Assembly: GCF_000013205.1 (NCBI RefSeq) | Contig: NC_007775.1 | Location: 1,608,501 to 1,672,500 of the forward strand | Reading direction: 5' to 3' | Length of the DNA: 64,000 nucleotides | DNA from: Synechococcus sp. JA-3-3Ab | GTDB lineage: Bacteria; Cyanobacteriota; Cyanobacteriia; Thermostichales; Thermostichaceae | In this document: positions 1-64,000 of the stretch, piece after piece | Numbering within the stretch: the first letter of the stretch is position 1 | Layout of the letters: every line of letters begins with the position of its first letter | The notes under the pieces: model-generated | What the model was told of the DNA's origin: nothing | The model's input: the letters and a program-made list of their open reading frames with translations, nothing else | Database searches by the model: none | Position numbers and translations under genes: made by a program

Positions 1-2
1 AT

Positions 3-647
3 CCCTGTCAAACTGCCTCGGCGGCGGAGCTGCGGCGGGTGCTGCAGGGGATCGGCCCTCTCTCCTGCCCGCTGCAGTACAACTTTCACCTGCACACCTG
101 CTGCTCCGATGGGCGCATGGATCCGGCAGACTTGGCGGAGCAGGCGCGCCGGCACGGCCTCAAGGGCCTGGCCATCACCGATCACCACACCCTGAAGGGC
201 TACGAGCAAGCGCAAGCCTATCTGGATCGCCCCGAGGACCCCCTGCTATGGACGGGGATCGAGATTACAGCCAACCTGCTGGGCTGCGAGGTGCATATTC
301 TTGGCTACGGCTTCGATCCGGCGGATCCTGTTTTGGATCCCTACATCCAGGGGGAGCAAGTTCCCGGCCTGCCCGCCGCTGAGGCCATTGGGGCCATTCA
401 AGCAGCAGGCGGCCTGGCGGTGTTGGCCCATCCCTTTCGCTACTGGCTGCCTGCGGAAGAGCTGGTGCCGGCAGCCGTGGAGTTGGGCCTGGATGGCCTT
501 GAGGTCTACTACGCCTACAAAAACCCCGACATTTGGGCTCCCAGCCCAGAGGAGGCGGCGATTGGGGAAAAGCTGGCAGAGACCTACGGACTTTTGAAAA
601 CCTGCGGCACCGACTCCCACGGCCCCAGCATCCTCAGGCGTATCTAG
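3..647 (+). CDS. PHP-domain metal-dependent phosphoesterase (5' end outside window)
   Basis: The PHP (polymerase and histidinol phosphatase) fold is recognisable from its metal-binding motifs: FHLHTCCSDG near the visible N-terminus, ITDHHT about 30 residues later, AHPFRYW in the middle and GTDSHGP near the C-terminus. Family members hydrolyse phosphoester bonds, for example in nucleotides or phosphorylated sugars; the substrate cannot be told from sequence. A GTG at 39 could serve as start, but the frame stays open to the first base (…TASAAELRRV precedes it), so the true start probably lies upstream of the window. The next gene, on the opposite strand, converges with it. Family call is confident; specific function is unknown. 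Confidence 0.85.
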   Translation, partial: PCQTASAAELRRVLQGIGPLSCPLQYNFHLHTCCSDGRMDPADLAEQARRHGLKGLAITDHHTLKGYEQAQAYLDRPEDPLLWTGIEITANLLGCEVHILGYGFDPADPVLDPYIQGEQVPGLPAAEAIGAIQAAGGLAVLAHPFRYWLPAEELVPAAVELGLDGLEVYYAYKNPDIWAPSPEEAAIGEKLAETYGLLKTCGTDSHGPSILRRI

Positions 648-665
648 CCGACTTGTCCAGCCCAT

Positions 666-1715
666 CTAGGGGCGGGGATAGAGCAACTGGCCCAGGCGGC
701 GCAACTGCTCGGCCGTGCCCATACACAGCAGCAGATCCCCCGGTTGCAACAGGGTGTCACCGCTGGGGCCGCCAATCAGCTGGCCATCGGCTCGCCGAAT
801 TGCCACCACCAACGCGCCGGATCGCGCCCTTAGATTGGCTTTCCCCAGGGTCTGGCCAACATAGGGGCATTCTTGCGCCGCCAGCTCGTACTCTTCCAAG
901 TAAAAAGTGCGATCTCGACCCGACAGGATCCCATCCACAAAGTCCACCACGCGGGGGCGCAGGGCAGCCGCTGCCATCCGTTTTCCACCGGTGATGAAGG
1001 GAGAGATGGCGTGGGCAACGCCCGCTCGCTGCAGCTTTTGCAAAGCCTCTTCCGTGTTGGCGCGGGCAATGGTGCGGATACGAGGGTTGAGGGTGCGGGC
1101 CGACAGCACCACATAGAGGTTTTCGGCATCGCTGGAGAGGGCGGCAATCAACCCCTCGGCCTGCTGCACCCGCGCCGCCAGCAAGGTGGCATCGAGAGTG
1201 CTGTCTCCCTGGAGAGCGACATATCCCAGCTCTTGGGCCACCTGAATTGCCTCGGCCGATTGATCGATCACCAAAAAGGGCACCCCCTCTGCCTGAAACT
1301 CCTGGGCCACCTGTCGCCCAATGCGCCCAAAACCGCAGACGATGTAGTGGTTGTTCAGCGCTTCCATCTGTTTCTTCCACTTCCGCTGCCGGATCCCTTC
1401 CTGAAAATGCCCCTGGATGAGGGCCTCTGTAAAGCGGTTCACCATGAACCCGATGCTCAAGACCCCCATCAGGATCAAGGCCACCGTGAACAAGCGCCCC
1501 CGATCCCCCAGCGGCTGCACCTCCATGAAGCCCACAGTAGTTAGGGTGATAACGCTCATGTAAAAAGCTTCCACCCAAGGCCATTGCTCCACCCCGTGGT
1601 ACCAAAGGGTGCCGATCAGGACAACGCCCAGCAGCGCCCCTACTCCCAAACTCAGATCCCGCTGGATACCAGGATCCCTTTTGGCAGGAGGAAACGGGGG
1701 ACGAGCAGAAGCCAT
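666..1715 (-). CDS. Two-TM potassium channel with RCK (TrkA-N) regulatory domain
   Basis: This encodes 349 residues with two membrane segments (about 22-42 and 75-98) around a pore loop containing TLTTVGF, a K+ selectivity filter of the TVG type. A cytoplasmic RCK domain follows with the nucleotide-binding motif GFGRIGRQVAQEF at about 128-140, then a TrkA-C-like region at the C-terminus (about 265-345). The architecture matches MthK/Kch-type ligand-gated K+ channels of the inner membrane. It is convergent with the PHP gene and divergent from the small gene at 1804. The filter continues with MEVQP instead of the common GD, a variation seen in RCK-linked channels. The ligand (Ca2+, nucleotide) is not predictable. 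Confidence 0.88.
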   Translation of the reverse strand: MASARPPFPPAKRDPGIQRDLSLGVGALLGVVLIGTLWYHGVEQWPWVEAFYMSVITLTTVGFMEVQPLGDRGRLFTVALILMGVLSIGFMVNRFTEALIQGHFQEGIRQRKWKKQMEALNNHYIVCGFGRIGRQVAQEFQAEGVPFLVIDQSAEAIQVAQELGYVALQGDSTLDATLLAARVQQAEGLIAALSSDAENLYVVLSARTLNPRIRTIARANTEEALQKLQRAGVAHAISPFITGGKRMAAAALRPRVVDFVDGILSGRDRTFYLEEYELAAQECPYVGQTLGKANLRARSGALVVAIRRADGQLIGGPSGDTLLQPGDLLLCMGTAEQLRRLGQLLYPRP

Positions 1716-1803
1716 ACGGCCCAGCCAGATCGAGCGGGGAAAAAGCGAGAACTACAATGGGTAGGAGAAAGTCAGTTGTTGAGCAGCAGCGAGTGGAGTG
1801 CAG

Positions 1804-2016
1804 ATGCCCGAGTACATCAAGGTGGAATATCGGATCGACAAAAAAGGACAGGTGACCGAGACCGTATTGAACGGATCTGGCTCCAGTTGTACTCTAGCCA
1901 CGGCAGAGCTAGAAGCAGCCCTTGGAACGGTGCAAGAACGAAAGCTGTTGCCGGAGTTTCATCAGCCAGCAGAAGCCGAGATAGAATCACAAGTTTCTTT
2001 ACAGCAAACCCGCTGA
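1804..2016 (+). CDS. DUF2997 family small protein
   Basis: The 70-residue product begins MPEYIKVEYRIDKKGQVTE and continues with VLNGSGSSC, the pattern of the DUF2997 family of small cyanobacterial proteins. The function of the family is unknown; members are often found near DUF1257 or Ycf46-like genes, which are not present here. The ATG at 1804 is preferred over a GTG two codons upstream because the family starts at MPEY. It reads away from the potassium channel gene. No membrane segment or signal peptide is visible. Confidence 0.75.
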   Translation: MPEYIKVEYRIDKKGQVTETVLNGSGSSCTLATAELEAALGTVQERKLLPEFHQPAEAEIESQVSLQQTR

Positions 2017-2055
2017 CTCCATCCCCTTCCCCCCAGTTTTCCCGTATCTACCTGC

Positions 2056-2286
2056 CTACTTTCGCTTCTTGCCCCCCTTGCCGGCAGCGCCGCTGGCTCG
2101 TGCCGCCCCAACTGCCGATTGAAACAGCCAAACCGCCAAGGGAGCAGCGACGATCAAGATAATGCTGGTGGGGCCGACGCCAAAATCCGGCTCACCGGAA
2201 GCCAACTCGAAAATCGAACCCACAGCGGCAATGGCACTGATGCAGGAAACGGCCAGGAGCAGGTAGCCTTTAACACTGGTGGTCAT
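2056..2286 (-). CDS. Small two-TM membrane protein
   Basis: A 76-residue protein with two hydrophobic stretches (about 7-27 and 39-60) and a basic tail ending GKGGKKRK. No family is recognised. The hydrophobic pattern and positive tail suggest a small integral membrane protein with its C-terminus in the cytoplasm. It lies downstream of petE on the same strand but is separated from it by a good terminator (2313-2341), so it is probably transcribed separately. Confidence 0.6.
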   Translation of the reverse strand: MTTSVKGYLLLAVSCISAIAAVGSIFELASGEPDFGVGPTSIILIVAAPLAVWLFQSAVGAARASGAAGKGGKKRK

Positions 2287-2312
2287 GGGGAACCTGTCTA
2301 ACGTCTATTCGC

Positions 2313-2341
2313 GAAAAAGCCCTCCCACTCTCGAGAGGGCT
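2313..2341 (-). terminator. Rho-independent terminator downstream of petE
   Basis: On the minus strand AGCCCTC pairs perfectly with GAGGGCT (2335-2341 with 2318-2324), separated by a 10-nt loop, and is followed by a run of T (A run at 2314-2318 on the plus strand). It lies about 100 nt after the petE stop codon and before the next minus-strand gene. Confidence 0.75.
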
Positions 2342-2437
2342 ACTTTCTATGCTACGGGCAGGGATCCCATGCCAGCAAGCCAGAGCCGGAATCTCCCTCT
2401 TAAAAAGCAACCAGAGAAGTGGAATTGGAGCGCCAGC

Positions 2438-2848
2438 CTAGCCCTTGACGATGATCTTGCCGACCATGCCAGCCCCCCGGTGGGGAGTGCAGTAGTAGGT
2501 GTACTCACCCAGAGGGACATCGACAAAGGCCGATTCCACCACTTGGTTGGGAGCAGTGAGCAGGGCCTTGTGGGACAGCTTGGCTGCCAGGGCCGCATCG
2601 CCACCAGGTACCTTGTCAAAGACAACGTTGTGAGGATAGACCTTGTTGTTGACCCACCGAACAGTATCTCCCTGATTGATGGTGAGGGTGGGGGGATCAT
2701 AAATGAGCTGGGCCTTGTCAGAGCCCATCTTGACCGTGTAGGTTTCAGCAGCAGCAGGGTTGGACAGGAAAGCTACCGCAGCCACCCCGACTACGAGAGC
2801 GAGGAGGATGCGCTGCAGACGCTTCGCTAGGTTAAAAATGAACAACAT
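2438..2848 (-). CDS. petE: Plastocyanin
   Basis: Plastocyanin is the copper protein of the thylakoid lumen that carries electrons from cytochrome b6f to photosystem I. The 136-residue precursor has a signal peptide ending at about NPAAA-ETYTV (residue 34), then a mature domain of about 100 residues. The type-1 copper ligands are visible: His in YPHNVVFD, and Cys, His and Met in YCTPHRGAGMVGKI. The start ATG at 2848 is preceded by GAGGAA at good spacing. A hairpin lies in its leader and a terminator follows. It is transcribed alone, and divergently from the IS630 copy. Confidence 0.97.
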   Translation of the reverse strand: MLFIFNLAKRLQRILLALVVGVAAVAFLSNPAAAETYTVKMGSDKAQLIYDPPTLTINQGDTVRWVNNKVYPHNVVFDKVPGGDAALAAKLSHKALLTAPNQVVESAFVDVPLGEYTYYCTPHRGAGMVGKIIVKG

Positions 2849-2902
2849 GGATTCCTCTCAAAACGTAACGGCCGTCGCCCCCGCCTCTGCGGCTGGGCCC
2901 CC

Positions 2903-2926
2903 CCTTTCCAAGTTGTAAAGGAAAGG
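2903..2926 (-). promoter_or_regulatory. Hairpin in petE 5' leader
   Basis: CCTTTCC (2903-2909) and GGAAAGG (2920-2926) are perfect inverted repeats with a 10-nt loop, placed 55-78 nt upstream of the petE start codon. They could form an mRNA hairpin or bind a regulator. Plastocyanin genes are commonly copper-regulated, but no known operator is recognised here. Confidence 0.4.
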
Positions 2927-3107
2927 CACCCAGTCCAGCAGGGACGTTCAACTCCTATCTTAGGATCTTAAGGCGGAACAGGAACACCCATTCCCTTGCT
3001 AGAGCGAGGGGCTGTTCCAGACGGCAAGGCCACAGGGAGGGATCGGGCGACGAGATTGCCTCGAGCCTCTACCTTTCTCGTTGCCTGATACATTCACGCT
3101 GAACTCT

Positions 3108-3124
3108 CCTGAACATGGTTCAGG
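3108..3124. repeat. Short perfect inverted repeat CCTGAAC-ATG-GTTCAGG
   Basis: The two 7-bp arms flank a 3-base spacer. The site lies 260 bp upstream of petE and 430 bp before the IS630 copy. It could be an operator or a small hairpin; no neighbour decides this. Confidence 0.35.
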
Positions 3125-3557
3125 AAAGAAGCGATCGCATCCTGCCTATCTCTGAGCAGGAAGGCGGTATCCCGCAAAGCCCTGAGGAATACCCCCCGAG
3201 CGCTTTCCCCCTTCACTTCCCGGCAACCGTTGCGGTGGACTCAAGGATCAGGGGGAAACTTGGTCTACTATATCCCTCTCAATGACTTTTGCCAAACCGC
3301 CTAAAGCTCAGTAAATTCAGCAAAGTTCAGGGTTTTGGGGGTTAGAGGCATGCTCTCACCGCAAGGCGGCGATCCTTCGCCCGTGGGATCTCGGAGAGAA
3401 AACCGGCCATCTCTGAAAAACTGGGAGTGCCTTGCCGGCCAAAATCCGTAGGGTCGCCGATGCGGGAGAGGGACAAGCCGCTCTAGTCTTTAAGCAAAGA
3501 ACGATGCGGTATTTCTTTTGCTGTTCTCCAATTACTTTCCAAGTCGCGTATAAGATA

Positions 3558-4574
3558 CAGCCTTTTAATTTAAAATAGGGTACAGGTATTCAAGAGGAAG
3601 GAGAGAAAGGAATGCCGACTCATTCTTTGGATTTGCGGCAAAGAGTTGTAGCAGCCTATCAGGCAGGTAACACCTCCATCCGCCAGGTAGCTAAACGCTT
3701 CATGGTGACCAAAAGAACAGTACACCGCTGGGTGCGTCAGTACCAACAAACTCAAGATTTAGCCCCTAAGAAAGCAGGCACCAAGCGAGTGGGCATTTTG
3801 GAACAACATCGGCAGGAAGTGATGGCAATTATTACAGAACACCCAGACTTCTACCTGTGGCAGTATCAAGAACTGTTGCGCGAGCGCTTAGGAATCAATG
3901 TAAGCATCGTCACGATACATAATTTCTTGAAAAAGCAAGGAATGACTCTAAAAAAAAAGACCTACCGCAGTGCAAAAGTCAAAGAAGAGGAGGTGAAAAG
4001 GGAACGACTAGCTTATAGTCAAGAAGTCAGGAATATTCCAGCGGAGGATTTGATTGCCATCGACCAGACGGGAGTCTGGGAAGGAATGGAGCGGAGAGTA
4101 TCTCGGAGTTTACGCGGTCAAAGGGCTTATCATTATCGTCAGAGATACAAGGGTGAAAAGTATACGGTTATTGGAGCTATTTCCTTGAGAGGTGTAGTTG
4201 GCTGTCGTGTCATCAAGGGTGGGATGAAGAAAGGAGATTTTTTGGAGTTTTTGAGAAGCGAGTTATGTCCGAAGCTAGATGCGAGGAAGGTTGTGATTAT
4301 GGACAATTTGAATATCCACAAGAGTCGGGAAGTTGAGGAATTGATTAGGGGGACAGGAGCACGAATCCTATACCTGCCTGTGTATGCGCCGGAGTTGAAT
4401 CCCATTGAGATGATGTGGTCGGTATTGAAGCATTTTATTCGGCAGCTTTGCAGAATTGGGAAGTATAGCATGGAGCAGATAGTGAAGACTTCTTTACTAC
4501 TGATCAATCCATCCTCCTTCCGAAGTTGGTTTGCTAAGTGCTGCTATTGTACCCCTTGAGCCCTTAACAGGCTG
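3558..4574 (+). mobile_element. IS630-family insertion sequence, copy 1 (intact)
   Basis: The element is 1017 bp and bounded by imperfect inverted repeats: CAGCCTTTTAA at the left end and, read inward from the right end, CAGCCTGTTAA. TA lies on both sides (3556-3557 and 4575-4576), matching the TA target duplication known for IS630/Tc1-type elements. The limits were fixed by comparison with the second copy at 55382-56397, with which identity begins and ends at these points. It carries one uninterrupted transposase gene. Confidence 0.92.
3612..4559 (+). CDS. IS630-family DDE transposase (intact)
   Basis: The 315-residue protein has an N-terminal helix-turn-helix region (LRQRVVAAYQAGNTSIRQVA, about 7-26, then KRTVHRWVRQYQ) and a DDE catalytic domain. 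The presumed acidic triad is Asp in LIAIDQTG, Asp in VIMDNLNIHKS and Glu in ELNPIEMMW. Such enzymes cut and paste the element into TA sites. An AAGGAGAGAAAGG stretch precedes the ATG. The reading frame crosses a run of nine A (3950-3958); the second copy has eight and is split there. Activity is likely but not provable from sequence. Confidence 0.92.
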   Translation: MPTHSLDLRQRVVAAYQAGNTSIRQVAKRFMVTKRTVHRWVRQYQQTQDLAPKKAGTKRVGILEQHRQEVMAIITEHPDFYLWQYQELLRERLGINVSIVTIHNFLKKQGMTLKKKTYRSAKVKEEEVKRERLAYSQEVRNIPAEDLIAIDQTGVWEGMERRVSRSLRGQRAYHYRQRYKGEKYTVIGAISLRGVVGCRVIKGGMKKGDFLEFLRSELCPKLDARKVVIMDNLNIHKSREVEELIRGTGARILYLPVYAPELNPIEMMWSVLKHFIRQLCRIGKYSMEQIVKTSLLLINPSSFRSWFAKCCYCTP

Positions 4575-4611
4575 TATCAACCCGCTGAACAAAATTGAGA
4601 GCTTGCTTAAG

Positions 4612-4785
4612 ATGAACAGCCGGTATTCGTCCATCGCCAGCCCGAGCAAGGACTCTACCAGGATTTTAGAATCGGCGGAGCAAAAGCAAAACATTCAAAT
4701 CTTGGCTCGCTGCATCGGCACAGCCTTGAATTTAGGCAGTCCGCTCAGGGTTGCCATACATTACACCTCGCAGGCAGAGGGGTAA
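4612..4785 (+). CDS. Possible short ORF or gene remnant beside IS630
   Basis: A 57-codon open frame starts with ATG at 4612, about 35 bp beyond the right end of the IS630 copy, and encodes a polar segment followed by EQKQNIQILARCIGTALNLG. The second half looks protein-like, but no family is recognised and no ribosome-binding site is visible. A TAA lies immediately upstream in the reconstructed pre-insertion frame, so the IS did not split a longer frame here. It may be a degraded gene end. Confidence 0.25.
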   Translation: MNSRYSSIASPSKDSTRILESAEQKQNIQILARCIGTALNLGSPLRVAIHYTSQAEG

Positions 4786-4956
4786 CGCTTGCTCCCCAAC
4801 GCCTGCCAGGTAATTTCGCTCGCACTTCTGGAGATGATCTCAGAAGCTTCTTGAGCCTAAAGGGTTTCGCAGAGGAAGGGATCCCAAAAGTTTTTGGGCC
4901 CTCTCCGTAAGACGGGCATCCGGAGTGCCGCCTGTAATTATTTAGGGATCCCGAGG

Positions 4957-5124
4957 CTAGTGCTGAACAATTCCCTGAACCATAGCGTCGCTCAGGTAAG
5001 CCAATGCCTTCAAATCGGCCTCGTCAAAACACCGATCGCACAACAGGCGGTAGATTAGGCTCTCGTGTTCTGAGGTAAAGTGGCGAGTTTGCAAGACTTC
5101 TTCAACGATGGATCGAATGGTCAT
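4957..5124 (-). CDS. Small conserved-type protein (55 aa)
   Basis: This short gene reads MTIRSIVEEVLQTRHFTSEH at its N-terminus and ends QGIVQH. The pattern of an initial helix, then an 'E..L' segment, a short loop with two Cys (CDRC) and a second helix resembles a group of 50-70-residue cyanobacterial proteins of unknown function. A near-ideal ribosome-binding site (AGGAGG) sits 9 bases before the ATG at 5124. Downstream lies an A+T-richer stretch and a GGGATCCC. The start signal and codon pattern make it likely to be real. Confidence 0.7.
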   Translation of the reverse strand: MTIRSIVEEVLQTRHFTSEHESLIYRLLCDRCFDEADLKALAYLSDAMVQGIVQH

Positions 5125-5526
5125 AGTTTGCCCCTCCTGGGATCGGGCTTAACACTGCTTGCCCATACTGATTGTGAAGAGTCAAGCCATAGCTCAAAAA
5201 GGGAGCCAACACGGATTTTCCAGCAAAAAAACTGTACATTGGCCAGTCATTGGGATCCCCAAACTTACTAAAGAGCCGTGACTGAGGATGTGCTCGCTGC
5301 CCTTGGCCAGACTACTTGCCTAGGGTCGAAGGTCCTCCCCTGGCAGAGCCTCCGAGAGTTGAACATGTGGCCGAGAAAGCCGTCCTGCAGCCAGGGAGCA
5401 TGTTATCCTGAGTTGGCTTAACATGATTTCATAGCCGGGCTCAGCCGTCACCTTTCTAGCTGCGGCTGGCTGACCCGACGTCTAGGGATCCGGCTCAACT
5501 TTCTTCGCATTGCAGGCAAGACACCA
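5125..5526. other. Spacer without recognised gene
   Basis: About 400 bases between two divergent small genes. It contains the inverted repeat CATGTTA (5399-5405) / TAACATG (5419-5425), which could be an operator for the following gene. No RNA gene or further ORF is supported. Confidence 0.45.
5399..5425. promoter_or_regulatory. Inverted repeat CATGTTA-N13-TAACATG
   Basis: Perfect 7-bp arms separated by 13 bases, about 100 bp upstream of the gene at 5527. The spacing and symmetry would suit a dimeric regulator. No known regulon motif is recognised. Confidence 0.35.
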
Positions 5527-5913
5527 ATGGTGGGCATCTTCAGGCGCTTTTTCGGCTCTCGTGGTCAGGCAGATTCCAAACCTTCATCAGGGACGGCTGC
5601 TCAGCCGGCCAAAAAGAAAGACAACACCTTCTTTCTCGACCCAGATGAGGCCAAAACCCTTGGCAACATCGAATACATGCGCACTCCTAGGATCGTGAAG
5701 CACACCTTCCAGGATTTCGGCTCTACGGAGAAGGTGGAGGTGGTGGAGCAGGTTTCTTCCCTAAGCAAAGTTAAGTTGGCCGTAGAACAGGCCAAAGCCC
5801 CTGAGCAAAGCTCTTCCACCTCAAACAGCAGCAGTGGAGCAGGCTCACGCCGCCAGGGGGGATCTGACATGGACATGTTTCGCAACATGGCCCGCAGCCT
5901 GAAGCGCAAGTAG
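5527..5913 (+). CDS. Conserved cyanobacterial hypothetical protein
   Basis: A 128-residue soluble protein with a basic N-terminus (MVGIFRRFFG), a central conserved-looking block (FFLDPDEAKTLGNIEYMRTP, about 35-54), a Ser-rich low-complexity stretch (about 94-108) and a basic end (MARSLKRK). No domain is recognised. The central block resembles a motif in hypothetical proteins of many cyanobacteria. It lies 54 bases upstream of ndhO in the same direction and may share its transcript; a link with NDH-1 would be guesswork. Confidence 0.65.
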   Translation: MVGIFRRFFGSRGQADSKPSSGTAAQPAKKKDNTFFLDPDEAKTLGNIEYMRTPRIVKHTFQDFGSTEKVEVVEQVSSLSKVKLAVEQAKAPEQSSSTSNSSSGAGSRRQGGSDMDMFRNMARSLKRK

Positions 5914-5967
5914 GCTGGACCCGGCTTATTGGCGGCACAGGATACAACGGCTATCGAAGGAGGGGCA

Positions 5968-6186
5968 ATGGCGATTAAGCGAGGCACTTTGGTGCGGGCC
6001 ATCCGCGAGAAACTGCAAGGCAGCCTGGAAGCCCAGGCCAGCGACCCTTTGATTCCCAACTACGTCTTCGAAACTCCTGGAGAAGTGGTGGATATCAAGG
6101 ACGACTACCTCCAGATTAAGTTTGGGGCTGTTCCCACCCCTCCAATTTGGCTGCGGGCGGATCAGGTCGAGGAGATCGCGAGTTGA
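5968..6186 (+). CDS. ndhO: NAD(P)H-quinone oxidoreductase subunit O
   Basis: NdhO is a small peripheral subunit of the cyanobacterial NDH-1 complex on the thylakoid membrane. The 72-residue product shows the family pattern [16 protein letters not shown]…, then [12 protein letters not shown], then [18 protein letters not shown]. The ATG at 5968 is chosen because AAGGAGGGG precedes it at good spacing and family members have this length; the open frame extends 13 codons further upstream without support. It is followed by ftsQ after 42 bases. Confidence 0.92.
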
Positions 6187-6228
6187 ATAGGAGCATGGAA
6201 TGCTCCCCTTTGGCTTGAGGGAGGGCTA

Positions 6229-7068
6229 ATGGTACCTCTGGCTTCTCCCACGCGCGACCAACTTCTGCAACGCAGGCGACTTTTGCGTCAGCAACGGCGC
6301 AAGCGCTTTTGGCAGGGATCCTGGCGCTTGGCCAGCTCGATGGGCGTTCTGACGCTGCTGGTGTTGGGCCTGCAGCAGCCCTACTGGCAAATTCGCCGGC
6401 CGGAGCAAATTCAGGTAAAGGGCAGCTACTGGGTCGACCCCGACTGGATCCGGGAGCAACTGCCTCTGACCTATCCAATGAACCTCTGGCAGGTGCAGCC
6501 GGCTGTGTTGGAAAGAGCCTTGCTGGCATCCCCGGCCCGCCCTTCTCCCATCGAAAGCGTCCAGGTACAGCGGCGGCTGCTGCCGGTGGGGGTGATCGTC
6601 CAGGTGCGGGAACGGCAACTGGTCGCGCGCGCCCGTCGGGGCGACCAGACAGGCTGGGTGGATCGGCAAGGCCATTGGCTGCCCCCCGATCCCTTTCGAC
6701 GCCACAGCGGATCCTCCCTTTCCTGGCCTGAGCTGGAGTTGCTGGGCTGGGAGAACCACGCGCCCGAGCAATGGGCCTTGTTGCTCGAAGCCCTGCAACA
6801 GGCTGAGATCCAGATCGAGACCGTAGATTGGCAGTCGGGAGAGGGAATCACGCTCCACACTGAGCTGGGCAACGTCTATCTGGGGCCGATTTCTGACCGC
6901 CTGCCTCTGCAAATTCAAACCCTCAACCAAATGCGGGATCTGCGCCGCCACTGCGAGTGTACACCCGACGAAATTCTCCAGATCGACCTGACCAGCCCCA
7001 GCGTACCCACCCTGCAGCTCACCCCTGCCGCCACCCAGAAGCGCTGGAAGCATTGGGAGCAGCGCTAG
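6229..7068 (+). CDS. ftsQ: Cell division protein FtsQ/DivIB
   Basis: The 279-residue protein has a short basic cytoplasmic N-terminus (RRRLLRQQRRKR), one membrane segment (about 38-56) and a POTRA-like domain beginning at about IRRPEQIQVKGSYWVD (residue 58 on). The later segment VIVQVRERQLVARARRG…GWVDRQGHWLP is typical of FtsQ/DivIB. It acts in the periplasm as a bridge in the septal divisome. It follows ndhO closely and precedes an ABC ATPase, not ftsZ, within this window. Confidence 0.85.
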   Translation: MVPLASPTRDQLLQRRRLLRQQRRKRFWQGSWRLASSMGVLTLLVLGLQQPYWQIRRPEQIQVKGSYWVDPDWIREQLPLTYPMNLWQVQPAVLERALLASPARPSPIESVQVQRRLLPVGVIVQVRERQLVARARRGDQTGWVDRQGHWLPPDPFRRHSGSSLSWPELELLGWENHAPEQWALLLEALQQAEIQIETVDWQSGEGITLHTELGNVYLGPISDRLPLQIQTLNQMRDLRRHCECTPDEILQIDLTSPSVPTLQLTPAATQKRWKHWEQR

Positions 7069-7089
7069 CCCTGGGATGAGCTTGCTGCC

Positions 7090-7815
7090 ATGAACACAGC
7101 GCCGGCGGTGGAGGTCAAACAGTTGTGGGTCGCCTATCCCGGTTGTCCGCCGGTGCTGCAAGGGCTGGATCTACGGGTTGAGGCCGGGCAGCGCCTAGGA
7201 ATCATTGGCCCCAATGGCGCCGGCAAAACCACCCTGTTCCTGGCCCTCGCTGGCCTGTTGCCCCCCTGTTCCGGCCAGATCACCTTGTTTGGGCAGCCGC
7301 TCCAGCCTGGCCAGTTTCGCCCTGAGGTGGGGCTGGTGTTTCAGGATCCCGACGATCAACTGTTTGCCGCCTCGGTGGCCGAGGATGTAGCCTTTGGGCC
7401 GCGCAACCTGGGACGTTCTGAGACAGAGGTCGCGGCTGTGGTCCAAGCAACCCTGGCGATGACCGGCACCCTGAATTTGGCCAACTGTCCCCCCCATCAT
7501 CTCTCCGGCGGTGAAAAACGCATGGTCGCGATCGCCGGGATCCTGGCAATGCAGCCGCAGTTGGTACTCTACGATGAGCCGACTGCCAACCTGGATCTGC
7601 GCGCCCGTCGCCGGCTAATCGCCTTTTTGTTGCAAGCAACGCACACCTTTCTGCTCGCTTCCCACGATCTGGAACTGATCCTGGAAGTGTGCGATCGGGT
7701 GATCCTCTTAGATCAAGGCCGGATTTGCGCCCAGGGATCCCCGGCCCATCTGATGAGCCAACCCGACCTCATGGAAGCCCATGACTTGGAAGTGCCCCCC
7801 TCGCTGCGCCGATAA
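7090..7815 (+). CDS. ABC transporter ATP-binding protein, CbiO/ECF type
   Basis: The 241-residue ATPase carries Walker A GPNGAGKTT (about 39-47), Q-loop FQDPDDQLF, signature LSGGEKRM, Walker B LVLYDEPTANLD and the H-loop in ASHDLELI. The Q-loop with DPDDQLF is characteristic of energising subunits of metal-ion (Co/Ni) and vitamin ECF transporters. No membrane component lies next to it, so the substrate is open. It starts 21 bases after ftsQ. Confidence 0.85.
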   Translation: MNTAPAVEVKQLWVAYPGCPPVLQGLDLRVEAGQRLGIIGPNGAGKTTLFLALAGLLPPCSGQITLFGQPLQPGQFRPEVGLVFQDPDDQLFAASVAEDVAFGPRNLGRSETEVAAVVQATLAMTGTLNLANCPPHHLSGGEKRMVAIAGILAMQPQLVLYDEPTANLDLRARRRLIAFLLQATHTFLLASHDLELILEVCDRVILLDQGRICAQGSPAHLMSQPDLMEAHDLEVPPSLRR

Positions 7816-8346
7816 CGGCAAAAGCTGAAAAGATGTCAAGAATTATTTTTGAGTTGATAACAATTTTGTCTCTCTTAATAAAAAGCTATCGTGCTAATTA
7901 AAAATATTGATTTTCGTCCAGGATTGAATGGGGATATCATTTTGTTGAGTCGGGGGATCCCTTCTCTGGGGCGTCCTCGTCGATTTTGTATGATCGATTT
8001 TGTGCAAGAAAGATGGGGACTTGGCCTGGAGTTGGCAGCTTTGCCCGCCTGAGCGACAGTTGTGGTTAACCCGGATGGCTCCCACAACCTTTTCTGGCCT
8101 CCGTCTGATTGAGTCTGAGGTCGGGGGTTGGGCACGGCCTTCTCTCCAGGGGGAGGTCTGTGGTGGCTGGAGTAGGTGTTGCCGAGAAGAGCTGTCCACT
8201 GAGGGTTGGGCAGAGGATCTCTTGGATGAGTTCGAGGGAAATTGCAGGATCGAACCCAATAGGCGAGATCAATTTGGAGATCGATTGGCCTTATTGCTGG
8301 GTTCGGCAACGTTCAGGAACTGAGTGTTCAAAAGTGGAGAGTTGAT
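7816..8346 (+). other. Long leader region of the ccm operon
   Basis: These 530 bases separate the ABC ATPase from ccmK. The first 100 bases are strikingly A+T-rich (7840-7915) compared with the rest and contain a plausible promoter (7854-7881). A 9-bp direct repeat CGATTTTGT occurs at 7981 and 7995. Open frames in the remainder lack family resemblance and ribosome-binding sites. An AAAGTGGAGAGTTGAT stretch precedes the ccmK start. Confidence 0.5.
7854..7881 (+). promoter_or_regulatory. Candidate sigma-70 promoter for the ccm operon
   Basis: TTGATA at 7854-7859 and TAATAA at 7876-7881 are separated by 16 bases, in the A+T-rich island upstream of the carboxysome genes. If used, it would give a 5' leader of roughly 460 nt. 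Prediction from sequence only. Confidence 0.3.
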
Positions 8347-8655
8347 ATGCCTATTGCAGTCGGAATGATCGAAACCCGCGGGTTCCCGGCAGTAGTGGAA
8401 GCTGCCGACGCCATGGTAAAGGCCGCGCGCGTCACCCTAGTGGGTTACGAAAAAATTGGCAGCGGGCGCGTCACCGTGATCGTACGGGGCGATGTCTCCG
8501 AGGTGCAGGCCTCGGTGGCCGCTGGCTTGGAGTCTGCCAAACGGGTGAGTGGGGGCGAGATCCTCTCCCACCACATCATCGCCCGTCCCCACGAAAACCT
8601 GGAGTTTGTGCTGCCCATCCGCTACACGGAGGCAGTGGAGCAGTTTCGTACCTAA
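8347..8655 (+). CDS. ccmK: Carboxysome shell hexamer protein CcmK (first copy)
   Basis: CcmK proteins form the hexagonal facets of the beta-carboxysome shell. The 102-residue product is a single BMC domain beginning [20 protein letters not shown] and containing [20 protein letters not shown] and [10 protein letters not shown]. It is almost identical to the second copy 90 bases downstream, except near the C-terminus (ends VEQFRT). It opens the ccmKKLMNO cluster. Calling it ccmK1 or ccmK2 would need a phylogeny. Confidence 0.96.
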
Positions 8656-8746
8656 CTGAGTAGTTGCACTTAGCCTGGAATTGACCCGATCCAGAAAATC
8701 TGGACAGGTTCCAACCCCCTCCACAATTTCAGCGTAAGGAGTCCCT

Positions 8747-9088
8747 ATGGCTATTGCAGTCGGAATGATCGAAACCCTGGGCTTCCCGGCAGTGGTGGAA
8801 GCTGCCGACGCCATGGTAAAGGCCGCGCGCGTCACCCTGGTGGGTTATGAAAAAATCAGCAGCGGGCGCGTCACCGTGATCGTACGGGGCGATGTCTCCG
8901 AGGTGCAGGCCTCGGTGGCCGCCGGGATCGAGTCGGTGAAGCGGGTCAATGGCGGCCAGTTGCTCTCCTGGCACATCATCGCCCGTCCCCACGAAAACCT
9001 AGAGTACGTGTTGCCCATTCGCTACACCGAGGATGTGGCTCAGTTCCGCGAAGGGGTCAACGCCATCCGTCCCTTCACCCGTCCCTAG
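8747..9088 (+). CDS. ccmK: Carboxysome shell hexamer protein CcmK (second copy)
   Basis: A 113-residue single-BMC shell protein, starting [20 protein letters not shown] and ending with an extension [14 protein letters not shown] absent from the first copy. Residues in the central pore region are shared. GTAAGGAG precedes the start. Its stop codon TAG directly abuts the ccmL start ATG (9086-9091), suggesting translational coupling. Mixed hexamers with the first copy are possible. Confidence 0.96.
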
Positions 9089-9388
9089 ATGCGTATCGCG
9101 ATTGTGCGGGGCACTGTTACCAGCACCCAGAAGGATCCCAGCCTGACAGGCGTGAAGTTTCTGGTGGTGCAGTATGTCGATCTCGAGGGCCGACCGCAGC
9201 CCGACTACGCTGTAGCTGCCGATCCGGTGGGGGCCGGCGCCGAGGAGTGGGTGCTGGTCAGCCAGGGCAGCGCAGCTCGCCAGCCGCAGGGAAACGAAAC
9301 CCGTCCGCTGGATGCAGTGGTGATGGCGATCATCGATACCGTCAGCATCGGCGGTCGCTCCCTCTACAACAAGCGCGACCAACGCTAG
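9089..9388 (+). CDS. ccmL: Carboxysome vertex pentamer protein CcmL
   Basis: CcmL caps the vertices of the icosahedral shell as a pentamer. The 99-residue product has the EutN/CcmL pattern: MRIAIVRGTVTSTQKDPSL, then GVKFLVVQYVDLEG, then ADPVGAGAEEWVLVSQGSAAR, and AVVMAIIDTVSI near the end. It starts immediately after the stop of the second ccmK. Confidence 0.96.
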   Translation: MRIAIVRGTVTSTQKDPSLTGVKFLVVQYVDLEGRPQPDYAVAADPVGAGAEEWVLVSQGSAARQPQGNETRPLDAVVMAIIDTVSIGGRSLYNKRDQR

Positions 9389-9436
9389 CTGGGATCCCTC
9401 CTTCCTCTCTCTGACGTGTTCTAGAGGCTCACGGTT

Positions 9437-11401
9437 ATGCCTGCTCACACCTATGCTGCGCCGCCAACGCCCTGGTCTCGCCGCCTGGCGGAGCCGACCA
9501 TCCATCCCTCTGCCTACGTGCATTCCTTTTCCAATCTCATCGGGGATGTGCGCGTGGGCGCCCAGGTGCTGATTGCCCCAGGAACTTCCATCCGTGCGGA
9601 TGAGGGCTCTCCCTTTTACATTGGCGACGGCTCCAACGTCCAGGATGGGGTGGTAATCCACGGCCTGGAGCAAGGGCGGGTCATTGGGGAAGATGGCCAA
9701 CCCTACTCCGTGTGGATTGGCAAGAACACCTCCATTGCCCACATGGCCTTGATCCACGGGCCAGCCTATGTGGGCAACAACTGCTTTATCGGCTTCCGCT
9801 CCACGGTGTTCAACGCGCGGGTGGGGGATGGCTGCATCGTCATGTTGCACTGCTTGATCCAGGATGTGGAGATCCCGCCGGGCAAGTATGTGCCCTCCGG
9901 CTCCATCATCACCACGCAAGCTGAGGCGGATCGGCTGCCCGATGTGCAGGATAGCGATGCCAAGTTTGCCCAACATGTGATCGGCATCAACCAGGCTCTG
10001 CTGGAAGGCTATCACTGCAGCGAAAACCTGGTCTGTATTGCTCCCATTCGCAACGAACTTCTGCGGTCGCGCACCTCTAACCCAACGGCTACGGAGACGG
10101 CATCCATGACTCATTCCTCCTCTCGCGCCGACGGCCGGAACGGCGGCGGATCCCTTCTCAAGCCGGAGGTGGTGGAGCAAGTTCGCGCCCTGTTGGCCCA
10201 AGGCTATCGGGTAGGGCTGGAATATGCCGATGCCCGCCGCTTCCGTACCTCTTCCTGGCAGAGCGAAAGCCCGATCACCAGCACCCGCGAGGCCGAGGTC
10301 ATGCAATCGCTGGGGGCTATTTTGGCGGAGCACCGCGGCGAATACGTGCGCCTGTTGGGGATCGACCCCAAGGCGAAACGACGGGTGTTGGAGCAGATCA
10401 TCCAAACCCCGGAGGGGCCGGCGACCGTTTCTGGATCCCCCAGCCACGTCTCGGTTACGGCCCCAGGTTCCGGCGCAGCCAATCCGCGCCCTGACGCCAG
10501 CTTGGAGGAGGAGATCCGGGCGCTATTGGCGCAGGGGTATCGCGTCGGCCTGGAGGTGGCCGATGTCCGCCGCTACCGCACCTCTTCCTGGCAGACTTTG
10601 GGCAATTGGAGCGGCTCGGCCCAAGAGATCCTGGCGGCTGTGCAGGCGGCCTTGGCCGAACATACGGGAGAGTATGTGCGCCTGCTGGGAATCGATCCCA
10701 AGGCCAAACGGCGGCTGCTGGAGAAGGTGATTCAAACGCCCCAGATGAGCAGCAGCGGCGGGACAGCCTCGCCCGCAGAGGGGGGCAAGCTGGGAGGGAG
10801 CGCTGCTGGCCTCGACCTGGAGTTACAGGAAGAGGTACATCGGCTGCTGGCCCAGGGCTATCGCATCGGCTACGAATATGCTGACGAGCGCCGCTTCAAA
10901 ACCTCCTCTTGGCAGACCGGGCCGACCATTCGCGCCAGCCGCGGGCCGGAGGTGTTGGCCGAGCTGACGGCTGCTTTGGCGGAGCACCAAGGCCACTACG
11001 TGCGCCTGTTGGGGATCGATCCCAAGGGGAAAAAGCGGGTTTACGAGCGCGTCATTCAAACCCCCGGCGGCAAGTCGCCTGCCCCTGCAGCCCAGGGATC
11101 CCCGGCGGCTACTCCTGTTTCCACCGTTCCTGCCAGCACCCGACTCAGCAGCGAGGTGGTGGCACAGGTGCAGCAATTGCTCAGCCAGGGCTACCGCATC
11201 GGCACCGAACATGCGGACAAGCGGCGTTTTCGCACCTCCTCTTGGCAGAGCTGCAGCCCTATCGAGGCCAGCCAGCTGCCCCAGGTGGTGGCGGCTCTGG
11301 AAGCCTGCCTGGAGGAGCATCGCGGCGAGTATGTGCGCCTGCTGGGCATCGACCCCAAAGCCAAACGACGGGTGCTGGAGCAGATCATCCAAACCCCTTG
11401 A
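9437..11401 (+). CDS. ccmM: Carboxysome assembly protein CcmM (gamma-CA domain plus four SSUL modules)
   Basis: CcmM organises Rubisco inside the carboxysome and binds shell-associated partners. Residues 1-205 form a gamma-carbonic-anhydrase left-handed helix with His75, His102 and His107 as probable zinc ligands and a Cys194/Cys200 pair equal in position to the disulfide of active CcmM-CA known from Thermosynechococcus. Four Rubisco-small-subunit-like modules follow at about 243-326, 357-435, 464-543 and 572-654, each with RTSSW or KTSSW and [11 protein letters not shown]-type motifs and Pro-rich linkers. Only the last module has a Cys pair (606/624). An internal ATG at 10106 may give a short form. 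No separate ccaA carbonic anhydrase gene is present in the window. Confidence 0.96.
10093..10108 (+). promoter_or_regulatory. Candidate internal ribosome-binding site and start for short CcmM
   Basis: GGAG at 10093-10096 lies nine bases before an in-frame ATG (10106-10108, Met224), exactly between the gamma-CA domain and the first SSUL module. Other beta-cyanobacteria make a short CcmM (M35) from an internal start at the same place. Initiation here would give a 431-residue protein with all four SSUL modules. Confidence 0.55.
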
Positions 11402-11463
11402 GGGATCCGCCTGTTCTCTGATCACTGTCGGTTCAAGGTTGGTTTTGATCCGACCTCCTAGCG

Positions 11464-12171
11464 ATGAGGAGCACCTTGGCTTTGCCTCTGCCCACCTCTA
11501 CAACGCTGCGCTCCTGGCCCAGCCAGAACGGCGAAACTCGCTACTATGTCAGTGGCGAGGTGCAGGTGGAGGCAGGGGCAGGCATTGCAGCGGGAGTGCT
11601 GTTGCGGGCCAACCCCGGCTGTCGCATCGAGATCGGGCGAGGCGTCTGTATTGGCATGGGATCCATCCTGCACGCCTGCGGGGGATCCCTCGTCGTGGAG
11701 GCGGGGGCCACCTTGGGAATGGGGGTGCTGGTGATCGGGCAGGGCACCATCGGCAAAAACGCCTGTATCGGCTCGGAAACCACGCTGCTCAACTGTTCAG
11801 TGCTCAGCCAGGCGGTGATCCCTCCCCGCTCGCTGGTCGGGGATCCCACCTATCCCAGCAGGCAAGAGGCGGAGGTGGGCATGGCTAGCGAGGCAGAGCC
11901 CGTGTCGGCGGCGGCCCCGCAAGAGCCGATAGAACCCCCTGAGGAAACCTTGCCTGAGCCGACCCCTCCCTCTCCCCCCGACTCGCCGCTGGCCCAGGTG
12001 GAAAAGCAAACCCGTCGTTGGCAGGAGGCGGCTGAGCAAACCCAAGAGAACTCGAGATCCCCTAAGACCCGCAAGCTAAATGGGATCCCGGGCTATTCGG
12101 AGCTGGATCGGCTGCTGGGCAAGATCTATCCTTACCGGCAGATCCTATCCTCTGGGGGTGGCCAGTCTTGA
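11464..12171 (+). CDS. ccmN: Carboxysome assembly protein CcmN
   Basis: CcmN links CcmM-Rubisco condensates to the shell. The 235-residue protein has hexapeptide repeats (about 35-130; e.g. CRIEIGRGVCIGMGSILHAC), a Pro/Glu-rich linker (about 140-185) and a C-terminal amphipathic encapsulation peptide around GYSELDRLLGKIYPYRQIL. This order is the CcmN signature. It starts 62 bases after ccmM and is followed by ccmO after 31 bases. Confidence 0.93.
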   Translation: MRSTLALPLPTSTTLRSWPSQNGETRYYVSGEVQVEAGAGIAAGVLLRANPGCRIEIGRGVCIGMGSILHACGGSLVVEAGATLGMGVLVIGQGTIGKNACIGSETTLLNCSVLSQAVIPPRSLVGDPTYPSRQEAEVGMASEAEPVSAAAPQEPIEPPEETLPEPTPPSPPDSPLAQVEKQTRRWQEAAEQTQENSRSPKTRKLNGIPGYSELDRLLGKIYPYRQILSSGGGQS

Positions 12172-12202
12172 GGGCTACACTGGCATAAAGAAGTAGGGTG
12201 CT

Positions 12203-12919
12203 ATGTCCACCTCTTTGGGCCTTATTCAGACACGCAGCTTTCCGGTCATTGTGCGCATTGCCGACGCCATGACCAAGTCGGCGGGGGTGGCGCTGATCGG
12301 CTTTGAGAAGATCTCAGGAGGCTACTGCACGGCAATCGTACGGGGAGGGATTGCCGATGTGCGCATTGCCATCGAGGAGGGGATCGAGGTGGCCCGCCAG
12401 TTTGAGCAAGAGGAGATCTCCAGTTTGGTCATTCCACGGCCTTTGCCTAACTTGGAGGCGGTGCTGCCCGTCAGCAGCAAGCTGTCTCAACTGGCACAAA
12501 ACCGCGGCTACAGCCGCCTCAGCAACTTGGCCGTGGGCCTGCTGGAAACCCGCGGCTTTCCGGCTATGGTAGGGGCCGCCGACACAATGCTGAAAACGGC
12601 GGATGTGCAACTGGCCGCCTACGAGACCATTGGCGACGGCCTGTGTACGGCCATCATTCGGGGCACGGTGGCCAACGTGGCCATCGCCATCGATGCCGGC
12701 ATGTACGAGGCAGAGCGCATCGGCGAGCTGAACGCGGTGGCTGTGATCCCGCGCCCTCTCGACGAACTGGAGCAGGCTCTGCCGGTGGCCAGTTGTTTCG
12801 TTGCCCAACCGGTTACCTTGCCGGTGGCTATTCCCCAAGCCCAGGGACAAGAGGTGCGGCGCAGCGATACCGTTGTGGAGCGGATCCCAGTTTATCTGGA
12901 GCCGCCGGAAACCCCTTAG
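12203..12919 (+). CDS. ccmO: Tandem-BMC carboxysome shell protein CcmO
   Basis: The 238-residue protein contains two BMC domains in tandem: the first begins LGLIQTRSFPVIVRIADAMT (about 4), the second VGLLETRGFPAMVGAADTML (about 110). Such double-domain shell proteins form pseudohexameric trimers. The C-terminal 35 residues are a polar tail. It ends the core carboxysome cluster. The start is an ATG preceded by AGTAGGGTGCT, a weak ribosome-binding site. Confidence 0.94.
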   Translation: MSTSLGLIQTRSFPVIVRIADAMTKSAGVALIGFEKISGGYCTAIVRGGIADVRIAIEEGIEVARQFEQEEISSLVIPRPLPNLEAVLPVSSKLSQLAQNRGYSRLSNLAVGLLETRGFPAMVGAADTMLKTADVQLAAYETIGDGLCTAIIRGTVANVAIAIDAGMYEAERIGELNAVAVIPRPLDELEQALPVASCFVAQPVTLPVAIPQAQGQEVRRSDTVVERIPVYLEPPETP

Positions 12920-13187
12920 GTTTACCTTGCAAGACGGGAAGGCTCGCGCTGTACTCTGCCCCCTCCCGCCGTCTACAGGGGGAGAAGATCTGAGATCACC
13001 TCCAGAAAGCCGAGCGGGGCAGAGAGGAAAAATGTTAGGCTACTGGAAGACCTGGGTCCGTGCAGCTCCGACGCCCAAACCGTGTCAGGATCGGAAGATA
13101 GCAGCACTACGGGATGCTCTGAGCAGGCGCGTCAACCCGGGTCGCCCTCTTCCAAGTTTTACCTCTGCCCTGGCAGCGCACACCTGT

Positions 13188-13601
13188 ATGGCCGAGACAG
13201 ACAACCCCCTCGCCAACTTTGCTCAGAAGGCTTTCTACTTCGGCATGGGTTTGGCCGCGGTGGTGGCAGACAATGCTGCAAAGGTGGCCGGGAGAGCCAA
13301 CAGCCGTCTGCTGGAGCTGCGCAAGCAGGTCCAGGCTTTGGTGGATGAATTGGTGGAGCGGGGGGCGATGACCGCCGAAGAGGCGCGGGCCTACATGGAC
13401 GCCATCGCTGCCAACGCCAACCGTAGGGGGGGGGAAAGGTCTGCTGGCGCCCCTCGCAAGATCAACATTGACGACATGGGCGACGCTGAAGACAAGACTG
13501 GCACTGCCCTTGAACTTTCGGAAGCTGCCCGTTTGCGCCAACAGATTGCTGAGCTACAGGCAGAGTTGGATCGCATCAAGAAGGAAGCGAGGAAGTCCTA
13601 G
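13188..13601 (+). CDS. Phasin-like coiled-coil protein
   Basis: The 137-residue product begins MAETDNPLANFAQKAFYFGMG and is mostly helical, with a short hydrophobic N-terminal patch, a central stretch LRKQVQALVDELVERGAMTAEEARAY split here only in description, and a C-terminal coiled coil (about 110-135, QQIAELQAELDRIKKEA). This layout resembles phasin-family proteins, which coat polyester granules or act as helical adaptors. The frame stays open upstream, with another ATG at 13032, but the residues before 13188 do not look conserved. It lies 270 bases behind ccmO; a carboxysome role is not indicated. Confidence 0.6.
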   Translation: MAETDNPLANFAQKAFYFGMGLAAVVADNAAKVAGRANSRLLELRKQVQALVDELVERGAMTAEEARAYMDAIAANANRRGGERSAGAPRKINIDDMGDAEDKTGTALELSEAARLRQQIAELQAELDRIKKEARKS

Positions 13602-13862
13602 GTTTGGCCCGGGAAAAGTTGGGATCTCTATCTCTTTAATCCTCGTTCACGGGGAACTGGAAGACTCTCCGCAGCGCCCTCAGCCCGATTGCGAACGGCT
13701 GCCGCCGAAGTTCCTTGGCCGCAGCGGCGAGTCTAAACAGGCTCGTCCAATTTTTGTTGGAGCGGTTGGCTTGGATCCCTGACTTCTCTCTGAAAATTGG
13801 CAGCTCGGGGCGCTTAAGCTTGAGAATCTACCCCAAGCCACCTCAAAATGCCGAACCGCTGA
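13602..13862. other. Spacer behind tRNA-Trp
   Basis: About 260 bases between a plus-strand gene and the 3' end of tRNA-Trp on the minus strand. In many cyanobacteria secE and nusG follow here; no secE-like reading frame could be found in any frame, so that linkage is absent in this window. No terminator with a clear U run was recognised. Confidence 0.45.
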
Positions 13863-13935
13863 CGCGTCCTGGAGGACTCGAACCCCCGACATCCGGTTTT
13901 GGAGACCGACGTTCTACCAACTGAACTAAGGACGC
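13863..13935 (-). tRNA. trnW: tRNA-Trp (anticodon CCA)
   Basis: Read on the minus strand, the 7-bp acceptor stem pairs GCGTCCT with AGGACGC, the T loop contains GTTCGAGTC, and the anticodon loop CTCCAAA sits on a CGGT/ACCG-containing stem, giving anticodon CCA. The length is 73 nt including discriminator G. CCA is not encoded. It lies 62 bases downstream of rplS on the same strand. Confidence 0.93.
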
Positions 13936-13997
13936 AGGAGTAGTAAAGGGTCAGCCCCTTACCTAGTTTACCTAGTGTAGCAGGTATGCCCAAAGCC

Positions 13998-14381
13998 TTA
14001 GAGGGTTTCTTCTTTAGAATCCGTTTTGGCTTTGATGCGAGTGGCCTTGCCCACTCGGTTTCGCAGATAGAACAGCTTGGCCCGCCGCACCTTGCCACGC
14101 CGCAACACCTGGATTGAGTCGATGCGCGGCGAGTGAACTAGGAAGACCCGCTCCACTCCAATTCCCTGGAAAATCTTGCGCACCGTGATGGTGCGGTTGC
14201 ATCCAGAGTGACGCATAGCAATGACCGTGCCTTCAAAGGCCTGCACCCGCTCTTTGCCGCCCTCTTGAATGCGCACCCCCACCCGTACCTGATCGCCAAC
14301 ATGGATCTCTGGCAGATCCGACTTCATGTGGGCCGCTTCGATGGAGCGGATGATCTCTTCGGCGTTGATGCGAGCGTTCAT
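13998..14381 (-). CDS. rplS: 50S ribosomal protein L19
   Basis: L19 sits at the interface of the ribosomal subunits. The 127-residue product shows the family core [20 protein letters not shown], then [32 protein letters not shown] and [20 protein letters not shown]. Cyanobacterial L19 proteins have a similar length. The gene is followed by tRNA-Trp on the same strand. Confidence 0.97.
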
Positions 14382-14552
14382 GGCTTTCCCGCGTTATCGG
14401 CAGCTAATCAGTGTAGCAATCCCCCCTTTTTTTGTACAGAGCTTGCCAGCCGTCCGAACCCAATGGCCATGCGGGAAACCGCGTTTGCACCCCCTCTCCT
14501 TTTTCAATAGGCTGGATACAGAGAAAGCCCTTGTTAAAGGCGAGAGACTTTT

Positions 14553-15950
14553 GTGATCCTGCGCACCAATGAGCCCCAGACGGGATCCCCAACCCCTGCC
14601 AAATCTGCTGACCAACCTCTGCCACAGACCGGATCCCACAACAGAGGACTGCCCATCGGCTGGATCCTTGTGGGGATATTGTTAGCCGGCTTGGGCGGCG
14701 GCATTCTCGTTCAGCGTCAGCTCCGGCAACAGACGGCCCAGCGCCTGGAGAGGCTAACGGTGCCCGTGCAGGTGACAGATCTCGCCCAACGCCTGCGGGT
14801 GAGCGGCCAGGTGCAGCCGATCCGGCAGGTGAATGTCAGCCCCCGCGAGTCCGGTCGTCTGGCAGAGCTGCTGGTGGATCAGGGAGATGAGGTAGTGGCA
14901 GGGCAAGTGTTGGCTCGGATGGATTACGGGGATTTAGCCAGCGGCATTCGCCAAGCCCAAGCCCGCATCCAAGAGCTACAGGCCCGCCTAGCGGAACTGC
15001 AAGCTGGCGAGCGACCCCAGGTGATCGCGGCGGCCCAGGCCAGGGTGGATGCGGCGCGGTCGCAAGTGAGGTTGGCCGAAAGGGAATTGGAGCGGATTCA
15101 GACCCTGGTGCAGCAGGGGGTGGTGGCCCGTAGCGAGCTGGATCAACGCCTGGCCCGCCTGGAACAGGCGCAGGCGGACTGGCAAGCGGCTCAACAGGAG
15201 CTGGAGCGATTGCGGTCAGGTAGCCGCCCAGAAACGCTGCAGCAGATCCAAGCTCAGATTGCCCAAGCGGAGGCAGAGCTGGCCCAGCGGCAATCTCGCC
15301 TGGCTGAGGCCGAGATCCGGGCGCCCTTTTCCGGCGTGGTTGTCCAGCGCTTTGCCGAGGTGGGATCCTTTGTAACTCCCACTACCGCAGCTTCCGATGC
15401 CACCGCCGCTTCTTCCAGCTCTATCTTGGCGCTGGCCCAGGGGATCGAGGTGCGAGCCGAGGTGCCGGAGGCGCAGATTGCCCAGGTGCGGGTGGGGCAG
15501 CCGGTGGAGATCCGCTCCCTGGCCTATCCGGATCGGGTGGTGCAGGGGCGGGTGAAGCGGATTGCCCCTGCCACGGTGGTGGTGCGGGAGGTCACCGTCT
15601 TTCGGGTCATGATCGAACCGGAGGCGGGGGCAGACTTTTTGCGCACCGGCATGAACGTCTCGGTGGATTTTATCGGGGAGCGGCAGCCTCAGGCGCTCAC
15701 GGTGCCCTCGGTGGCCATCTTGCGGGAGCAGGGCCAAGAGGGAGTGATCCTGCTGGATCCGCGAACCCAGCGGCCCGTCTATCGACCGGTGGAAACAGGC
15801 CTCACCCAGGGCGGGATCACCCAAGTGCTCTCCGGCTTGCGGGCGGGGGATCGGGTCTTTACGGCGCTGCCGCCGGGGGTGAACCTGGAGACTTTGATCC
15901 GACAAGAGCAAAATCGCAGCGAAACCGCTCAAATCAAGCCACACCCATGA
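14553..15950 (+). CDS. Efflux periplasmic adaptor (HlyD/MacA type)
   Basis: A 465-residue membrane-fusion protein. It has one N-terminal membrane anchor (about 30-50), a barrel-sandwich segment split by a long helical hairpin (about 130-250, rich in Gln, Ala, Glu and Leu heptads) and a C-terminal beta-barrel region (RTGMNVSVDF, VTVPSVAILREQG-like segment). Such adaptors join an inner-membrane pump to the outer membrane. The start is GTG at 14553. Its last codons overlap the start of the following permease by 4 bases, so the two are translated together. Confidence 0.85.
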   Translation: MILRTNEPQTGSPTPAKSADQPLPQTGSHNRGLPIGWILVGILLAGLGGGILVQRQLRQQTAQRLERLTVPVQVTDLAQRLRVSGQVQPIRQVNVSPRESGRLAELLVDQGDEVVAGQVLARMDYGDLASGIRQAQARIQELQARLAELQAGERPQVIAAAQARVDAARSQVRLAERELERIQTLVQQGVVARSELDQRLARLEQAQADWQAAQQELERLRSGSRPETLQQIQAQIAQAEAELAQRQSRLAEAEIRAPFSGVVVQRFAEVGSFVTPTTAASDATAASSSSILALAQGIEVRAEVPEAQIAQVRVGQPVEIRSLAYPDRVVQGRVKRIAPATVVVREVTVFRVMIEPEAGADFLRTGMNVSVDFIGERQPQALTVPSVAILREQGQEGVILLDPRTQRPVYRPVETGLTQGGITQVLSGLRAGDRVFTALPPGVNLETLIRQEQNRSETAQIKPHP

Positions 15951-17158
15951 GCCTACCGATTGCAGCCCGAATGGCCTGGCAAATGGTGCGCCGCTACCGC
16001 CTGCGCACCGGTTTAAGCATGTTAGGGATCCTCATCGGCAACGCCGCCGTCGTGGCCATTGCCGGGTTTGGCCATGCTGCCCAGGAGCTGGCCGTGGATC
16101 AGTTCCGTTCTTTGGGCACCAACTTGCTCATTGTCTTTTCTTCCAGCTTGGGCCTGGCGGACGCCAGCAACACCCGTCCCATTACCCTCGACGATCTACG
16201 GGCAATTGCCGCGGAAGTGCCCGCTGTGTCGGCAGCCGTCCCCAGTCTTGTGGTCAATGTGCGCGCCGTGCGGGGGGGAGTGGATCGCCGCTATGAGGCC
16301 ACAGGCACCTGGCCGGAGTATTTGTCGGTGCTGAATTTGGAGATCGAGGAGGGGCGCTTTCTCTTGCCAGCGGATATTGAGGAGCAGCGCCCGGTGGTGG
16401 TGCTGGGCAGCGAGGCCGCCCGCGAGCTGTTCGGCTTGGATCCCGCTGCCGCCATCGGGGAGACGGTGCTGCTGAACAACCTGCCCTTCGAGGTAATCGG
16501 CACGTTGCGTTCTAAGCCAACGGTGTTTGGCAACAGCGATGCCGGCCTGTTTTTGCCGGTGGATGTGGTGGCCAACCGGTTTGTGGGGCGGCGCTCCCCC
16601 TATGGCCTGGAACTGACGGCGATCTTCGTCTCGGCCCGCTCCGAAGCAGATCTGCCGGCTGCCGAGTTCCAGATCCGCAACTTGCTGCGGCAACGGCACC
16701 AACTGGTGGGGGAGGATGACTTCGTCGTCCGCAACCAAAAGGTGTTGCTGGACGGGGCGGCCAGGATCTTAACCTTGCTGCGGGTGCTGCTGACCGGCAC
16801 GGCGGCCCTCTCGCTGCTGGTGGGCGGGGTGGGGATCATGAATGTGATGCTGATCTCGGTGTCGGAACGCACCTCCGAGATCGGGTTGCGCAAGGCGATC
16901 GGCGCCGATAGCCGGCAAATTTTGCAGCAGTTTGCCACCGAAGCTATTCTCATTGCCGTCAGCGGGGGCGTGGCCGGGATCCTCCTCAGCAGCGGCCTGC
17001 TGGTGGCGCTGCAAGTGTTCACCCCCCTGGCCACCCGCGTGGATGCAGTGGCGGTGGCGGTGTCCTTTTCCCTCTCGACGGGGATCGGGGTGGTTTTCGG
17101 CATTTTCCCGGCCCGCCAAGCGGCGCAACTAGATCCCATCGAGGCCCTGCGAGCCTGA
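15947..17158 (+). CDS. MacB/FtsX-type ABC transporter permease
   Basis: The 403-residue protein has the MacB layout: a membrane segment at about 20-42 (TGLSMLGILIGNAAVVAIAG), a large periplasmic domain (about 50-270) and three C-terminal membrane segments (about 285-400), including GGVGIMNVMLISVSERTSEIGLRKAIGA, typical of FtsX/MacB. It has no ATPase domain and no ATPase gene adjoins it, so the nucleotide-binding partner must be encoded elsewhere. Together with the adaptor upstream it would form a tripartite efflux or secretion system of unknown substrate. Confidence 0.85.
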   Translation: MSLPIAARMAWQMVRRYRLRTGLSMLGILIGNAAVVAIAGFGHAAQELAVDQFRSLGTNLLIVFSSSLGLADASNTRPITLDDLRAIAAEVPAVSAAVPSLVVNVRAVRGGVDRRYEATGTWPEYLSVLNLEIEEGRFLLPADIEEQRPVVVLGSEAARELFGLDPAAAIGETVLLNNLPFEVIGTLRSKPTVFGNSDAGLFLPVDVVANRFVGRRSPYGLELTAIFVSARSEADLPAAEFQIRNLLRQRHQLVGEDDFVVRNQKVLLDGAARILTLLRVLLTGTAALSLLVGGVGIMNVMLISVSERTSEIGLRKAIGADSRQILQQFATEAILIAVSGGVAGILLSSGLLVALQVFTPLATRVDAVAVAVSFSLSTGIGVVFGIFPARQAAQLDPIEALRA

Positions 17159-17230
17159 GATCTCCCATTCGTAGGATAATGGGGGCTTACAGGTATTGAG
17201 TTGCCCGCCGTTCGCTAAGGAGCTTCCCCC

Positions 17231-18151
17231 TTGGTTAGAGAGCGAGTAGAGGTGATCGTCCCCGCCACCACCGCTAACTTGGGGCCGGGGTTCGATTGCA
17301 TCGGTGCAGCCCTGGAGCTCTACAACCACTTCCAATTTCGCGAGATTCCCACCGGCCTCAGCATCCACTATCGCGGCAGCGATCACATCAGCCAGAGCAA
17401 GGACAACCTGGTGTACCGCGCTTTCTGCCGTGCTTTCGAGCTGCTAAGCAAGCCGGTGCCGGGGGTGGAGATTGAGATCACCCTCAACGTGCCCCTGGCG
17501 CGGGGCCTGGGCAGCTCTGCCACTGCCATTGTCGGCGGCCTGTTGGGGGCTAATGCTCTTGGATCGCTGAACCTGGCTCCTGAGACCCTCCTGCAGTTGG
17601 CCATTGCCCTTGAAGGCCATCCCGACAACGTGGTGCCCGCCCTCCAGGGCGGCTGTCAACTCTGTGTGCAGGGGCAGCAGGGGCAATGGGTATTTTGCCC
17701 GGTGGATTGGCACGAGCGCATCGGCCTAGTGGCAGCGGTGCCTAACTTTAAGCTGTCTACCCAGGCGGCCCGCGAGATCCTGCCCAAGTCCGTCAGCCTG
17801 GCGGATGCTGTCTTTTCCGTCAGTCACCTGGGGCTGCTTATCCGCAGCCTGCAGTCGGGGCGGGCGGACTGGCTGAAGGTGGCCTTGCAGGATCGACTGC
17901 ACCAACCGGCGCGCATGGAGCTGATTACCGGCTTCAAAACCGTCCAGGCAGCGGCTCTGGCTGCCGGGGCCTATGGGGTGGTGATCAGCGGGGCTGGCCC
18001 CACGCTTTTAGCCTTCTGCGCCCCGGAGGAGCGAGAACGGGTGGGATGCGCCATGGTCGGCGCCTGGGAGCAACTGGATATCGAAGCAGAGGCCAAACCC
18101 CTGAATTTGGATCGACAGGGGGGACGGGTGGTGATCCATTCCCAAATATAG
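17231..18151 (+). CDS. thrB: Homoserine kinase
   Basis: ThrB phosphorylates homoserine in threonine synthesis. The 306-residue GHMP kinase has the N-terminal motif VPATTANLGPGFDCIGAAL, the ATP-binding motif PLARGLGSSATAIVGGL (about 89-105) and the C-terminal VISGAGPTLLAF. The start is a TTG at 17231, 11 bases after AAGGAGC. It stands alone between the efflux permease and convergent dgkA. Confidence 0.94.
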   Translation: MVRERVEVIVPATTANLGPGFDCIGAALELYNHFQFREIPTGLSIHYRGSDHISQSKDNLVYRAFCRAFELLSKPVPGVEIEITLNVPLARGLGSSATAIVGGLLGANALGSLNLAPETLLQLAIALEGHPDNVVPALQGGCQLCVQGQQGQWVFCPVDWHERIGLVAAVPNFKLSTQAAREILPKSVSLADAVFSVSHLGLLIRSLQSGRADWLKVALQDRLHQPARMELITGFKTVQAAALAAGAYGVVISGAGPTLLAFCAPEERERVGCAMVGAWEQLDIEAEAKPLNLDRQGGRVVIHSQI

Positions 18152-18267
18152 AGGAGGCCCTTGGGTCAAGCTGGTCACCCCGATTACAAAGGGGTCGTGC
18201 TTTTAGGCGTATAGGCCTTTCGCAGACTAGGACACCGCCCTCCCACTCAAGTTCCCGACCCTCCTTA

Positions 18268-18315
18268 TCCCTCACCCCTTAACCCCTTTCCCTGCGGGAG
18301 AGGGGAGCCAGGAAT
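18268..18315. repeat. REP-like dispersed repeat, copy A
   Basis: A C-rich block (CCCTCACCCCTTAACCCC) runs into a hairpin with arms CCCCTTTCCC and GGGAGAGGGG and ends AGCCAGGAAT. It resembles copy B at 21078-21125 in order, hairpin and final GTCAGGAAT. Elements of this composition are widespread in cyanobacterial spacers. Confidence 0.6.
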
Positions 18316-18379
18316 CCACAGCACAAACCTGTTTGGGATGGGATCCCTTGAGAGGCTGGGCAAAACTTTTTCGGCGTCC

Positions 18380-18922
18380 CTACCCTGGCAGCAGCAGCAG
18401 CAAGGGGGGGAGAAACAGCCAAGCTGCCACAGCCAAAGCCGCCATCGCTGCCACTAACACCGCTCCAGCAGCGCAATCTTTGGCAATTTCTGCCAGCAGG
18501 TGATAGCGGCTGCCCAGGGTCAGATCCACCACTGCTTCCAGGGCAGTATTCACCAGCTCCAAGGCCATCACCATCCCGCTGGTCAAGCTGATCAGGGCCA
18601 TTTCTACGGCGCTCAGCCGCAGGGCCAACCCTAAGACAAAGGCCACTACCGCCATAGCCAGGTGGATGCGAAAGTTGCGCTGGGTGCGGGCGGCGTACAG
18701 CAGGCCCTTTCCTGCATAGTAGAAGCTTTTACTTAGGCTAGTGGCCACCTGCCACGAGGGGGGGCGCTGCCAGGGATCCTGCGCCGCGAGGTCAGCCTCG
18801 GCTCCCGGGTCTGGTGCCTCGGAGGGATGGGCCGAATCGACCTGCGCTGAAGTGAAAGGGGCTCGCCGTCGCAATGCCGCCAAACGCAGCGGCTGGGGAA
18901 AACGGCTAGGGCTGCTGGCCAT
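18380..18922 (-). CDS. dgkA: Diacylglycerol/undecaprenol kinase (DgkA family)
   Basis: The prokaryotic DgkA family phosphorylates membrane lipids such as diacylglycerol or undecaprenol. The 180-residue product has a polar N-terminal extension of about 58 residues, then SLSKSFYYAGKGLLYAARTQRNFRIH and three membrane helices. The catalytic-type motif MALELVNTALEAVVDL (about 120-135) is present. Its start overlaps the end of ybeY by 17 bases, so both are probably one operon. This ybeY-dgkA order is common in bacteria. Confidence 0.88.
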   Translation of the reverse strand: MASSPSRFPQPLRLAALRRRAPFTSAQVDSAHPSEAPDPGAEADLAAQDPWQRPPSWQVATSLSKSFYYAGKGLLYAARTQRNFRIHLAMAVVAFVLGLALRLSAVEMALISLTSGMVMALELVNTALEAVVDLTLGSRYHLLAEIAKDCAAGAVLVAAMAALAVAAWLFLPPLLLLLPG

Positions 18923-19397
18923 GGGTCACCTCCAGGTCTTCTTGGATGGCGGCAAGCAGGTGGTGCTGTTGCTGCAGCATGCGCTGTAGGGAAAGCTCAT
19001 CGGGGTGATCCCATCCCAAGAGATGCAGCAGGCCGTGGCTGGCCAGCCAGGCCAATTCCCGCGACAGCCGCTGCCCCTGGGCTTTTGCCTGCGCGCAAGC
19101 GGTGGGTACCGAAATCACGATATCCCCCAGCAGGCGCACCCCTGTTATCTTCTGCAGCTCGACAGGGGTGGACGTCTCCTCGGCGGCAAAGGCCAGGACA
19201 TCGGTGGGAGCGTCGATGTGGCGAAACTCGCGGTTGAGCTGGCGGATGTGCTCGTCGGAGGTGAGGCAAAGGCTGAGCTCGCAGGGATCCGTCACCCCCA
19301 GCTCCCGCAGCCACACCTCAAACCAACGGTGCCAAGTGGCTTCCTCAACTGGGCTGGGGACGTTTAGCTCCAGGTACAGATCCAGGAATCCCTCCAT
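18906..19397 (-). CDS. ybeY: Endoribonuclease YbeY (rRNA maturation factor)
   Basis: YbeY takes part in 16S rRNA 3'-end maturation and ribosome quality control. The metal-binding signature H-x3-H-x5-H is present as HGLLHLLGWDH near the C-terminus. LNREFRHIDAPTDVLAF is the typical central motif. The ATG at 19397 (163 residues, MEGFLDLYLELNV) is preferred, since the open frame extends 35 codons upstream without similarity to the family. Confidence 0.9.
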   Translation of the reverse strand: MEGFLDLYLELNVPSPVEEATWHRWFEVWLRELGVTDPCELSLCLTSDEHIRQLNREFRHIDAPTDVLAFAAEETSTPVELQKITGVRLLGDIVISVPTACAQAKAQGQRLSRELAWLASHGLLHLLGWDHPDELSLQRMLQQQHHLLAAIQEDLEVTHGQQP

Positions 19398-19782
19398 GCA
19401 GGCCTCACTCACACCCAAAATTGGCTCGCTGGCCCCATTGAGTACGGAGCGGAACGGCCACCCACGACTTGAGTCGCCTTTGCCAGTGGTACAAACCTTC
19501 AATGTACTGTAGCGCTAACATTGCTGGCTGTGCTAGGGTGCCGCTGCGATAGCCATAAAAGACGCCTCCCCAGGCAAATACGCTGCAAACCCTGGAAGGG
19601 GGAAGTCAAGGAACCCCATGTAAGGGGAGCGGCGGCCAAGGTGATAGGGAAATCAGACGCAACTCTCGGACTTTCTTTGTCTGAGGGATGTCGGGGGTGC
19701 GGCTGGGCAGCGCCCTCCAAAGTTTGCTGCCAGGGTGCTCGGCCATCTCCCCACTCAAGTGCGGGGAGCGTCAACGCGCCCC
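19398..19782. other. Spacer between ybeY and eda
   Basis: About 385 bases with no supported gene. It contains a hairpin-forming segment, CTCCCC…GGGGAG at about 19748-19765, downstream of eda on the minus strand; it lacks a U run, so it is at best a weak terminator. Confidence 0.4.
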
Positions 19783-20523
19783 CTACTCTGGGGGTTCACC
19801 CGGAAGTTCGGGCCAGGCTGCGGCGACCCTCTGGCTGGCAAGCTGTTGTAGCGTTTGCCGCAGCCGATTTTCCAGCTCTTGCCGGCAACTGTCTGGATCA
19901 ACCCCTTGCTGGGAAAGAAGCTCCGCCGGGAAGAGATCCCCGGCGATGCCGACAGCCCAGGCCCCTGCCTGCAGATATTCTGCTGCATTGGCCAAGGTAA
20001 CCCCCCCAGTTGGGATCAAAGGCAGGGATCCCAGCACCGGTTGCAGATGGCGCAGGTAACGGGATCCGCCAAGGCTTTCTGCCGGAAACACCTTTACTGC
20101 CGTTGCCCCGGCCTGCCAGGCCCTCCAGATCTCGCCGGGGGTGAGGGCGCCGGGCACAATGGGCAGCCCTGCTTCCCGACCCCAGCGGATGATGCTCTCG
20201 TCCGCAAAGGGGCAAACATAGAATTGGGCTCCCGCCTGCCAAGCCTGCTCTGCCATCTGCCGATTTAAAACCGTGCCCACCCCTACCCAGCAATGCGGGT
20301 AGTCTTGCCGCAGTTGGGCAATCAACTCCAGATACCGGGGAACTTGGGGAGTGATCTCAATGTGGCGGATCCCGGCCCGGATGGCCAGGGTGGATCCCTC
20401 AAGGGCTTGGGCCGGGCTGGCCGAGAGGCGGATCACCGCGATCAGGGGCTGCTGCCACAAATGGAGTAGCCAGGGGTGCCGCCATCCCTCTCTGAAGCTC
20501 TGTTCAGAACCCTCAAACACCAT
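19783..20523 (-). CDS. eda: 2-keto-3-deoxy-6-phosphogluconate aldolase
   Basis: Eda splits KDPG into pyruvate and glyceraldehyde 3-phosphate in the Entner-Doudoroff pathway. The 246-residue product carries GIRHIEIT (catalytic Glu region), VGVGTVLN, the Schiff-base Lys in ATAVKVFPAES and the phosphate-binding IPTGGV. The N-terminal 25 residues are extra relative to the short family. No edd or glucokinase gene lies nearby. Family members can also accept KDPGal. Confidence 0.9.
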   Translation of the reverse strand: MVFEGSEQSFREGWRHPWLLHLWQQPLIAVIRLSASPAQALEGSTLAIRAGIRHIEITPQVPRYLELIAQLRQDYPHCWVGVGTVLNRQMAEQAWQAGAQFYVCPFADESIIRWGREAGLPIVPGALTPGEIWRAWQAGATAVKVFPAESLGGSRYLRHLQPVLGSLPLIPTGGVTLANAAEYLQAGAWAVGIAGDLFPAELLSQQGVDPDSCRQELENRLRQTLQQLASQRVAAAWPELPGEPPE

Positions 20524-20576
20524 CTGTGGAAAAGCCCTCTCTCATCGATTTCTACCTTGCTTGGGTTGATTTTAAG

Positions 20577-20592
20577 TTTAATTGCAATTAAA
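20577..20592. promoter_or_regulatory. Perfect 16-bp A+T-rich palindrome
   Basis: TTTAATTGCAATTAAA is a perfect palindrome in the A+T-rich gap between divergent eda (start 20523) and the small membrane-protein gene (20685). Its position suits an operator acting on eda or on both genes. Confidence 0.4.
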
Positions 20593-20684
20593 AATAACCA
20601 AACAGCCCGACGGTAAAACAATGACAAGCTATAACAAATTTCCTTTTGAGAAGAAGGCTAAAATAGAATAAAGAACAGGCAAAA

Positions 20685-20933
20685 GTGGTGTTTATAGGGG
20701 CAACTGTTTGCGGGTTTGTAGCACTCGTTGGAGCGCTTACTTTTCCCATCCTTTCATGGCGTCGCTGGTCTCTCATTTTAGTAGCTATCTGCAGCCTTGT
20801 TAGCTCCTTAACCAACATTGAACTCGGCAGAGGAGAGGAGGAAGCTCCCTCAGGGGAAAGGTGGCGCATGGTAGCCCATCTCTACGAGGTAACTTTCTGG
20901 TTGGCATTGATCGTTTTCATCTTACTGGCATGA
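20685..20933 (+). CDS. Small two-TM membrane protein
   Basis: The 82-residue frame begins at one of two consecutive GTG codons (20682 or 20685) and encodes two hydrophobic helices (about 5-40, containing a break, and 63-82) joined by a charged loop with NIELGRGEEEAPSGERWRM. No family is recognised. The codon pattern and membrane topology are plausible, but no clear ribosome-binding site is seen. Confidence 0.45.
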   Translation: MVFIGATVCGFVALVGALTFPILSWRRWSLILVAICSLVSSLTNIELGRGEEEAPSGERWRMVAHLYEVTFWLALIVFILLA

Positions 20934-21337
20934 GGTTTTGCCGGCAGGTGAGCGGCTAGTTTATCGCCATTGTCTGGATGTTGTGTCGAGGTTGCTCTGG
21001 CTTGCCGGTTGTTTAGGTTGGGCACCGATTAGACCTGTGGGATCTGGAGATCGATACGAACCTAGCCGCAGTGAGGATCCCTCGCCCCCAGCCCCTCTCT
21101 CAAAGGGAGGGGGAAGTCAGGAATTGAAGGAATGAACGGTTTTACTGGTATTGAAAATAACCCAGCCGTTTTGCTTGTATCTTGTAACGATTTGGAGTAA
21201 CGACAGCGGGCAACAGCGCGATTGGGCTCGATCAGTCCTTGCGAATCTTTGTATTCTTAGGGTCGGTAGGTTGGTTGCCGAGGGTGTGGGGAGTGGTCAA
21301 GCTCAGTTGTGGGACACACAGCCTGAAGGCATGGGTG
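20934..21337. other. Spacer before the M23 peptidase gene
   Basis: About 400 bases with REP-like copy B at 21078-21125. The peptidase reading frame is open from 21239, but the signal peptide argues for a start near 21338. No other gene is supported. Confidence 0.4.
21078..21125. repeat. REP-like dispersed repeat, copy B
   Basis: TCCCTCGCCCCCAGCCCC leads into CTCTCTCAAAGGGAGGGGG and GTCAGGAATT. It matches copy A at 18268-18315 in layout and could form the same kind of C-rich/G-rich hairpin. Confidence 0.6.
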
Positions 21338-22471
21338 ATGGTCGGGTTGCTCGCCCTCCTGGTGCTGGGGGGACTGTGGCGGGTTGCTCCATCTCAGGCG
21401 CAGAATCTCCACCAACTGCAACAGCGGCAGCAACAGATCCAGCAACAAATCCGGGGCACCCAGCGACGCCTGGGAGAGCTGCGCCAAGCGGAAGAAGAAG
21501 CCCGTCGCCGCATGGGATCCCTGCGGCAAAACATCCAACAGACAGAAGCTAGCCTTCGCGACAACCAATATCGTCTGGAACAGGCCCAGAGGGCGCTAGA
21601 GCAAGCGCAGAAGGAGCTCCAAGAGCTGGAAGACCGCCTGAGACGGCAGCAGCAGGGCACGGCCGCCCGCTTGCGCTACATGCAGCGGCAGGGGGCGGAA
21701 CATTGGTGGGCTTTGCTGCTCACCAGCCGCGACCTCAACGAGTTTTTCGATCGCCGCCACCAGTTGCAATTGCTAATCGAAGCCGACCGGCAGTTGATCC
21801 GAGAGCTGCAGGTGATGGCCAAGGAGGTGGATCAGCAGCGGATCGCCCTGGAAGCGCAGCGCAACGAGATTTCTTTAATCTTGCAGGAGCTGGCAGCCCA
21901 GAAAAACCAACTGCAGCAGCAGGCTGCCGCCCAAGAGCAACTGGTGGGCCGCCTGGCCAACGAGCGCGCCGCCTATGAAGCAGCCCAACGGCGTTTGGAA
22001 GCCGATTCCCAACAGTTGACCATCCTCATCCAGCAACTGATCGCCCAGCAGGCTCAGCAGCGGGGGGGCAGAGATCCGGTTCAGGGGACAGGCCGGTTGA
22101 TCCCACCAGTGCGCGGGCCAATCACCAGCGGCTTCGGCTGGCGGGTTCACCCCATCTACGGAAGCCGCCGCTTCCATGCGGGGATCGACTTCGGTGTGCC
22201 CACCGGCACGCCAGTTCGGGCATCAGACCGGGGCACCGTCATCTACGCCGGCTGGTATGGCGGCTACGGCTACACGGTGATTGTCAACCACGGCGGCGGC
22301 ATCACCACCCTGTACGCCCACAACAGCCGCGTCGCCGTTGGGGTGGGTCAGCAGGTACAGCGGGGGCAGGCCATTGCCGCTTCCGGCTCCACCGGCCTCT
22401 CCACCGGCCCCCACGTTCACTTCGAGGTGCGGGTCAACGGCCAGCCGGTGGATCCCCGCCGCTACCTTTGA
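21338..22471 (+). CDS. Murein hydrolase activator / M23 peptidase (EnvC-NlpD type)
   Basis: An exported 377-residue protein. A signal peptide (MVGLLALLVLGGLWRVAPSQA) precedes a long Gln-rich coiled coil (about 25-250) and a C-terminal LytM/M23 domain with HAGIDFGVPTGTPV and the zinc-type HVHFEV. EnvC/NlpD proteins activate amidases at the septum; those keeping the metal residues may cut peptidoglycan cross-bridges. Here first (FHAG..D) and second (HVH) metal motifs are present, so catalysis is possible. The 3' end overlaps the convergent ABC ATPase gene by 10 bases. Confidence 0.88.
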   Translation: MVGLLALLVLGGLWRVAPSQAQNLHQLQQRQQQIQQQIRGTQRRLGELRQAEEEARRRMGSLRQNIQQTEASLRDNQYRLEQAQRALEQAQKELQELEDRLRRQQQGTAARLRYMQRQGAEHWWALLLTSRDLNEFFDRRHQLQLLIEADRQLIRELQVMAKEVDQQRIALEAQRNEISLILQELAAQKNQLQQQAAAQEQLVGRLANERAAYEAAQRRLEADSQQLTILIQQLIAQQAQQRGGRDPVQGTGRLIPPVRGPITSGFGWRVHPIYGSRRFHAGIDFGVPTGTPVRASDRGTVIYAGWYGGYGYTVIVNHGGGITTLYAHNSRVAVGVGQQVQRGQAIAASGSTGLSTGPHVHFEVRVNGQPVDPRRYL

Positions 22472-23112
22472 AGCAGCGCATCTGTCGGCAACGGCTGCAG
22501 GGATCCCGCCTGCAAGATCCACCGCACATCGGCAATGGAGGATAGCTCCTCTGGGTCGTGGGAAACCACCAACACCGTCCAGGTGGATTTCAGCCGGGCC
22601 AGCAGCTCGATCAACTGCCGCCGCACCGACCAGTCCAGCCCTGCCGTCGGCTCGTCCAGCAGCAGTAGCAGCGGGCCGCGAATAAGCTGTACCGCCAGGG
22701 CCAAGCGCCGTTGTTGTCCGCCACTGAGATGGTTGGGGGAGGTGCACAGAGGGATCCCTTCCAATCCCACCTGTTTGAGAACGTTTTCAATCTCCTTTTG
22801 TTGCAGCTCCGGGTGGCCGAAGCGCATTTCCTCTAGCACCGTCAAGCCACAAAAGTGACGCTCCGGGAACTGAAACACCAGCCCCGCCATGCTGCGCAAC
22901 TGCTGGGGGGAGAGCTCTGTTCCTCCCCAGGCAATCCGCCCGCGCGTGGGCCGCGCCAAGCCGGCCAAAATTTCCAGCAGGGTGCTCTTGCCGGCCCCAC
23001 TTTTGCCCACGATCAGCCCCAACTGATTCAGGCCCAGCTCAAAGGAGAGATCCCGGAGAATCGGCTGAGGGAGGGTTGCCGGGTGGTAGCAGAGATCCTG
23101 AACCTGCAACAT
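22462..23112 (-). CDS. ABC transporter ATP-binding protein (ABCI11/NAP13-like)
   Basis: The 216-residue ATPase contains Walker A VGKSGAGKST, Q-loop VFQFPERHF, signature LSGGQQRR, Walker B LLLLLDEPTAGLDW and H-loop VVSHDPEEL. The FPERHF Q-loop groups it with ECF-type energising subunits; plastid and cyanobacterial relatives are known as stand-alone ABC ATPases. No permease adjoins it. It is convergent with, and overlaps, the M23 peptidase gene. Confidence 0.85.
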   Translation of the reverse strand: MLQVQDLCYHPATLPQPILRDLSFELGLNQLGLIVGKSGAGKSTLLEILAGLARPTRGRIAWGGTELSPQQLRSMAGLVFQFPERHFCGLTVLEEMRFGHPELQQKEIENVLKQVGLEGIPLCTSPNHLSGGQQRRLALAVQLIRGPLLLLLDEPTAGLDWSVRRQLIELLARLKSTWTVLVVSHDPEELSSIADVRWILQAGSLQPLPTDALLQR

Positions 23113-23170
23113 GAGCGGCGCCCCTGGGAAAGTTGTCGTTATTTTGGCACTGGAAAGCTCTGCCGGACAG

Positions 23171-23419
23171 CTACAACCATTCTTCTAGGCGCCCCAACTG
23201 ATCCCGAAAGCCATAGGTGAGTTCGCGGTACCACTCCCGCAGCTCCAGTTGATCTACAGCTCGCCGCAAAGCCTCTTGGGAGCGCTCGATGGGGCGCAGA
23301 GCCGCAGACGGGATCCCTTCTTGAGCAGCCCATTGTTCAAACAGAGCCAGCTCCGTTTGCAAGTAGAGAATGAGGTTGGCCACATCCTGCGGGTGGGGGT
23401 AGCGGGTGGCATCTGGCAT
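23171..23419 (-). CDS. Conserved-type cyanobacterial hypothetical protein
   Basis: An 82-residue acidic helical protein beginning MPDATRYPHPQDVANLILYL and ending FRDQLGRLEEWL. No domain is recognised. The frame remains open upstream through the divergent phosphatase region; an alternative ATG at 23449 would add ten residues, and longer versions would overlap the neighbour's start and are not credible. It lies directly upstream of, and is divergent from, the low-molecular-weight phosphatase gene. Confidence 0.65.
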   Translation of the reverse strand: MPDATRYPHPQDVANLILYLQTELALFEQWAAQEGIPSAALRPIERSQEALRRAVDQLELREWYRELTYGFRDQLGRLEEWL

Positions 23420-23570
23420 AAGACATCTCACCAGGGGAACTAGCTCCATTCTGGCCAAGAATCTGTCCCGCTGCCGCCTGAGGGCCCTATCCCCTCTCGC
23501 CTGCTTCTGTACTCTGGGCCGCAAAACGCAGATAATGCGGTGGGAAATGTTCACTGCCGTCGAGGGATCC

Positions 23571-24071
23571 ATGAGCCAAAAGCTGCTGTTTGTGTGCCTG
23601 GGCAACATCTGCCGTTCTCCCGCTGCCGAAGGGATCACCAACCACCTGCTGCAGAGCAGCGGCCATGAGGGGGACATCCTCTGCGATTCGGCAGGTACAG
23701 CCGCCTACCACCTCGGCAGTCCCCCAGATCGCCGCATGCGACAAGTTGCCCAGCGCTATGGACTGGAGCTGCACGGCCAAGCCCGGCAAATACATCCTTT
23801 GGATCTGCGGGAGTTCGACCTGATCCTGGCCATGGATCGGCAAAATTACCGCGATATCCTCAGCCTCGATCCCCAGAGAAGATATGCCGACAAGGTACGC
23901 CTAATCTGTAGCTACTGTCGTTCTCACACCGATGAAGAAGTTCCGGATCCCTACTACGGGGGCGAGGCAGGGTTTCACTACGTGATCGAGCTGCTCTGGG
24001 ACGCCTGCAGCGGCCTGCTGGAATCCCTGATCCCTGGGATCCAATGCCCGCCGCTGCCCAGCCGCACCTGA
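23571..24071 (+). CDS. Low-molecular-weight protein tyrosine phosphatase
   Basis: The 166-residue enzyme has the P-loop CLGNICRS (CX5R) within LLFVCLGNICRSPAAEGI at the N-terminus and the catalytic Asp in VPDPYYGG near residue 125. The family dephosphorylates phosphotyrosine or related substrates in the cytoplasm; bacterial members often act on exopolysaccharide kinases. The ATG at 23571 fits the family start. It converges with ndhE, 22 bases away. Confidence 0.92.
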   Translation: MSQKLLFVCLGNICRSPAAEGITNHLLQSSGHEGDILCDSAGTAAYHLGSPPDRRMRQVAQRYGLELHGQARQIHPLDLREFDLILAMDRQNYRDILSLDPQRRYADKVRLICSYCRSHTDEEVPDPYYGGEAGFHYVIELLWDACSGLLESLIPGIQCPPLPSRT

Positions 24072-24093
24072 AAGTCATCGATCAAGAAAACAA

Positions 24094-24402
24094 CTACCAC
24101 CTGAGCAGGTTAAAGCTCTCCATGTCGATGGTGGCGCGGTTGCGGTAGATCCCCAACACAATGGCCAAGCCCACTGCCGCCTCGGCAGCCGCCACGGTGA
24201 TGACAAATACCGAAAACACTTGGCCGCGAATCAAGCCCGAGTCGACAAAGTTGGAGAAAGCCATAAAGTTCAGGTTGACGGCGTTGAGCATCAGCTCAAT
24301 CGACATCAACACCCGAATGGCGTTGCGACTGACGATCAAGCCGTAGATGCCGATGCAGAAAAGAATTGCCGCGACCACCAAGAAAAACTGCAGTTGCAAC
24401 AT
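24094..24402 (-). CDS. ndhE: NADH-quinone oxidoreductase subunit 4L (NdhE)
   Basis: NdhE (NuoK) is a small proton-translocating membrane subunit of NDH-1. The 102-residue product has three membrane helices and the signature [19 protein letters not shown], including the conserved membrane Glu. It ends with [12 protein letters not shown], the usual cyanobacterial C-terminus. The ATG at 24402 fits the family length; an ATG five codons upstream is also open. It follows ndhG by 76 bases. Confidence 0.95.
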
Positions 24403-24478
24403 CACAAGAGGCTCCACTGGATACAGATGAGAGGGGCATCAGGAAAACGCTGGGCTGTATGGCCGAGAGCAGGCAGCT

Positions 24479-25087
24479 TCAACGCGTGCTCACCAGCTCT
24501 GCTGGGCGTTCCGACTCCGATTCAAGCTGTGGCCGGGCCCGCTCCAGCAAGCTGAGATCCCCTTCTTGGGCTTGGGGAACGACAAACTCTCGACGCGCCA
24601 GCACAATGGCCCCGATCAACGCCATCAGCAGCAAAACAGAAGCCAACTCGAACGGCAACAGATAGTCGCTAAAGAAATGCCCACCCATCACCAAAGCACT
24701 GCTCGTGGGCTGGATCGGCTCCAACTGCCAGGGGGTATTCAGGGCCATTGCCGTCAGGAGGGCAAACAGCCCCAAACACACCGCCGCCGTCACCCCATTG
24801 CGCAGCCAGCCCAACTTCAAAGGAGCGAAAGTATAGCGCCGGTTCACCAGCATGATGGCGAACAGGATCAGCACGTTGACGGCGCCGACGTAGATCAACA
24901 CCTGAGCTGCAGCCACAAAATCGGCATTCAAGAGGAGGTACAGCCCGGCCATGCTCAAGAAAACGCCCCCCAATAGAAAGCCGGAATAGACGATGTTGGG
25001 GGCCCAAACCACTCCCAGGGCAAAGCCGATGGCCATCGCCGAGAGCACCCCAAAGGTAACCAGTTGCACGCCTTCTGCAAGGGTCAT
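24479..25087 (-). CDS. ndhG: NADH-quinone oxidoreductase subunit 6 (NdhG)
   Basis: NdhG (NuoJ) is a membrane subunit of the NDH-1 complex. The 202-residue protein has five hydrophobic helices and motifs such as NIVYSGFLLGGVF, AAQVLIYVGAVNVLILFAIML and LLMALIGAIVLARRE. It is followed by ndhE, but the usual upstream partners ndhA and ndhI are not adjacent: the next gene upstream is a TPM-domain protein. Confidence 0.95.
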   Translation of the reverse strand: MTLAEGVQLVTFGVLSAMAIGFALGVVWAPNIVYSGFLLGGVFLSMAGLYLLLNADFVAAAQVLIYVGAVNVLILFAIMLVNRRYTFAPLKLGWLRNGVTAAVCLGLFALLTAMALNTPWQLEPIQPTSSALVMGGHFFSDYLLPFELASVLLLMALIGAIVLARREFVVPQAQEGDLSLLERARPQLESESERPAELVSTR

Positions 25088-25206
25088 GGGATCTTCGTCC
25101 TTAACAAATCGCTATCGCTGCTCCCTTACCACTGTACTGCCCTGGCGGACTGAGGAAAAGCCCAACTCCCTTGTTCAATCCATAGAGAAATCCCTAGAGT
25201 CAGGTC

Positions 25207-26556
25207 TCACCAACTGCCGCCCGCTCCGCCACCTCCGCTGCTGCCGCCCCCGAAGTCTGAATCTCCACCTGAATCTCCACCGAAGTCTGAATCTGTGTCT
25301 GTGTCGCTGAGCTCGGGGATGACCACCTCTCGCTCGCTGCGGTACCCGCAGATAGGACAGCTCAGGATTTCCAGCTTCAAGCCGCTAGAGGAATAGGTGG
25401 CTTCCCTGAGAACCTGGGTGGTGAGGTCGAGGGTGAGAGCTTGACACCGGGGGCAATAGAGGTGGCGATAAAATCCATTCTCGCGAACAACCACAGCTGC
25501 CCCCTGACAGCTAGGGCAAAACCAGCCGTAGTAGCTGGCTCTGCCCCGGCTTTTGGCTAAGCGATCTCCCGGGGAGAGGCACGTATCGAGAACTTGCGCC
25601 TGGATGGGGCGCATGGGTCGACCGCAGCTTTGGCAGACCACGGGCTGAAAGGGGATCCCACGCTTCCGGCCCAAGGTGCCGTCAGTGGCCAAAGCAGCCA
25701 CAACCGGCAAAGCCAACCCCAGCCAAGTGCCGCTGGACAATCCTAGGAACAGGCCAAGGCAGAGGGATCCCGAATAGAGGAAGAGACGAATGGGGTCGCT
25801 CTGAACCGAAGAGAGCACAGCACCTGTTCTTGGATCTCTGCGTGTCAGGGAGAGGACTTGTCTTCCCCCTCGCTCAGCCCTTAGAGAGACGGGCATGCGA
25901 GAGCGCTGCCACCCCAGTCCCAAAAGGATGATCCCCAGCAGCAGCAGGATCCCTTCCACCAGGGAAGAATCAATGCCCTGGGCCACTGCCCCAGAAGAAG
26001 TTGCAATCGTTGAGGTGGTAACTTCAGAAGCTGCCGCAGGAACATTGGCAACGGGCTGGCCCTGCAACACCGAGGTCAACTGCCGCACCCCCGCCAGAGT
26101 GCCGCCATCAAAATCCCCATTGCGAAACCGAGGCAGGATCTGCTGGTCGATAATCTGCTGGACTCGGCTGTCGGGGAGGATAGCGACCAGGCCCCTGCCC
26201 GTTTCGATTTCCACCCGCCGATCCCCTACCGAGATGAGAAACAAAACCCCGTTGTTTTGGCCTGCCTTGCCGATCCCCCAGTAGTTAAATAGCTGCGTGG
26301 TGAAGTCTTTTGGTGTTGCATATCCCTGAGTATTCGGCACGGTAACCACTGCCATCTCGGCACTGGTGCGCTGCTCAAGCTGAGTGATAAGACGGTTGAG
26401 CTCGTTTTCGGTGCTGCTGCTGAGGATGTTGGCGGTATCGGAAACCCACCCTCCATACTGACGGCGGGGGTTGGGCACTTGTTCAAGGGTAATGGCCCAA
26501 GCGGGCTGCGGCAGCAGGGATACAACTAGCAAAACTGCCGCCCAAACTTTCGGCAT
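25207..26556 (-). CDS. TPM-domain exported protein with zinc-ribbon and Gly-rich tail
   Basis: The 449-residue protein starts with a signal peptide (about 1-21, cleaved near PAWA). A TPM domain (about 35-155) follows, with YGGWVSDTANILS, AEMAVVTVPNTQG and WGIGKAGQNNGVLFLIS. Two membrane segments (about 200-220 and 260-290) come next. A region with CxxC pairs (CQSCGRP, CPSCQG, CPRCQA, CPICGY) suggests metal-binding ribbons. The C-terminus is Gly/Ser/Asp-rich (GGGSSGGGGAGGSW). TPM proteins include Psb32, a photosystem II repair factor, and YgcG of unknown function. This longer form resembles YgcG. Confidence 0.82.
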   Translation of the reverse strand: MPKVWAAVLLVVSLLPQPAWAITLEQVPNPRRQYGGWVSDTANILSSSTENELNRLITQLEQRTSAEMAVVTVPNTQGYATPKDFTTQLFNYWGIGKAGQNNGVLFLISVGDRRVEIETGRGLVAILPDSRVQQIIDQQILPRFRNGDFDGGTLAGVRQLTSVLQGQPVANVPAAASEVTTSTIATSSGAVAQGIDSSLVEGILLLLGIILLGLGWQRSRMPVSLRAERGGRQVLSLTRRDPRTGAVLSSVQSDPIRLFLYSGSLCLGLFLGLSSGTWLGLALPVVAALATDGTLGRKRGIPFQPVVCQSCGRPMRPIQAQVLDTCLSPGDRLAKSRGRASYYGWFCPSCQGAAVVVRENGFYRHLYCPRCQALTLDLTTQVLREATYSSSGLKLEILSCPICGYRSEREVVIPELSDTDTDSDFGGDSGGDSDFGGGSSGGGGAGGSW

Positions 26557-26701
26557 GGCTTACCTGGCTGAGCGCTGCCTAGGTTCTAGCACAGCTGTCT
26601 CGGCTAGACTGGCAGTCCTTTTCCCAGGGAGAGAGGGGAGTTGGGGAACGGTTGAGACAAGCCGCTTCTTGTTGCTAGTAATTGTTAACAGCAACCGGCC
26701 C

Positions 26702-27436
26702 TCAGTCCGGCCAAGGGAGCCAGGCTTCTTCTTGCCATTCCACCTCAAAGCACTCCTGGGCCATGCGGAGAAAATGCTCAATCAACTCAGGGATCCCTGG
26801 CGCCCTTGGGCAAAGGTCGTACACGCCAATCACCTGCGAGCCGGGCAGATACCGTTCCCACAGCTCTAGATTGGGCCGCAACAGGAGGGATCCCTGTTGC
26901 AGGATCCCCCAGGGTTGCCACAGTTGGGCGTTGCCCATCAGCTTTTTGCGCTGCCAGCTTAGATCGGCACGGGTACGGGCGGCAAAGCAACTGATTTTGT
27001 TGCGGTAGCCCCGATCCTGGCCACCTTGGCCGCGGACAGAAGCGGGAGCATCCACCTCAATGCCCAGCGCCGCCAGCCCCTCTACCCAAAAACGGCAGCA
27101 GAAGTCGTACACCTGGGCTCGCCGCAAATTGGGCAGCCGAGCTTGGAGGTAAGAGAGGGGCAACACCAAGCTGTAGGTCAGCTCTGCTGCATCTTCCGCC
27201 GCCTGGTGCAACACCGCCCGTCCTCCGGTGGGCCGGCGCACCATCGGGATCCCTGGCGGCAGATCTGGCCAGGCCTGGTGACGTCCCAGAGAGAGGGTAA
27301 GCCGATCCCAGCCGTAAAAGCGCAAACAGGGCCTGGGATCCTGGCGCAGCCGCTGCAAAAGCCAAAAGTCCTGCTCCATCTGCCAGCCGCCAGCGGCCAC
27401 GCGATAGGGCAGCCAAGAGCCCTGGGATCCCATCAA
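26702..27436 (-). CDS. Lipoate-protein ligase A-like / BPL-LplA-domain protein
   Basis: The 244-residue product has the BPL/LplA fold markers RFYGWDRLTLSLGRHQ, VRRPTGGRAVLHQAAEDAAELTYS and later KKLMGNAQLWQPWGILQQGSLLL. The family transfers lipoate or octanoate to carrier proteins such as E2 subunits or GcvH. In cyanobacteria it may coexist with LipB. It overlaps the upstream gene (27433-27900) by 4 bases, indicating co-translation. Confidence 0.85.
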   Translation of the reverse strand: MMGSQGSWLPYRVAAGGWQMEQDFWLLQRLRQDPRPCLRFYGWDRLTLSLGRHQAWPDLPPGIPMVRRPTGGRAVLHQAAEDAAELTYSLVLPLSYLQARLPNLRRAQVYDFCCRFWVEGLAALGIEVDAPASVRGQGGQDRGYRNKISCFAARTRADLSWQRKKLMGNAQLWQPWGILQQGSLLLRPNLELWERYLPGSQVIGVYDLCPRAPGIPELIEHFLRMAQECFEVEWQEEAWLPWPD

Positions 27437-27900
27437 GCTTTGGGAAACTCAGCCTGGAGCTGCTCATCGTACTCATCGGCCAAGCTGGCCACAAGGGTGA
27501 TGGCGCGCGAGATCTCGCCAGCGCTGAGCCCTTCCAGAGTGCGGTGGTGGTTTAGCACCACTTGGTTGTTCCAGATGCAAAAACGGGCTTCCAGAGTTTC
27601 GCTCCAGTTTTTCTCCAGCAGCTTCTGCATGAGCTTAGCCGGCTCCGCCACCGGCAGAGAGAGCACGGGAGACCACACCAACAGGGTATCTTCGGGGGAT
27701 TCGCCGCTCAGGTGGACGAACACTTCCACGCTGCCGTAGGTGAATTTCCAGGTGTGGCCCTGCTCGTGGTTCTCGTAGGCGGCATCTTCTTTGAGGCTGG
27801 AAACTACTGCTGAGACAACTTCAACGTAGCGAGGGGGCTCTTCCATCAGGCCTGGAAAACCTTCTGGAGAACGGTCGATGAGCGGCTCGCTGTAGACCAT
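27433..27900 (-). CDS. YbjN/secretion-chaperone-like domain protein
   Basis: A 155-residue acidic protein, predicted alpha/beta, with WKFTYGSVEVFVHLSGESPE, LLVWSPVLSLPVAEPAKLMQ and FCIWNNQVVLNHHRTLEGLS. The strand-helix pattern resembles the YbjN/type-III-secretion-chaperone-like fold common in cyanobacteria; function unknown. It overlaps the lipoate-ligase-like gene by 4 bases and probably shares its mRNA. Confidence 0.65.
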   Translation of the reverse strand: MVYSEPLIDRSPEGFPGLMEEPPRYVEVVSAVVSSLKEDAAYENHEQGHTWKFTYGSVEVFVHLSGESPEDTLLVWSPVLSLPVAEPAKLMQKLLEKNWSETLEARFCIWNNQVVLNHHRTLEGLSAGEISRAITLVASLADEYDEQLQAEFPKA

Positions 27901-28023
27901 GGTCTTTCCCCTACTCCCTGTCTAACCACCTTAACTATACTGCCTAGCCCTCCCACCTACCTGCCATGCTGCCGGATCCGGCTCAGGCCAGAATAGAACT
28001 GTTCGCGGTTGGGAAGGTTACCT

Positions 28024-28372
28024 ATGCCCCAGCCTGACGTTCAAGGACGCACCCTCGCTTATGAGGCGGGCGCCAACCTGCGCCAGGTGCTGCTGCAAGC
28101 CGGGATCCCGCTCTACAACCCGCCGGCTCCTATCCTCAACTGCCGCGGTCTGGGCACCTGTGCCGTACAAATCGTAAGGGGCTGTTTCCCCTATGGGCTG
28201 GCGAGAACGGGCCCGCCTGTCTTTGCCACCCCACCAACTCCCGTCCACGGCGGCGGCCCAGGACGGCAACGGGCTGCGCTTGGCCTGTCAGGTGCAGGTG
28301 CTGGGAGATCTCAAAGTCACCAAATGGCCAGGCCTGTGGGGACAGCGGATCCCGCCCGCCTCTCAAACCTGA
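28024..28372 (+). pseudogene. 2Fe-2S ferredoxin, broken by frameshift and loss of a Cys repeat
   Basis: The first frame reads MPQPDVQGRTLAYEAGANLR and NCRGLGTCAVQIV up to about 28176. The rest of the domain then continues in the next frame as GAVSPMGWRERARLSL and RLACQVQVLGDLKVTKW to a TGA at 28370. This is a plant-type ferredoxin of the cyanobacterial kind ending in KW-GLWGQ. The shift lies in GTAAGGGG (28174-28180). Relatives, as recalled, have CRG-GTCGTCAV; here one GTC triplet is missing, consistent with deletion between 9-bp repeats, so one cluster ligand is lost too. It lies 28 bases before mtnN. Confidence 0.75.
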
Positions 28373-28400
28373 GGATTCTCAAAAACCTAAGGGAAGCCCT

Positions 28401-29153
28401 ATGGAAACTCCATCCCACCCCTCCCAAAAGGCTGTCGGCATTTTGGGGGCCCTGCCGGAAGAAGTGGCCATGCTCACCCAAGCAATGGAGATCAACTCTG
28501 TCCATACCCATCTGGGGCGGCAGTTCCATCAGGGATCCCTGGCCGGACAGCCGGTGGTGGTAGTTCAAGGGGGGGTGGGCAAGGTGCGAGCGGCAACTAC
28601 GGCAGCCCTGTTGGTGGCCCACTTCCCTTTGCGGGGCATTATCTTTACCGGCGTGGCCGGCGCCTTGGCCGATCACCTGCAGATGGGGGATGTGGTGCTG
28701 GCCCATGCCGCCATCGAGCACGATTTCGGCACCGGACGGCCCGAAGGCTTTGTCTTGGGGATCGACTTTATCCCTGAGTTGCGCCATCCTCTAGCGGAGG
28801 CCGATAGTGCCCTTTACGACCTGATCGTGGCCCAAGGGGAGCGGATCCCTCTTCACCCGCTGCAGGGGCGGCAGCCGGTCATCCACCAAGGCCTGGTGGC
28901 CACGGGCGATGTATTTGTGGCCGACGCCAAGCTCCGGCATCAAATTCGCGAGCGCACCGGAGCCCTGGTCGTGGAAATGGAAGGAGCGGCGGTGGTACGG
29001 GTGGCGCAAGAAGCTGGGATCCCTTGTCTGCTGGTGCGATCGGTCAGCGATGTAGGAAGCGATACCGATTTTCTAACTTTTTTTCAGACAGCGGCTCTCA
29101 ACTCGGCAGCGGTGGTTCACAGCGTTTTGCAAAGCTTGCCTCCTCCCCTCTGA
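28401..29153 (+). CDS. mtnN: 5'-methylthioadenosine/S-adenosylhomocysteine nucleosidase
   Basis: MtnN (Pfs) cleaves MTA and SAH to adenine and the thio-ribose in methionine salvage and SAH removal. The 250-residue protein has GILGALPEEVAML at the N-terminus, VVVVQGGVGKVRA, FTGVAGALADHLQMGD, VATGDVFVAD, the catalytic-site VEMEGAAVVRVA and the catalytic Asp in LLVRSVSDVGSD. The ATG at 28401 is preceded by AGGGAAG. It may once have been co-transcribed with the broken ferredoxin upstream. Confidence 0.94.
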   Translation: METPSHPSQKAVGILGALPEEVAMLTQAMEINSVHTHLGRQFHQGSLAGQPVVVVQGGVGKVRAATTAALLVAHFPLRGIIFTGVAGALADHLQMGDVVLAHAAIEHDFGTGRPEGFVLGIDFIPELRHPLAEADSALYDLIVAQGERIPLHPLQGRQPVIHQGLVATGDVFVADAKLRHQIRERTGALVVEMEGAAVVRVAQEAGIPCLLVRSVSDVGSDTDFLTFFQTAALNSAAVVHSVLQSLPPPL

Positions 29154-29155
29154 CT

Positions 29156-29182
29156 CTGGACAAAAGCGGACTTTTGCTCCAG
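29156..29182 (+). terminator. Hairpin directly after mtnN
   Basis: CTGGA-CAAAAG and CTTTTG-C-TCCAG form an 11-bp stem with one bulge and a 4-nt loop, starting three bases after the mtnN stop. It lacks a strong U run, so intrinsic termination is uncertain. Confidence 0.4.
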
Positions 29183-29273
29183 GTTGAGGCTTTCTTCCCG
29201 CTCCTACTAGGCTTAGCTAATCCACATGAAGGCAGAAAGGTGCGTTGGCGAGGTTGCCCGGTGTGCCCCAAAG

Positions 29274-29297
29274 TGGCCTCCGGCCCGCTACGCGAAC
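29274..29297. repeat. Short dispersed repeat (GGCCTCCGGCCCGCT-ACGCGAAC)
   Basis: This stretch matches 35966-35990 inside the IS607 tnpA gene with a single-base difference, and its right half matches 34351-34369 at the 3' end of queG. Confidence 0.65.
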
Positions 29298-29543
29298 GGA
29301 TGGAGTTCAAGTCGAGGACTAGAGGAAAGCCCTCATCAATCTAGCCGTGGGGAGGAAGCGCCGCCCGCTAACAGAAGTTACTAATCCTACTCCGGTGCAA
29401 GTGGCCAAGATAGAAGCCACCTAGTAGGCTTAAGAACCTCGCACCGCTAGCGCAAATGCTACTTTCTTCCCGGGAGCAGTTTCCCTGTTCGCGCCGGCGA
29501 GACGGAGCCCTTAACCTTTAGCCCTGGGGTAGCTTACCGCCAG

Positions 29544-29577
29544 AAAAAAGCTTTGGCCCCTGCCTTTAGACAGGGGC
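29544..29577 (-). terminator. Rho-independent terminator after tRNA-Pro
   Basis: On the minus strand GCCCCTG pairs with CAGGGGC (29571-29577 with 29556-29562) across an 8-nt loop, followed by CAAAGCTTTTTT. It lies 16 bases downstream of the tRNA-Pro gene. Confidence 0.75.
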
Positions 29578-29592
29578 TCTCTCTAAGCTAAG

Positions 29593-29666
29593 TCGGAGCG
29601 AAAGGATTTGAACCTTCGACCCCCACTACCCCAAAGTGGTGCGCTACCAAGCTGCGCTACGCCCCG
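29593..29666 (-). tRNA. tRNA-Pro (anticodon GGG)
   Basis: Read on the minus strand, the acceptor stem pairs CGGGGCG with CGCTCCG (one G-U), the D arm reads GCGCAGCTTGGTAGCGC, the anticodon stem CCACT/AGTGG holds the loop TTGGGGT with anticodon GGG, and the T loop contains GTTCAAATC. Length is 74 nt with discriminator A. The layout is the standard one for prokaryotic tRNA-Pro. CCA is not encoded. Confidence 0.92.
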
Positions 29667-29801
29667 ACGCACCTAAGCCAGAGAAAATCTCTGGAGGTGC
29701 TTTACCAGTTTAGCTTCTAGAACCGGATCCCGGCAAGTGCAAGGCCTTGGTTACCGGATCCTGTAGAACACATGCTAGCATAGCTGAGCTGTCAAAATAC
29801 C

Positions 29802-29845
29802 ACACGCCCGAACTACCGGGTGTCCTCAACGGGGATCCGTTCGGG
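29802..29845 (+). promoter_or_regulatory. Mutually exclusive hairpins in the rpsB leader
   Basis: ACACGCCCG (29802-29810) can pair with CGGGTGT (29817-29823) with one bulge, while CCCGAAC (29807-29813) can pair perfectly with GTTCGGG (29839-29845). The two structures share the CCCG segment, so only one can form at a time. They lie just upstream of the TAGGAG ribosome-binding site of rpsB, a good place for autoregulation by S2. Inference from sequence only. Confidence 0.45.
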
Positions 29846-29876
29846 CGGAGGCTAACCCGTAGGAGATAACCAACTC

Positions 29877-30680
29877 ATGAGCGTAGTCAGTTTGCCTCAA
29901 CTGCTGGAGGCAGGGGTACACTTCGGCCACAAGGCCAGCCGCTGGAACCCCAAGATGCGGCCCTACATTTTCGCCGAGCGCAACGGCATTCACATCATCG
30001 ACCTGGTGCAGACGGCCCGTTACCTCAACGAAGCCTATGAATACGTGCGGGAGGGGGCCGAAAAGGGGTGGCGTTTCCTGTTTGTCGGCACCAAACGGCA
30101 AGCCGCCGGGATCATCGCCCATGAGGCCACTCGCTGTGGCAGCTACTACGTCAACCAGCGCTGGCTGGGGGGCATGCTCACCAACTGGGCCACCATCAAA
30201 ACCCGCATCGACCGCCTCAAGGAAATCGAGGAGATGCAGAGCAGCGGCCTGCTGGATCGCCTGCCTAAGCAAGAAGCGGCCCGCCTAAAACGGGAATTGG
30301 CCAAGTTGGAGAAGTACTTGGGCGGCATCAAAACTATGCGCAAGCTCCCCGACGCGGTAATCATCGTCGATCAGCGGCGGGAGGCCAACGCCGTTCAGGA
30401 ATGTATCAAGCTCAAGATTCCGATCATCTCGCTGCTGGATACCAACTGCGATCCTGACCTGAGCGATGTCTTCATCCCCTCTAACGACGACGCCATCCGA
30501 GCGATTAAGCTGATTGTAGGCAAGCTGGCCGATGCCATCTACGAAGGGCGACATGGGCAGCTCGACACAGTCGAAGAGGATGAGTACGACTACGAGGGGG
30601 CCATGGACATGGATCTAGAGGATGACATTCTGGAAGATGTGGAGGATGAAGAGGAGGGGGATCCCGAGCAGGGAGAGTAA
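29877..30680 (+). CDS. rpsB: 30S ribosomal protein S2
   Basis: The 267-residue protein begins [20 protein letters not shown] and contains [46 protein letters not shown] and [18 protein letters not shown], all typical of S2. The C-terminal 35 residues are an acidic tail rich in Asp and Glu. TAGGAG precedes the start. The next gene downstream is tsf, the usual partner. Confidence 0.98.
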
Positions 30681-30855
30681 CCCTTGGGCCGAGGGTGGGG
30701 ATCCTGGGTGGTTCGAGTTGCTCCCTGTCCATCCTTTCTCCAGAAGCCTGTATCCTTAAAATCCAGATTCATCCTTTGTTCTGCTCCTGCCTATCCTCTG
30801 CATCCGGTCACATCCTTTCTGCCTCTTTGTACGATGTGAGATTTGAGGAACCCTC
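30681..30855 (+). other. rpsB-tsf spacer with repeated CATCCTTT
   Basis: CATCCTTT occurs at about 30730, 30770 and 30811, with shorter relatives (ATCCTTAAAATCC, ATCCTCTGCATCC) between. The pyrimidine-rich repeats fill most of the 175-base spacer. Their role is unknown; a leader for tsf or an RNA-processing site are possible. Confidence 0.4.
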
Positions 30856-31704
30856 ATGAGTATTGATGCCAAATTGGTCAAAGAGCTGCGCGAAAAGACG
30901 GGCGCAGGCATGATGGACTGTAAAAAAGCCCTGGAAGAGTCCGGTGGCGATATGGAGAAAGCCATCACCTGGCTGCGGCAGAAAGGGTTGGCAGGGGCAG
31001 CCAAAAAGGCCAGTCGCGTGGCGGCTGAGGGGGTTGTCGATAGCTACATCCACTTCGGCAACCGGATCGGTGTGTTGGTGGAGGTGAACTGCGAGACGGA
31101 TTTTGTGGCCCGCAACGAAGACTTTAAGAAGCTGGTGCAAGATATTGCCAAGCAGATTGCCGCCTGCCAAAGCGTGGAGTACGTCAGCATTGACCAGATC
31201 CCTCCCGAAGTGGTGGAGCGGGAAAGGGCCATCGAGATGGGCAAAGAGGATCTGGCCAGCAAGCCTGAAAACGTGCGGGAAAAGATCGTGCAGGGCCGCA
31301 TCGAGAAGCGCCTGAAAGAGCTGTCCTTGATGGATCAGCCCTTTATTAAAGATTCCTCGATTACCGTAGAGGAATTGGTGAAGCAGCACATTGCCAAGCT
31401 AGGGGAAAACATCCGGGTGCGGCGGTTTGCCCGCTTCGTCTTGGGAGAAGGGATCGAGAAACAAGAAGCGGATTTTGCCGCTGAGGTGGCCGCTCAGGCC
31501 GGTCTCAAGCCAGCACAGCCAGCGCAAGTGGCAGAAGTTGCAGCCGCTCCTCCCGCAGAACCTGTGGCTGACCAACCTGCTGCCGAACCTCCAGCAGAGT
31601 CCGTTGCCCCAGAACCCGTCGTCGCAGAATCTGCTGACGCAGAGCCAGCGCCTGCTGCTGAGGGCAAGCCCTCCAAAAAGGGCTCCACCAAGAAGAAGAA
31701 ATAA
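30856..31704 (+). CDS. tsf: Elongation factor Ts with C-terminal extension
   Basis: EF-Ts recycles EF-Tu-GDP. The N-terminal 200 residues show the family: [32 protein letters not shown]-like, then [13 protein letters not shown] and the C-terminal core with [20 protein letters not shown]. The last about 70 residues are a low-complexity Ala/Pro/Glu region ending [11 protein letters not shown], unusual in short bacterial EF-Ts. The ATG at 30856 follows GAGGAACC. It is in operon order with rpsB. Confidence 0.96.
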
Positions 31705-31827
31705 GCCCATTCCACGCTGCGGATGGATCCCTGAATTCACCCCGATTGGTGGAAGCAGCCTACTCGGTGGGCCTCTCCACCCTGAGGGGGGCTGGCTAGG
31801 TGGTGACTTCCTCACGGGAAGCGTCCT

Positions 31828-31858
31828 GGGAGGGTATTTGGGGCTTTCCTCCCTTTTT
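31828..31858 (+). terminator. Candidate terminator after tsf
   Basis: GGGAGG (31828-31833) pairs with CCTCCC (31848-31853), loop 14 nt, followed by TTTTT. It lies about 125 bases behind the tsf stop and 50 bases before the next gene. Confidence 0.5.
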
Positions 31859-31910
31859 GCCTTGGCACGGCAAAGTGTGAACTGAAGAACAGCTCTTTTG
31901 ATTGCTGGCC

Positions 31911-33323
31911 ATGAGCTACCTTTTGCGCAATGTGCTGATTCCCACCGCCACCGGCTACGAGACTACAGATGTCCGCATTGAAGGGGAGCGGATCGCTGCC
32001 ATCGGCAAAGAGCTGGCGGCAGTGGGCCCAGATGGCGTAGAGCTCGATGCCCACAACAAGCTTTTGTTGCCCGGCTTTGTCAACGCTCACACCCACTCTT
32101 CGGAGCTGTGGCAAAGAGGGATCATCCCGCCCTACCCGCTGGAGCTGTGGCTGGCACAACTGCACGAGTACGCGCCCCCGGATCCAGAAAAGATTTATCT
32201 CAGCGCCCTGGCGACAGCGGTGGAAACCTTGCTCAGTGGCGGCACGACCGTAGTGGATCACCTAATCCTCATCCCTGGCCAGGAGCTGGCCACCCTCGAG
32301 GCGGCGGTGCGGGCCTACCGAGAAGTCGGGATCCGCGCTTTCATCGGCCCCCTGCTCCAGGATCAAGCCCTCTCTCAGGGGTTGCCCAGCGGCTCCTTTT
32401 CGGATCGGGAGCTGGAAACCTATCCTCTCTCCACAGCGGAGGTGTTGGCCATTGTGGAAGAGGCAGTGCAGCGCTTTCACCGGCCAGAGGAGGGCATCAC
32501 GCTGATGGTGGCCCCCACCGGCATCCAACTCTGTTCTGACAAGCTGTTTGAGGGCTGCGCGGAGTTGAGCCAGAAGTATGGCCTCCCCCGCCATGCCCAC
32601 CTGCTGGAAACCCGCGCCCAGCAGAGATTGGCCCAGGAAAAGTACGGCTGCAGCGCAGTCGAGCACCTGGAGCGCTTGGGCTACCTAGACCGGAGAACCT
32701 CGCTGGCCCACTGCGTCTGGCTTACCGATGCCGATATCGAGATCTTGGCCCGCACCGGCTCTACGGTTGTCCACAACCCCTTGAGCAACCTGCGCCTGGG
32801 CAGCGGCATCGCCCCCATCCTCAAGTACCGGCAGGCGGGGGTGAACGTGGCCTTCGGCTGCGATGGGTCAGCCAGCAATGACTCCCAGGATCTCCTGGAG
32901 GCCATTAAAATCGGCACCATCCTGCACAACATTACGGATCCCGACTACCGCCACTGGATCTCGCCGCGGGAGAGCATCGAGATGGCCTCTCGCGGTGGGG
33001 CCATTGGTCTAGGGCTGGGAGAGGAGCTGGGATCCCTGGAGGTGGGCAAGCAGGCGGATCTGGTGCTTTACGACCTCACCCAACTATCGCTGTTGCCCCG
33101 CACGGATCCCATTGGTCTACTGGTGCTGGGCCGGCCCACCCAGGTGGTGCACAGCGTCTGGGTCAGGGGGAAGCGGGTGGTGGCCAACGGCGAGGTAACG
33201 ACGGTGGATGTGGCCAAGCTGCGGCAGGAGCTGTTCGCTCACAGCACCTGGGATCCCTTCCGTCGCTCGCAGCAGGGAGCACTGGAGGCCCGCTACCGCC
33301 AGGTGATGGGTCTGCCAGAATAG
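31911..33323 (+). CDS. Amidohydrolase (SsnA/TrzA/MtaD-type deaminase family)
   Basis: A 470-residue cytoplasmic amidohydrolase. The metal site is seen as NAHTHSS (HxH), HAHLLET, LAHCVWLTD and GCDGSASNDSQ. The beta-sandwich composite domain spans both ends. Such enzymes deaminate guanine, methylthioadenosine/SAH, 5'-deoxyadenosine or triazines; relatives in cyanobacteria are usually annotated as deaminases in purine or SAM-by-product salvage. ATG at 31911 is chosen over a TTG three codons earlier. It lies upstream of queG, 8 bases apart. Confidence 0.85.
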   Translation: MSYLLRNVLIPTATGYETTDVRIEGERIAAIGKELAAVGPDGVELDAHNKLLLPGFVNAHTHSSELWQRGIIPPYPLELWLAQLHEYAPPDPEKIYLSALATAVETLLSGGTTVVDHLILIPGQELATLEAAVRAYREVGIRAFIGPLLQDQALSQGLPSGSFSDRELETYPLSTAEVLAIVEEAVQRFHRPEEGITLMVAPTGIQLCSDKLFEGCAELSQKYGLPRHAHLLETRAQQRLAQEKYGCSAVEHLERLGYLDRRTSLAHCVWLTDADIEILARTGSTVVHNPLSNLRLGSGIAPILKYRQAGVNVAFGCDGSASNDSQDLLEAIKIGTILHNITDPDYRHWISPRESIEMASRGGAIGLGLGEELGSLEVGKQADLVLYDLTQLSLLPRTDPIGLLVLGRPTQVVHSVWVRGKRVVANGEVTTVDVAKLRQELFAHSTWDPFRRSQQGALEARYRQVMGLPE

Positions 33324-33331
33324 CCCTAGAA

Positions 33332-34375
33332 TTGTCGGGGCCGACCGTGGGAGCAGCAGCCGATTGGGCCAGAGCCACCGAGCAGGTGAAGCGGCAGGCG
33401 CTGGCGCTGGGCTTTGACAAAGTCGGCATTGCCAGCGCGGCGGATCCCCCTGACTTGACGAGCTTGCGGGCCTGGCTGGCCGCGGGCATGGCCGCCGACA
33501 TGGCCTGGATGGCCGATCCCCGGCGAATGGATCCAGAGCGGGTGCTGCCGGGAGTACAATCTCTGGTCTGTGTGGCCCTCAACTACTACACCCCCACCTG
33601 CCACAGCCGGGATCCAGCTAAAGGCAAGATCTCCCGCTACGCGTGGGGGCGGGACTACCACCGCGTGTTGGGACGGCGGCTGAAGCAGCTCCACCTCTGG
33701 ATGCAGGCCCAGTTTCCGGACTACCGCGGTCGATTCTACGTCGATACCGGCCCAGTGGCGGAAAAGCCCTGGGCCATGCAGGCGGGCTTGGGCTGGATCG
33801 GAAAAAACGGCCTCTTGCTTACCCGCGAATACGGCTCCTGGGTATTTCTGGGGGTAATCCTGACCACTCTCCCGTTGATCCCCGACCGGCCCCACACCGC
33901 CCACTGTGGCACCTGTAGCCGCTGTCTGGAGGCCTGCCCCACCCAGGCCATCGTCAGCCCAGGGGTGGTGGATTCCCGCCGCTGCATTGCCTACCACACC
34001 TTGGAAAGCCACGCCGAGCAGATCCCTGCCGAGATCGCCCAGAACCTACACAACTGGGTGGCCGGCTGCGACATCTGCCAAGAGGTCTGCCCTTGGAACC
34101 AGCGCTTTGCCCGGCCCAGCCGGATCCCCGATTTTCAGCCTTACCCTTGGAATGTTGCCCCCGATCTCCAAGAACTGGCGCGGATTGGCGACGAGGAGTT
34201 CGACCGCAGGTTTCCCGCCTCTGCCCTGCGCCGCCTCAAGGCCCACCGGCTGCGCCGCAACGCCAAAGCCGCTCTCAGCGGCCATTCGGGCTCCACAGCC
34301 CACAGCAACGATTTGGAAGCCCATACTCCCGTTCCTCACCCTGAAGCGCTCCGCGCCGCTGACGCGAACGGGTAG
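33332..34375 (+). CDS. queG: Epoxyqueuosine reductase
   Basis: QueG reduces epoxyqueuosine to queuosine in the tRNA wobble position with cobalamin and two 4Fe-4S clusters. The 347-residue protein shows KVGIASAADPPD, AWGRDYHRVLGRR, DTGPVAEKPWA, GLGWIGKNGLLL and the cluster motifs CGTCSRCLEACPTQAI and CDICQEVCPWN. The start is uncertain: TTG at 33332 or GTG at 33347. The C-terminal residues (LRAADANG) are encoded by a short dispersed repeat found elsewhere in the window, so the tail has been remodelled. Confidence 0.93.
   Translation: MSGPTVGAAADWARATEQVKRQALALGFDKVGIASAADPPDLTSLRAWLAAGMAADMAWMADPRRMDPERVLPGVQSLVCVALNYYTPTCHSRDPAKGKISRYAWGRDYHRVLGRRLKQLHLWMQAQFPDYRGRFYVDTGPVAEKPWAMQAGLGWIGKNGLLLTREYGSWVFLGVILTTLPLIPDRPHTAHCGTCSRCLEACPTQAIVSPGVVDSRRCIAYHTLESHAEQIPAEIAQNLHNWVAGCDICQEVCPWNQRFARPSRIPDFQPYPWNVAPDLQELARIGDEEFDRRFPASALRRLKAHRLRRNAKAALSGHSGSTAHSNDLEAHTPVPHPEALRAADANG
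34351..34369. repeat. Short dispersed repeat (CCGCTGACGCGAACG part)
   Basis: CCGCTGACGCGAAC matches the right half of the repeat at 29274 and 35966. It lies in frame at the very 3' end of queG, where it supplies the last codons. Confidence 0.55.
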
Positions 34376-34385
34376 AGGGCGGGCT

Positions 34386-34628
34386 TCATGGCTTACGCCA
34401 CGCTTCGCGAACAGGGATCCCTGCTATCGCAGCGGGCGTTTCCTGAGCTTTAAGAACGGGATGCCCCACCGCTCTGGATTTGATTCCCCTCGCCAAGTTG
34501 TGATCCCGTGACAGGCTTAGCCCGCAGTAGGGGCAATCGTGCCACCTTTCGTGGAGTTTTTTGGGAACCACCTGACCACACCCAGAACACTCTTGACTCA
34601 TGCCGTTTGGATTCCCTGCAATCGTCAA
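34386..34628 (-). pseudogene. TnpB-type C-terminal remnant
   Basis: The 80-codon frame encodes the zinc ribbon of a TnpB/OrfB protein: CSGCGQVVPKKLHERWHDCP, YCGLSLSRDHNLARG, containing two CxxC pairs and the RuvC-III-type RDHN. The N-terminal RuvC parts are missing and upstream sequence belongs to another decayed gene. Its end bears the short sequence TACGCCACGCTTCGCGAACA, like dispersed cyanobacterial repeats. It differs from the intact TnpB at 36.3-37.6 kb, so it derives from another element. Confidence 0.75.
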
Positions 34629-34689
34629 CAGCCCAGCTCTTTCAGTCGTCCACGCCCTAGCACCCCCTATTGGCTTCCCCTCTTCTCAG

Positions 34690-35751
34690 ACCCTAACCCT
34701 GCCTGGATAACGATTACGAAGACTATTACCCCAGCTACCGGCACAACCTACTGCAATCCGGGTGGAAACCCCTGTACCGCCATTTCGATGCCGAGTATTC
34801 CTGTGCGGGATCCCTGGGCGTTGGCCGAAAAATTTTTGGAGATGTGTGCAGCGATATTGCCAATGCGGTAGGACGTAGAGAGTACAGCGCGCTTCTCAAC
34901 TTTCAGAGAATACCTGTTACAAGATCGAAGGGTTTTGGAATAGCGTCACTCCACCTCTGCCCAGCCCCGACCATACAGTATTTCATGATCAGCTCTCCAC
35001 GCAGACGCCGATTCAGCAGCAGGTGAGCCGGGATCAAGTTCCCATCGATGACGTTTTAAGGCGCCTGCAGGAAATGACCGTTCTCAGAGTTTTAGCGCAT
35101 CTGGGGCGACTGGTGCAGTTGGCGCAATTCCATATGGAGCGCTACTTCTACCATCCAGTCGAGCGGTTCAGCAGTTGGGAGGAAATCAGCAGCCTGGGCA
35201 CCACCTATGCCTTCTGACCGGAGCCGCAGATTTGGCTACAAGTTCAGGCCACCTATCACAACTGCCGCCGCTACACCCTGCTGGGCGTGGCTCTCAGGCC
35301 CTTGTTCGCAAGGTTACTTACAATCTGGCAGTGATGGTGAGCGGCTACCAAAGCCGGATCGGGCAAATCCACAGCCCCTATCCAATCAGTTCTTTTCCCA
35401 CCGAAATTCAGGCCTTTGCAGCTTCTACAGCAGGAGCGATTGGCGGTCTTGGTGCACGGGATCCCGGGTACGGGCAAAACGGGATGGACGCAGGCAGTGA
35501 CCCACGAGCTGCTGGGGCCCCTGCGCTATGCGGTGCTCATCTTGGATCACGAAGCCGTGCAGGAGTTCATCGCGCCCCCCTACCTGGAGGGGGTCTGCCT
35601 GATCATCAACGAAGCCGATCACCTCGCCCAAGACCGAGCCAGCGAGGTAGCCCAGCAGAGCACCAAAACCGAACGCATCCTCAGCCTGTTAGATGGCACC
35701 CTTCACCAAAGCGTGCTCGCTCCCGATTATCTCGACTGCGAGCAGAGCATG
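34690..35751 (+). pseudogene. AAA+ ATPase gene, 5' part (frameshifted)
   Basis: Fragments in changing frames line up as one protein. LDNDYEDYYPSYRHNLLQSG leads to FREYLLQDRRV, then (shift near 34930) NSVTPPLPSPDHTVFHDQLS through TYAF, a stop at 35215, PEPQIWLQVQATYHNCRRYT, (shift near 35310) KVTYNLAVMVSGYQSRIGQI, and (shift near 35415) LQLLQQERLAVLVHGIPGTG with Walker A GIPGTGKT and Walker B CLIINEADH. It ends in YLDCEQSM where the IS607-type element begins. At least three indels and a stop make it nonfunctional. The 3' part is at 37583-37780. Confidence 0.7.
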
Positions 35752-35819
35752 ACTCTAGTCAATGATATGCTGGACTATACTGAAAATAATGTACAGTATG
35801 TTCAGTATGGCTGCTTGGC

Positions 35820-36437
35820 ATGGCTAGATATGTAAAACCGAGAGAAGCGGCGGATTATTTTGGGGTGTGTCTCCACACCTTGAGGCGATGGGAACAGAAG
35901 GGCTGGATCCATGCAGTACGTACACCATCTGGTAGAGCGAGAAGGTATAACCTCGACAGCTACATTGGCCTCCGGCCCGCTGACGCGAACAGAGCACCCA
36001 AGAAGGACAAACGAGTCGTTTTGTACGCCCGAGTCAGCAGTCGAGGGCAGAAACCAGACTTGGAGAGACAGATTGCAAGACTGGTTAACCTCTATCCTGG
36101 AGCCGAAGTGGTCGGAGAGGTTGGCGGCGGTCTCAACTTCAAAAGACCAAAGTTCCTTGCCTTATTGGAACGAGTTCGTGCGGGAGATGTCGGAACAATT
36201 GTGGTCGCTCACCGGGATCGACTCTGCCGGTTTGGATTTGAGTTCGTTGAGTGGTACTGCCGTCAATACGGGTGCGAAATCTTGGTTCTCGATGACGATC
36301 ACCTTTCTCCCCAACAGGAACTGGTTGAGGATATCCTCACCATCCTGCACTGCTTCAGCAGTCGGCTCTACGGACTCAGAAAATACCGGGCTGCAATCGA
36401 GAAAGATACGGATTTATCCGGAGCCAGCGCTGGCTAA
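35820..36437 (+). CDS. tnpA: IS607-type serine recombinase TnpA
   Basis: The 205-residue protein has a MerR-like helix-turn-helix (YVKPREAADYFGVCLHTLRR, then WEQKGWIHAVRTPSGRARRY) and a resolvase domain starting VVLYARVSSRGQKPDLERQI, where Ser in ARVSS is the nucleophile; DRLCRFG and LVEDILTILHCFSSRLYG follow as in IS607 TnpA. The linker between the domains (GLRPADANRA, about 51-60) is encoded by a dispersed repeat also present outside the element. Its 3' part overlaps the start region of tnpB in another frame. Confidence 0.92.
   Translation: MARYVKPREAADYFGVCLHTLRRWEQKGWIHAVRTPSGRARRYNLDSYIGLRPADANRAPKKDKRVVLYARVSSRGQKPDLERQIARLVNLYPGAEVVGEVGGGLNFKRPKFLALLERVRAGDVGTIVVAHRDRLCRFGFEFVEWYCRQYGCEILVLDDDHLSPQQELVEDILTILHCFSSRLYGLRKYRAAIEKDTDLSGASAG
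35966..35990. repeat. Short dispersed repeat inside tnpA
   Basis: This copy of the repeat seen at 29274-29297 carries one extra G and is translated in frame as part of the TnpA inter-domain linker. Confidence 0.6.
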
Positions 36438-37572
36438 AGTTTGGAAGCGGTGGCAAGCGGCGTGCCGGTACTGCTACAACCAAGCGATTGCCTATCAGCG
36501 TCAGCATGGTGCCCCAAAAACGGCCAGAAAGCTGCGGCACATCATCCTGCGCTCCGACCTGCCCGGGTGGGTGAAGGACGCCCCCTGCCACATCAAGCAG
36601 AACGCGGTCGTCGAGGCGTGGTTGGCGTTTCGCCGAAGCAAAGACGCGAGGTTTCGCAGTGTGCGGGACAGGTCGCATACGCTGCAATTCAACGCCGGCA
36701 ACTTTCGCAATGGGACGTGGTATCCGAAACTCACCCGAGGTTTGGCGTTCCGTGCATCCGAGGAGATGCCCAGAGAATGGGCACGTGGAACTGAGCTAAT
36801 GCGGGTGAAAGACAGATGGTATGCCATCTTTCCTGAGCCCGTGAACGAGCAGTGTTCGTTAGCAAAGGGGGTTGTTGCGCTTGACCCTGGAGTAAGAAGC
36901 TTCCTTACAGGGTTTGATGGGGCGGGCTTTGTAGATATCGCCAAGGGGGACTTTGGCAGGATCGTTCGGCTGTGCTACCACCTAGACGATCTGCAATCTA
37001 GGCTGAGTAAAGCACCGAGACCCAAGCGTAGGCGAATGCGGCAAGCGGCGTTTCGTCTGCGGGAGAGAATCAGGAACTTGGTGGACGAGTGCCATCGCAA
37101 GGTAGCGGCGTTCCTAACGGATAACTACCGATTGATATTCCTCCCCACTTTCGAGTCAGCCAAGATGGTTGCCAAGGCAGGGAGGAAGTTTGGTAGCAAG
37201 ACAGCAAGGGCGATGCTCACCTGGGCGCACTATCGGTTCAAGCAGTTCCTGAAGTTTCAAGCCAAGAAGAAAAACGTGGTTGTCGTGGAAGTATCGGAAG
37301 CGTACACCAGCAAAACCTGTACCAAGTGCGGGCACATCCACACCAAGTTGGGTGGCGCAAAGGTGTTTAGATGCCCAAAGTGCAACCATAGGCTACCACG
37401 AGATTGGCAAGGCGCTCTGGGTGTTATGCTCAGGGCTTTGCGGGATACCGCCTTTCTGTTTGGACTCCGTCCGAGTAGCGCGGTCGCGTCAGCATCGCGT
37501 AGTAACAACGGAAACGGACAGAATGCTATCGCTTCACCGCTGAGCAGTAATGCTCAGCAGTGTTCAGCGTAA
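36292..37572 (+). CDS. tnpB: TnpB RNA-guided nuclease homologue of an IS607-type element
   Basis: TnpB proteins are RuvC nucleases guided by a transposon-end RNA. Conserved sites are complete: Asp in VVALDPGVRSF, Glu in VVVVEVSEAY, zinc-ribbon pairs CTKCGH and CPKCNH, and Asp in PRDWQGAL. The N-terminal region reads KIRIYPEPALAKVWKRWQAA, which in relatives begins within ten residues of the start; the first in-frame ATG upstream is 36292, and a non-ATG start nearer 36385 is possible. The last about 35 residues are low-complexity (SNNGNGQNA), as expected where the coding end doubles as guide RNA. It overlaps tnpA. Confidence 0.88.
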   Translation: MTITFLPNRNWLRISSPSCTASAVGSTDSENTGLQSRKIRIYPEPALAKVWKRWQAACRYCYNQAIAYQRQHGAPKTARKLRHIILRSDLPGWVKDAPCHIKQNAVVEAWLAFRRSKDARFRSVRDRSHTLQFNAGNFRNGTWYPKLTRGLAFRASEEMPREWARGTELMRVKDRWYAIFPEPVNEQCSLAKGVVALDPGVRSFLTGFDGAGFVDIAKGDFGRIVRLCYHLDDLQSRLSKAPRPKRRRMRQAAFRLRERIRNLVDECHRKVAAFLTDNYRLIFLPTFESAKMVAKAGRKFGSKTARAMLTWAHYRFKQFLKFQAKKKNVVVVEVSEAYTSKTCTKCGHIHTKLGGAKVFRCPKCNHRLPRDWQGALGVMLRALRDTAFLFGLRPSSAVASASRSNNGNGQNAIASPLSSNAQQCSA

Positions 37573-37582
37573 ATGTATCAGG
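37450..37582 (+). ncRNA. Candidate TnpB guide RNA (omegaRNA/reRNA) region
   Basis: In IS605/IS607 elements the guide RNA is made from the 3' part of tnpB and the right end. Here that region contains CTGAGCAGTAATGCTCAG (37540-37557), a perfect hairpin, followed by CAGTGTTCAGCG. The guide would be taken from bases just beyond the right end (from about 37583, in the AAA+ remnant). Limits are approximate and expression is not shown. Confidence 0.45.
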
Positions 37583-37780
37583 TTGGTGGTGTTAATGACC
37601 TGCAACACGACCGAGCGCCTGGAGCCGGCCGTTTTGCGCCAAGTGCGGGTGGACTTGGTGCAGGAGTTTACCCACCGGTTTGCTCGAGCTGCTATCGGCA
37701 GCCACCTGTTCTCCTCTCCGGACAGGTCAGGGGAGCAACTGAGGCCAATCTTCGATTTGGGTCAGGCTGGGGTGGGCTAG
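37583..37780 (+). pseudogene. AAA+ ATPase gene, 3' part
   Basis: Immediately behind the IS607-type element the frame reads LVVLMTCNTTERLEPAVLRQ, then VRVDLVQEFTHRFARAA. This is the sensor-1/arginine-finger part expected after the Walker B of the AAA+ fragment at 35416-35751. The frame ends at TAG 37778-37780, overlapping the 3' end of convergent dnaN by four bases. It shows the element went into an AAA+ gene. Confidence 0.72.
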
Positions 37781-39141
37781 GTAGCCCGCAGTTGAACCGG
37801 CATGACCAAATAGCAGAGGCGCGTCGCTCCAATCGGCTTCCAGATGGCTGGCTGGGTAGCGCCGTTCAGCTCCAGGCTCACCTGCTGTGTATGAAACACC
37901 TTAAGGGCCTCCAGCAGGTAGCGCACATTAAAAGCCAGCTCCAGGTCAGGGCCGGACATCTGTACCGGCAGAGATTCCTCGCCGCTGCCCACATCGGGCG
38001 CCTCGGTGCTGATGCGTAGGGTTTGGGTTGCCTCAGAAAGGTTGAACTTGATGATCTCGTTCCGCTGGGCAGCAAACACCCCCACTCGCTCCAAGGACTC
38101 GATCAAAGGCCTACGCTCCAGGGTTACATGCCGCTCAAATTGCCGGGGGATCAGGCGGTTGTAGTCGGGGTACTGGCCCTCCAAAAGGCGGCTGGTAATC
38201 CGCTGCTGGCACTGAGCGCTGCCGGCGCCAGGGGGCAAAATAAATTGCACCTGCGACCGGTCAAACCGCAGTTCCACCGCGGAGGCGGCCGTCTGGGCGC
38301 CGAGGATGCGCTCCACCTCTCGTAGAGTCCGAGCGGGAATGGTGAAATCCAGCTTCGTCCCCCCAGCCGCCAAATCAACTGGGATCCCTTCCGCCTCCAC
38401 CTGAACTATCGCCAGGCGATGTCCATCGGTGGCCGCAAACTCCAGCCGCGGCGGATCCCCGGTCAAGAGCTTGACATGTACACCCGTAAGCACTTGCTTG
38501 GTGTCATCACCGGAAGCGGCAAAGAGGGTTTGGCCAATCCCTTGCAGCAGGCTCTCGATGGGCAGCTCAAGGATCTGGGCGGCTAAGCTCTCCTCCTCAG
38601 CATCGGCATCGGCAGTACGGGGCGCTATCTCGGGCAAGGTGGGATACTCTTCCGCAGGCATGCCGCGTAGCTGGTACTGGCCGGCGGCCGATGTAAGGGT
38701 CACGGCAGCGCTCTCCGGCACTTGGCTGAGGCCGATCGGGCCGCTAGGCAAACGGCTGACGATGTCGCTGAGCAGCTTGGCCGGCAGAGTGGTGCGACCG
38801 GATCCCTTCACCTCGGCCTCGAACTCGCTGCGAATGCCCAAGTTCAAGTCAAAGGCCGTCAGGGCAACCCGCTGTGCCTCTGCACTTGCCTCTACCAGCA
38901 CGTTGGCCAAAACTGGCAGGGCAGGACGGCTGGCAACGGCTCGGCTAACTGCAGCAAGGTGGTGGCTGAGCTCAGCTTGCTCACAGGTGAAGCAAAGACA
39001 ACCGGCAGGTAGGTCGACAGCCTTGCCGAAGGACTCTGTCCTGTTGACGGGGAAGGGATCCCCAGACCTGCCGTCGCGCGGGGCAGACGCGGGCGATCCG
39101 GTTTCGACTTCCCAATCCGCAGGACGTTGAGCTTGCACCAT
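37777..39141 (-). CDS. dnaN: DNA polymerase III sliding clamp (beta subunit)
   Basis: DnaN is the ring-shaped clamp that tethers the replicative polymerase. The 454-residue frame contains the clamp family segments AELSHHLAAVSRAVASRPAL, PVLANVLVEA, LPAKLLSDIVSRLPSG, YPTLPEI, FAATDGHRLAIVQVEA and the C-terminal LVMPVQLR. The first about 48 residues are extra; normal members start near the AELSHHL segment, but no better start codon was found there. A short acidic insert (ADADAEEES) is also seen. It lies beside the oriC. Confidence 0.95.
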   Translation of the reverse strand: MVQAQRPADWEVETGSPASAPRDGRSGDPFPVNRTESFGKAVDLPAGCLCFTCEQAELSHHLAAVSRAVASRPALPVLANVLVEASAEAQRVALTAFDLNLGIRSEFEAEVKGSGRTTLPAKLLSDIVSRLPSGPIGLSQVPESAAVTLTSAAGQYQLRGMPAEEYPTLPEIAPRTADADAEEESLAAQILELPIESLLQGIGQTLFAASGDDTKQVLTGVHVKLLTGDPPRLEFAATDGHRLAIVQVEAEGIPVDLAAGGTKLDFTIPARTLREVERILGAQTAASAVELRFDRSQVQFILPPGAGSAQCQQRITSRLLEGQYPDYNRLIPRQFERHVTLERRPLIESLERVGVFAAQRNEIIKFNLSEATQTLRISTEAPDVGSGEESLPVQMSGPDLELAFNVRYLLEALKVFHTQQVSLELNGATQPAIWKPIGATRLCYLVMPVQLRAT

Positions 39142-39299
39142 CAGGGGACTTGCGAGCTGAATACGCCTATCCTACACCGCCTGCTTCCCACGGATCCCTC
39201 CCTGCCCAGACGAGTTTTGCAAAAAATTTTCCTCGCGCGCGCAGGATAAAGTTAAAAATCACGATCCCTACCCAATTTAATTTTTTAATCTAGTAGTAG

Positions 39300-39660
39300 T
39301 AGGGGCTGTGGAAACTGTGGAAATTGATCGGAAAAACCTTGCGCCACAAGCTTTTGATCGTATTCCCCACCTGTGGAAAAACTGTGGATAACTTGGCCAA
39401 CTTTCCACAAGGTATAAATACTCTGTGGATAACTCGGGAGGTTTTTCCACAAGTTTTCCACAGATTTTTGAAGTTTTCCACAAGTTTTCCACAGGCTGAG
39501 GGGGATGAAAATGTTGCTATTCCCTGACAAATTTATAAAACTTAACGTACGACCAGTGTGGGATGCTCTAATCTAGTGGTTCGTTGCTCTAGATGTGGTC
39601 TGGGGATCCCATGAAGGCTGGGGGCGGCCTTCGGGGGATTTCCACAGGTTTTCCACAGGC
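39300..39660. other. Chromosomal replication origin (oriC)
   Basis: Twelve DnaA-box-like nonamers cluster here. TTTTCCACA occurs on the plus strand at 39443, 39454, 39474, 39485 and 39649 and on the minus strand at 39372. TTATCCACA occurs on the minus strand at 39383 and 39424. Near-matches are at 39307, 39316, 39401 and 39638. A+T-rich segments flank the cluster (39250-39300, TTTAATTTTTTAATC, and 39528-39545), suitable for unwinding. It adjoins dnaN, as in many bacteria. dnaA itself is not in the window. Confidence 0.9.
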
Positions 39661-39733
39661 TGCTCGGGAAAACCGTGGCAGCCTGCGGGAGGCTGGCCAG
39701 GCCCGCCAGACCAAAAGCTCGCATCGAGCTCAG

Positions 39734-39940
39734 GTGCGGCTGAAGCTGCTGACCGCGAGCTTCTGTTTGGCATGGTTACTGTCATTTCGGCCTCAGCCGG
39801 AGCAGTTTGCTTATGCTCAACTGCCCATAGCAAGTCAGGGTCGCTTCTCCAGAAGCGTGGATGCCTTGTTTCAAGATGAAAACGACCGTTTGCAAACGGC
39901 GGTCAAAGACCGATTGGCTACCGCCCAGCCGTCAGGGTAA
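39734..39940 (+). CDS. Possible small exported protein
   Basis: From a GTG at 39734 the frame encodes 68 residues: a hydrophobic leader (VRLKLLTASFCLAWLLSF) with a possible cleavage near FAYAQ, then a short polar domain ending AVKDRLATAQPSG. It resembles a signal peptide with a small mature part; no family is recognised. The frame extends upstream into the oriC, which is not likely coding. Confidence 0.35.
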   Translation: MRLKLLTASFCLAWLLSFRPQPEQFAYAQLPIASQGRFSRSVDALFQDENDRLQTAVKDRLATAQPSG

Positions 39941-39959
39941 AAGGATCCCCCACTCAATT

Positions 39960-41036
39960 TCAGGTAGTCTCTTCAAATTGCTCTTCGTTTGAGTCTTCAG
40001 TTACTTCTTCCGGTTGCAGCGGTGCCTCTTGGCAGCGCTCCATGGCCTGAAGCAGAAGGGCTTCCCCTTCTTGCAAGGTTTCGATGCGACAGAGAAGGGC
40101 GCGAAACTGAGAGGCGCCGGCAAAATCCTTGATGTACCAGGTCATGTGCTTGCGGGCCTGACGGATGCCACGTTCTCCCTTATACTCCCAGAGGCCCCGC
40201 AAGTGTTCTAAAGCCATTTGAATCCGATCCAGGGGGGTAGGAGCCGGCCTTTCTTGGCCGGTTTTCAGGAAGTGATCGATTTGCCCCACCAGGAAGGGGT
40301 AGCCCATCGTGCCGCGGGAGCACATCACCCCGTCGGCTCCGGTCTCCTCCAGACACTTTACCGCTGCATCAGTCGAGAAAATATCGCCGTTGGCGATCAC
40401 CGGAATGCGTAAGTGCTCTTTGACCCGGCGGATCCAATCCCAGCGAGCCTTGCCGCTAAAGCCCTGGGCGCGTGTGCGGCCATGCAAAGTAAGCAGTTGC
40501 GCTCCAGCCTCCTGCAGCCGATGGGCAAAATCCAGAATGTTGATCTCCTGATCTGACCAGCCCAGGCGAGTTTTCACTGTAACAGGTACAGGTACAGCCT
40601 TGGCCACCGCTTCCACAATCCGGGCTGCCGTGTCCGGCTCCCGCAGCAGGGCAGAGCCGCCGCCGTTTCTGGTAATCTTGTTTACTGGGCAGCCCATGTT
40701 GATATCCACCAAGGTCGCCCCCTCATCCACGGCCATGCGAGCCGCTTCGGCCAAAAAGTGGGGCCGGCAGTCGAACAACTGGATGCCGATGGGCTGTTCT
40801 CCTTCACCCACTTCCATAATGCGGGGCAGCTCGCGGGCATAGTGCAACCCGGTGGCGTTCACCATCTCGGTGTAGACCAGGCTTTGCGGGCCAAAGCGGC
40901 GTACCAACCCCCGAAACACTTTGTCGGTTACGCCTGACAGGGGTGCCTGAAAGACACGACTAAAAACCTTTACCCCCCCAATCTCAAGGGGCTGGGCCAT
41001 TCGAGCTTGCAATTGCGGCGAAAGCTGCAGGCTCAT
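39960..41036 (-). CDS. dusB: tRNA-dihydrouridine synthase (DusB type)
   Basis: The enzyme reduces uridines in the D loop of tRNA using FMN and NADPH. The 358-residue TIM barrel shows QAPLSGVTDKVFRGLVRRFG at the N-terminus, VDINMGCPVNKITRNGGGSA with the catalytic Cys, VPVPVTVKTRLGW, LTLHGRTRAQGFSG and IPVIANGDI. The C-terminal end is acidic. The gene lies 27 bases downstream of rpsR on the same strand and may be read from the rpmG promoter. Confidence 0.93.
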   Translation of the reverse strand: MSLQLSPQLQARMAQPLEIGGVKVFSRVFQAPLSGVTDKVFRGLVRRFGPQSLVYTEMVNATGLHYARELPRIMEVGEGEQPIGIQLFDCRPHFLAEAARMAVDEGATLVDINMGCPVNKITRNGGGSALLREPDTAARIVEAVAKAVPVPVTVKTRLGWSDQEINILDFAHRLQEAGAQLLTLHGRTRAQGFSGKARWDWIRRVKEHLRIPVIANGDIFSTDAAVKCLEETGADGVMCSRGTMGYPFLVGQIDHFLKTGQERPAPTPLDRIQMALEHLRGLWEYKGERGIRQARKHMTWYIKDFAGASQFRALLCRIETLQEGEALLLQAMERCQEAPLQPEEVTEDSNEEQFEETT

Positions 41037-41063
41037 CGGGATCCGGAGAAAGCAGACAGCAAC

Positions 41064-41279
41064 TTACCCTTCTTTGTTGACAAAGTAGAGAAGGCCTAGG
41101 ATGCGCGCTTGTTTGATGGCTTTGGAGACTTGCCGCTGCTGCTTGGCAGTCAGCCCCGTGATGCGGCGGGGCAGGATCTTGCCGCGCTCGGTTACAAATT
41201 TCTTGAGCAGCTCAACATCGGTGTATTTGATCGGCTCTCCCGGTTTGATGGGAGACAGGCGGCGACGAGCGTAAACCAT
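41064..41279 (-). CDS. rpsR: 30S ribosomal protein S18
   Basis: The 71-residue protein has the S18 pattern [20 protein letters not shown], then [20 protein letters not shown] and [20 protein letters not shown]. It follows rpmG by 29 bases, the usual cyanobacterial and plastid order rpmG-rpsR. Confidence 0.97.
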
Positions 41280-41308
41280 AGGTCAGGAGAACGGTAAAGC
41301 GTCTTGAA

Positions 41309-41503
41309 CTATTTGATCTCTTTATGGACGGTGTGGCGGTTGCACTTGGGGCAGAATTTCTTCAGCTCCAAGCGGGCCGTGGTGTTACGGCGATTTTTGG
41401 TGGTGGTGTAGCGGTTTACCCCCGGAGAACGTTTGTTGACGTTGGTGCGGCACTCCGTACATTCCAGGGTAATGATGATGCGGGCACCCTTTGCTTTGGC
41501 CAT
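41309..41503 (-). CDS. rpmG: 50S ribosomal protein L33
   Basis: The 64-residue protein starts [20 protein letters not shown] and contains a second pair [12 protein letters not shown]; with four Cys it is the zinc-binding form. The ATG at 41503 is chosen over one four codons upstream because MAKxKG is the family start. It heads the rpmG-rpsR pair. Confidence 0.96.
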
Positions 41504-41592
41504 AGTGGATCCCAAGATGGAGGTGAAAGTCGGCTCGAGATCCCCAAAACCCCAGCCAACGAGGTTGGAGATGGGCTACCTCGCAAGCGCGA

Positions 41593-42447
41593 TCACCAAT
41601 TATCCAACTTTTCTTTGACGGAATCAACCCAGTTTTTGACTTGCCTGCCGGTTTGTTGGCGGAGGGCGCGGGTGTTCCGATCCACGTCCCTGCTCAGGCG
41701 CTGCATCTGTCTGGAAAGATCGCGCACAGTTTCGTTGCGCTGAGCTTTGCGCAACAGGTCGCGAGCAGCGGACTTGACGTCTTCGGCGGCTTCTCCCTCC
41801 AGAATTTCCTGCAGCAGCCGCAGGGCTTTTTCATCCAGGTGGTAGCCTCGCTCCGATTCCACCACCAGGGTGCGTCCGGCGCGGTCGTGGATGCTCTGGC
41901 GTTTTTCTTTATCGAAAAGGGCGAACAGGCCATCGGCAGCCAAAGGCACCAGCAGGGCTTCCGTGAGGATAAACAGCGAGAGCACCCCTTCGCGGGCCAG
42001 GGAGCGCACCAGATGGGGTGAGGCCTCGGTTTCGGGATCCAGGGTTTTGAGGTTCAGCAGCCATTTGCCGAGGCTTTGGCCGGCGGGGCGGGATTGGAAG
42101 TAGCCGCGGTTCACCAACCAGGTGGCAAAAAAGGCGATGTAGCCGGTCATATCCACGGCGCCCGCATCGGCTCCCACCAGGGAAGCCAGGCCCTGCGCCA
42201 GGTAGGAGACCCCCAGCCCCAGCCCAAAATCCAGGGCAAAGGCTCCGATCCGTTTGCCCCAGGGGGCCAGTTTGGGCAGGGTTTCCTCAGCCTGGGGGAC
42301 GCTGGCTGCTTGAGAAGCCGGTCGCTCGGCTTGCACAGGAGGCAGAGAGGTGGCGGGGGGCAAGGCGCTGAAGGCCTGCCACTCGCTGGCGTTTTGCTCC
42401 AGTTGCTCGGTTTTGGGCCGTTCGGGATAGGGTCTGGGATCCGTCAT
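41593..42447 (-). CDS. RDD-family membrane protein
   Basis: The 284-residue protein has a Pro/Gln-rich N-terminus (about 1-55), an RDD domain with three membrane segments between about 65 and 190 (GKRIGAFALDFGLGLGVSYL; RPAGQSLGKWLLNLKTLD; DKEKRQSIHDRAGRTLVV) and a long helical charged C-terminus (about 200-284). RDD proteins are of varied or unknown function, some with ion exchange activity. It stands alone between rnz and rpmG on the same strand. Confidence 0.8.
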   Translation of the reverse strand: MTDPRPYPERPKTEQLEQNASEWQAFSALPPATSLPPVQAERPASQAASVPQAEETLPKLAPWGKRIGAFALDFGLGLGVSYLAQGLASLVGADAGAVDMTGYIAFFATWLVNRGYFQSRPAGQSLGKWLLNLKTLDPETEASPHLVRSLAREGVLSLFILTEALLVPLAADGLFALFDKEKRQSIHDRAGRTLVVESERGYHLDEKALRLLQEILEGEAAEDVKSAARDLLRKAQRNETVRDLSRQMQRLSRDVDRNTRALRQQTGRQVKNWVDSVKEKLDNW

Positions 42448-42494
42448 CGCAGGTTGAGGCTGTCGGTCCTATCATTCTAGCTAGCAAGGCAGGT

Positions 42495-43469
42495 CTAGAC
42501 TCCCACCGGCAGGGGAGCGGGGCTGCGGCGCGGGATCTCGTAGGTCATCCGATCCCGGGCCAGGATGGTGTTGGGAAAAATGGCCCGGGCTTCGGCCAGC
42601 AGGTCTTCCAAAGTGATAGGGCCCTCTGAGGTGTAGCGGGGGCTGAAGTGGGTGAGGATGAGGGTCTGGGCCTTGGCTTCGGCGGCCACCCGCGCGGCCA
42701 TGGCGGCGGTGGAGTGCTTGGCGCGCTCGGCTAGCTCCCGATCCGCTTCGGCGTAGGTGGCCTCGTGGATGACCAGATCGGCGGCGCGAGAGAGATCGAC
42801 GGCGTTGCGGCAGAAGATGGTGTCGGTGCAGTAGGAGAACTTGCGCCCTGGGATCGGAGCCCCTACGTAATCTCGCCCGTGGAACCAGCGGCCTTGCCAG
42901 AGGATGGATTGGCCGGCCTTGAGCTGCCCGTAGAGAGGGCCGGGCGGGATCCCGTCTGCCTGGGCTTTGGCCACGTCGAAGGTGCCGGGCCGGTCTTGCT
43001 CCACCACGCGGTAGCCGAAGGCAGGCACCCGGTGATCCAGGGGGGCGCAGAAGACCCAGTACTCGGGATCCTGAAGAATGAGCCCTGTTTCGACGGTGTG
43101 AACCCGGAAGGAATAGGGAATTCGGCTCTCGCTGTAGCGCAGCACCGTCTTCAGGTACTCTTCCAGGCCGGGGGGGCCATAGATGTCGATGTGTTGGGGG
43201 GTGCTGCCCAGGCCGCAGGAGGCCAACAGCCCTGGCAGGCCGTAGATGTGATCCCCGTGCATGTGGGTGATGAAAATGCGGCGCAACTGGCTGGGGCGCA
43301 GCTCGTCTAGCCGCAGCAGTTGGTGTTGGGTGCCCTCGCCACAGTCAAACAGCCACCATTCTGACCGCTGCGGAAACTGCACCGCCACGCCCGAGACATT
43401 GCGCTGGCGGGTGGGCATGCCGGAGCTGGTGCCCAGAAAGGTAACACGAATGGCGTTGGGATCCGTCAC
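42495..43469 (-). CDS. rnz: Ribonuclease Z
   Basis: RNase Z trims the 3' end of tRNA precursors that lack encoded CCA, as both tRNAs in this window do. The 324-residue metallo-beta-lactamase has TSSGMPTRQRNVSG, the metal motif FITHMHGDHIYGLPG, CDTIFCRNAVDLSRAADLVI, EATYAEAD and TLILTHFSPRY. It reads towards the RDD gene. Confidence 0.95.
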   Translation of the reverse strand: MTDPNAIRVTFLGTSSGMPTRQRNVSGVAVQFPQRSEWWLFDCGEGTQHQLLRLDELRPSQLRRIFITHMHGDHIYGLPGLLASCGLGSTPQHIDIYGPPGLEEYLKTVLRYSESRIPYSFRVHTVETGLILQDPEYWVFCAPLDHRVPAFGYRVVEQDRPGTFDVAKAQADGIPPGPLYGQLKAGQSILWQGRWFHGRDYVGAPIPGRKFSYCTDTIFCRNAVDLSRAADLVIHEATYAEADRELAERAKHSTAAMAARVAAEAKAQTLILTHFSPRYTSEGPITLEDLLAEARAIFPNTILARDRMTYEIPRRSPAPLPVGV

Positions 43470-43591
43470 AAGGGCAGAACGTTAGGCTTGAGGAAACGGG
43501 ATCCCTAGCTTATCAACTGTTCCTGCCGCGCGAGGGGAAAAGGCGGCCCAAAACCCCTGTTAGGATAAAAGTAAGTGTCAGCTTTCCCGCC

Positions 43592-43948
43592 ATGATCACC
43601 TTGACCGAGAGCGCCATCCAAGAGCTAAAGCGGCTGCGCAGCAAGTATGAGAAAGAGGGATCCCAACCCATCTTGCGCCTGGGGGTAAAGCCCAGCGGCT
43701 GCTCCGGCCTCTCCTACACCATGAACTTCGAGCCCCAGGCCAACCCTGACGACCATACCTTTGACTTTGGCGAGATTCGGGTGGCGGTGGATCCCTTGAG
43801 CATGACCTTTATTCAAGGGCTGACTGTCGATTTCTCCGAGGATCTGTTGGGGGGCGGCTTCCGCTTCAAGAACCCCAATGCGGTGGCTAGCTGCGGCTGC
43901 GGCACTTCCTTTGCCACTGCCGAAACCGCCGCTGCCGTCGGCCACTGA
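43592..43948 (+). CDS. sufA: Iron-sulfur assembly protein, SufA/IscA type
   Basis: The 118-residue A-type carrier shows ITLTESAIQELKRL at the N-terminus and the three cluster cysteines in PSGCSGLSY and SCGCGTSF. Such proteins carry Fe-S clusters or iron in the cytoplasm. TGA at 43946-43948 abuts the convergent kinase gene: the hexamer TGATCA supplies both stop codons. Confidence 0.93.
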   Translation: MITLTESAIQELKRLRSKYEKEGSQPILRLGVKPSGCSGLSYTMNFEPQANPDDHTFDFGEIRVAVDPLSMTFIQGLTVDFSEDLLGGGFRFKNPNAVASCGCGTSFATAETAAAVGH

Positions 43949-45178
43949 TCACGTCCTGCCAGAGGGCTTTAGGCTGGGCAGGCGCAGCAGGAAACATGTC
44001 CACCCCGCCTCGCTGGTTACTCGAATGTGACCCTGGAGGCGCTCCACCCATTGCTTCACCAAGGCCAGCCCCAGGCCGCTGCCCGGCTGGGCCCAGGGAT
44101 CCGCAGTGGGCACCCGATAAAAGCGCTCGAACAGGCGGGGCAACTGGTCGGGCGGGATCTGAGCGGTGTTGCCGATCCTGAACTCAACCCCTTCAGGGAT
44201 TGGCTGAACCTCTAGACGAATCGTGCCACCTGGCTGGGTGAACTTGCAGGCGTTGTCCAGCAGCTCTTTGAGGATCTGGGTCAGGAGCTGCGGATGGCTG
44301 TAAAACCGCCAGGGGGAGGGGGGCAGATCCCCCACCTGCAGCGTGAGGGAGCGGGCCTGGGTGCATTGCTGCACCGACTCGATCAAGCTGTGCCAGAGGT
44401 GGGGCAGGTCAATAGCTGCAACGGCAGAGCCCAGGTCTTTCCCTTCCAGGCCCTGCAGATCCAATAGGCGGTTGATGAGCTGGATTTCGGCCTCGCACTC
44501 CTGCAGGGCAATGTCATGGTATTGCCGCTGCTTCTCGTTGAGGGGGGTGCGGCGCAGGAGTTCCAGGGCCAGCTTGATCTTGGTCAGGGGGGTGCACAGC
44601 TCGTGGGAGACGGTGGCCAAAAAGTGGTCTTTGAGGCGGTTGAGCTGCTCCAGATCTGCCACCTGGCAGGCCAGTTGGGCGGTGCGCTCCTGTACCTTGG
44701 CTTCCAGTTCCTGGTTAAGCTGCTGCAGACGGCGCTGGGCCTGGTTGGCTTGCAGCAAGTGGCGCAGCCGCCGCTTCAAAACCGACCAGTGGATGGGCTT
44801 GGGGATGTAGTCGCTGGCGCCGGCTGCAAAGGCCTCGTTGACAAAGGTTTCGTCTTCCAAAGCCGTGACGATTAAAATCGGCAAGTCCGGGTTTTGGGCG
44901 TGGAGGCGGCGGCAGCACTCAAACCCATCCAGATCCGGCATCACCGCATCGAGGAGCACCATGTCCGGCTGATAGCGGCTTGCAGCTTCTAGACACGCCA
45001 AGCCGCTGTCCGCTTCCACGAGTTGGTAGCCCTCCCGCTCCAGGGCGTAGCGAGTCAAAAGCCGCTGGCTGGGATCATCGTCGGCAATGAGGAGGAGAGG
45101 CCGCTTCTCTGCCGCAGCAGAGCTCGTTCCGGTCTGAGGAACGGATCCAGCCGAAAGGTTGCTCTCAAGCCTCTGCAT
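43949..45178 (-). CDS. Response-regulator/histidine-kinase hybrid
   Basis: A 409-residue cytoplasmic protein with an N-terminal receiver (about 25-145; LLLIADDDPSQ, phospho-Asp in MVLLDAVMPDLDG, Lys in IPKPIHW), a coiled coil (about 150-185), a dimerisation/phosphoacceptor domain with His in LATVSHELCTPLTKIK and an ATPase domain with ELLDNACKFT, LFERFYR and GSGLGLALVKQW. The receiver-first order is common in cyanobacterial relays. The usual Arg after SHE-L is Cys. Its ATG overlaps the end of the 1459-residue kinase by 14 bases, so the two probably form one relay. Confidence 0.9.
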   Translation of the reverse strand: MQRLESNLSAGSVPQTGTSSAAAEKRPLLLIADDDPSQRLLTRYALEREGYQLVEADSGLACLEAASRYQPDMVLLDAVMPDLDGFECCRRLHAQNPDLPILIVTALEDETFVNEAFAAGASDYIPKPIHWSVLKRRLRHLLQANQAQRRLQQLNQELEAKVQERTAQLACQVADLEQLNRLKDHFLATVSHELCTPLTKIKLALELLRRTPLNEKQRQYHDIALQECEAEIQLINRLLDLQGLEGKDLGSAVAAIDLPHLWHSLIESVQQCTQARSLTLQVGDLPPSPWRFYSHPQLLTQILKELLDNACKFTQPGGTIRLEVQPIPEGVEFRIGNTAQIPPDQLPRLFERFYRVPTADPWAQPGSGLGLALVKQWVERLQGHIRVTSEAGWTCFLLRLPSLKPSGRT

Positions 45179-48100
45179 GGGCCCCTGGAGAAGAAAGAAG
45201 CGGTCCTGGCGCGCTAGCCGATAATTCGAGGATAACCCGCTGGTACTCGGCTTCCAACCGCTGGAAGGCCTGCTCTATGGTATCCCAGTTTACAGAGTTG
45301 GCCGATGGCTTGCGAACGAGCTTTTCCAGCGCCTGGCAGCGTTGAGCTAAGAGCTTGGCCCCCAAGGTTCTGCTGCTGCCCTTGAGGCGGTGGGCCAGTT
45401 GGGCCACGGTTTGGACATCCCGGCTCTCCAGGGCCTGGCGCAGGGATCCCAGCAGGGCCTGGCTGTCTTGCCGGTAGGTTTGGATCATCTCCTGCCAGTC
45501 TTCCGGGGATCCCAGCATGCTCTGCAGGCTGGCCAGGGCAGCGGCATCCAGGGCCGGCTCTGGCTTTGGATCCCCGACAAAATCGAGAGCAGCTTCCTGG
45601 AGGGCCCGCTCCAGCACAGCCGGCTGCAGGGGCTTGGTCAGGTAGCCATCGACGCCGGCGGCTTCGGCAGCAGCGCGGCTTTCCAGGAAGGCATCGGCGG
45701 TGAGGGCGAGGATGCGCGGCTGGCGCTCTGGGGGAAGTTCGCTGCGGATGCGGCGGGTGGCGGCCAGGCCGTCCAGCTCCGGCATGTGCAGATCCATCAA
45801 GACCAGGTCGTAGGCGCGCAGTTGCAGCGCCTGCAGGGCTTCCAGGCCGTTGGCCACGATGTCCGGCTGATAGCCCAGCCGCTCCAGCATCAGGCGGATG
45901 ACCTTTTGGTTGACGGGGTTGTCTTCGGCTACCAGGATGCGCAACGGGCAGCGGCTGGCCAGAGGGAGCTGGGGTTTCAAGTGGGAAGCAGCCGCAGGCA
46001 CTTTTTCCTGGCCCAGCAGAGCCCGCAGTTGAGAAGCCCTGACCGGCTTACCTAAGGCAGGAAGAGAGCCAGCGCTTGCCAAAGCGGCTCTGCGATCCAC
46101 CAGCAGCACAAGCCGCAGGGGGGGCTGCTCCTGTTGCAGAGCCCTGGCCAGGGCCAGTCCATCGCCGTCGGGCAGGCTGGTATCCACCAGGGCCAGCTCA
46201 AAAGTCTGGGCCTTGGCTATGGCTTGGGCTTCCGCCACCGTGCTGCAGGCTGTTACCTGCATCCCCCAGGACTGCAGTAGGCGCGCAAGAAGTTGCCGTT
46301 GGCTGGCGTTGTCTTCCACCAGCAAAACCCGCTGGCCGGCCAGAGCTGGGTCGGGGGTGGGGGTTGCCCAGAGGGCCGCATCCGGAAGCTTCAGGGGGAT
46401 GCGGAAGCCAAAGGTGGATCCCTGACCCGGCTGGCTTTGCACCCAGATCGTTCCGCCCATGAGTTGACAGAGGCGCTGGCTGATGGCCAGCCCCAGGCCG
46501 GTGCCGCCGTACTGGCGGCTGATGGAGCTGTCCACCTGGCTGAAGGGCTTGAAGAGGCGATCCTGCTTTTCCGGCGGGATGCCGATGCCGGTGTCCTGCA
46601 CCTGGAAGCTCACCCACTGCACCTGGGCCTGGGGATCTTGCTCTTGGGCCTCGACGGTCACCACCACCTCCCCTTGGGGGGTGAACTTGATGGCGTTGCT
46701 GAGGAGGTTGGCCAGGATCTGGCGCAGGCGGTTGGGATCCCCGACCAGGGTGGCCGGCAGGGCCGGATCCACCCAGGCCACCAGCTCCAGATCTTTGCTC
46801 TGGGCCTGGGCGGCCATGAGATCCAAGAGCTCCTCCATGAGCTGGGGCAAGGAGAAGGGCGTTTCCTCCAGCTCCAGCTTCTGGGACTCGATCTTGGAAA
46901 AATCCAAGATGTCGTTGATGAGGCTGAGCAGCACCTCGCTGCCGTAGCGGATGGTCTGCACCCAATCCCGCTGCTGGGCATCGAGAGAGGTATCCAGCAA
47001 CAGGCCGGCCATGCCCATGATGGCGTTGATGGGCGTGCGGATCTCGTGGCTGATGGTGGCCAGGAACTCGCTCTTGGCGCGGTTGGCCGCCTCGGCAGCT
47101 TCCATAGCCGCCTTCATCTGCTCTTGGGCCTGCTTGGCCAGGGTGATGTCCCGCCCGGCGGCGTAGACCAGGGATCCGGCCAAAGAGGCTCGCCACTCGA
47201 TGAAACGATAGCTGCCGTCCTGGGTGCGGTAGCGGTTGACGAAGTGATCCAGCCGTTTCTCTTCGACAAGCTGCTGCATGGCGGCCTGTGTGGCGGGGAC
47301 ATCTTCCGGGTGAACCCACTCCAAAAAGGGTCGGCTCTGGAGCTCCTGCAGGGAATAGCCCAGGGTGGTCTCCCAGGCGCGGTTGAGACGGCGAAAGTAC
47401 CCTTGGGCATCGGCAATGCAAAGCAAATCCAGAGCCACCGAGAAAAACTGCTCCAGCTCCGCTTCTGCCGACTTGCGGGCAGTGATGTCCACCGCGGTAA
47501 ACACCCAACACGGGATCCCGCGCAAGACAAGGGGCTGCACAAACACGTCTTCCCAGACAACTCGGCCATCCTGCCGCTGCCATTGCCACTCAAAGCGGGC
47601 GGATCCCTGCTGGCGGGCCTGCTCCAAGTAGGGCTGCAAGGCAAACTCCCTCCCCTGCAAAGCCCGGCGATAGGGAGACTGCTCGCAAGCGTCGAAGGCC
47701 CGCAGCTCCTCCAGGCTGGAAAACCCGTAGGCGGCAATGGCTTGGGAGTTGGCCTCCAGGATCTCGCCGGTCTCGGCATGACGGATGAGGATGGCCACAG
47801 CGGCATTCTCAAACAGAGCCCGGAACTTCTGCTCGCTTTCCTGGACGGCCTGCTGGGATCGCACCCTGTCGGTTACATCGCGGACGATCACCACCACCTC
47901 TTGGGGGTTGAGGGGCACAATGCGCACCTCTTCGTGGCGGGTCTCCCCTTCAATCTCGATGCTTTGGTCGTAGCGCTGCCGCGTCTGGGTAGCTATAGCC
48001 TGCTGAACAAAGAAAAGCCGCCGCTCGGCCAACTCCGGTGGCAAAAGCTCCTGCAGGGATCGGCCCACGTAGGTGTCGGGTGAGCCATAGAGAAGAACCT

Positions 48101-49544
48101 CGCCCCCCGAGATAAAGCTCAAGCAAATGCCCTGGCTATCAAGGCGGAAGATCAAGTCGGGAATGGCTTCTAGAATGGCTCGCTGCAGCTGTTCAGCGGC
48201 TTTCAAGGCCAGCTCTGCCTGCTTGGCTTCTGTAATATCCCGCACGATCACCAGGACTTCCTGGCTGTTCAGAGGCACAATGCGGGCTTCTTCGTGGCGT
48301 ACCTCCCCTTGAACTTCAATGCTGTACTCGTAGCGCTGTTGGGTTTGGGTGGCCAGGGCTTGCTGAACATAGAAAAGCCGCTGCTCGGCCAGCGCTGGCG
48401 GCAGAATCTCCTGGAGGGATCGACCTAAGTGGCGCTCTGCTGGGCAGCAAAGATGGACATCGCCTCCGGGAATAGAGCTCAGGCAGATGCCCTGGCTATT
48501 CAGGCGAAGGATGAGGTCGGGGATGGCTTGGAGAATGGCCCGCTGGGTGGCTTCCATTTCTCTAAGGGCCAACTCCGCCTCTTTCCGCTTGGTGATATCC
48601 CGCACCAAAACGTAGACTCTATCTCTGCCATAGGCAACGACGCAAGCCTTCTGATAGCGGCGGATTGCCGGCTCAGACTCGTTTGCGGCAGCGGCGGGGA
48701 GCACCATTTCGTACTCCAGATACTGTGGCGTTTGAGTGGACAGGGCCCGCCCTGCTAAAAGCTGATACTGCTCTCCGAAAGAGCTGGGAAACACGTCTTG
48801 GGCGCGGCGACCCACACAAAACTCGGGCGGATGCTGGGTGGGGACGTAGGGAGAAGGCTTGCAGTTGAGAATCAGCCCCTCAGGGTCAATCTCGAAAATC
48901 AAATCCGGGATCGCCTCATAGAGGGCCCGGTAGCGCAACTCGCTTGCCTCCAGGGCTTGCTTGATCTGGACCTGCTCGCTGATGTCGCGGCTGGTGATGA
49001 GGATCCCGTCTCCCACCGGCACCACTTGGTGATGGATCCAGCTGGCCTTCAAGCCCGGCTGCCCCGAAATGGGGAACTCCTCTTCCAGAGGAATGCCGGT
49101 TTCCACCACTCGCTTGTATTTCTCAAAAAAGCCCCCCCAGCGGTTGATGGGCAGCAGCTCGCACAGCCGCTGGCCGATGATCTGCCGGCGCTGGAGAGAA
49201 ATGAGCTCTTCCCCCTTGGCGTTGACATCCACAAAGACAAAGTCGAGGATCTCGCGGGTAACGGGATCCCGCACCGCCTCCAGCAGGTAAATAGCATCCA
49301 AGCTGGCTTCCAAGGCTGCCCGAAAACGAGCCTCTGGGCTGGGGGTGCCTCTAGGAGGTTGGAAGGGAAATCTTCGAGAAAGGGATCCCAGGATCCCTCT
49401 GAAGACAGAAAGCAGCTGACTTTCCCCCAGGCTGACGCCAAGCAGCAGGAGAGCCAAGAAGAGGGATCCCAGCAGCCAAAAGGCAAGGCCAGGGGGATCC
49501 ACCAGGCCCACCGTTTTCCCTACCGCCCATAGCTCTCTGTGCAT
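45165..49544 (-). CDS. Multi-PAS hybrid histidine kinase with two receivers and HPt
   Basis: The 1459-residue protein has one N-terminal membrane segment (about 18-42), six PAS-type domains (about 72-190, 203-320, 333-440, 453-560, 573-690, 697-805), a kinase core with His in [17 protein letters not shown] (about 833) and [29 protein letters not shown], two receivers (about 1072-1185, LLVEDNASQ; and 1205-1325, VAEDNPVNQ with [13 protein letters not shown]) and an HPt domain (about 1345-1450, His in [14 protein letters not shown]). PAS domains 3 and 4 are a tandem duplication. It should sense an internal or membrane signal through its PAS array and pass phosphate His-Asp-His-Asp. It overlaps the next kinase gene. 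Confidence 0.93.
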
Positions 49545-49785
49545 AGAACCCAGAGATTCCTACCCCCTTTCCACAGTATCCCAGCAAGTCTTTCCAGCTT
49601 ATCTTGGAGGTCAAAAGAGGAAGCTCAGCTAACTTGCGGAAATGGCCTCTATGCAATGGGCAGGATTCCTCAAGAGTGGCTTTTTGGGGAAATGAGTCTT
49701 GGCTCAAAGCTTTGTTTCTGGATGCAGCAGGGAGAGAGACTCTTTATTGTGAAGATGCTTTATTGTGAAAAATAATTGTGAAGAT
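49545..49785. other. Spacer with triple TTATTGTGAA-type repeat
   Basis: The 240 bases upstream of the large kinase and downstream of the P-ATPase contain three close copies of (T)TATTGTGAA or AATTGTGAA at about 49744, 49760 and 49774, spaced about 15 bases apart. They are direct repeats and may bind a regulator. Nothing else is recognised. Confidence 0.5.
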
Positions 49786-52542
49786 TCAGCGGGATCCCTG
49801 GCGCCAGCGGCGGTAGAGTTTTTCCAGATCCACCCAGACCATCACCACCGTGCTAAAGCCCAGGCAAATGAGCAGTTCTGGAAGGGTCAACTCTTCTGTC
49901 CCGAAAAAGTTGCGCAGGAAGGGCACATAGAGCAGGGCCAACTGCAACAGCAAAGTGGCCAACACGGCCCCCAGCAGGTAGGGGTTGGAAAAGGGGTTCA
50001 TCTCGAGGGTCAGCTTGTCGTTGGAGCGGGCTGCCAGGGCATGGCCCATCTGGGCAATGCACAGGGTGGTGAAGACCATCGTGCGCCAGTGGGGGATATA
50101 GGCTTCCACGATGGCCATCATCAGGATCGTGGAGATGGCAAAGACCACACCGATGCGCACCATGTAGGCACCGAGCCCTTGGGCAAAGATGCTCTCTTTG
50201 GGGTTGAAGGGGGGGCGCTGCATCACCCCTGGTTCTGCTGGCTCCATCGCCAAGGCCAGGGCGGGCAGGCCGTCGGTTACCAGGTTCATCCACAGGATCT
50301 GCAGGGGCGTCAGTGGCACGTCCTCTAGGCCCAAGATAGGGGCAGCAGCCACCGTCAACACCTCGCCGATGTTGCTGCCCAGGATGTATTTCACGAAACG
50401 GCGGATGTTGCTGTAGACCACCCGCCCTTCTTCAATGGCCGCCACGATGGTGGCGAAGTTGTCGTCCAGCAGCACCATGTCGCTGGCCTCTTTGCTGACG
50501 TCGGTGCCGGTGATGCCCATGGCAATGCCAATATCTGCCTGGCGCAGGGCAGGGGCGTCGTTGACCCCATCCCCGGTCATGGCTACAAACTGGTTTTGTT
50601 TTTGCAGAGCTTGGACGATGCGCAGCTTGTGTTCGGGGGCAACACGGGCATAGACGTTGACCCTTTGCACCGTCTGCAGCAGCTCCTCAAAGCTGAGCCG
50701 AGAGAGGGTGCGCCCGTCAATGGCTTGGCCCTCCGAGTCGAGAATGCCCAGCTCGCGGGCAATGGCCACAGCGGTCAATTGGTGATCGCCGGTAATCATC
50801 AGGGTGCGGATGCCGGCCTGGCGGCAGCGGGCTACTGCTTCCCGCGCTTCGGGCCGCGGCGGATCGTACATGCCCACCAGCCCCAGCCACACCAGGTTGC
50901 GCTCGATCTCCTCCAGGTTCTCCGGGATCCGCTGCAACTGCTGGGTGGCCACCCCCAAAACCCGGATGCCCTGGGCCGCCAGGCGGTTGTTGGCAGCCAG
51001 AATGGCTTGGCGCTCGGCTTCTGACAGCTCCTGCCAGGTTCCGCCTTTTTGGATCTGGGCGCACTGCTCCAGCACCAGCTCCGGGGATCCCTTGACGTAG
51101 ACGCGGTAGCTGCCCTCCTCCTGCACCACCACGCTCATGCGCTTGCGTTCCGAGCTAAAGGGGATCTCCTGCGCGCGCGGGTGCTGCTCTTGAAGGGAAG
51201 CTTTCTGCAGGTTGGCCTTGGCAGCAGCCACCAGCAGGGCGGCCTCGGTGGGATCCCCTAGGATCGACCAGGTGGGGGCAGCGCCCCGTTGGGCTGGAAG
51301 ACTGGCCTGCAACAGGGCATCGTTGCAGAAGACCACCGCCCTGAGAAGGGCCTGCAAATCCGGGGCGCTCTGGGGATCAATGGGCTGGCCGCGGCAGTAG
51401 AAGGATCCCTTGGGGATGTAGCCGCTGCCGCTGACCTGGTAGTGGCGCTCCGGCGTGAGGATGTCGGTAACCACCATCTTGTTCTCGGTGAGGGTGCCGG
51501 TTTTGTCGGAGCAGATGGTGGTGACGGATCCCAGGGTCTCTACAGCCGGCAGGCGGCGGATGAGGGCGTTGCGGCGCACCATGCGTTGGGTGCCGATGGC
51601 CAGGGTGACGGTGATCACGGCCGGCAGCCCCTCCGGCACCACGGCTACGGCCATACTGAGAGAGATTTCCAGCAGCGAGGTGAAAGGCGCCATGCTGCCG
51701 GCCTGCAGCAGCCCCACGATCACCACCAGCGCCACCAAGGCCAGGGATCCCGACACCAGCACGTTGCCCAGCTGGCTCATGCGCCGCTGCAGGGGGGTGG
51801 GCTCGTTTTCCACCGTTTGCAGCAGGGCGGCCACCTTGCCCAGCTCCGTGTTCATACCGGTGGCGGTAACCAAGAGGATCCCGCGCCCCTGCAACACCTC
51901 GGTGCCCATGAAGGCCATGTTGCGCCGTTCCCCCAGCTCCGTGTCTTCGGGGAGGACACAGTCAGCCTGCTTGCTAACCGGTACCGCCTCCCCTGTCAGG
52001 GCCGCCTCCCGCACCTGAAGGTTGACCGCTTCCGCCAAGCGCCCATCGGCCGGGATCTGCACCCCGGCTTCCAGGAGCACGCGATCCCCTGGCACCAATT
52101 GGTTGGCGGGGATCTCCTGCCACAGGCCGTCCCGCTGCACCCGCACGCTGGGGGAGGCCAGCTTTTTTAGGGCCGCCAGCGCTTTTTCCGCCCGGCTTTC
52201 TTGTAAGTAGCCCAGCAGACCGTTGAGGCCGACGATCAACAGAATGGCCAGAGCATCTTTGGGGAACTCGCCTTCCTGCAAGTCCAGAGTCGCTGAGATC
52301 GCCGCCACGGCGATCAGCATCAGCAGCATGACGTTGCGGAATTGGTCGAGGAAAAGCTGCCAGGCGCTGCGTCCAGGAGAGGAGATTAGCTCGTTGGGGC
52401 CGTATTCCCGCTGCCTCTGGATCACCTGCTGGGTAGTCAGGCCAGCATCGGGATCGGTCTGCAACTTCTGGATAACAGCAGGAAGAGGGAGGCTATGCCA
52501 GGCCGTAGCAGAAGCACCGGCGGATCCAGAAGCTTGGGCCAT
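49786..52542 (-). CDS. Cation-transporting P-type ATPase (Ca2+/PacL type)
   Basis: A 918-residue P2-type ATPase pumping cations across the plasma membrane. It has the cation ATPase N-domain, ten predicted helices, [15 protein letters not shown] (helix 4), the phosphorylation site [33 protein letters not shown] and helices 5/6 with [15 protein letters not shown] and [19 protein letters not shown]. The helix 4 and 6 motifs favour Ca2+ as in PacL; Mn2+ is possible. The start ATG at 52542 (MAQASG) is preferred because it follows a GGGAG site; the frame is open 48 codons further upstream. Confidence 0.93.
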
Positions 52543-52666
52543 CGCAAACACTCCCAGGGAATGGACAAATTCTACGTTAGCTCTCGAAGCTTTCCATAGA
52601 GGAAAAGGGGTCCCCATTTCCCTAGTTTCGTGGCAAGGTGGGGACAGAGGCCCCCTGGAGACTGCT

Positions 52667-54445
52667 ATGGCGAGCAAAACTCCCACTCGCGATGTTCAAG
52701 TGGCCGTCATTGGCCCGTCCACTCTGGTTTTGCGCTCCCGCACCTGGGATCGCCTCAAGTTTGAGCTGGAATATGCCCGGCAGCGGGGCACCACGGCCAA
52801 CAGCTACCTCATCCAGGCCCGCCAAACCCTGCTCATCGATCCGCCGGGGGAGTCGTTTACGGACATCTTTCTGGAGGAGCTGGCCCAGCACCAATACCTG
52901 CAGCGGCTGGACTTTATCCTGCTCAGCCACGTCAACTTCAACCGCATCGCCACCCTCAAGGCGCTTCTGCCGCTGGCCCCCTACGCAGTGGTGCTCTGCT
53001 CTAAGCCAGGATCCCTTACCCTGCGGGCAGCTTTTGAAGGCAGGGAGTCCCCCCCTCCTGGCCGCGACGAAGAGGAGGCCGCCGATTTTGGCATTCCCTA
53101 CGGCAGCAATCAGTCCTTTCGCCTGCGGGTCATCCGAGATGGGGATCGCCTGGATCTGGGAGAGGGCCATGAGCTGCACTTGCGCACGGTGCCCACGCCC
53201 CGCCACCCCGATGCCCTCTGCACCTACGATCCGGCCACCGGGATCCTCTTTACCGACAAGCTCTTTGGCGCCCATGTCTGCGACGAGCAGGTATTCGATG
53301 AACATTGGCGGCAACTGAGCGAGGATCGCCGCTACTACTTCGACTGTCTCCACCGCAACCAAGCGCCCCAGGTCAAGGCAGCCCTGGCCAAGCTGGAGGA
53401 ATTCCCCGCCCAGATCTACGCTCCTGCCCACGGGCCCCTCGTGCGCCACAGCCTGCGGCGGCTGCGCTTGGACTACCAGCTCTGGTGCGAAGAGGATCCC
53501 TTGGAGCAGCGGGTGGCCCTCCTGTACACCTCCGCCTACGGCAACACCGGCTTGATGGCGGTAGCCATTGCCCAAGGCTTGGAGCGGGCGGGAGTTACGG
53601 TGGAGCGGATTAACTGCGAGTGGGCCACCCCTGAAGAGATCGCCCAGGCCTTGGAGCGCTGCCAGGGGTTCATCATCGGCTCGCCAACCCTGGCCGGCCA
53701 TCCCCCGGTCCAGATCCAAACAGCCCTGGGCCTGATTCTCTCTTCCGTTCCCACCAGCAAGCTGGCCGGGGTCTTCGGCTCCTATGGCTGGAGCGGCGAG
53801 GCCGTGGATCTCATCGAGAGCAAGTTGCTCAATGCCGGCTTTACCTTGGGGTTTGAGACGATCCGCGCCAAGTTTAAGCCCACCGCCGAGATCTTGGAAG
53901 CTTGCCAAGAGGCGGGATCCCAATTTGCCCAAGCCCTGCGCAAGGCCAAGCGAGCTCGTGCCCCCCGCCAAGGCGGTGTTGAAACTCAGGCGGATCGGCT
54001 GGCGCAGGCCCTCAGCCGAGTGGTGGGATCCCTCTGTGTGGTGACCGCCTTGCAGGATGGGATCCCGCGCGGCTTTCTCACCTGGTCAGTGGCCCAGGCC
54101 AGCTTCAATCCCCCCGGCCTCACCCTCTCCGTGAGCAGGGAAAGCGAGGCAGAACTGCTCACCCATCCGCAAGCGGCCTTTGTGCTCAACATCCTGCGGG
54201 AGGGCAAAAGCAGCAGCCTGCAGCGACACTTTCAACGGCCTCAACGCCCTGGCGAAGACCGCTTTGCCGGCCTGGCCACGGCCACTGCCGAAAATGGCTG
54301 CCCGATCCTTTTGGATGCCCTGGCTTACCTGGAGTGCCGTGTCAAAAGTTGGATGGAGTGTGGCGATCGCTACCTCATCCATGCCGAGGTAGAGCGCGGC
54401 AAAGTGCTGGATCCCACGGGGGTTACCGCCATGCGGCGCGGGTAA
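52667..54445 (+). CDS. flv1: Flavodiiron protein, Flv1 type
   Basis: Flv1 with Flv3 passes electrons from photosystem I to oxygen. The 592-residue product has a beta-lactamase-like domain (about 30-260), a flavodoxin domain (about 284-420, [32 protein letters not shown]) and a C-terminal flavin reductase domain (about 445-590, [20 protein letters not shown]). The diiron site is non-canonical: where His-x-Glu-x-Asp-His is usual, the sequence is SHVNFNRIA. Such substitutions mark the Flv1/Flv2 side of the family. No flv3 adjoins it. It diverges from the P-ATPase. Confidence 0.88.
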
Positions 54446-55435
54446 TACTGGTCTCAGCTCTCAGGGGGTGTCATTGACCATGCAAGACATTTTTGAGGCG
54501 GTCTTCAAAGCTCCTGCCCAGATTGGCGAAAAAGTTGTAGACGTAGTCTTCGATACAGGCAAGTTTGTCGGCCAGGTTAGCGGGGCCGTTGCGCAAACTG
54601 TCATTGGTACGGGTATCGAGACCACCCAAAAAGCCGCAGAAATTCTTGCTGAAACCGGCAAAGCCACTTTCCAAGTTGGCCAGAAGGTTACAGAAACTCT
54701 TGTTGAAGAAGTTGTCCACCATGAGCCTTATCTGATCCCTATTGAGCCCTCCCGGGGCTGGGACGAAGCCCTGGTTTTCATCAACGGTTTTCTCAGCGAA
54801 GGTGAAACCCAACCTTGGAAAAACAGACTGTTGTGGGAAACGCTCCGACGTGCCGGATGGCGGGGATCCCTGTACTACCTCTGGTGGGACGCTTCCAGTC
54901 CTGTAAACTTGACTTTATCTGCCCTGAAGCTAGGGGTAGGACTACTTGCCCATTGGGAAGCTCACAAAGCCAAGGCCAAGCAAGTGGGACTGGACTACGC
55001 CTACCCCCTGCTCTCTGCTCTGCCAGAAAAGCAAATTACCTTGATGGGGTTTTCTTTGGGAGCGAGGGTAGCCTACTACATCATGCGCGGTTGGCCACAG
55101 ACTGCCGATCGACGTCTTAAAGATGTTATCTTGCTCAGCGGTGCCGTTAGAAGACAAGCCGATAAGAACTGGAGTTTACACGTAGAAAATATCACTGGAA
55201 AGTTAGTCAATATCTACAATGAAGACGATTTGGTTCTGGCCTACGTCTTCAAAGTACCTTCCCTCAACCGCAGCCCCTGTGGGATCAAGCCGATCAAAGA
55301 GTTCCACCCCAGAATTGAGAACCTCAATGCCACTCACTTAATCGGCTCTGGGGAGCGCAGCTATGAAGCCTATCTCCCTTACAGCCTTTTAATTTAAAAT
55401 AGGGTACAGGTATTCAAGAGGAAGGAGAGAAAGGA

Positions 55436-55834
55436 ATGCCGACTCATTCTTTGGATTTGCGGCAAAGAGTTGTAGCAGCCTATCAGGCAGGTAACACCTC
55501 CATCCGCCAGGTAGCTAAACGCTTCATGGTTACCAAAAGAACAGTACACCGCTGGGTGCGTCAGTACCAACAAACTCAAGATTTAGCTCCTAAGAAAGCA
55601 GGCACCAAGCGAGTGGGCATTTTGGAACAACATCGGCAGGAAGTGATGGCAATTATTACAGAACACCCAGACTTCTACCTGTGGCAGTATCAAGAACTGT
55701 TGCGCGAGCGCTTAGGAATCAATGTAAGCATCGTCACGATACATAATTTCTTGAAAAAGCAAGGAATGACTCTAAAAAAAAGACCTACCGCAGTGCAAAA
55801 GTCAAAGAAGAGGAGGTGCAAAGGGAACGACTAG
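55436..55834 (+). CDS. IS630 transposase, N-terminal ORF (frameshifted copy)
   Basis: The 132-residue product has the helix-turn-helix region identical to copy 1 up to MTLKK, then leaves the frame after eight A and ends RPTAVQKSKKRRCKGND. On its own it would bind DNA but lacks the catalytic domain. Slippage on the A run could restore the full product. Confidence 0.75.
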   Translation: MPTHSLDLRQRVVAAYQAGNTSIRQVAKRFMVTKRTVHRWVRQYQQTQDLAPKKAGTKRVGILEQHRQEVMAIITEHPDFYLWQYQELLRERLGINVSIVTIHNFLKKQGMTLKKRPTAVQKSKKRRCKGND

Positions 55835-56382
55835 CTTATAGTCAAGAAGTCAAGAATATTCCAGCGGAGGATTTGATTGCCCTCGACCAGACAGGGGTCT
55901 GGGAGGGAATGGAGCGGGGAGTATCTCGGAGTTTACGTGGTCAACGGGCTTATCATTACCGTCAGAGATACAAGGGTGAAAAGTATACGGTTATTGGAGC
56001 TATTTCCTTGAGAGGTGTAGTTGGCTGTCGTGTCATCAAGGGTGGGATGAAGAAAGGAGACTTTTTGGAGTTTTTGAGAAGCGAGCTATGTCCGAAGCTA
56101 GATACGAGGAAGGTTGTGATTATGGACAATTTAAATATCCACAAGAGTCGGGAAGTTGAGGAATTGATTAGGGAGACAGGAGCACGAATCCTATACCTGC
56201 CTGTGTATGCGCCGGAGTTGAATCCCATTGAGATGATGTGGTCGGTATTGAAGCATTTTATTCGGCAGCTTTGCAGAATTGGGAAATATAGCATGGAGCA
56301 GATAGTGAAGACTTCTTTACTACTGATCAATCCATCCTCCTTCCGAAGTTGGTTTGCTAAGTGCTGCTATTGTACCCCTTGA
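55816..56382 (+). CDS. IS630 transposase, catalytic-domain ORF (frameshifted copy)
   Basis: The 188-residue frame begins MQRERLAYSQEVKNIPAEDL (no good ribosome-binding site) and holds the DDE residues: LIALDQTG, VIMDNLNIHKS, ELNPIEMMW. It overlaps the first ORF by 19 bases in a different frame. It is probably not made independently. Confidence 0.7.
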   Translation: MQRERLAYSQEVKNIPAEDLIALDQTGVWEGMERGVSRSLRGQRAYHYRQRYKGEKYTVIGAISLRGVVGCRVIKGGMKKGDFLEFLRSELCPKLDTRKVVIMDNLNIHKSREVEELIRETGARILYLPVYAPELNPIEMMWSVLKHFIRQLCRIGKYSMEQIVKTSLLLINPSSFRSWFAKCCYCTP

Positions 56383-56743
56383 GTCCTTAACAGGCTGTAT
56401 CTGGAGTTTCTTCTGGATCAGAAGCTGGACTGGAAAAGCCGCAGTGGCCGCCTGAACTAGCCTATGCCAAGCCAGAGGGTTCCTGCCCCAGCCGCAAGGG
56501 GGGATATAGGGGGGCTAGCTGGCTTGCTCTTTGTTCGCGTCTTCCCGCTCCTGAAGAGCTGGCAGAGTTTTCTCAGTGGCTTGGGCGGCTCATCCCAATT
56601 GAAAACTTGACTGCCCGATCTGTTGAGGCCAGAATCCGGGACCCAACCCCTAGAAAGAACCCCACTGGCAGGGCAAGCCCAGCCCAACAGCGATACTCTA
56701 GGCGATACTCTAGAAGGTGTTCTTGAGTAAGTCCGTGCAAACA

Positions 56744-58108
56744 ATGGCTCAGCCTGCCCTGCGCATCCTGCTCGTGCGCCACGGTGAGAGCACCTTCAAC
56801 GTCGAAAATCGCATCCAAGGCCGCTCCGATCTCTCTCGCCTCACCCCCGGTGGAGAAGCGCAGGCACAGCGGGTAGCTGAGGTTCTGGCCGGGATCCCCT
56901 TGGATTATGCCTACTGCAGCCCTCTCTCCCGTGCCCTCGACACCGCCCGTATCATTCTCAAGGAGCGAGCGGGGATCCCTTTGTTTATCAGCGAGTACCT
57001 GCGGGAGATCGACCTGACAGCTTGGGAGGGCTTGACCTTTGCCGAGGTGAAGGAGAAATACCCAGAAGATTACCACCTATGGCGGCACCGTCCCGACGAG
57101 CTGGAGCTGGAGGGGCGCTTTCCGGTGCGGGATCTCTGGCAGCAGGCGCAGGAGTTTTGGCAACTGCTGGCCGAGCAAGTGAAGTCAGTGCCCCCCGCCT
57201 CCTCTGATCGGAGAACCGATCCAAGGCATCCCCTCACCGTTCTCGTTGTCGGACACAGCGGCATTAACCGCGCCCTGGTCAGCACCGCCATTGGCTTGGG
57301 GCCGGTTCACTACCACCGTCTTGGGCAAGATAACTGCGCCATCAGCGTTCTCAACTTTCCCCAGGGCCTGGGGGCGCTGCCGCAACTGGAATCTTTGAAT
57401 ATCACTGCCCATCTGGGCCAGCCTCTGCCCAAACGCAAGCAGGGGATGCGTATCCTGCTGGTGCGGCACGGCGAGACGCAATGGAACCGGGAGCAGCGCT
57501 TTCAGGGGCAGCGCGATATTCCTCTCAACGCCACTGGCGAGGAGCAGGCAGCTAGGGTGGCGGAGTTTCTGGCCGACCAGCCGCTGAACCTGGCTTTTTC
57601 CAGCCCGCTGAAGCGCCCCTGGGCTACGGCGGACGCCATCTGCAGCAACCACCCCAACCTGATCCTACGCCCGATGCCGGAGCTGCAGGAGATCTGCCAC
57701 GGCGACTGGGAGGGCAAGCTCCAGAGCGAGGTGGAAGCCGAATACCCCGGCGAGCTGGAGCGCTGGCAGCGGGATCCGGCCGCGGTGCAAATGCCCAACG
57801 GGGAAAATCTGTACCAAGTGTGGGATCGCACGCGCTCGGCCTGGGAAGAGATTTTGGCCATCACCGCCGCCCAATTTCCCGAAGGCACGGCCGTGGTGGT
57901 GGCCCACGACGCCATCAACAAGGCGATCATCTGCCAGTTGTTCGGCCTTTCCCCCCACGCCTTTTGGATCTTCAAGCAGGGCAATGGCGGCATTACCGTT
58001 ATCGACTACCCGGAAGGAAAGGACGGCACCCCTGTTCTCAAGGTGTTGAACCTCACCACTCACCTGTCCGGCCAGATTTTCGACTGCACCACAGCGGGTG
58101 CGCTTTAG
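56744..58108 (+). CDS. Two-domain phosphoglycerate-mutase/histidine-phosphatase family protein
   Basis: A 454-residue protein with two histidine-phosphatase domains: the first begins RILLVRHGESTFNVENRIQG (about 6), the second RILLVRHGETQWNREQRFQG (about 236). Each keeps its second His (VVGHSGIN and VVAHDAIN) and PLSRALDTA/PLKRPWATA segments. Tandem forms are known from cyanobacteria. They may be cofactor-dependent mutases or phosphatases (phosphoserine phosphatase PspA-like); the substrate is not evident. ATG at 56744 is chosen since the family begins just before ILLVRHGE. The next gene follows after 11 bases. Confidence 0.88.
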   Translation: MAQPALRILLVRHGESTFNVENRIQGRSDLSRLTPGGEAQAQRVAEVLAGIPLDYAYCSPLSRALDTARIILKERAGIPLFISEYLREIDLTAWEGLTFAEVKEKYPEDYHLWRHRPDELELEGRFPVRDLWQQAQEFWQLLAEQVKSVPPASSDRRTDPRHPLTVLVVGHSGINRALVSTAIGLGPVHYHRLGQDNCAISVLNFPQGLGALPQLESLNITAHLGQPLPKRKQGMRILLVRHGETQWNREQRFQGQRDIPLNATGEEQAARVAEFLADQPLNLAFSSPLKRPWATADAICSNHPNLILRPMPELQEICHGDWEGKLQSEVEAEYPGELERWQRDPAAVQMPNGENLYQVWDRTRSAWEEILAITAAQFPEGTAVVVAHDAINKAIICQLFGLSPHAFWIFKQGNGGITVIDYPEGKDGTPVLKVLNLTTHLSGQIFDCTTAGAL

Positions 58109-58119
58109 GGAGGTGGAAG

Positions 58120-59454
58120 ATGGGATCCACCCTCCCTGCCGACCTGAGCCTGCTCAATCTCTGCCTCCGTGGGGTGCGCCTGTTGGATCCCTGGCAACAG
58201 CGGGATGAGGTGACCGACGTGTGGCTGCAGCAGGGCCGCCTCCGGGCCACCGAGCCGGCGGGGATCCCTGCCGACATCCCCCGCCTGGAGGCTGCTGGCT
58301 GGGTGCTGGGGCCGGGCTTGATCGATCTGTACGCCCACAGTGGCGAGATCGCTGATCAAGAGCTCTCCCCCTGCCGCGAAACCCTCGCCTCTCTGGGGGC
58401 AGCAGCTCTGGCAGGGGGGTTTACCCAAGTGGGTCTTCTCCCTGCCCCCCTGCCCGGAACGGCAACTTTCCCGGTGCTGGACGAGCCGGAGCAGGTGGGC
58501 CGCTACCGCCGCCGAGCGGGGGATTCCCGCTGGCTGCCCTGGGCTGCTTTGAGCTTGGGTGACCGGGAAAAAGCTCCCAGCCTCTGGGGAGAGCTGGCCC
58601 GCGCCGGCGCCATTGGCTTTGTGGCCCGGACTGAAGGATCAGAGCCGCTGCGGTCGTTGGCCCTACTGCGGCGGGCGCTGGAGTATTTGCGGCCTTGGAA
58701 TAAGCCGCTGCTGGTGTGGGCCTGGGATCCCAGCCTGGCTGGCTCGGGCAGCCTCTACGAGGGGGTGTGGGCGCTGCGCTTGGGGCTGAAGGGGATCCCA
58801 ACCAGTGCCGAAACCGCGGCCTTGGCCCGTCTCCTGGAAGTAGTGCGCAGCGTTCCTTCGCCGGCGCCGGTGCATGTGATGCGCCTCAGCCAAGCCCGCA
58901 GCCTGGAGCTTGTCCAGCAGGCCCAAGCAGAGGGGCTGCCGGTTAGCGCCAGCACCACCTGGATGCACCTGCTCTTGGCGGAGGAAGCCGTCTTGGAGCA
59001 CGGCTACGATCCCCACCTGCGCCTCTTGCCTCCTCTCCCCCGCAGCAGCGACCGCGAGGCCCTCATCGCCGGCATCCGCAGCGGCAGCCTGGGTATTGCC
59101 ACCGACCACGCCCCCTACACCTACGAGGAGAAAACCCTGCCCTTTGCCGAAGCCCCTCCTGGGGCCATAGGCCTGGAGCTGGCGCTGCCCCTGCTGTGGC
59201 AGAACCTGGTAGAGACGGGATCCCTGACGGCGCTCCAGCTCTGGTCGGCCCTCAGCCTCTACCCGGCCCGCTGCCTGGGGTTGGAGCCGCCCAGCCTAGC
59301 TCCCGGAAGTGACTGGGTGCTGTTCGATCCGGGCCATACCTGGACGGTCTCGGCAGCCACCCTTTGCTCGCGATCCCTGGCCACTCCCTGGCTGGGCAGG
59401 ACCCTGCGCGGCAAGGTGTTGCACACCCATGTTGAAGAAGGAAGCCAGCCCTGA
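58120..59454 (+). CDS. Dihydroorotase-like protein (incomplete metal site)
   Basis: The 444-residue amidohydrolase-fold protein has GPGLIDLYAHSGE where dihydroorotases have D-x-H-x-H; the first His is replaced by Tyr. Later VHVMRLSQA and TWMHLLLAEE, and GIATDHAPYTYEEKTLPF, match family sites in part. A cyanobacterial group with DLY-HSGE exists and is usually annotated as pyrC; whether it is active or a non-catalytic partner of aspartate carbamoyltransferase is unclear. AGGGAGGTGG precedes the ATG at 58120. It follows the mutase-family gene by 11 bases. Confidence 0.8.
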   Translation: MGSTLPADLSLLNLCLRGVRLLDPWQQRDEVTDVWLQQGRLRATEPAGIPADIPRLEAAGWVLGPGLIDLYAHSGEIADQELSPCRETLASLGAAALAGGFTQVGLLPAPLPGTATFPVLDEPEQVGRYRRRAGDSRWLPWAALSLGDREKAPSLWGELARAGAIGFVARTEGSEPLRSLALLRRALEYLRPWNKPLLVWAWDPSLAGSGSLYEGVWALRLGLKGIPTSAETAALARLLEVVRSVPSPAPVHVMRLSQARSLELVQQAQAEGLPVSASTTWMHLLLAEEAVLEHGYDPHLRLLPPLPRSSDREALIAGIRSGSLGIATDHAPYTYEEKTLPFAEAPPGAIGLELALPLLWQNLVETGSLTALQLWSALSLYPARCLGLEPPSLAPGSDWVLFDPGHTWTVSAATLCSRSLATPWLGRTLRGKVLHTHVEEGSQP

Positions 59455-59542
59455 ACCTGAGACCGGCAAAACCCCTTCTCTGTGCCAAGAGGCGCAGGGC
59501 CTTGAATTATCCTGGGAGCTAGGCTCAAGGGGGTAGGGGCCC

Positions 59543-60562
59543 ATGAAGCTAGGGAAGCGGCTGGGGACGCTGCCGAGCTTCCGGCAGTTGCAAGGGATCC
59601 GCTGGGCATGGGGAGAGTGGAGTCGCCAAGGGGAGCTGGCCTGGCGTACACTACGGCTGGCCTGGGAAAACGCGATGCGCTACCGGCTGTTTGGCCTAGC
59701 CTCCGAGATGGCCTACAGCTCGATGTTGGCCCTATTTCCCTTTATCCTCACCCTCTTGACCGGGATTGGGCTGTTTGTCGGCTCCTCTGAGCAAGCTTTT
59801 CAGCGCCTGATGGAGCAATTGGGGCAGATTGCCCCCCAAGAAGCCCTGGTGCTTCTGGAACGGTATGCGCGAGAGCTCCGCTTTGGGGAAAACCGAGGCT
59901 TGCTCTCCCTCAGCTTCTTAGGAACCCTGTGGGCTGCCTCTGGGGCCTTGGGAGCAGTGATGACGGCTTTGGATCTCAGCCACGAGATCCCCCAGGAGAT
60001 GCGCCGCCCCTTTTGGAGACGCAAGCTGATCTCGATGGTTTGGATGCTAGCTACCCTGGGGTTAACCGGTTTGGCCAGCTTGATCTTCTTGTTCAGTGCC
60101 AGCTTTTTCCGCTTCTTGTCCGCCCAAGCGAAATCCCTAGCGGAGGGGGTTGCCGGGCCGGATCAGTTGGATCCCTGGCGGGAGCTGGCGCTGAAGTTGT
60201 GGGAAGCGCTCACCTGGCCTATCTCGTTGGGGATGATCGTCGTCTCCTGTTGGGTGCTGTACCGATTCGGCCCCAGCTTGCGCCGGCCCCAAATGCCGAT
60301 TTGGCCAGGAGCGATTGTGGCCAGCCTGCTTTGGGTTGGGGTGTCGTGGGGGCTGCGGGTTTATGTGGAGCACTTCGGCCAGCTCAACCAAGTCTACGGA
60401 GCCGTGGGGGCAGTTATTGTCTTATTGCTGTGGGTTTGGCTCACTTCCTTGGCGCTGCTGTTTGGGGATCAGATTAACATTGCCCTCTACCAGGCCCGAC
60501 AATGGATTCGGGACTGCTCCCCCACCCCTCATGCAAACGCAGATCCTCCCCCCCACCCCTGA
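59543..60562 (+). CDS. YihY/BrkB-family membrane protein
   Basis: A 339-residue inner-membrane protein with six hydrophobic helices. Characteristic segments are FGLASEMAYSSMLALFPFIL near the first helix, SLSFLGTLWAASGALGAVMT and the C-terminal YGAVGAVIVLLLWVWLTSLA. The family was once called RNase BN; its transport or other role is not settled. Its 3' end overlaps the start of the Sua5 gene by 32 bases. Confidence 0.85.
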   Translation: MKLGKRLGTLPSFRQLQGIRWAWGEWSRQGELAWRTLRLAWENAMRYRLFGLASEMAYSSMLALFPFILTLLTGIGLFVGSSEQAFQRLMEQLGQIAPQEALVLLERYARELRFGENRGLLSLSFLGTLWAASGALGAVMTALDLSHEIPQEMRRPFWRRKLISMVWMLATLGLTGLASLIFLFSASFFRFLSAQAKSLAEGVAGPDQLDPWRELALKLWEALTWPISLGMIVVSCWVLYRFGPSLRRPQMPIWPGAIVASLLWVGVSWGLRVYVEHFGQLNQVYGAVGAVIVLLLWVWLTSLALLFGDQINIALYQARQWIRDCSPTPHANADPPPHP

Positions 60563-61631
60563 GCACATTGCCTTGGCGGCTGAAGCGCTGCGGCGGGGCC
60601 AGTTGGTGGCCATACCTACAGAGACGGTGTACGGCCTGGCGGGCCACGGCCTCAACGAACAGGCGGTGGCAGAGATCTTTGCCGCCAAGGAGCGCCCCCG
60701 TTTCAATCCCCTGATCCTGCATCTGCCGGCTGGGCTGGATCTAGAGACACTGCAGGGCTGGCTGGTGGATCTGGAGGCTTTTACTCCCGCCGCTCGCGCT
60801 CGCCTGGGATCCCTTGTCGACACCTTTTGGCCGGGGCCGCTGACGCTGGTGCTGCCCAAGGGATCCCGGGTGCCGGATCTCGTCACCAGTGGCTTGCCCA
60901 CGGTGGCGCTGCGGATGCCCGCCCACCCCGTGGCCCAGGCTTTGCTGCGGGCAGTTCAGGTGCCTTTGGCTGCCCCCAGCGCCAACCGCTTTGGCCGCCT
61001 CAGCCCTACCTCGGCCCAGGCCGTCTATGCCGAGTTGGCGGGGCGGATCCCTTACATTTTGGACGGGGGAGAGTGCAGCGTGGGCCTGGAATCGACAGTG
61101 CTCAAGCTCAGCCCCGACGGCACGCCCACCCTGTTGCGCCCTGGCGGGATCCCGCGGGAAGTTTTGGAATCCCACCTCAATTTGCCCCTAAGCTCTCCCC
61201 CTGCCCCAGACGGCAAGGAGAGTCCAGAGGCTCCCGGCCAACTGAGCAGCCACTACGCTCCCGGTAAGCCCATCTGGCTTTTGCCCACTGCCTTTGCCCA
61301 GCTTCAGCCTGAGGATTGGCAACAGTTGCGGCGCTTGGCCACTGGCCACTCGCACCTAGGCATTCTCAGTTTCGCCGCCAAACCAGAAGCGCTGGCAGAA
61401 AGCCTCTCCCGCCACTGTCCTGAGGTCACCTTTACCCTAGAATGTCTGGGCCCGGATCCCAACTCGGCGGCCCACGCCTTCTTTGCTAGCCTGCGCCGCC
61501 TGGATGAGGGAGCGGCCACCTTGCTGTTGGCTGAACCGCCACCAGTTGTCACTGGCCTAGGTTATGCGATCATGGATCGGCTACGACGGGCCAGCCGCTC
61601 ATGGAAGTCTCCCCTCTCGTCGCCATCCTAA
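60531..61631 (+). CDS. L-threonylcarbamoyladenylate synthase (Sua5/TsaC)
   Basis: The enzyme makes threonylcarbamoyl-AMP for t6A modification of tRNAs. The 366-residue protein contains IPTETVYGLAGHGLNEQAVA, AKERPRFNPLILHL, FWPGPLTLVL, VALRMPAHPVAQALL, PLAAPSANRFGRLSPTSAQA and LESTVLKLSPDG, all of the YrdC fold, followed by a linker SSHYAPGKP and a C-terminal Sua5 domain. It overlaps BrkB upstream by 32 bases and purE downstream by 31 bases, so the three are probably one operon. Confidence 0.93.
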   Translation: MQTQILPPTPEHIALAAEALRRGQLVAIPTETVYGLAGHGLNEQAVAEIFAAKERPRFNPLILHLPAGLDLETLQGWLVDLEAFTPAARARLGSLVDTFWPGPLTLVLPKGSRVPDLVTSGLPTVALRMPAHPVAQALLRAVQVPLAAPSANRFGRLSPTSAQAVYAELAGRIPYILDGGECSVGLESTVLKLSPDGTPTLLRPGGIPREVLESHLNLPLSSPPAPDGKESPEAPGQLSSHYAPGKPIWLLPTAFAQLQPEDWQQLRRLATGHSHLGILSFAAKPEALAESLSRHCPEVTFTLECLGPDPNSAAHAFFASLRRLDEGAATLLLAEPPPVVTGLGYAIMDRLRRASRSWKSPLSSPS

Positions 61632-62131
61632 TGGGCAGCGATTCCGATCTGCCCACCCTGGCACCCGCTGCCCAGGTGTGTGAGGAGTTTGGGATCCCCT
61701 ACCAACTGCAGATCCTCAGCGCCCACCGCACCCCGGAGGCGATGGTGGACTTTGCCCGCCGCGCCCATATCCAAGGGATCCGCGTCATTATCGCCGGCGC
61801 CGGCGGGGCGGCCCATCTGCCGGGGATGGTAGCCTCCCTTACCCCTCTGCCGGTCATCGGGGTGCCGGTGTTCAGCCAATCTCTGCAGGGGCTGGACTCC
61901 CTATATTCGATCGTGCAAATGCCCAAGGGGATCCCGGTGGCTACTGTAGCCATCGGCAATGGCTACAACGCTGGACTCTTGGCCGTGCAGATCTTGGCCA
62001 GCGGCGATCCCGCCCTGCAACAACGGGTGCTGGCCTACCGGGAAAGCCTCAAGCAAGCGGTGCAAGAGAAAAACGCCCAGTTGCAAACTCAGGGGTGGAA
62101 AGCCTATCTCAGCTCCGCCGGCAGAGCATAA
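61601..62131 (+). CDS. purE: 5-(carboxyamino)imidazole ribonucleotide mutase
   Basis: PurE converts N5-CAIR to CAIR in purine synthesis. The 176-residue product has VAILMGSDSDLPTLAPAAQV, ILSAHRTPEAMVDFARRA, VIIAGAGGAAHLPGMVASLT, PLPVIGVPV and MPKGIPVATVAIGN. It overlaps the Sua5 gene by 31 bases. purK is not in the window. Confidence 0.96.
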   Translation: MEVSPLVAILMGSDSDLPTLAPAAQVCEEFGIPYQLQILSAHRTPEAMVDFARRAHIQGIRVIIAGAGGAAHLPGMVASLTPLPVIGVPVFSQSLQGLDSLYSIVQMPKGIPVATVAIGNGYNAGLLAVQILASGDPALQQRVLAYRESLKQAVQEKNAQLQTQGWKAYLSSAGRA

Positions 62132-62184
62132 TTATTGAGTGAGAGAGCGTTGGCCTGTCTTGACAGGGATCAGATGGGACGAAG

Positions 62185-62982
62185 TTGGGGGAGTTGCCAG
62201 CGGTGAAGGATGGATCGGGTCGCCCCTCTTCCGGACAGGGATCCTGGCGGGAATATCTGCAGCGAGTTCAGAAAGGGGCAGTGGAGAGGGGATCCCAGGT
62301 GGCCCTGTGGCTACTCTCGGGGCCGCAATGGCGGGTTTTGGCCCTGTCGGGCTTGGCCTTGGCGGGGCTGGCTTTTTGGCACTGGCGGCTAGCTCTTTCT
62401 CTAGCTGTGGGCAGTGGGGCAATGCTGGGGCTGTATGCTGCGCGCAGCCCTGAGTTCAGCCGCCGCTGGCAGGAGTTGCAAGCCTGGTTTCGCCAAGCCG
62501 ATCGCTCCCTGCTGCTTGCTGTTGTCGGGGGGGCAGGCGCCGCTCTGGGCACCTACATCGTGGTTTCCATCTGGGCAGAATCCAGCCAGCGCTGGCTGGC
62601 CACGGGCGCCATTTTGCAGGGGCTAGCCACCTTTGCCTTGTTGGCGCTGCTGTTTTGGGAGTGGCTTAGCCGCCGCCAAGAGCGGCAGCGTTCCCAACTG
62701 GAGCGAGATCTCAGCGACATCGCTTCCCCCGACTCCTACCGACGGCTGCTGGGCGTGCGTCGGCTGCAGAGCTTGATGCCATACCTGGATGCCGAGCAGA
62801 CGCGGCTAGCGGTGGACTACCTCCGCCTCGCCCTTGACCAAGAAACCGTGGCTGTCGTCCGGGAAGCCCTGCTGGAAGCTCTGCAGGGGTGGGGGATCCT
62901 GCGTCGCCTCAACGATTTGGCCGACCTCAAACGCCCCGAAAGCAGCGGGGATCCCTCTTCAGGTCGGAACCACAGCGTCTAG
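62185..62982 (+). CDS. Membrane protein with C-terminal helical-repeat domain
   Basis: From a TTG at 62185 the frame encodes 265 residues; a GTG at 62203 is an alternative start, and no ATG is well placed. Four hydrophobic segments (about 48-88 in two parts, 108-128, 140-158) are followed by a charged helical domain (about 165-250) with LGVRRLQSLMPYLDAEQTRL and VAVVREALLEALQGWGILRR, similar to armadillo/HEAT-like folds of cyanobacterial hypothetical proteins. Function unknown. It follows purE by 53 bases in the same direction. Confidence 0.7.
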   Translation: MGELPAVKDGSGRPSSGQGSWREYLQRVQKGAVERGSQVALWLLSGPQWRVLALSGLALAGLAFWHWRLALSLAVGSGAMLGLYAARSPEFSRRWQELQAWFRQADRSLLLAVVGGAGAALGTYIVVSIWAESSQRWLATGAILQGLATFALLALLFWEWLSRRQERQRSQLERDLSDIASPDSYRRLLGVRRLQSLMPYLDAEQTRLAVDYLRLALDQETVAVVREALLEALQGWGILRRLNDLADLKRPESSGDPSSGRNHSV

Positions 62983-63084
62983 ATGGCTGCCTCAACATCT
63001 CCGCTGGGTCAGCGAGTCTTCAAAGAGCGTCATTACAATGAGGATAAAGTGGAAGGGTCCTCTTTAGCAGATTGCGGTTCCTCC

Positions 63085-64000
63085 ATGACCACCACCATTG
63101 AAGTGCCCAAGCGAGGCTTGCCTGTCACCATCATCACTGGCTTTCTGGGGAGCGGGAAAACCACTCTGCTCAACCACATCCTCCGCAACCAGAAAGGGAT
63201 GCGCACAGCGGTGCTGGTCAACGAATTTGGGGAGATTGGCATCGACGGCGAGCTGATTGTCTCCAGCGAAGAAGACCTCGTAGAGCTCAACAACGGCTGC
63301 ATCTGCTGCACCATCCGCGACGACATTGTCGAGAGTGTGCTGCGCCTGATGGAGCGCTCCGACAAAATCGACTACCTGGTGGTGGAGACCACAGGACTGG
63401 CGGATCCCTTGCCGGTTGCCCTCACCTTTTTGGGGCCAGAACTGCGGGATCTGACACGGCTGGATTCGATCATCACCCTGGTGGATGCCAGCAACTTCGC
63501 TCCTGATCTGTTCAACAGTGACGTGGCCTACAGCCAAATTGCCTATGGGGATGTCATTCTCCTCAACAAAACCGACCTGGTTGAGCCGGCGGAGATCGAG
63601 CGCCTGGAAAAACGCATTCGCGAGATCAAGGAAGATGCCCGCATTTTGCGCACGGTCAACAGCGCAGTGCCCCTAGAGCTGATCCTGGATACAGACCTGT
63701 TTCAGTCCAGCTCTCTGCCCCAGGAGGAGGCTCCCGACGCTGAGCATGACCATGAGCATGACCACGAACACGGCCATGATCACGGCCACTCGCACCGCAG
63801 CCACATCGAGGTCGATGGTTTTAACTCCCTGGCCTTTGAGAGCGATCGCCCCTTCTCTCTAGACGCTTTCCAGAACTTTCTCAACGAGTTGCCCGATGCA
63901 GTCTTTCGGGCCAAAGGGATCCTGTGGTTTGAGGAAAGCCCAGAGCGACATATCTTCCACCTCAGCGGTCGGCGCTACACCCTCAGCAGCGACGCCTGGC
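63085..64000 (+). CDS. CobW/COG0523 metallochaperone-type GTPase (3' end outside window)
   Basis: The visible 305 residues show the G3E GTPase: Walker A TGFLGSGKTTLLNHIL (about 18-33), GCICCTIRDD with the CxCC metal motif, VVETTGLADPLPV and LLNKTDLV. A His-rich linker (HDHEHDHEHGHDHGHSH, about 228-245) precedes the CobW C-terminal domain, of which FRAKGILWFEESPERHIFHL is seen. Such proteins deliver Zn, Co or other metals. No zinc-box operator could be recognised upstream. The frame is open at the window end. Confidence 0.93.
   Translation, partial: MTTTIEVPKRGLPVTIITGFLGSGKTTLLNHILRNQKGMRTAVLVNEFGEIGIDGELIVSSEEDLVELNNGCICCTIRDDIVESVLRLMERSDKIDYLVVETTGLADPLPVALTFLGPELRDLTRLDSIITLVDASNFAPDLFNSDVAYSQIAYGDVILLNKTDLVEPAEIERLEKRIREIKEDARILRTVNSAVPLELILDTDLFQSSSLPQEEAPDAEHDHEHDHEHGHDHGHSHRSHIEVDGFNSLAFESDRPFSLDAFQNFLNELPDAVFRAKGILWFEESPERHIFHLSGRRYTLSSDAW

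Follow-up and report, generated by a model that had tools for sequence, protein, structure and literature searches.

The replication origin (oriC) of the hot-spring cyanobacterium Synechococcus sp. JA-3-3Ab was placed next to dnaN, with TTTTCCACA boxes, by Ori-Finder in 2008 (PMC2275245), and a dnaN-adjacent oriC is general in the cyanobacterial phylum (PMC4674748). The published DnaA "basal unwinding system" (BUS) calls for a DnaA box with no fewer than three DnaA-trios (3'-NAN-5') at a distance of up to 16 bp, with the trios on the 5' tail of the box strand and a spacer from the stronger box that peaks at 10–13 bp (PMC8287927). In the same work, S. elongatus DnaA unwound, in vitro, the boxes and trios of its own species, and 2070 predicted origins were scanned for the BUS (PMC8287927); the JA-3-3Ab BUS may therefore already be contained in its supplementary table. 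Because the JA-3-3Ab prediction, the phylum-wide dnaN-side oriC and a working S. elongatus BUS are all published, the location of the JA-3-3Ab oriC next to dnaN is already known. Our additions are comparative details, i.e., the BUS, its conservation and the moves of dnaA; the check that they had not been published before covered open-access papers. The published origin prediction is confirmed, and a likely unwinding module is added to it.

The window, i.e., the whole stretch of 64,000 nucleotides that was analysed, covers genome positions 1608501–1672500 of the single 2,932,766-bp contig. In the intergenic region between dnaN and dusB (39960–41036, minus strand), we found twelve DnaA-box nonamers at 39307–39657, of which eight are exact TTWTCCACA and four are altered at the first base only; by make-up, they are six TTTTCCACA, two TTATCCACA and four near-matches. 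Five lie on the minus strand and seven on the plus strand, and the neighbouring gene is dnaN by its TIGR00663 match, so that the preliminary description, which had reported twelve DnaA-box-like nonamers in both orientations beside dnaN, was borne out. The features, in window coordinates, are as follows:

37777–39141, minus strand: dnaN, DNA polymerase III beta clamp (TIGR00663, 305 bits, cut-off 138), the start of which faces the putative origin
39252–39292, no strand: candidate duplex-unwinding element, rich in A+T; of all 40-bp stretches in the intergenic region, it is the least stable (nearest-neighbour dG −45.4)
39291–39302, plus strand: four DnaA-trios, 5'-TAGTAGTAGTAG-3' (3'-GAT-5' ×4; TAG ×4), on the strand of the boxes and to their 5' side; most of the sampled cyanobacteria have this motif in the corresponding position
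39303–39306, plus strand: GC-rich spacer GGGC from trios to boxes, its 4-nt spacing conserved across the phylum
39307–39315, minus strand: trio-proximal BUS DnaA box GTTTCCACA, identical in 8/8 family genomes
39316–39324, minus strand: BUS DnaA box ATTTCCACA, 13 bp from the trios, its core TTTCCACA identical in 8/8 family genomes
39372–39391, minus strand: DnaA-box doublet in 11-bp phase (TTTTCCACA at 39372, TTATCCACA at 39383)
39401–39409, plus strand: DnaA box CTTTCCACA, which is TTTTCCACA in the other seven family genomes
39424–39432, minus strand: DnaA box TTATCCACA, perfect here and degenerate (TTATTAACA or TTATCAACA) in six of seven relatives
39443–39462, plus strand: DnaA-box doublet in 11-bp phase (TTTTCCACA at 39443 and 39454), both boxes identical in 8/8 family genomes
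39474–39493, plus strand: DnaA-box doublet in 11-bp phase (TTTTCCACA at 39474 and 39485), both boxes identical in 8/8 family genomes
39638–39657, plus strand: distal doublet (ATTTCCACA at 39638, not conserved; TTTTCCACA at 39649, conserved)

Exact TTWTCCACA occurs nine times across the 64-kb window, compared with 0.66 expected, and 48 times in the whole genome; eight of these 48 copies fall within 286 bp beside dnaN, where 0.004 would be expected. A second cluster was not found genome-wide, with at most two exact boxes lying close together elsewhere. Three sequence attributes of a cyanobacterial dnaN-type oriC are present: an intergenic position beside dnaN, the start of which is 150 bp from the trios, a genome-unique cluster of TTTTCCACA boxes and an intact DnaA in the genome. 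A 115-aa reading frame at 39593–39940 is probably not a gene, since it has no family match and its region is not conserved.

On the plus strand, 39291–39324 reads TAGTAGTAGTAG-GGGC-TGTGGAAAC-TGTGGAAAT, i.e., four DnaA-trios followed by a GC-rich spacer and then by two boxes that abut, and, judged by sequence, this segment and the adjoining unstable DNA have the layout of a BUS. The four 3'-GAT-5' trios are in the right orientation, with boxes at 4 and 13 bp, which agrees with the published definition given above. A whole-genome search for the BUS pattern returned one match, and the reversed control returned none. The trio module at 39291–39302 had been absent from the preliminary description, of which the BUS is the most telling omission. 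The A+T-rich flanks claimed there held on the dnaN side (72% at 39255–39290) but not on the other side (57%; window mean 40%); the assignment to the dnaN side only follows from the position of the least stable 40 bp at 39252–39292, and DNA as unstable as this makes up 0.05% of the window. Elsewhere in the region, TAATCTAGTGGT at 39569–39580 is a near copy (11/12) of the trio start at 39286–39297; as it has no adjacent box in the BUS orientation, it is probably a chance match or a decayed copy.

Could the boxes instead serve mainly as a DnaA-controlled dnaN promoter or a DnaA titration site, with no origin? The cluster is directly upstream of dnaN, and DnaA doubles as a transcription factor in many bacteria. 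However, a promoter would not need a trio array beside an A+T-rich element, and the same exact BUS is found away from dnaN, beside dnaA alone in one genome (G025) and beside neither gene in two others (G036 and G049). We regard this explanation as very improbable, although a promoter or titration role could coexist with an origin. The dnaN-adjacent box cluster is, in our reading, very probably the chromosomal oriC (probability of roughly 0.87), because of the unique box cluster, the BUS, the strong conservation, the intact though distantly encoded DnaA and the phylum-wide dnaN-side module; the earlier call of a probable chromosomal origin is supported on the same grounds.

By analogy with the work on B. 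subtilis and S. elongatus, the best-supported model of binding, melting and helicase loading at this oriC is as follows. DnaA, encoded far away, would bind the inverted and doublet boxes (39307–39493 and 39638–39657) through domain IV, and the boxes at 39307 and 39316 would load a DnaA filament, via the AAA+ domain, onto the plus-strand TAG trios. The filament would stretch and open the A+T-rich 39252–39292 next to dnaN, where helicases would load, and replication would then be bidirectional.

The trios are identical in all eight aligned family genomes, and the spacer differs by one base in one genome. The alignments show that, within the genus, 94% of the box columns and 100% of the trio and spacer columns are invariant compared with 56% of the rest, and that, within the family (8 genomes), the corresponding values are 91%, 94% and 18%. 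The sole idiosyncratic box is the one at 39424. Furthermore, in 99 distinct cyanobacterial regions upstream of dnaN, exact boxes averaged 5.0 versus 0.01 after shuffling, and a BUS-like box-spacer-(CTA)n module, oriented as here, was present in 69, compared with 0 in the reverse-complement and reversed controls of the same regions; several of the remaining 30 have the module with one mismatch. The offsets of the boxes from the trios are fixed positions that recur across genomes. Since one-mismatch matches in the phylum scan were about as frequent as in the reversed-pattern control, only exact or origin-adjacent matches were used for it. In the phylum sample (n = 292), the exact BUS was present only together with DnaA (25 of 25 BUS genomes) and was not found in any of the 17 same-class genomes without convincing DnaA, a co-occurrence that is suggestive, not significant alone, and counted by eye from tables. 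The pattern TTTCCACA-N4-CTACTACTA can help to find oriC in cyanobacterial genomes where skew is of no use.

JA-3-3Ab is such a genome. In stretches covering 80% of the chromosome, no GC, AT or coding-strand skew was centred on the box cluster (permutation p about 0.4), and no significant skew that could mark an origin by a GC-skew switch was seen anywhere. Cumulative G−C wanders between a maximum at 0.44 Mb and a minimum at 2.68 Mb that is within noise; with dnaN as the origin, the leading–lagging contrast at fourfold sites is +0.002 (permutation p 0.38), and the leading strand carries 49% of the coding bases. An optimum of fourfold-site GC skew near 1.60 Mb in a 42% genome sample was noise, as it was gone at 80% sampling. 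The cumulative GC-skew check that had been proposed for this locus, run on the 80%, neither supports nor refutes an origin, as strand skew is almost absent from the chromosome. JA-3-3Ab has been listed by an independent study among the weakest-skew chromosomes (0.004; PMC2099444) and by Ori-Finder as being without typical GC skew (PMC2275245). Heavy rearrangement is, we infer, the likely reason for the flat skew; the mapping of JA-3-3Ab against JA-2-3B'a gave 330 segments, compared with an average of 46 across 41 pairs (PMC2798158).

In some cyanobacteria, irregular skew has been tied to the loss of DnaA dependence, with DnaA-free replication from many origins (PMC7198777). It could be argued from this precedent, and from the near-zero strand skew (computed here; PMC2099444), that JA-3-3Ab resembles Synechocystis 6803 and Nostoc 7120 in replicating from scattered origins independently of DnaA, and that the cluster is a leftover origin or a set of DnaA transcription-factor sites. 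The strong conservation of boxes and trios across the family speaks against a relic, as do the full-length DnaA in all nine sampled genomes of the order and, to the limited extent given above, the pairing of the exact BUS with DnaA, and we consider a relic unlikely. As DnaA and a conserved origin are found here on a chromosome of near-zero skew, a flat profile does not have to imply independence of DnaA. JA-3-3Ab, which is almost free of skew and keeps both DnaA and a conserved BUS, is therefore a good test case for the tie between skew and DnaA dependence.

The dnaA gene is located at genome position 95–1444, about 1.28 Mb from the dnaN-side cluster, in line with the earlier remark that it is not adjacent. 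In DnaA, we take GKDHTTV to be the box-reading motif and a conserved arginine to be the residue of the arginine-finger segment. Both are kept in the JA-3-3Ab protein, which is full length (534.5 bits), with all four domains aligned to B. subtilis DnaA (PDB 8btg). The deposited sequence begins at dnaA, and an origin at rpmH-dnaA was the first tentative assignment for this genome, as reported in PMC2275245. On the other hand, a single TTWTCCACA is present nearby, inside the gene, and the whole-genome pattern search found no BUS at dnaA, which makes an origin there barely credible.

Returning to the dnaN-side oriC, dnaA appears to have moved away from it, because the gene is beside the same oriC in two same-genus and in more distant relatives. 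In two members of the genus (G001 and G002), in G006 from the same family, in G008 from the same order and in six more of the 58 genomes compared, dnaA directly adjoins this oriC and dnaN. The dnaA+dnaN tree is (((G000,(G004,G003)),((G002,G005),G001)),G007),G006,G008, where G000 is JA-3-3Ab, G004 is JA-2-3B'a and support for the G007 node is 60%. On the assumption that adjacency is the ancestral state, dnaA departed from oriC at least three times in the family, namely once in the line leading to G000, G003 and G004, once in G005 and once in G007, the latter two being limited by draft assemblies.

The oriC neighbour distal to dnaN varies as well, being a dusB block in JA-3-3Ab, that block in inverted form in G005, and relA/spoT in G003 and G004. 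The block, dusB-rpsR-rpmG-RDD-RNase Z (window 39960–43469; L230 3206–6690 in G005), lies in opposite orientations at oriC in the non-sister genomes G000 and G005, and RNase Z is 90 kb away in G004; the side of oriC that faces away from dnaN looks like a breakpoint at which rearrangements recur. The relA/spoT family gene adjoins oriC in JA-2-3B'a (L237 11331–13613) and G003 (L235 4442–6724), in the slot that dnaA occupies in other relatives. In the cyanobacterium G025, oriC, as marked by the BUS, stayed beside dnaA (at C1:37–1889), with dnaN at 3.08 Mb (L150) and no exact boxes upstream of that dnaN.

The origin had also been described as bordering an island of decaying mobile elements, which held only in part. 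An IS607-type element (35748–37579), encoding a resolvase with a MerR domain (205 aa) and TnpB (553 aa), is indeed present just beyond the far end of dnaN, but it looks recent rather than decaying, because both reading frames are open and a clean empty site exists in JA-2-3B'a (L237 near 9030) and G003 (L235). This check covered the IS607-type element alone among the mobile elements of the window.

Could the BUS-bearing oriC core be the fixed point of cyanobacterial chromosomes, which stays intact while dnaA and dnaN each leave it repeatedly, and mark DnaA-oriC-dependent lineages even when they are skewless? We put this forward tentatively, as a proposal slightly short of an even chance. If true, JA-3-3Ab would be a DnaA-dependent chromosome without strand skew, against the view that collapsed skew tracks the loss of DnaA dependence. 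A comparison of lineages with and without the BUS offers a route to ask whether flat GC skew reflects lost DnaA control or mere genome shuffling.

Compared with the Ori-Finder assignment of 2008, as given in the accessible part of that paper (PMC2275245), our analysis has in common the strain, the dnaN neighbour, the TTTTCCACA box and the absent GC skew, whereas the trios and BUS, their conservation and the history of dnaA adjacency come from this analysis and are not described in that part. The BUS of B. subtilis oriC (boxes 6/7, GC spacer, DnaA-trios) is alike in its tandem boxes, its GC-rich spacer, its 3'-GAT-5' repeats on the box strand, to the 5' side of the boxes, and the A+T-rich DNA beyond; JA-3-3Ab differs in that dnaA is not next to the origin, the boxes belong to the TTTTCCACA type and the two in the BUS follow each other directly, at 9 bp. 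The oriC of S. elongatus PCC 7942 is set apart by the regular GC skew of its chromosome and by proof that its origin depends on DnaA, whereas JA-3-3Ab is skewless and its origin is predicted from sequence. The likeness lies in the dnaN neighbour and in the boxes, 11 in S. elongatus and mostly TTTTCCACA, which DnaA opens there in vitro together with the trios.
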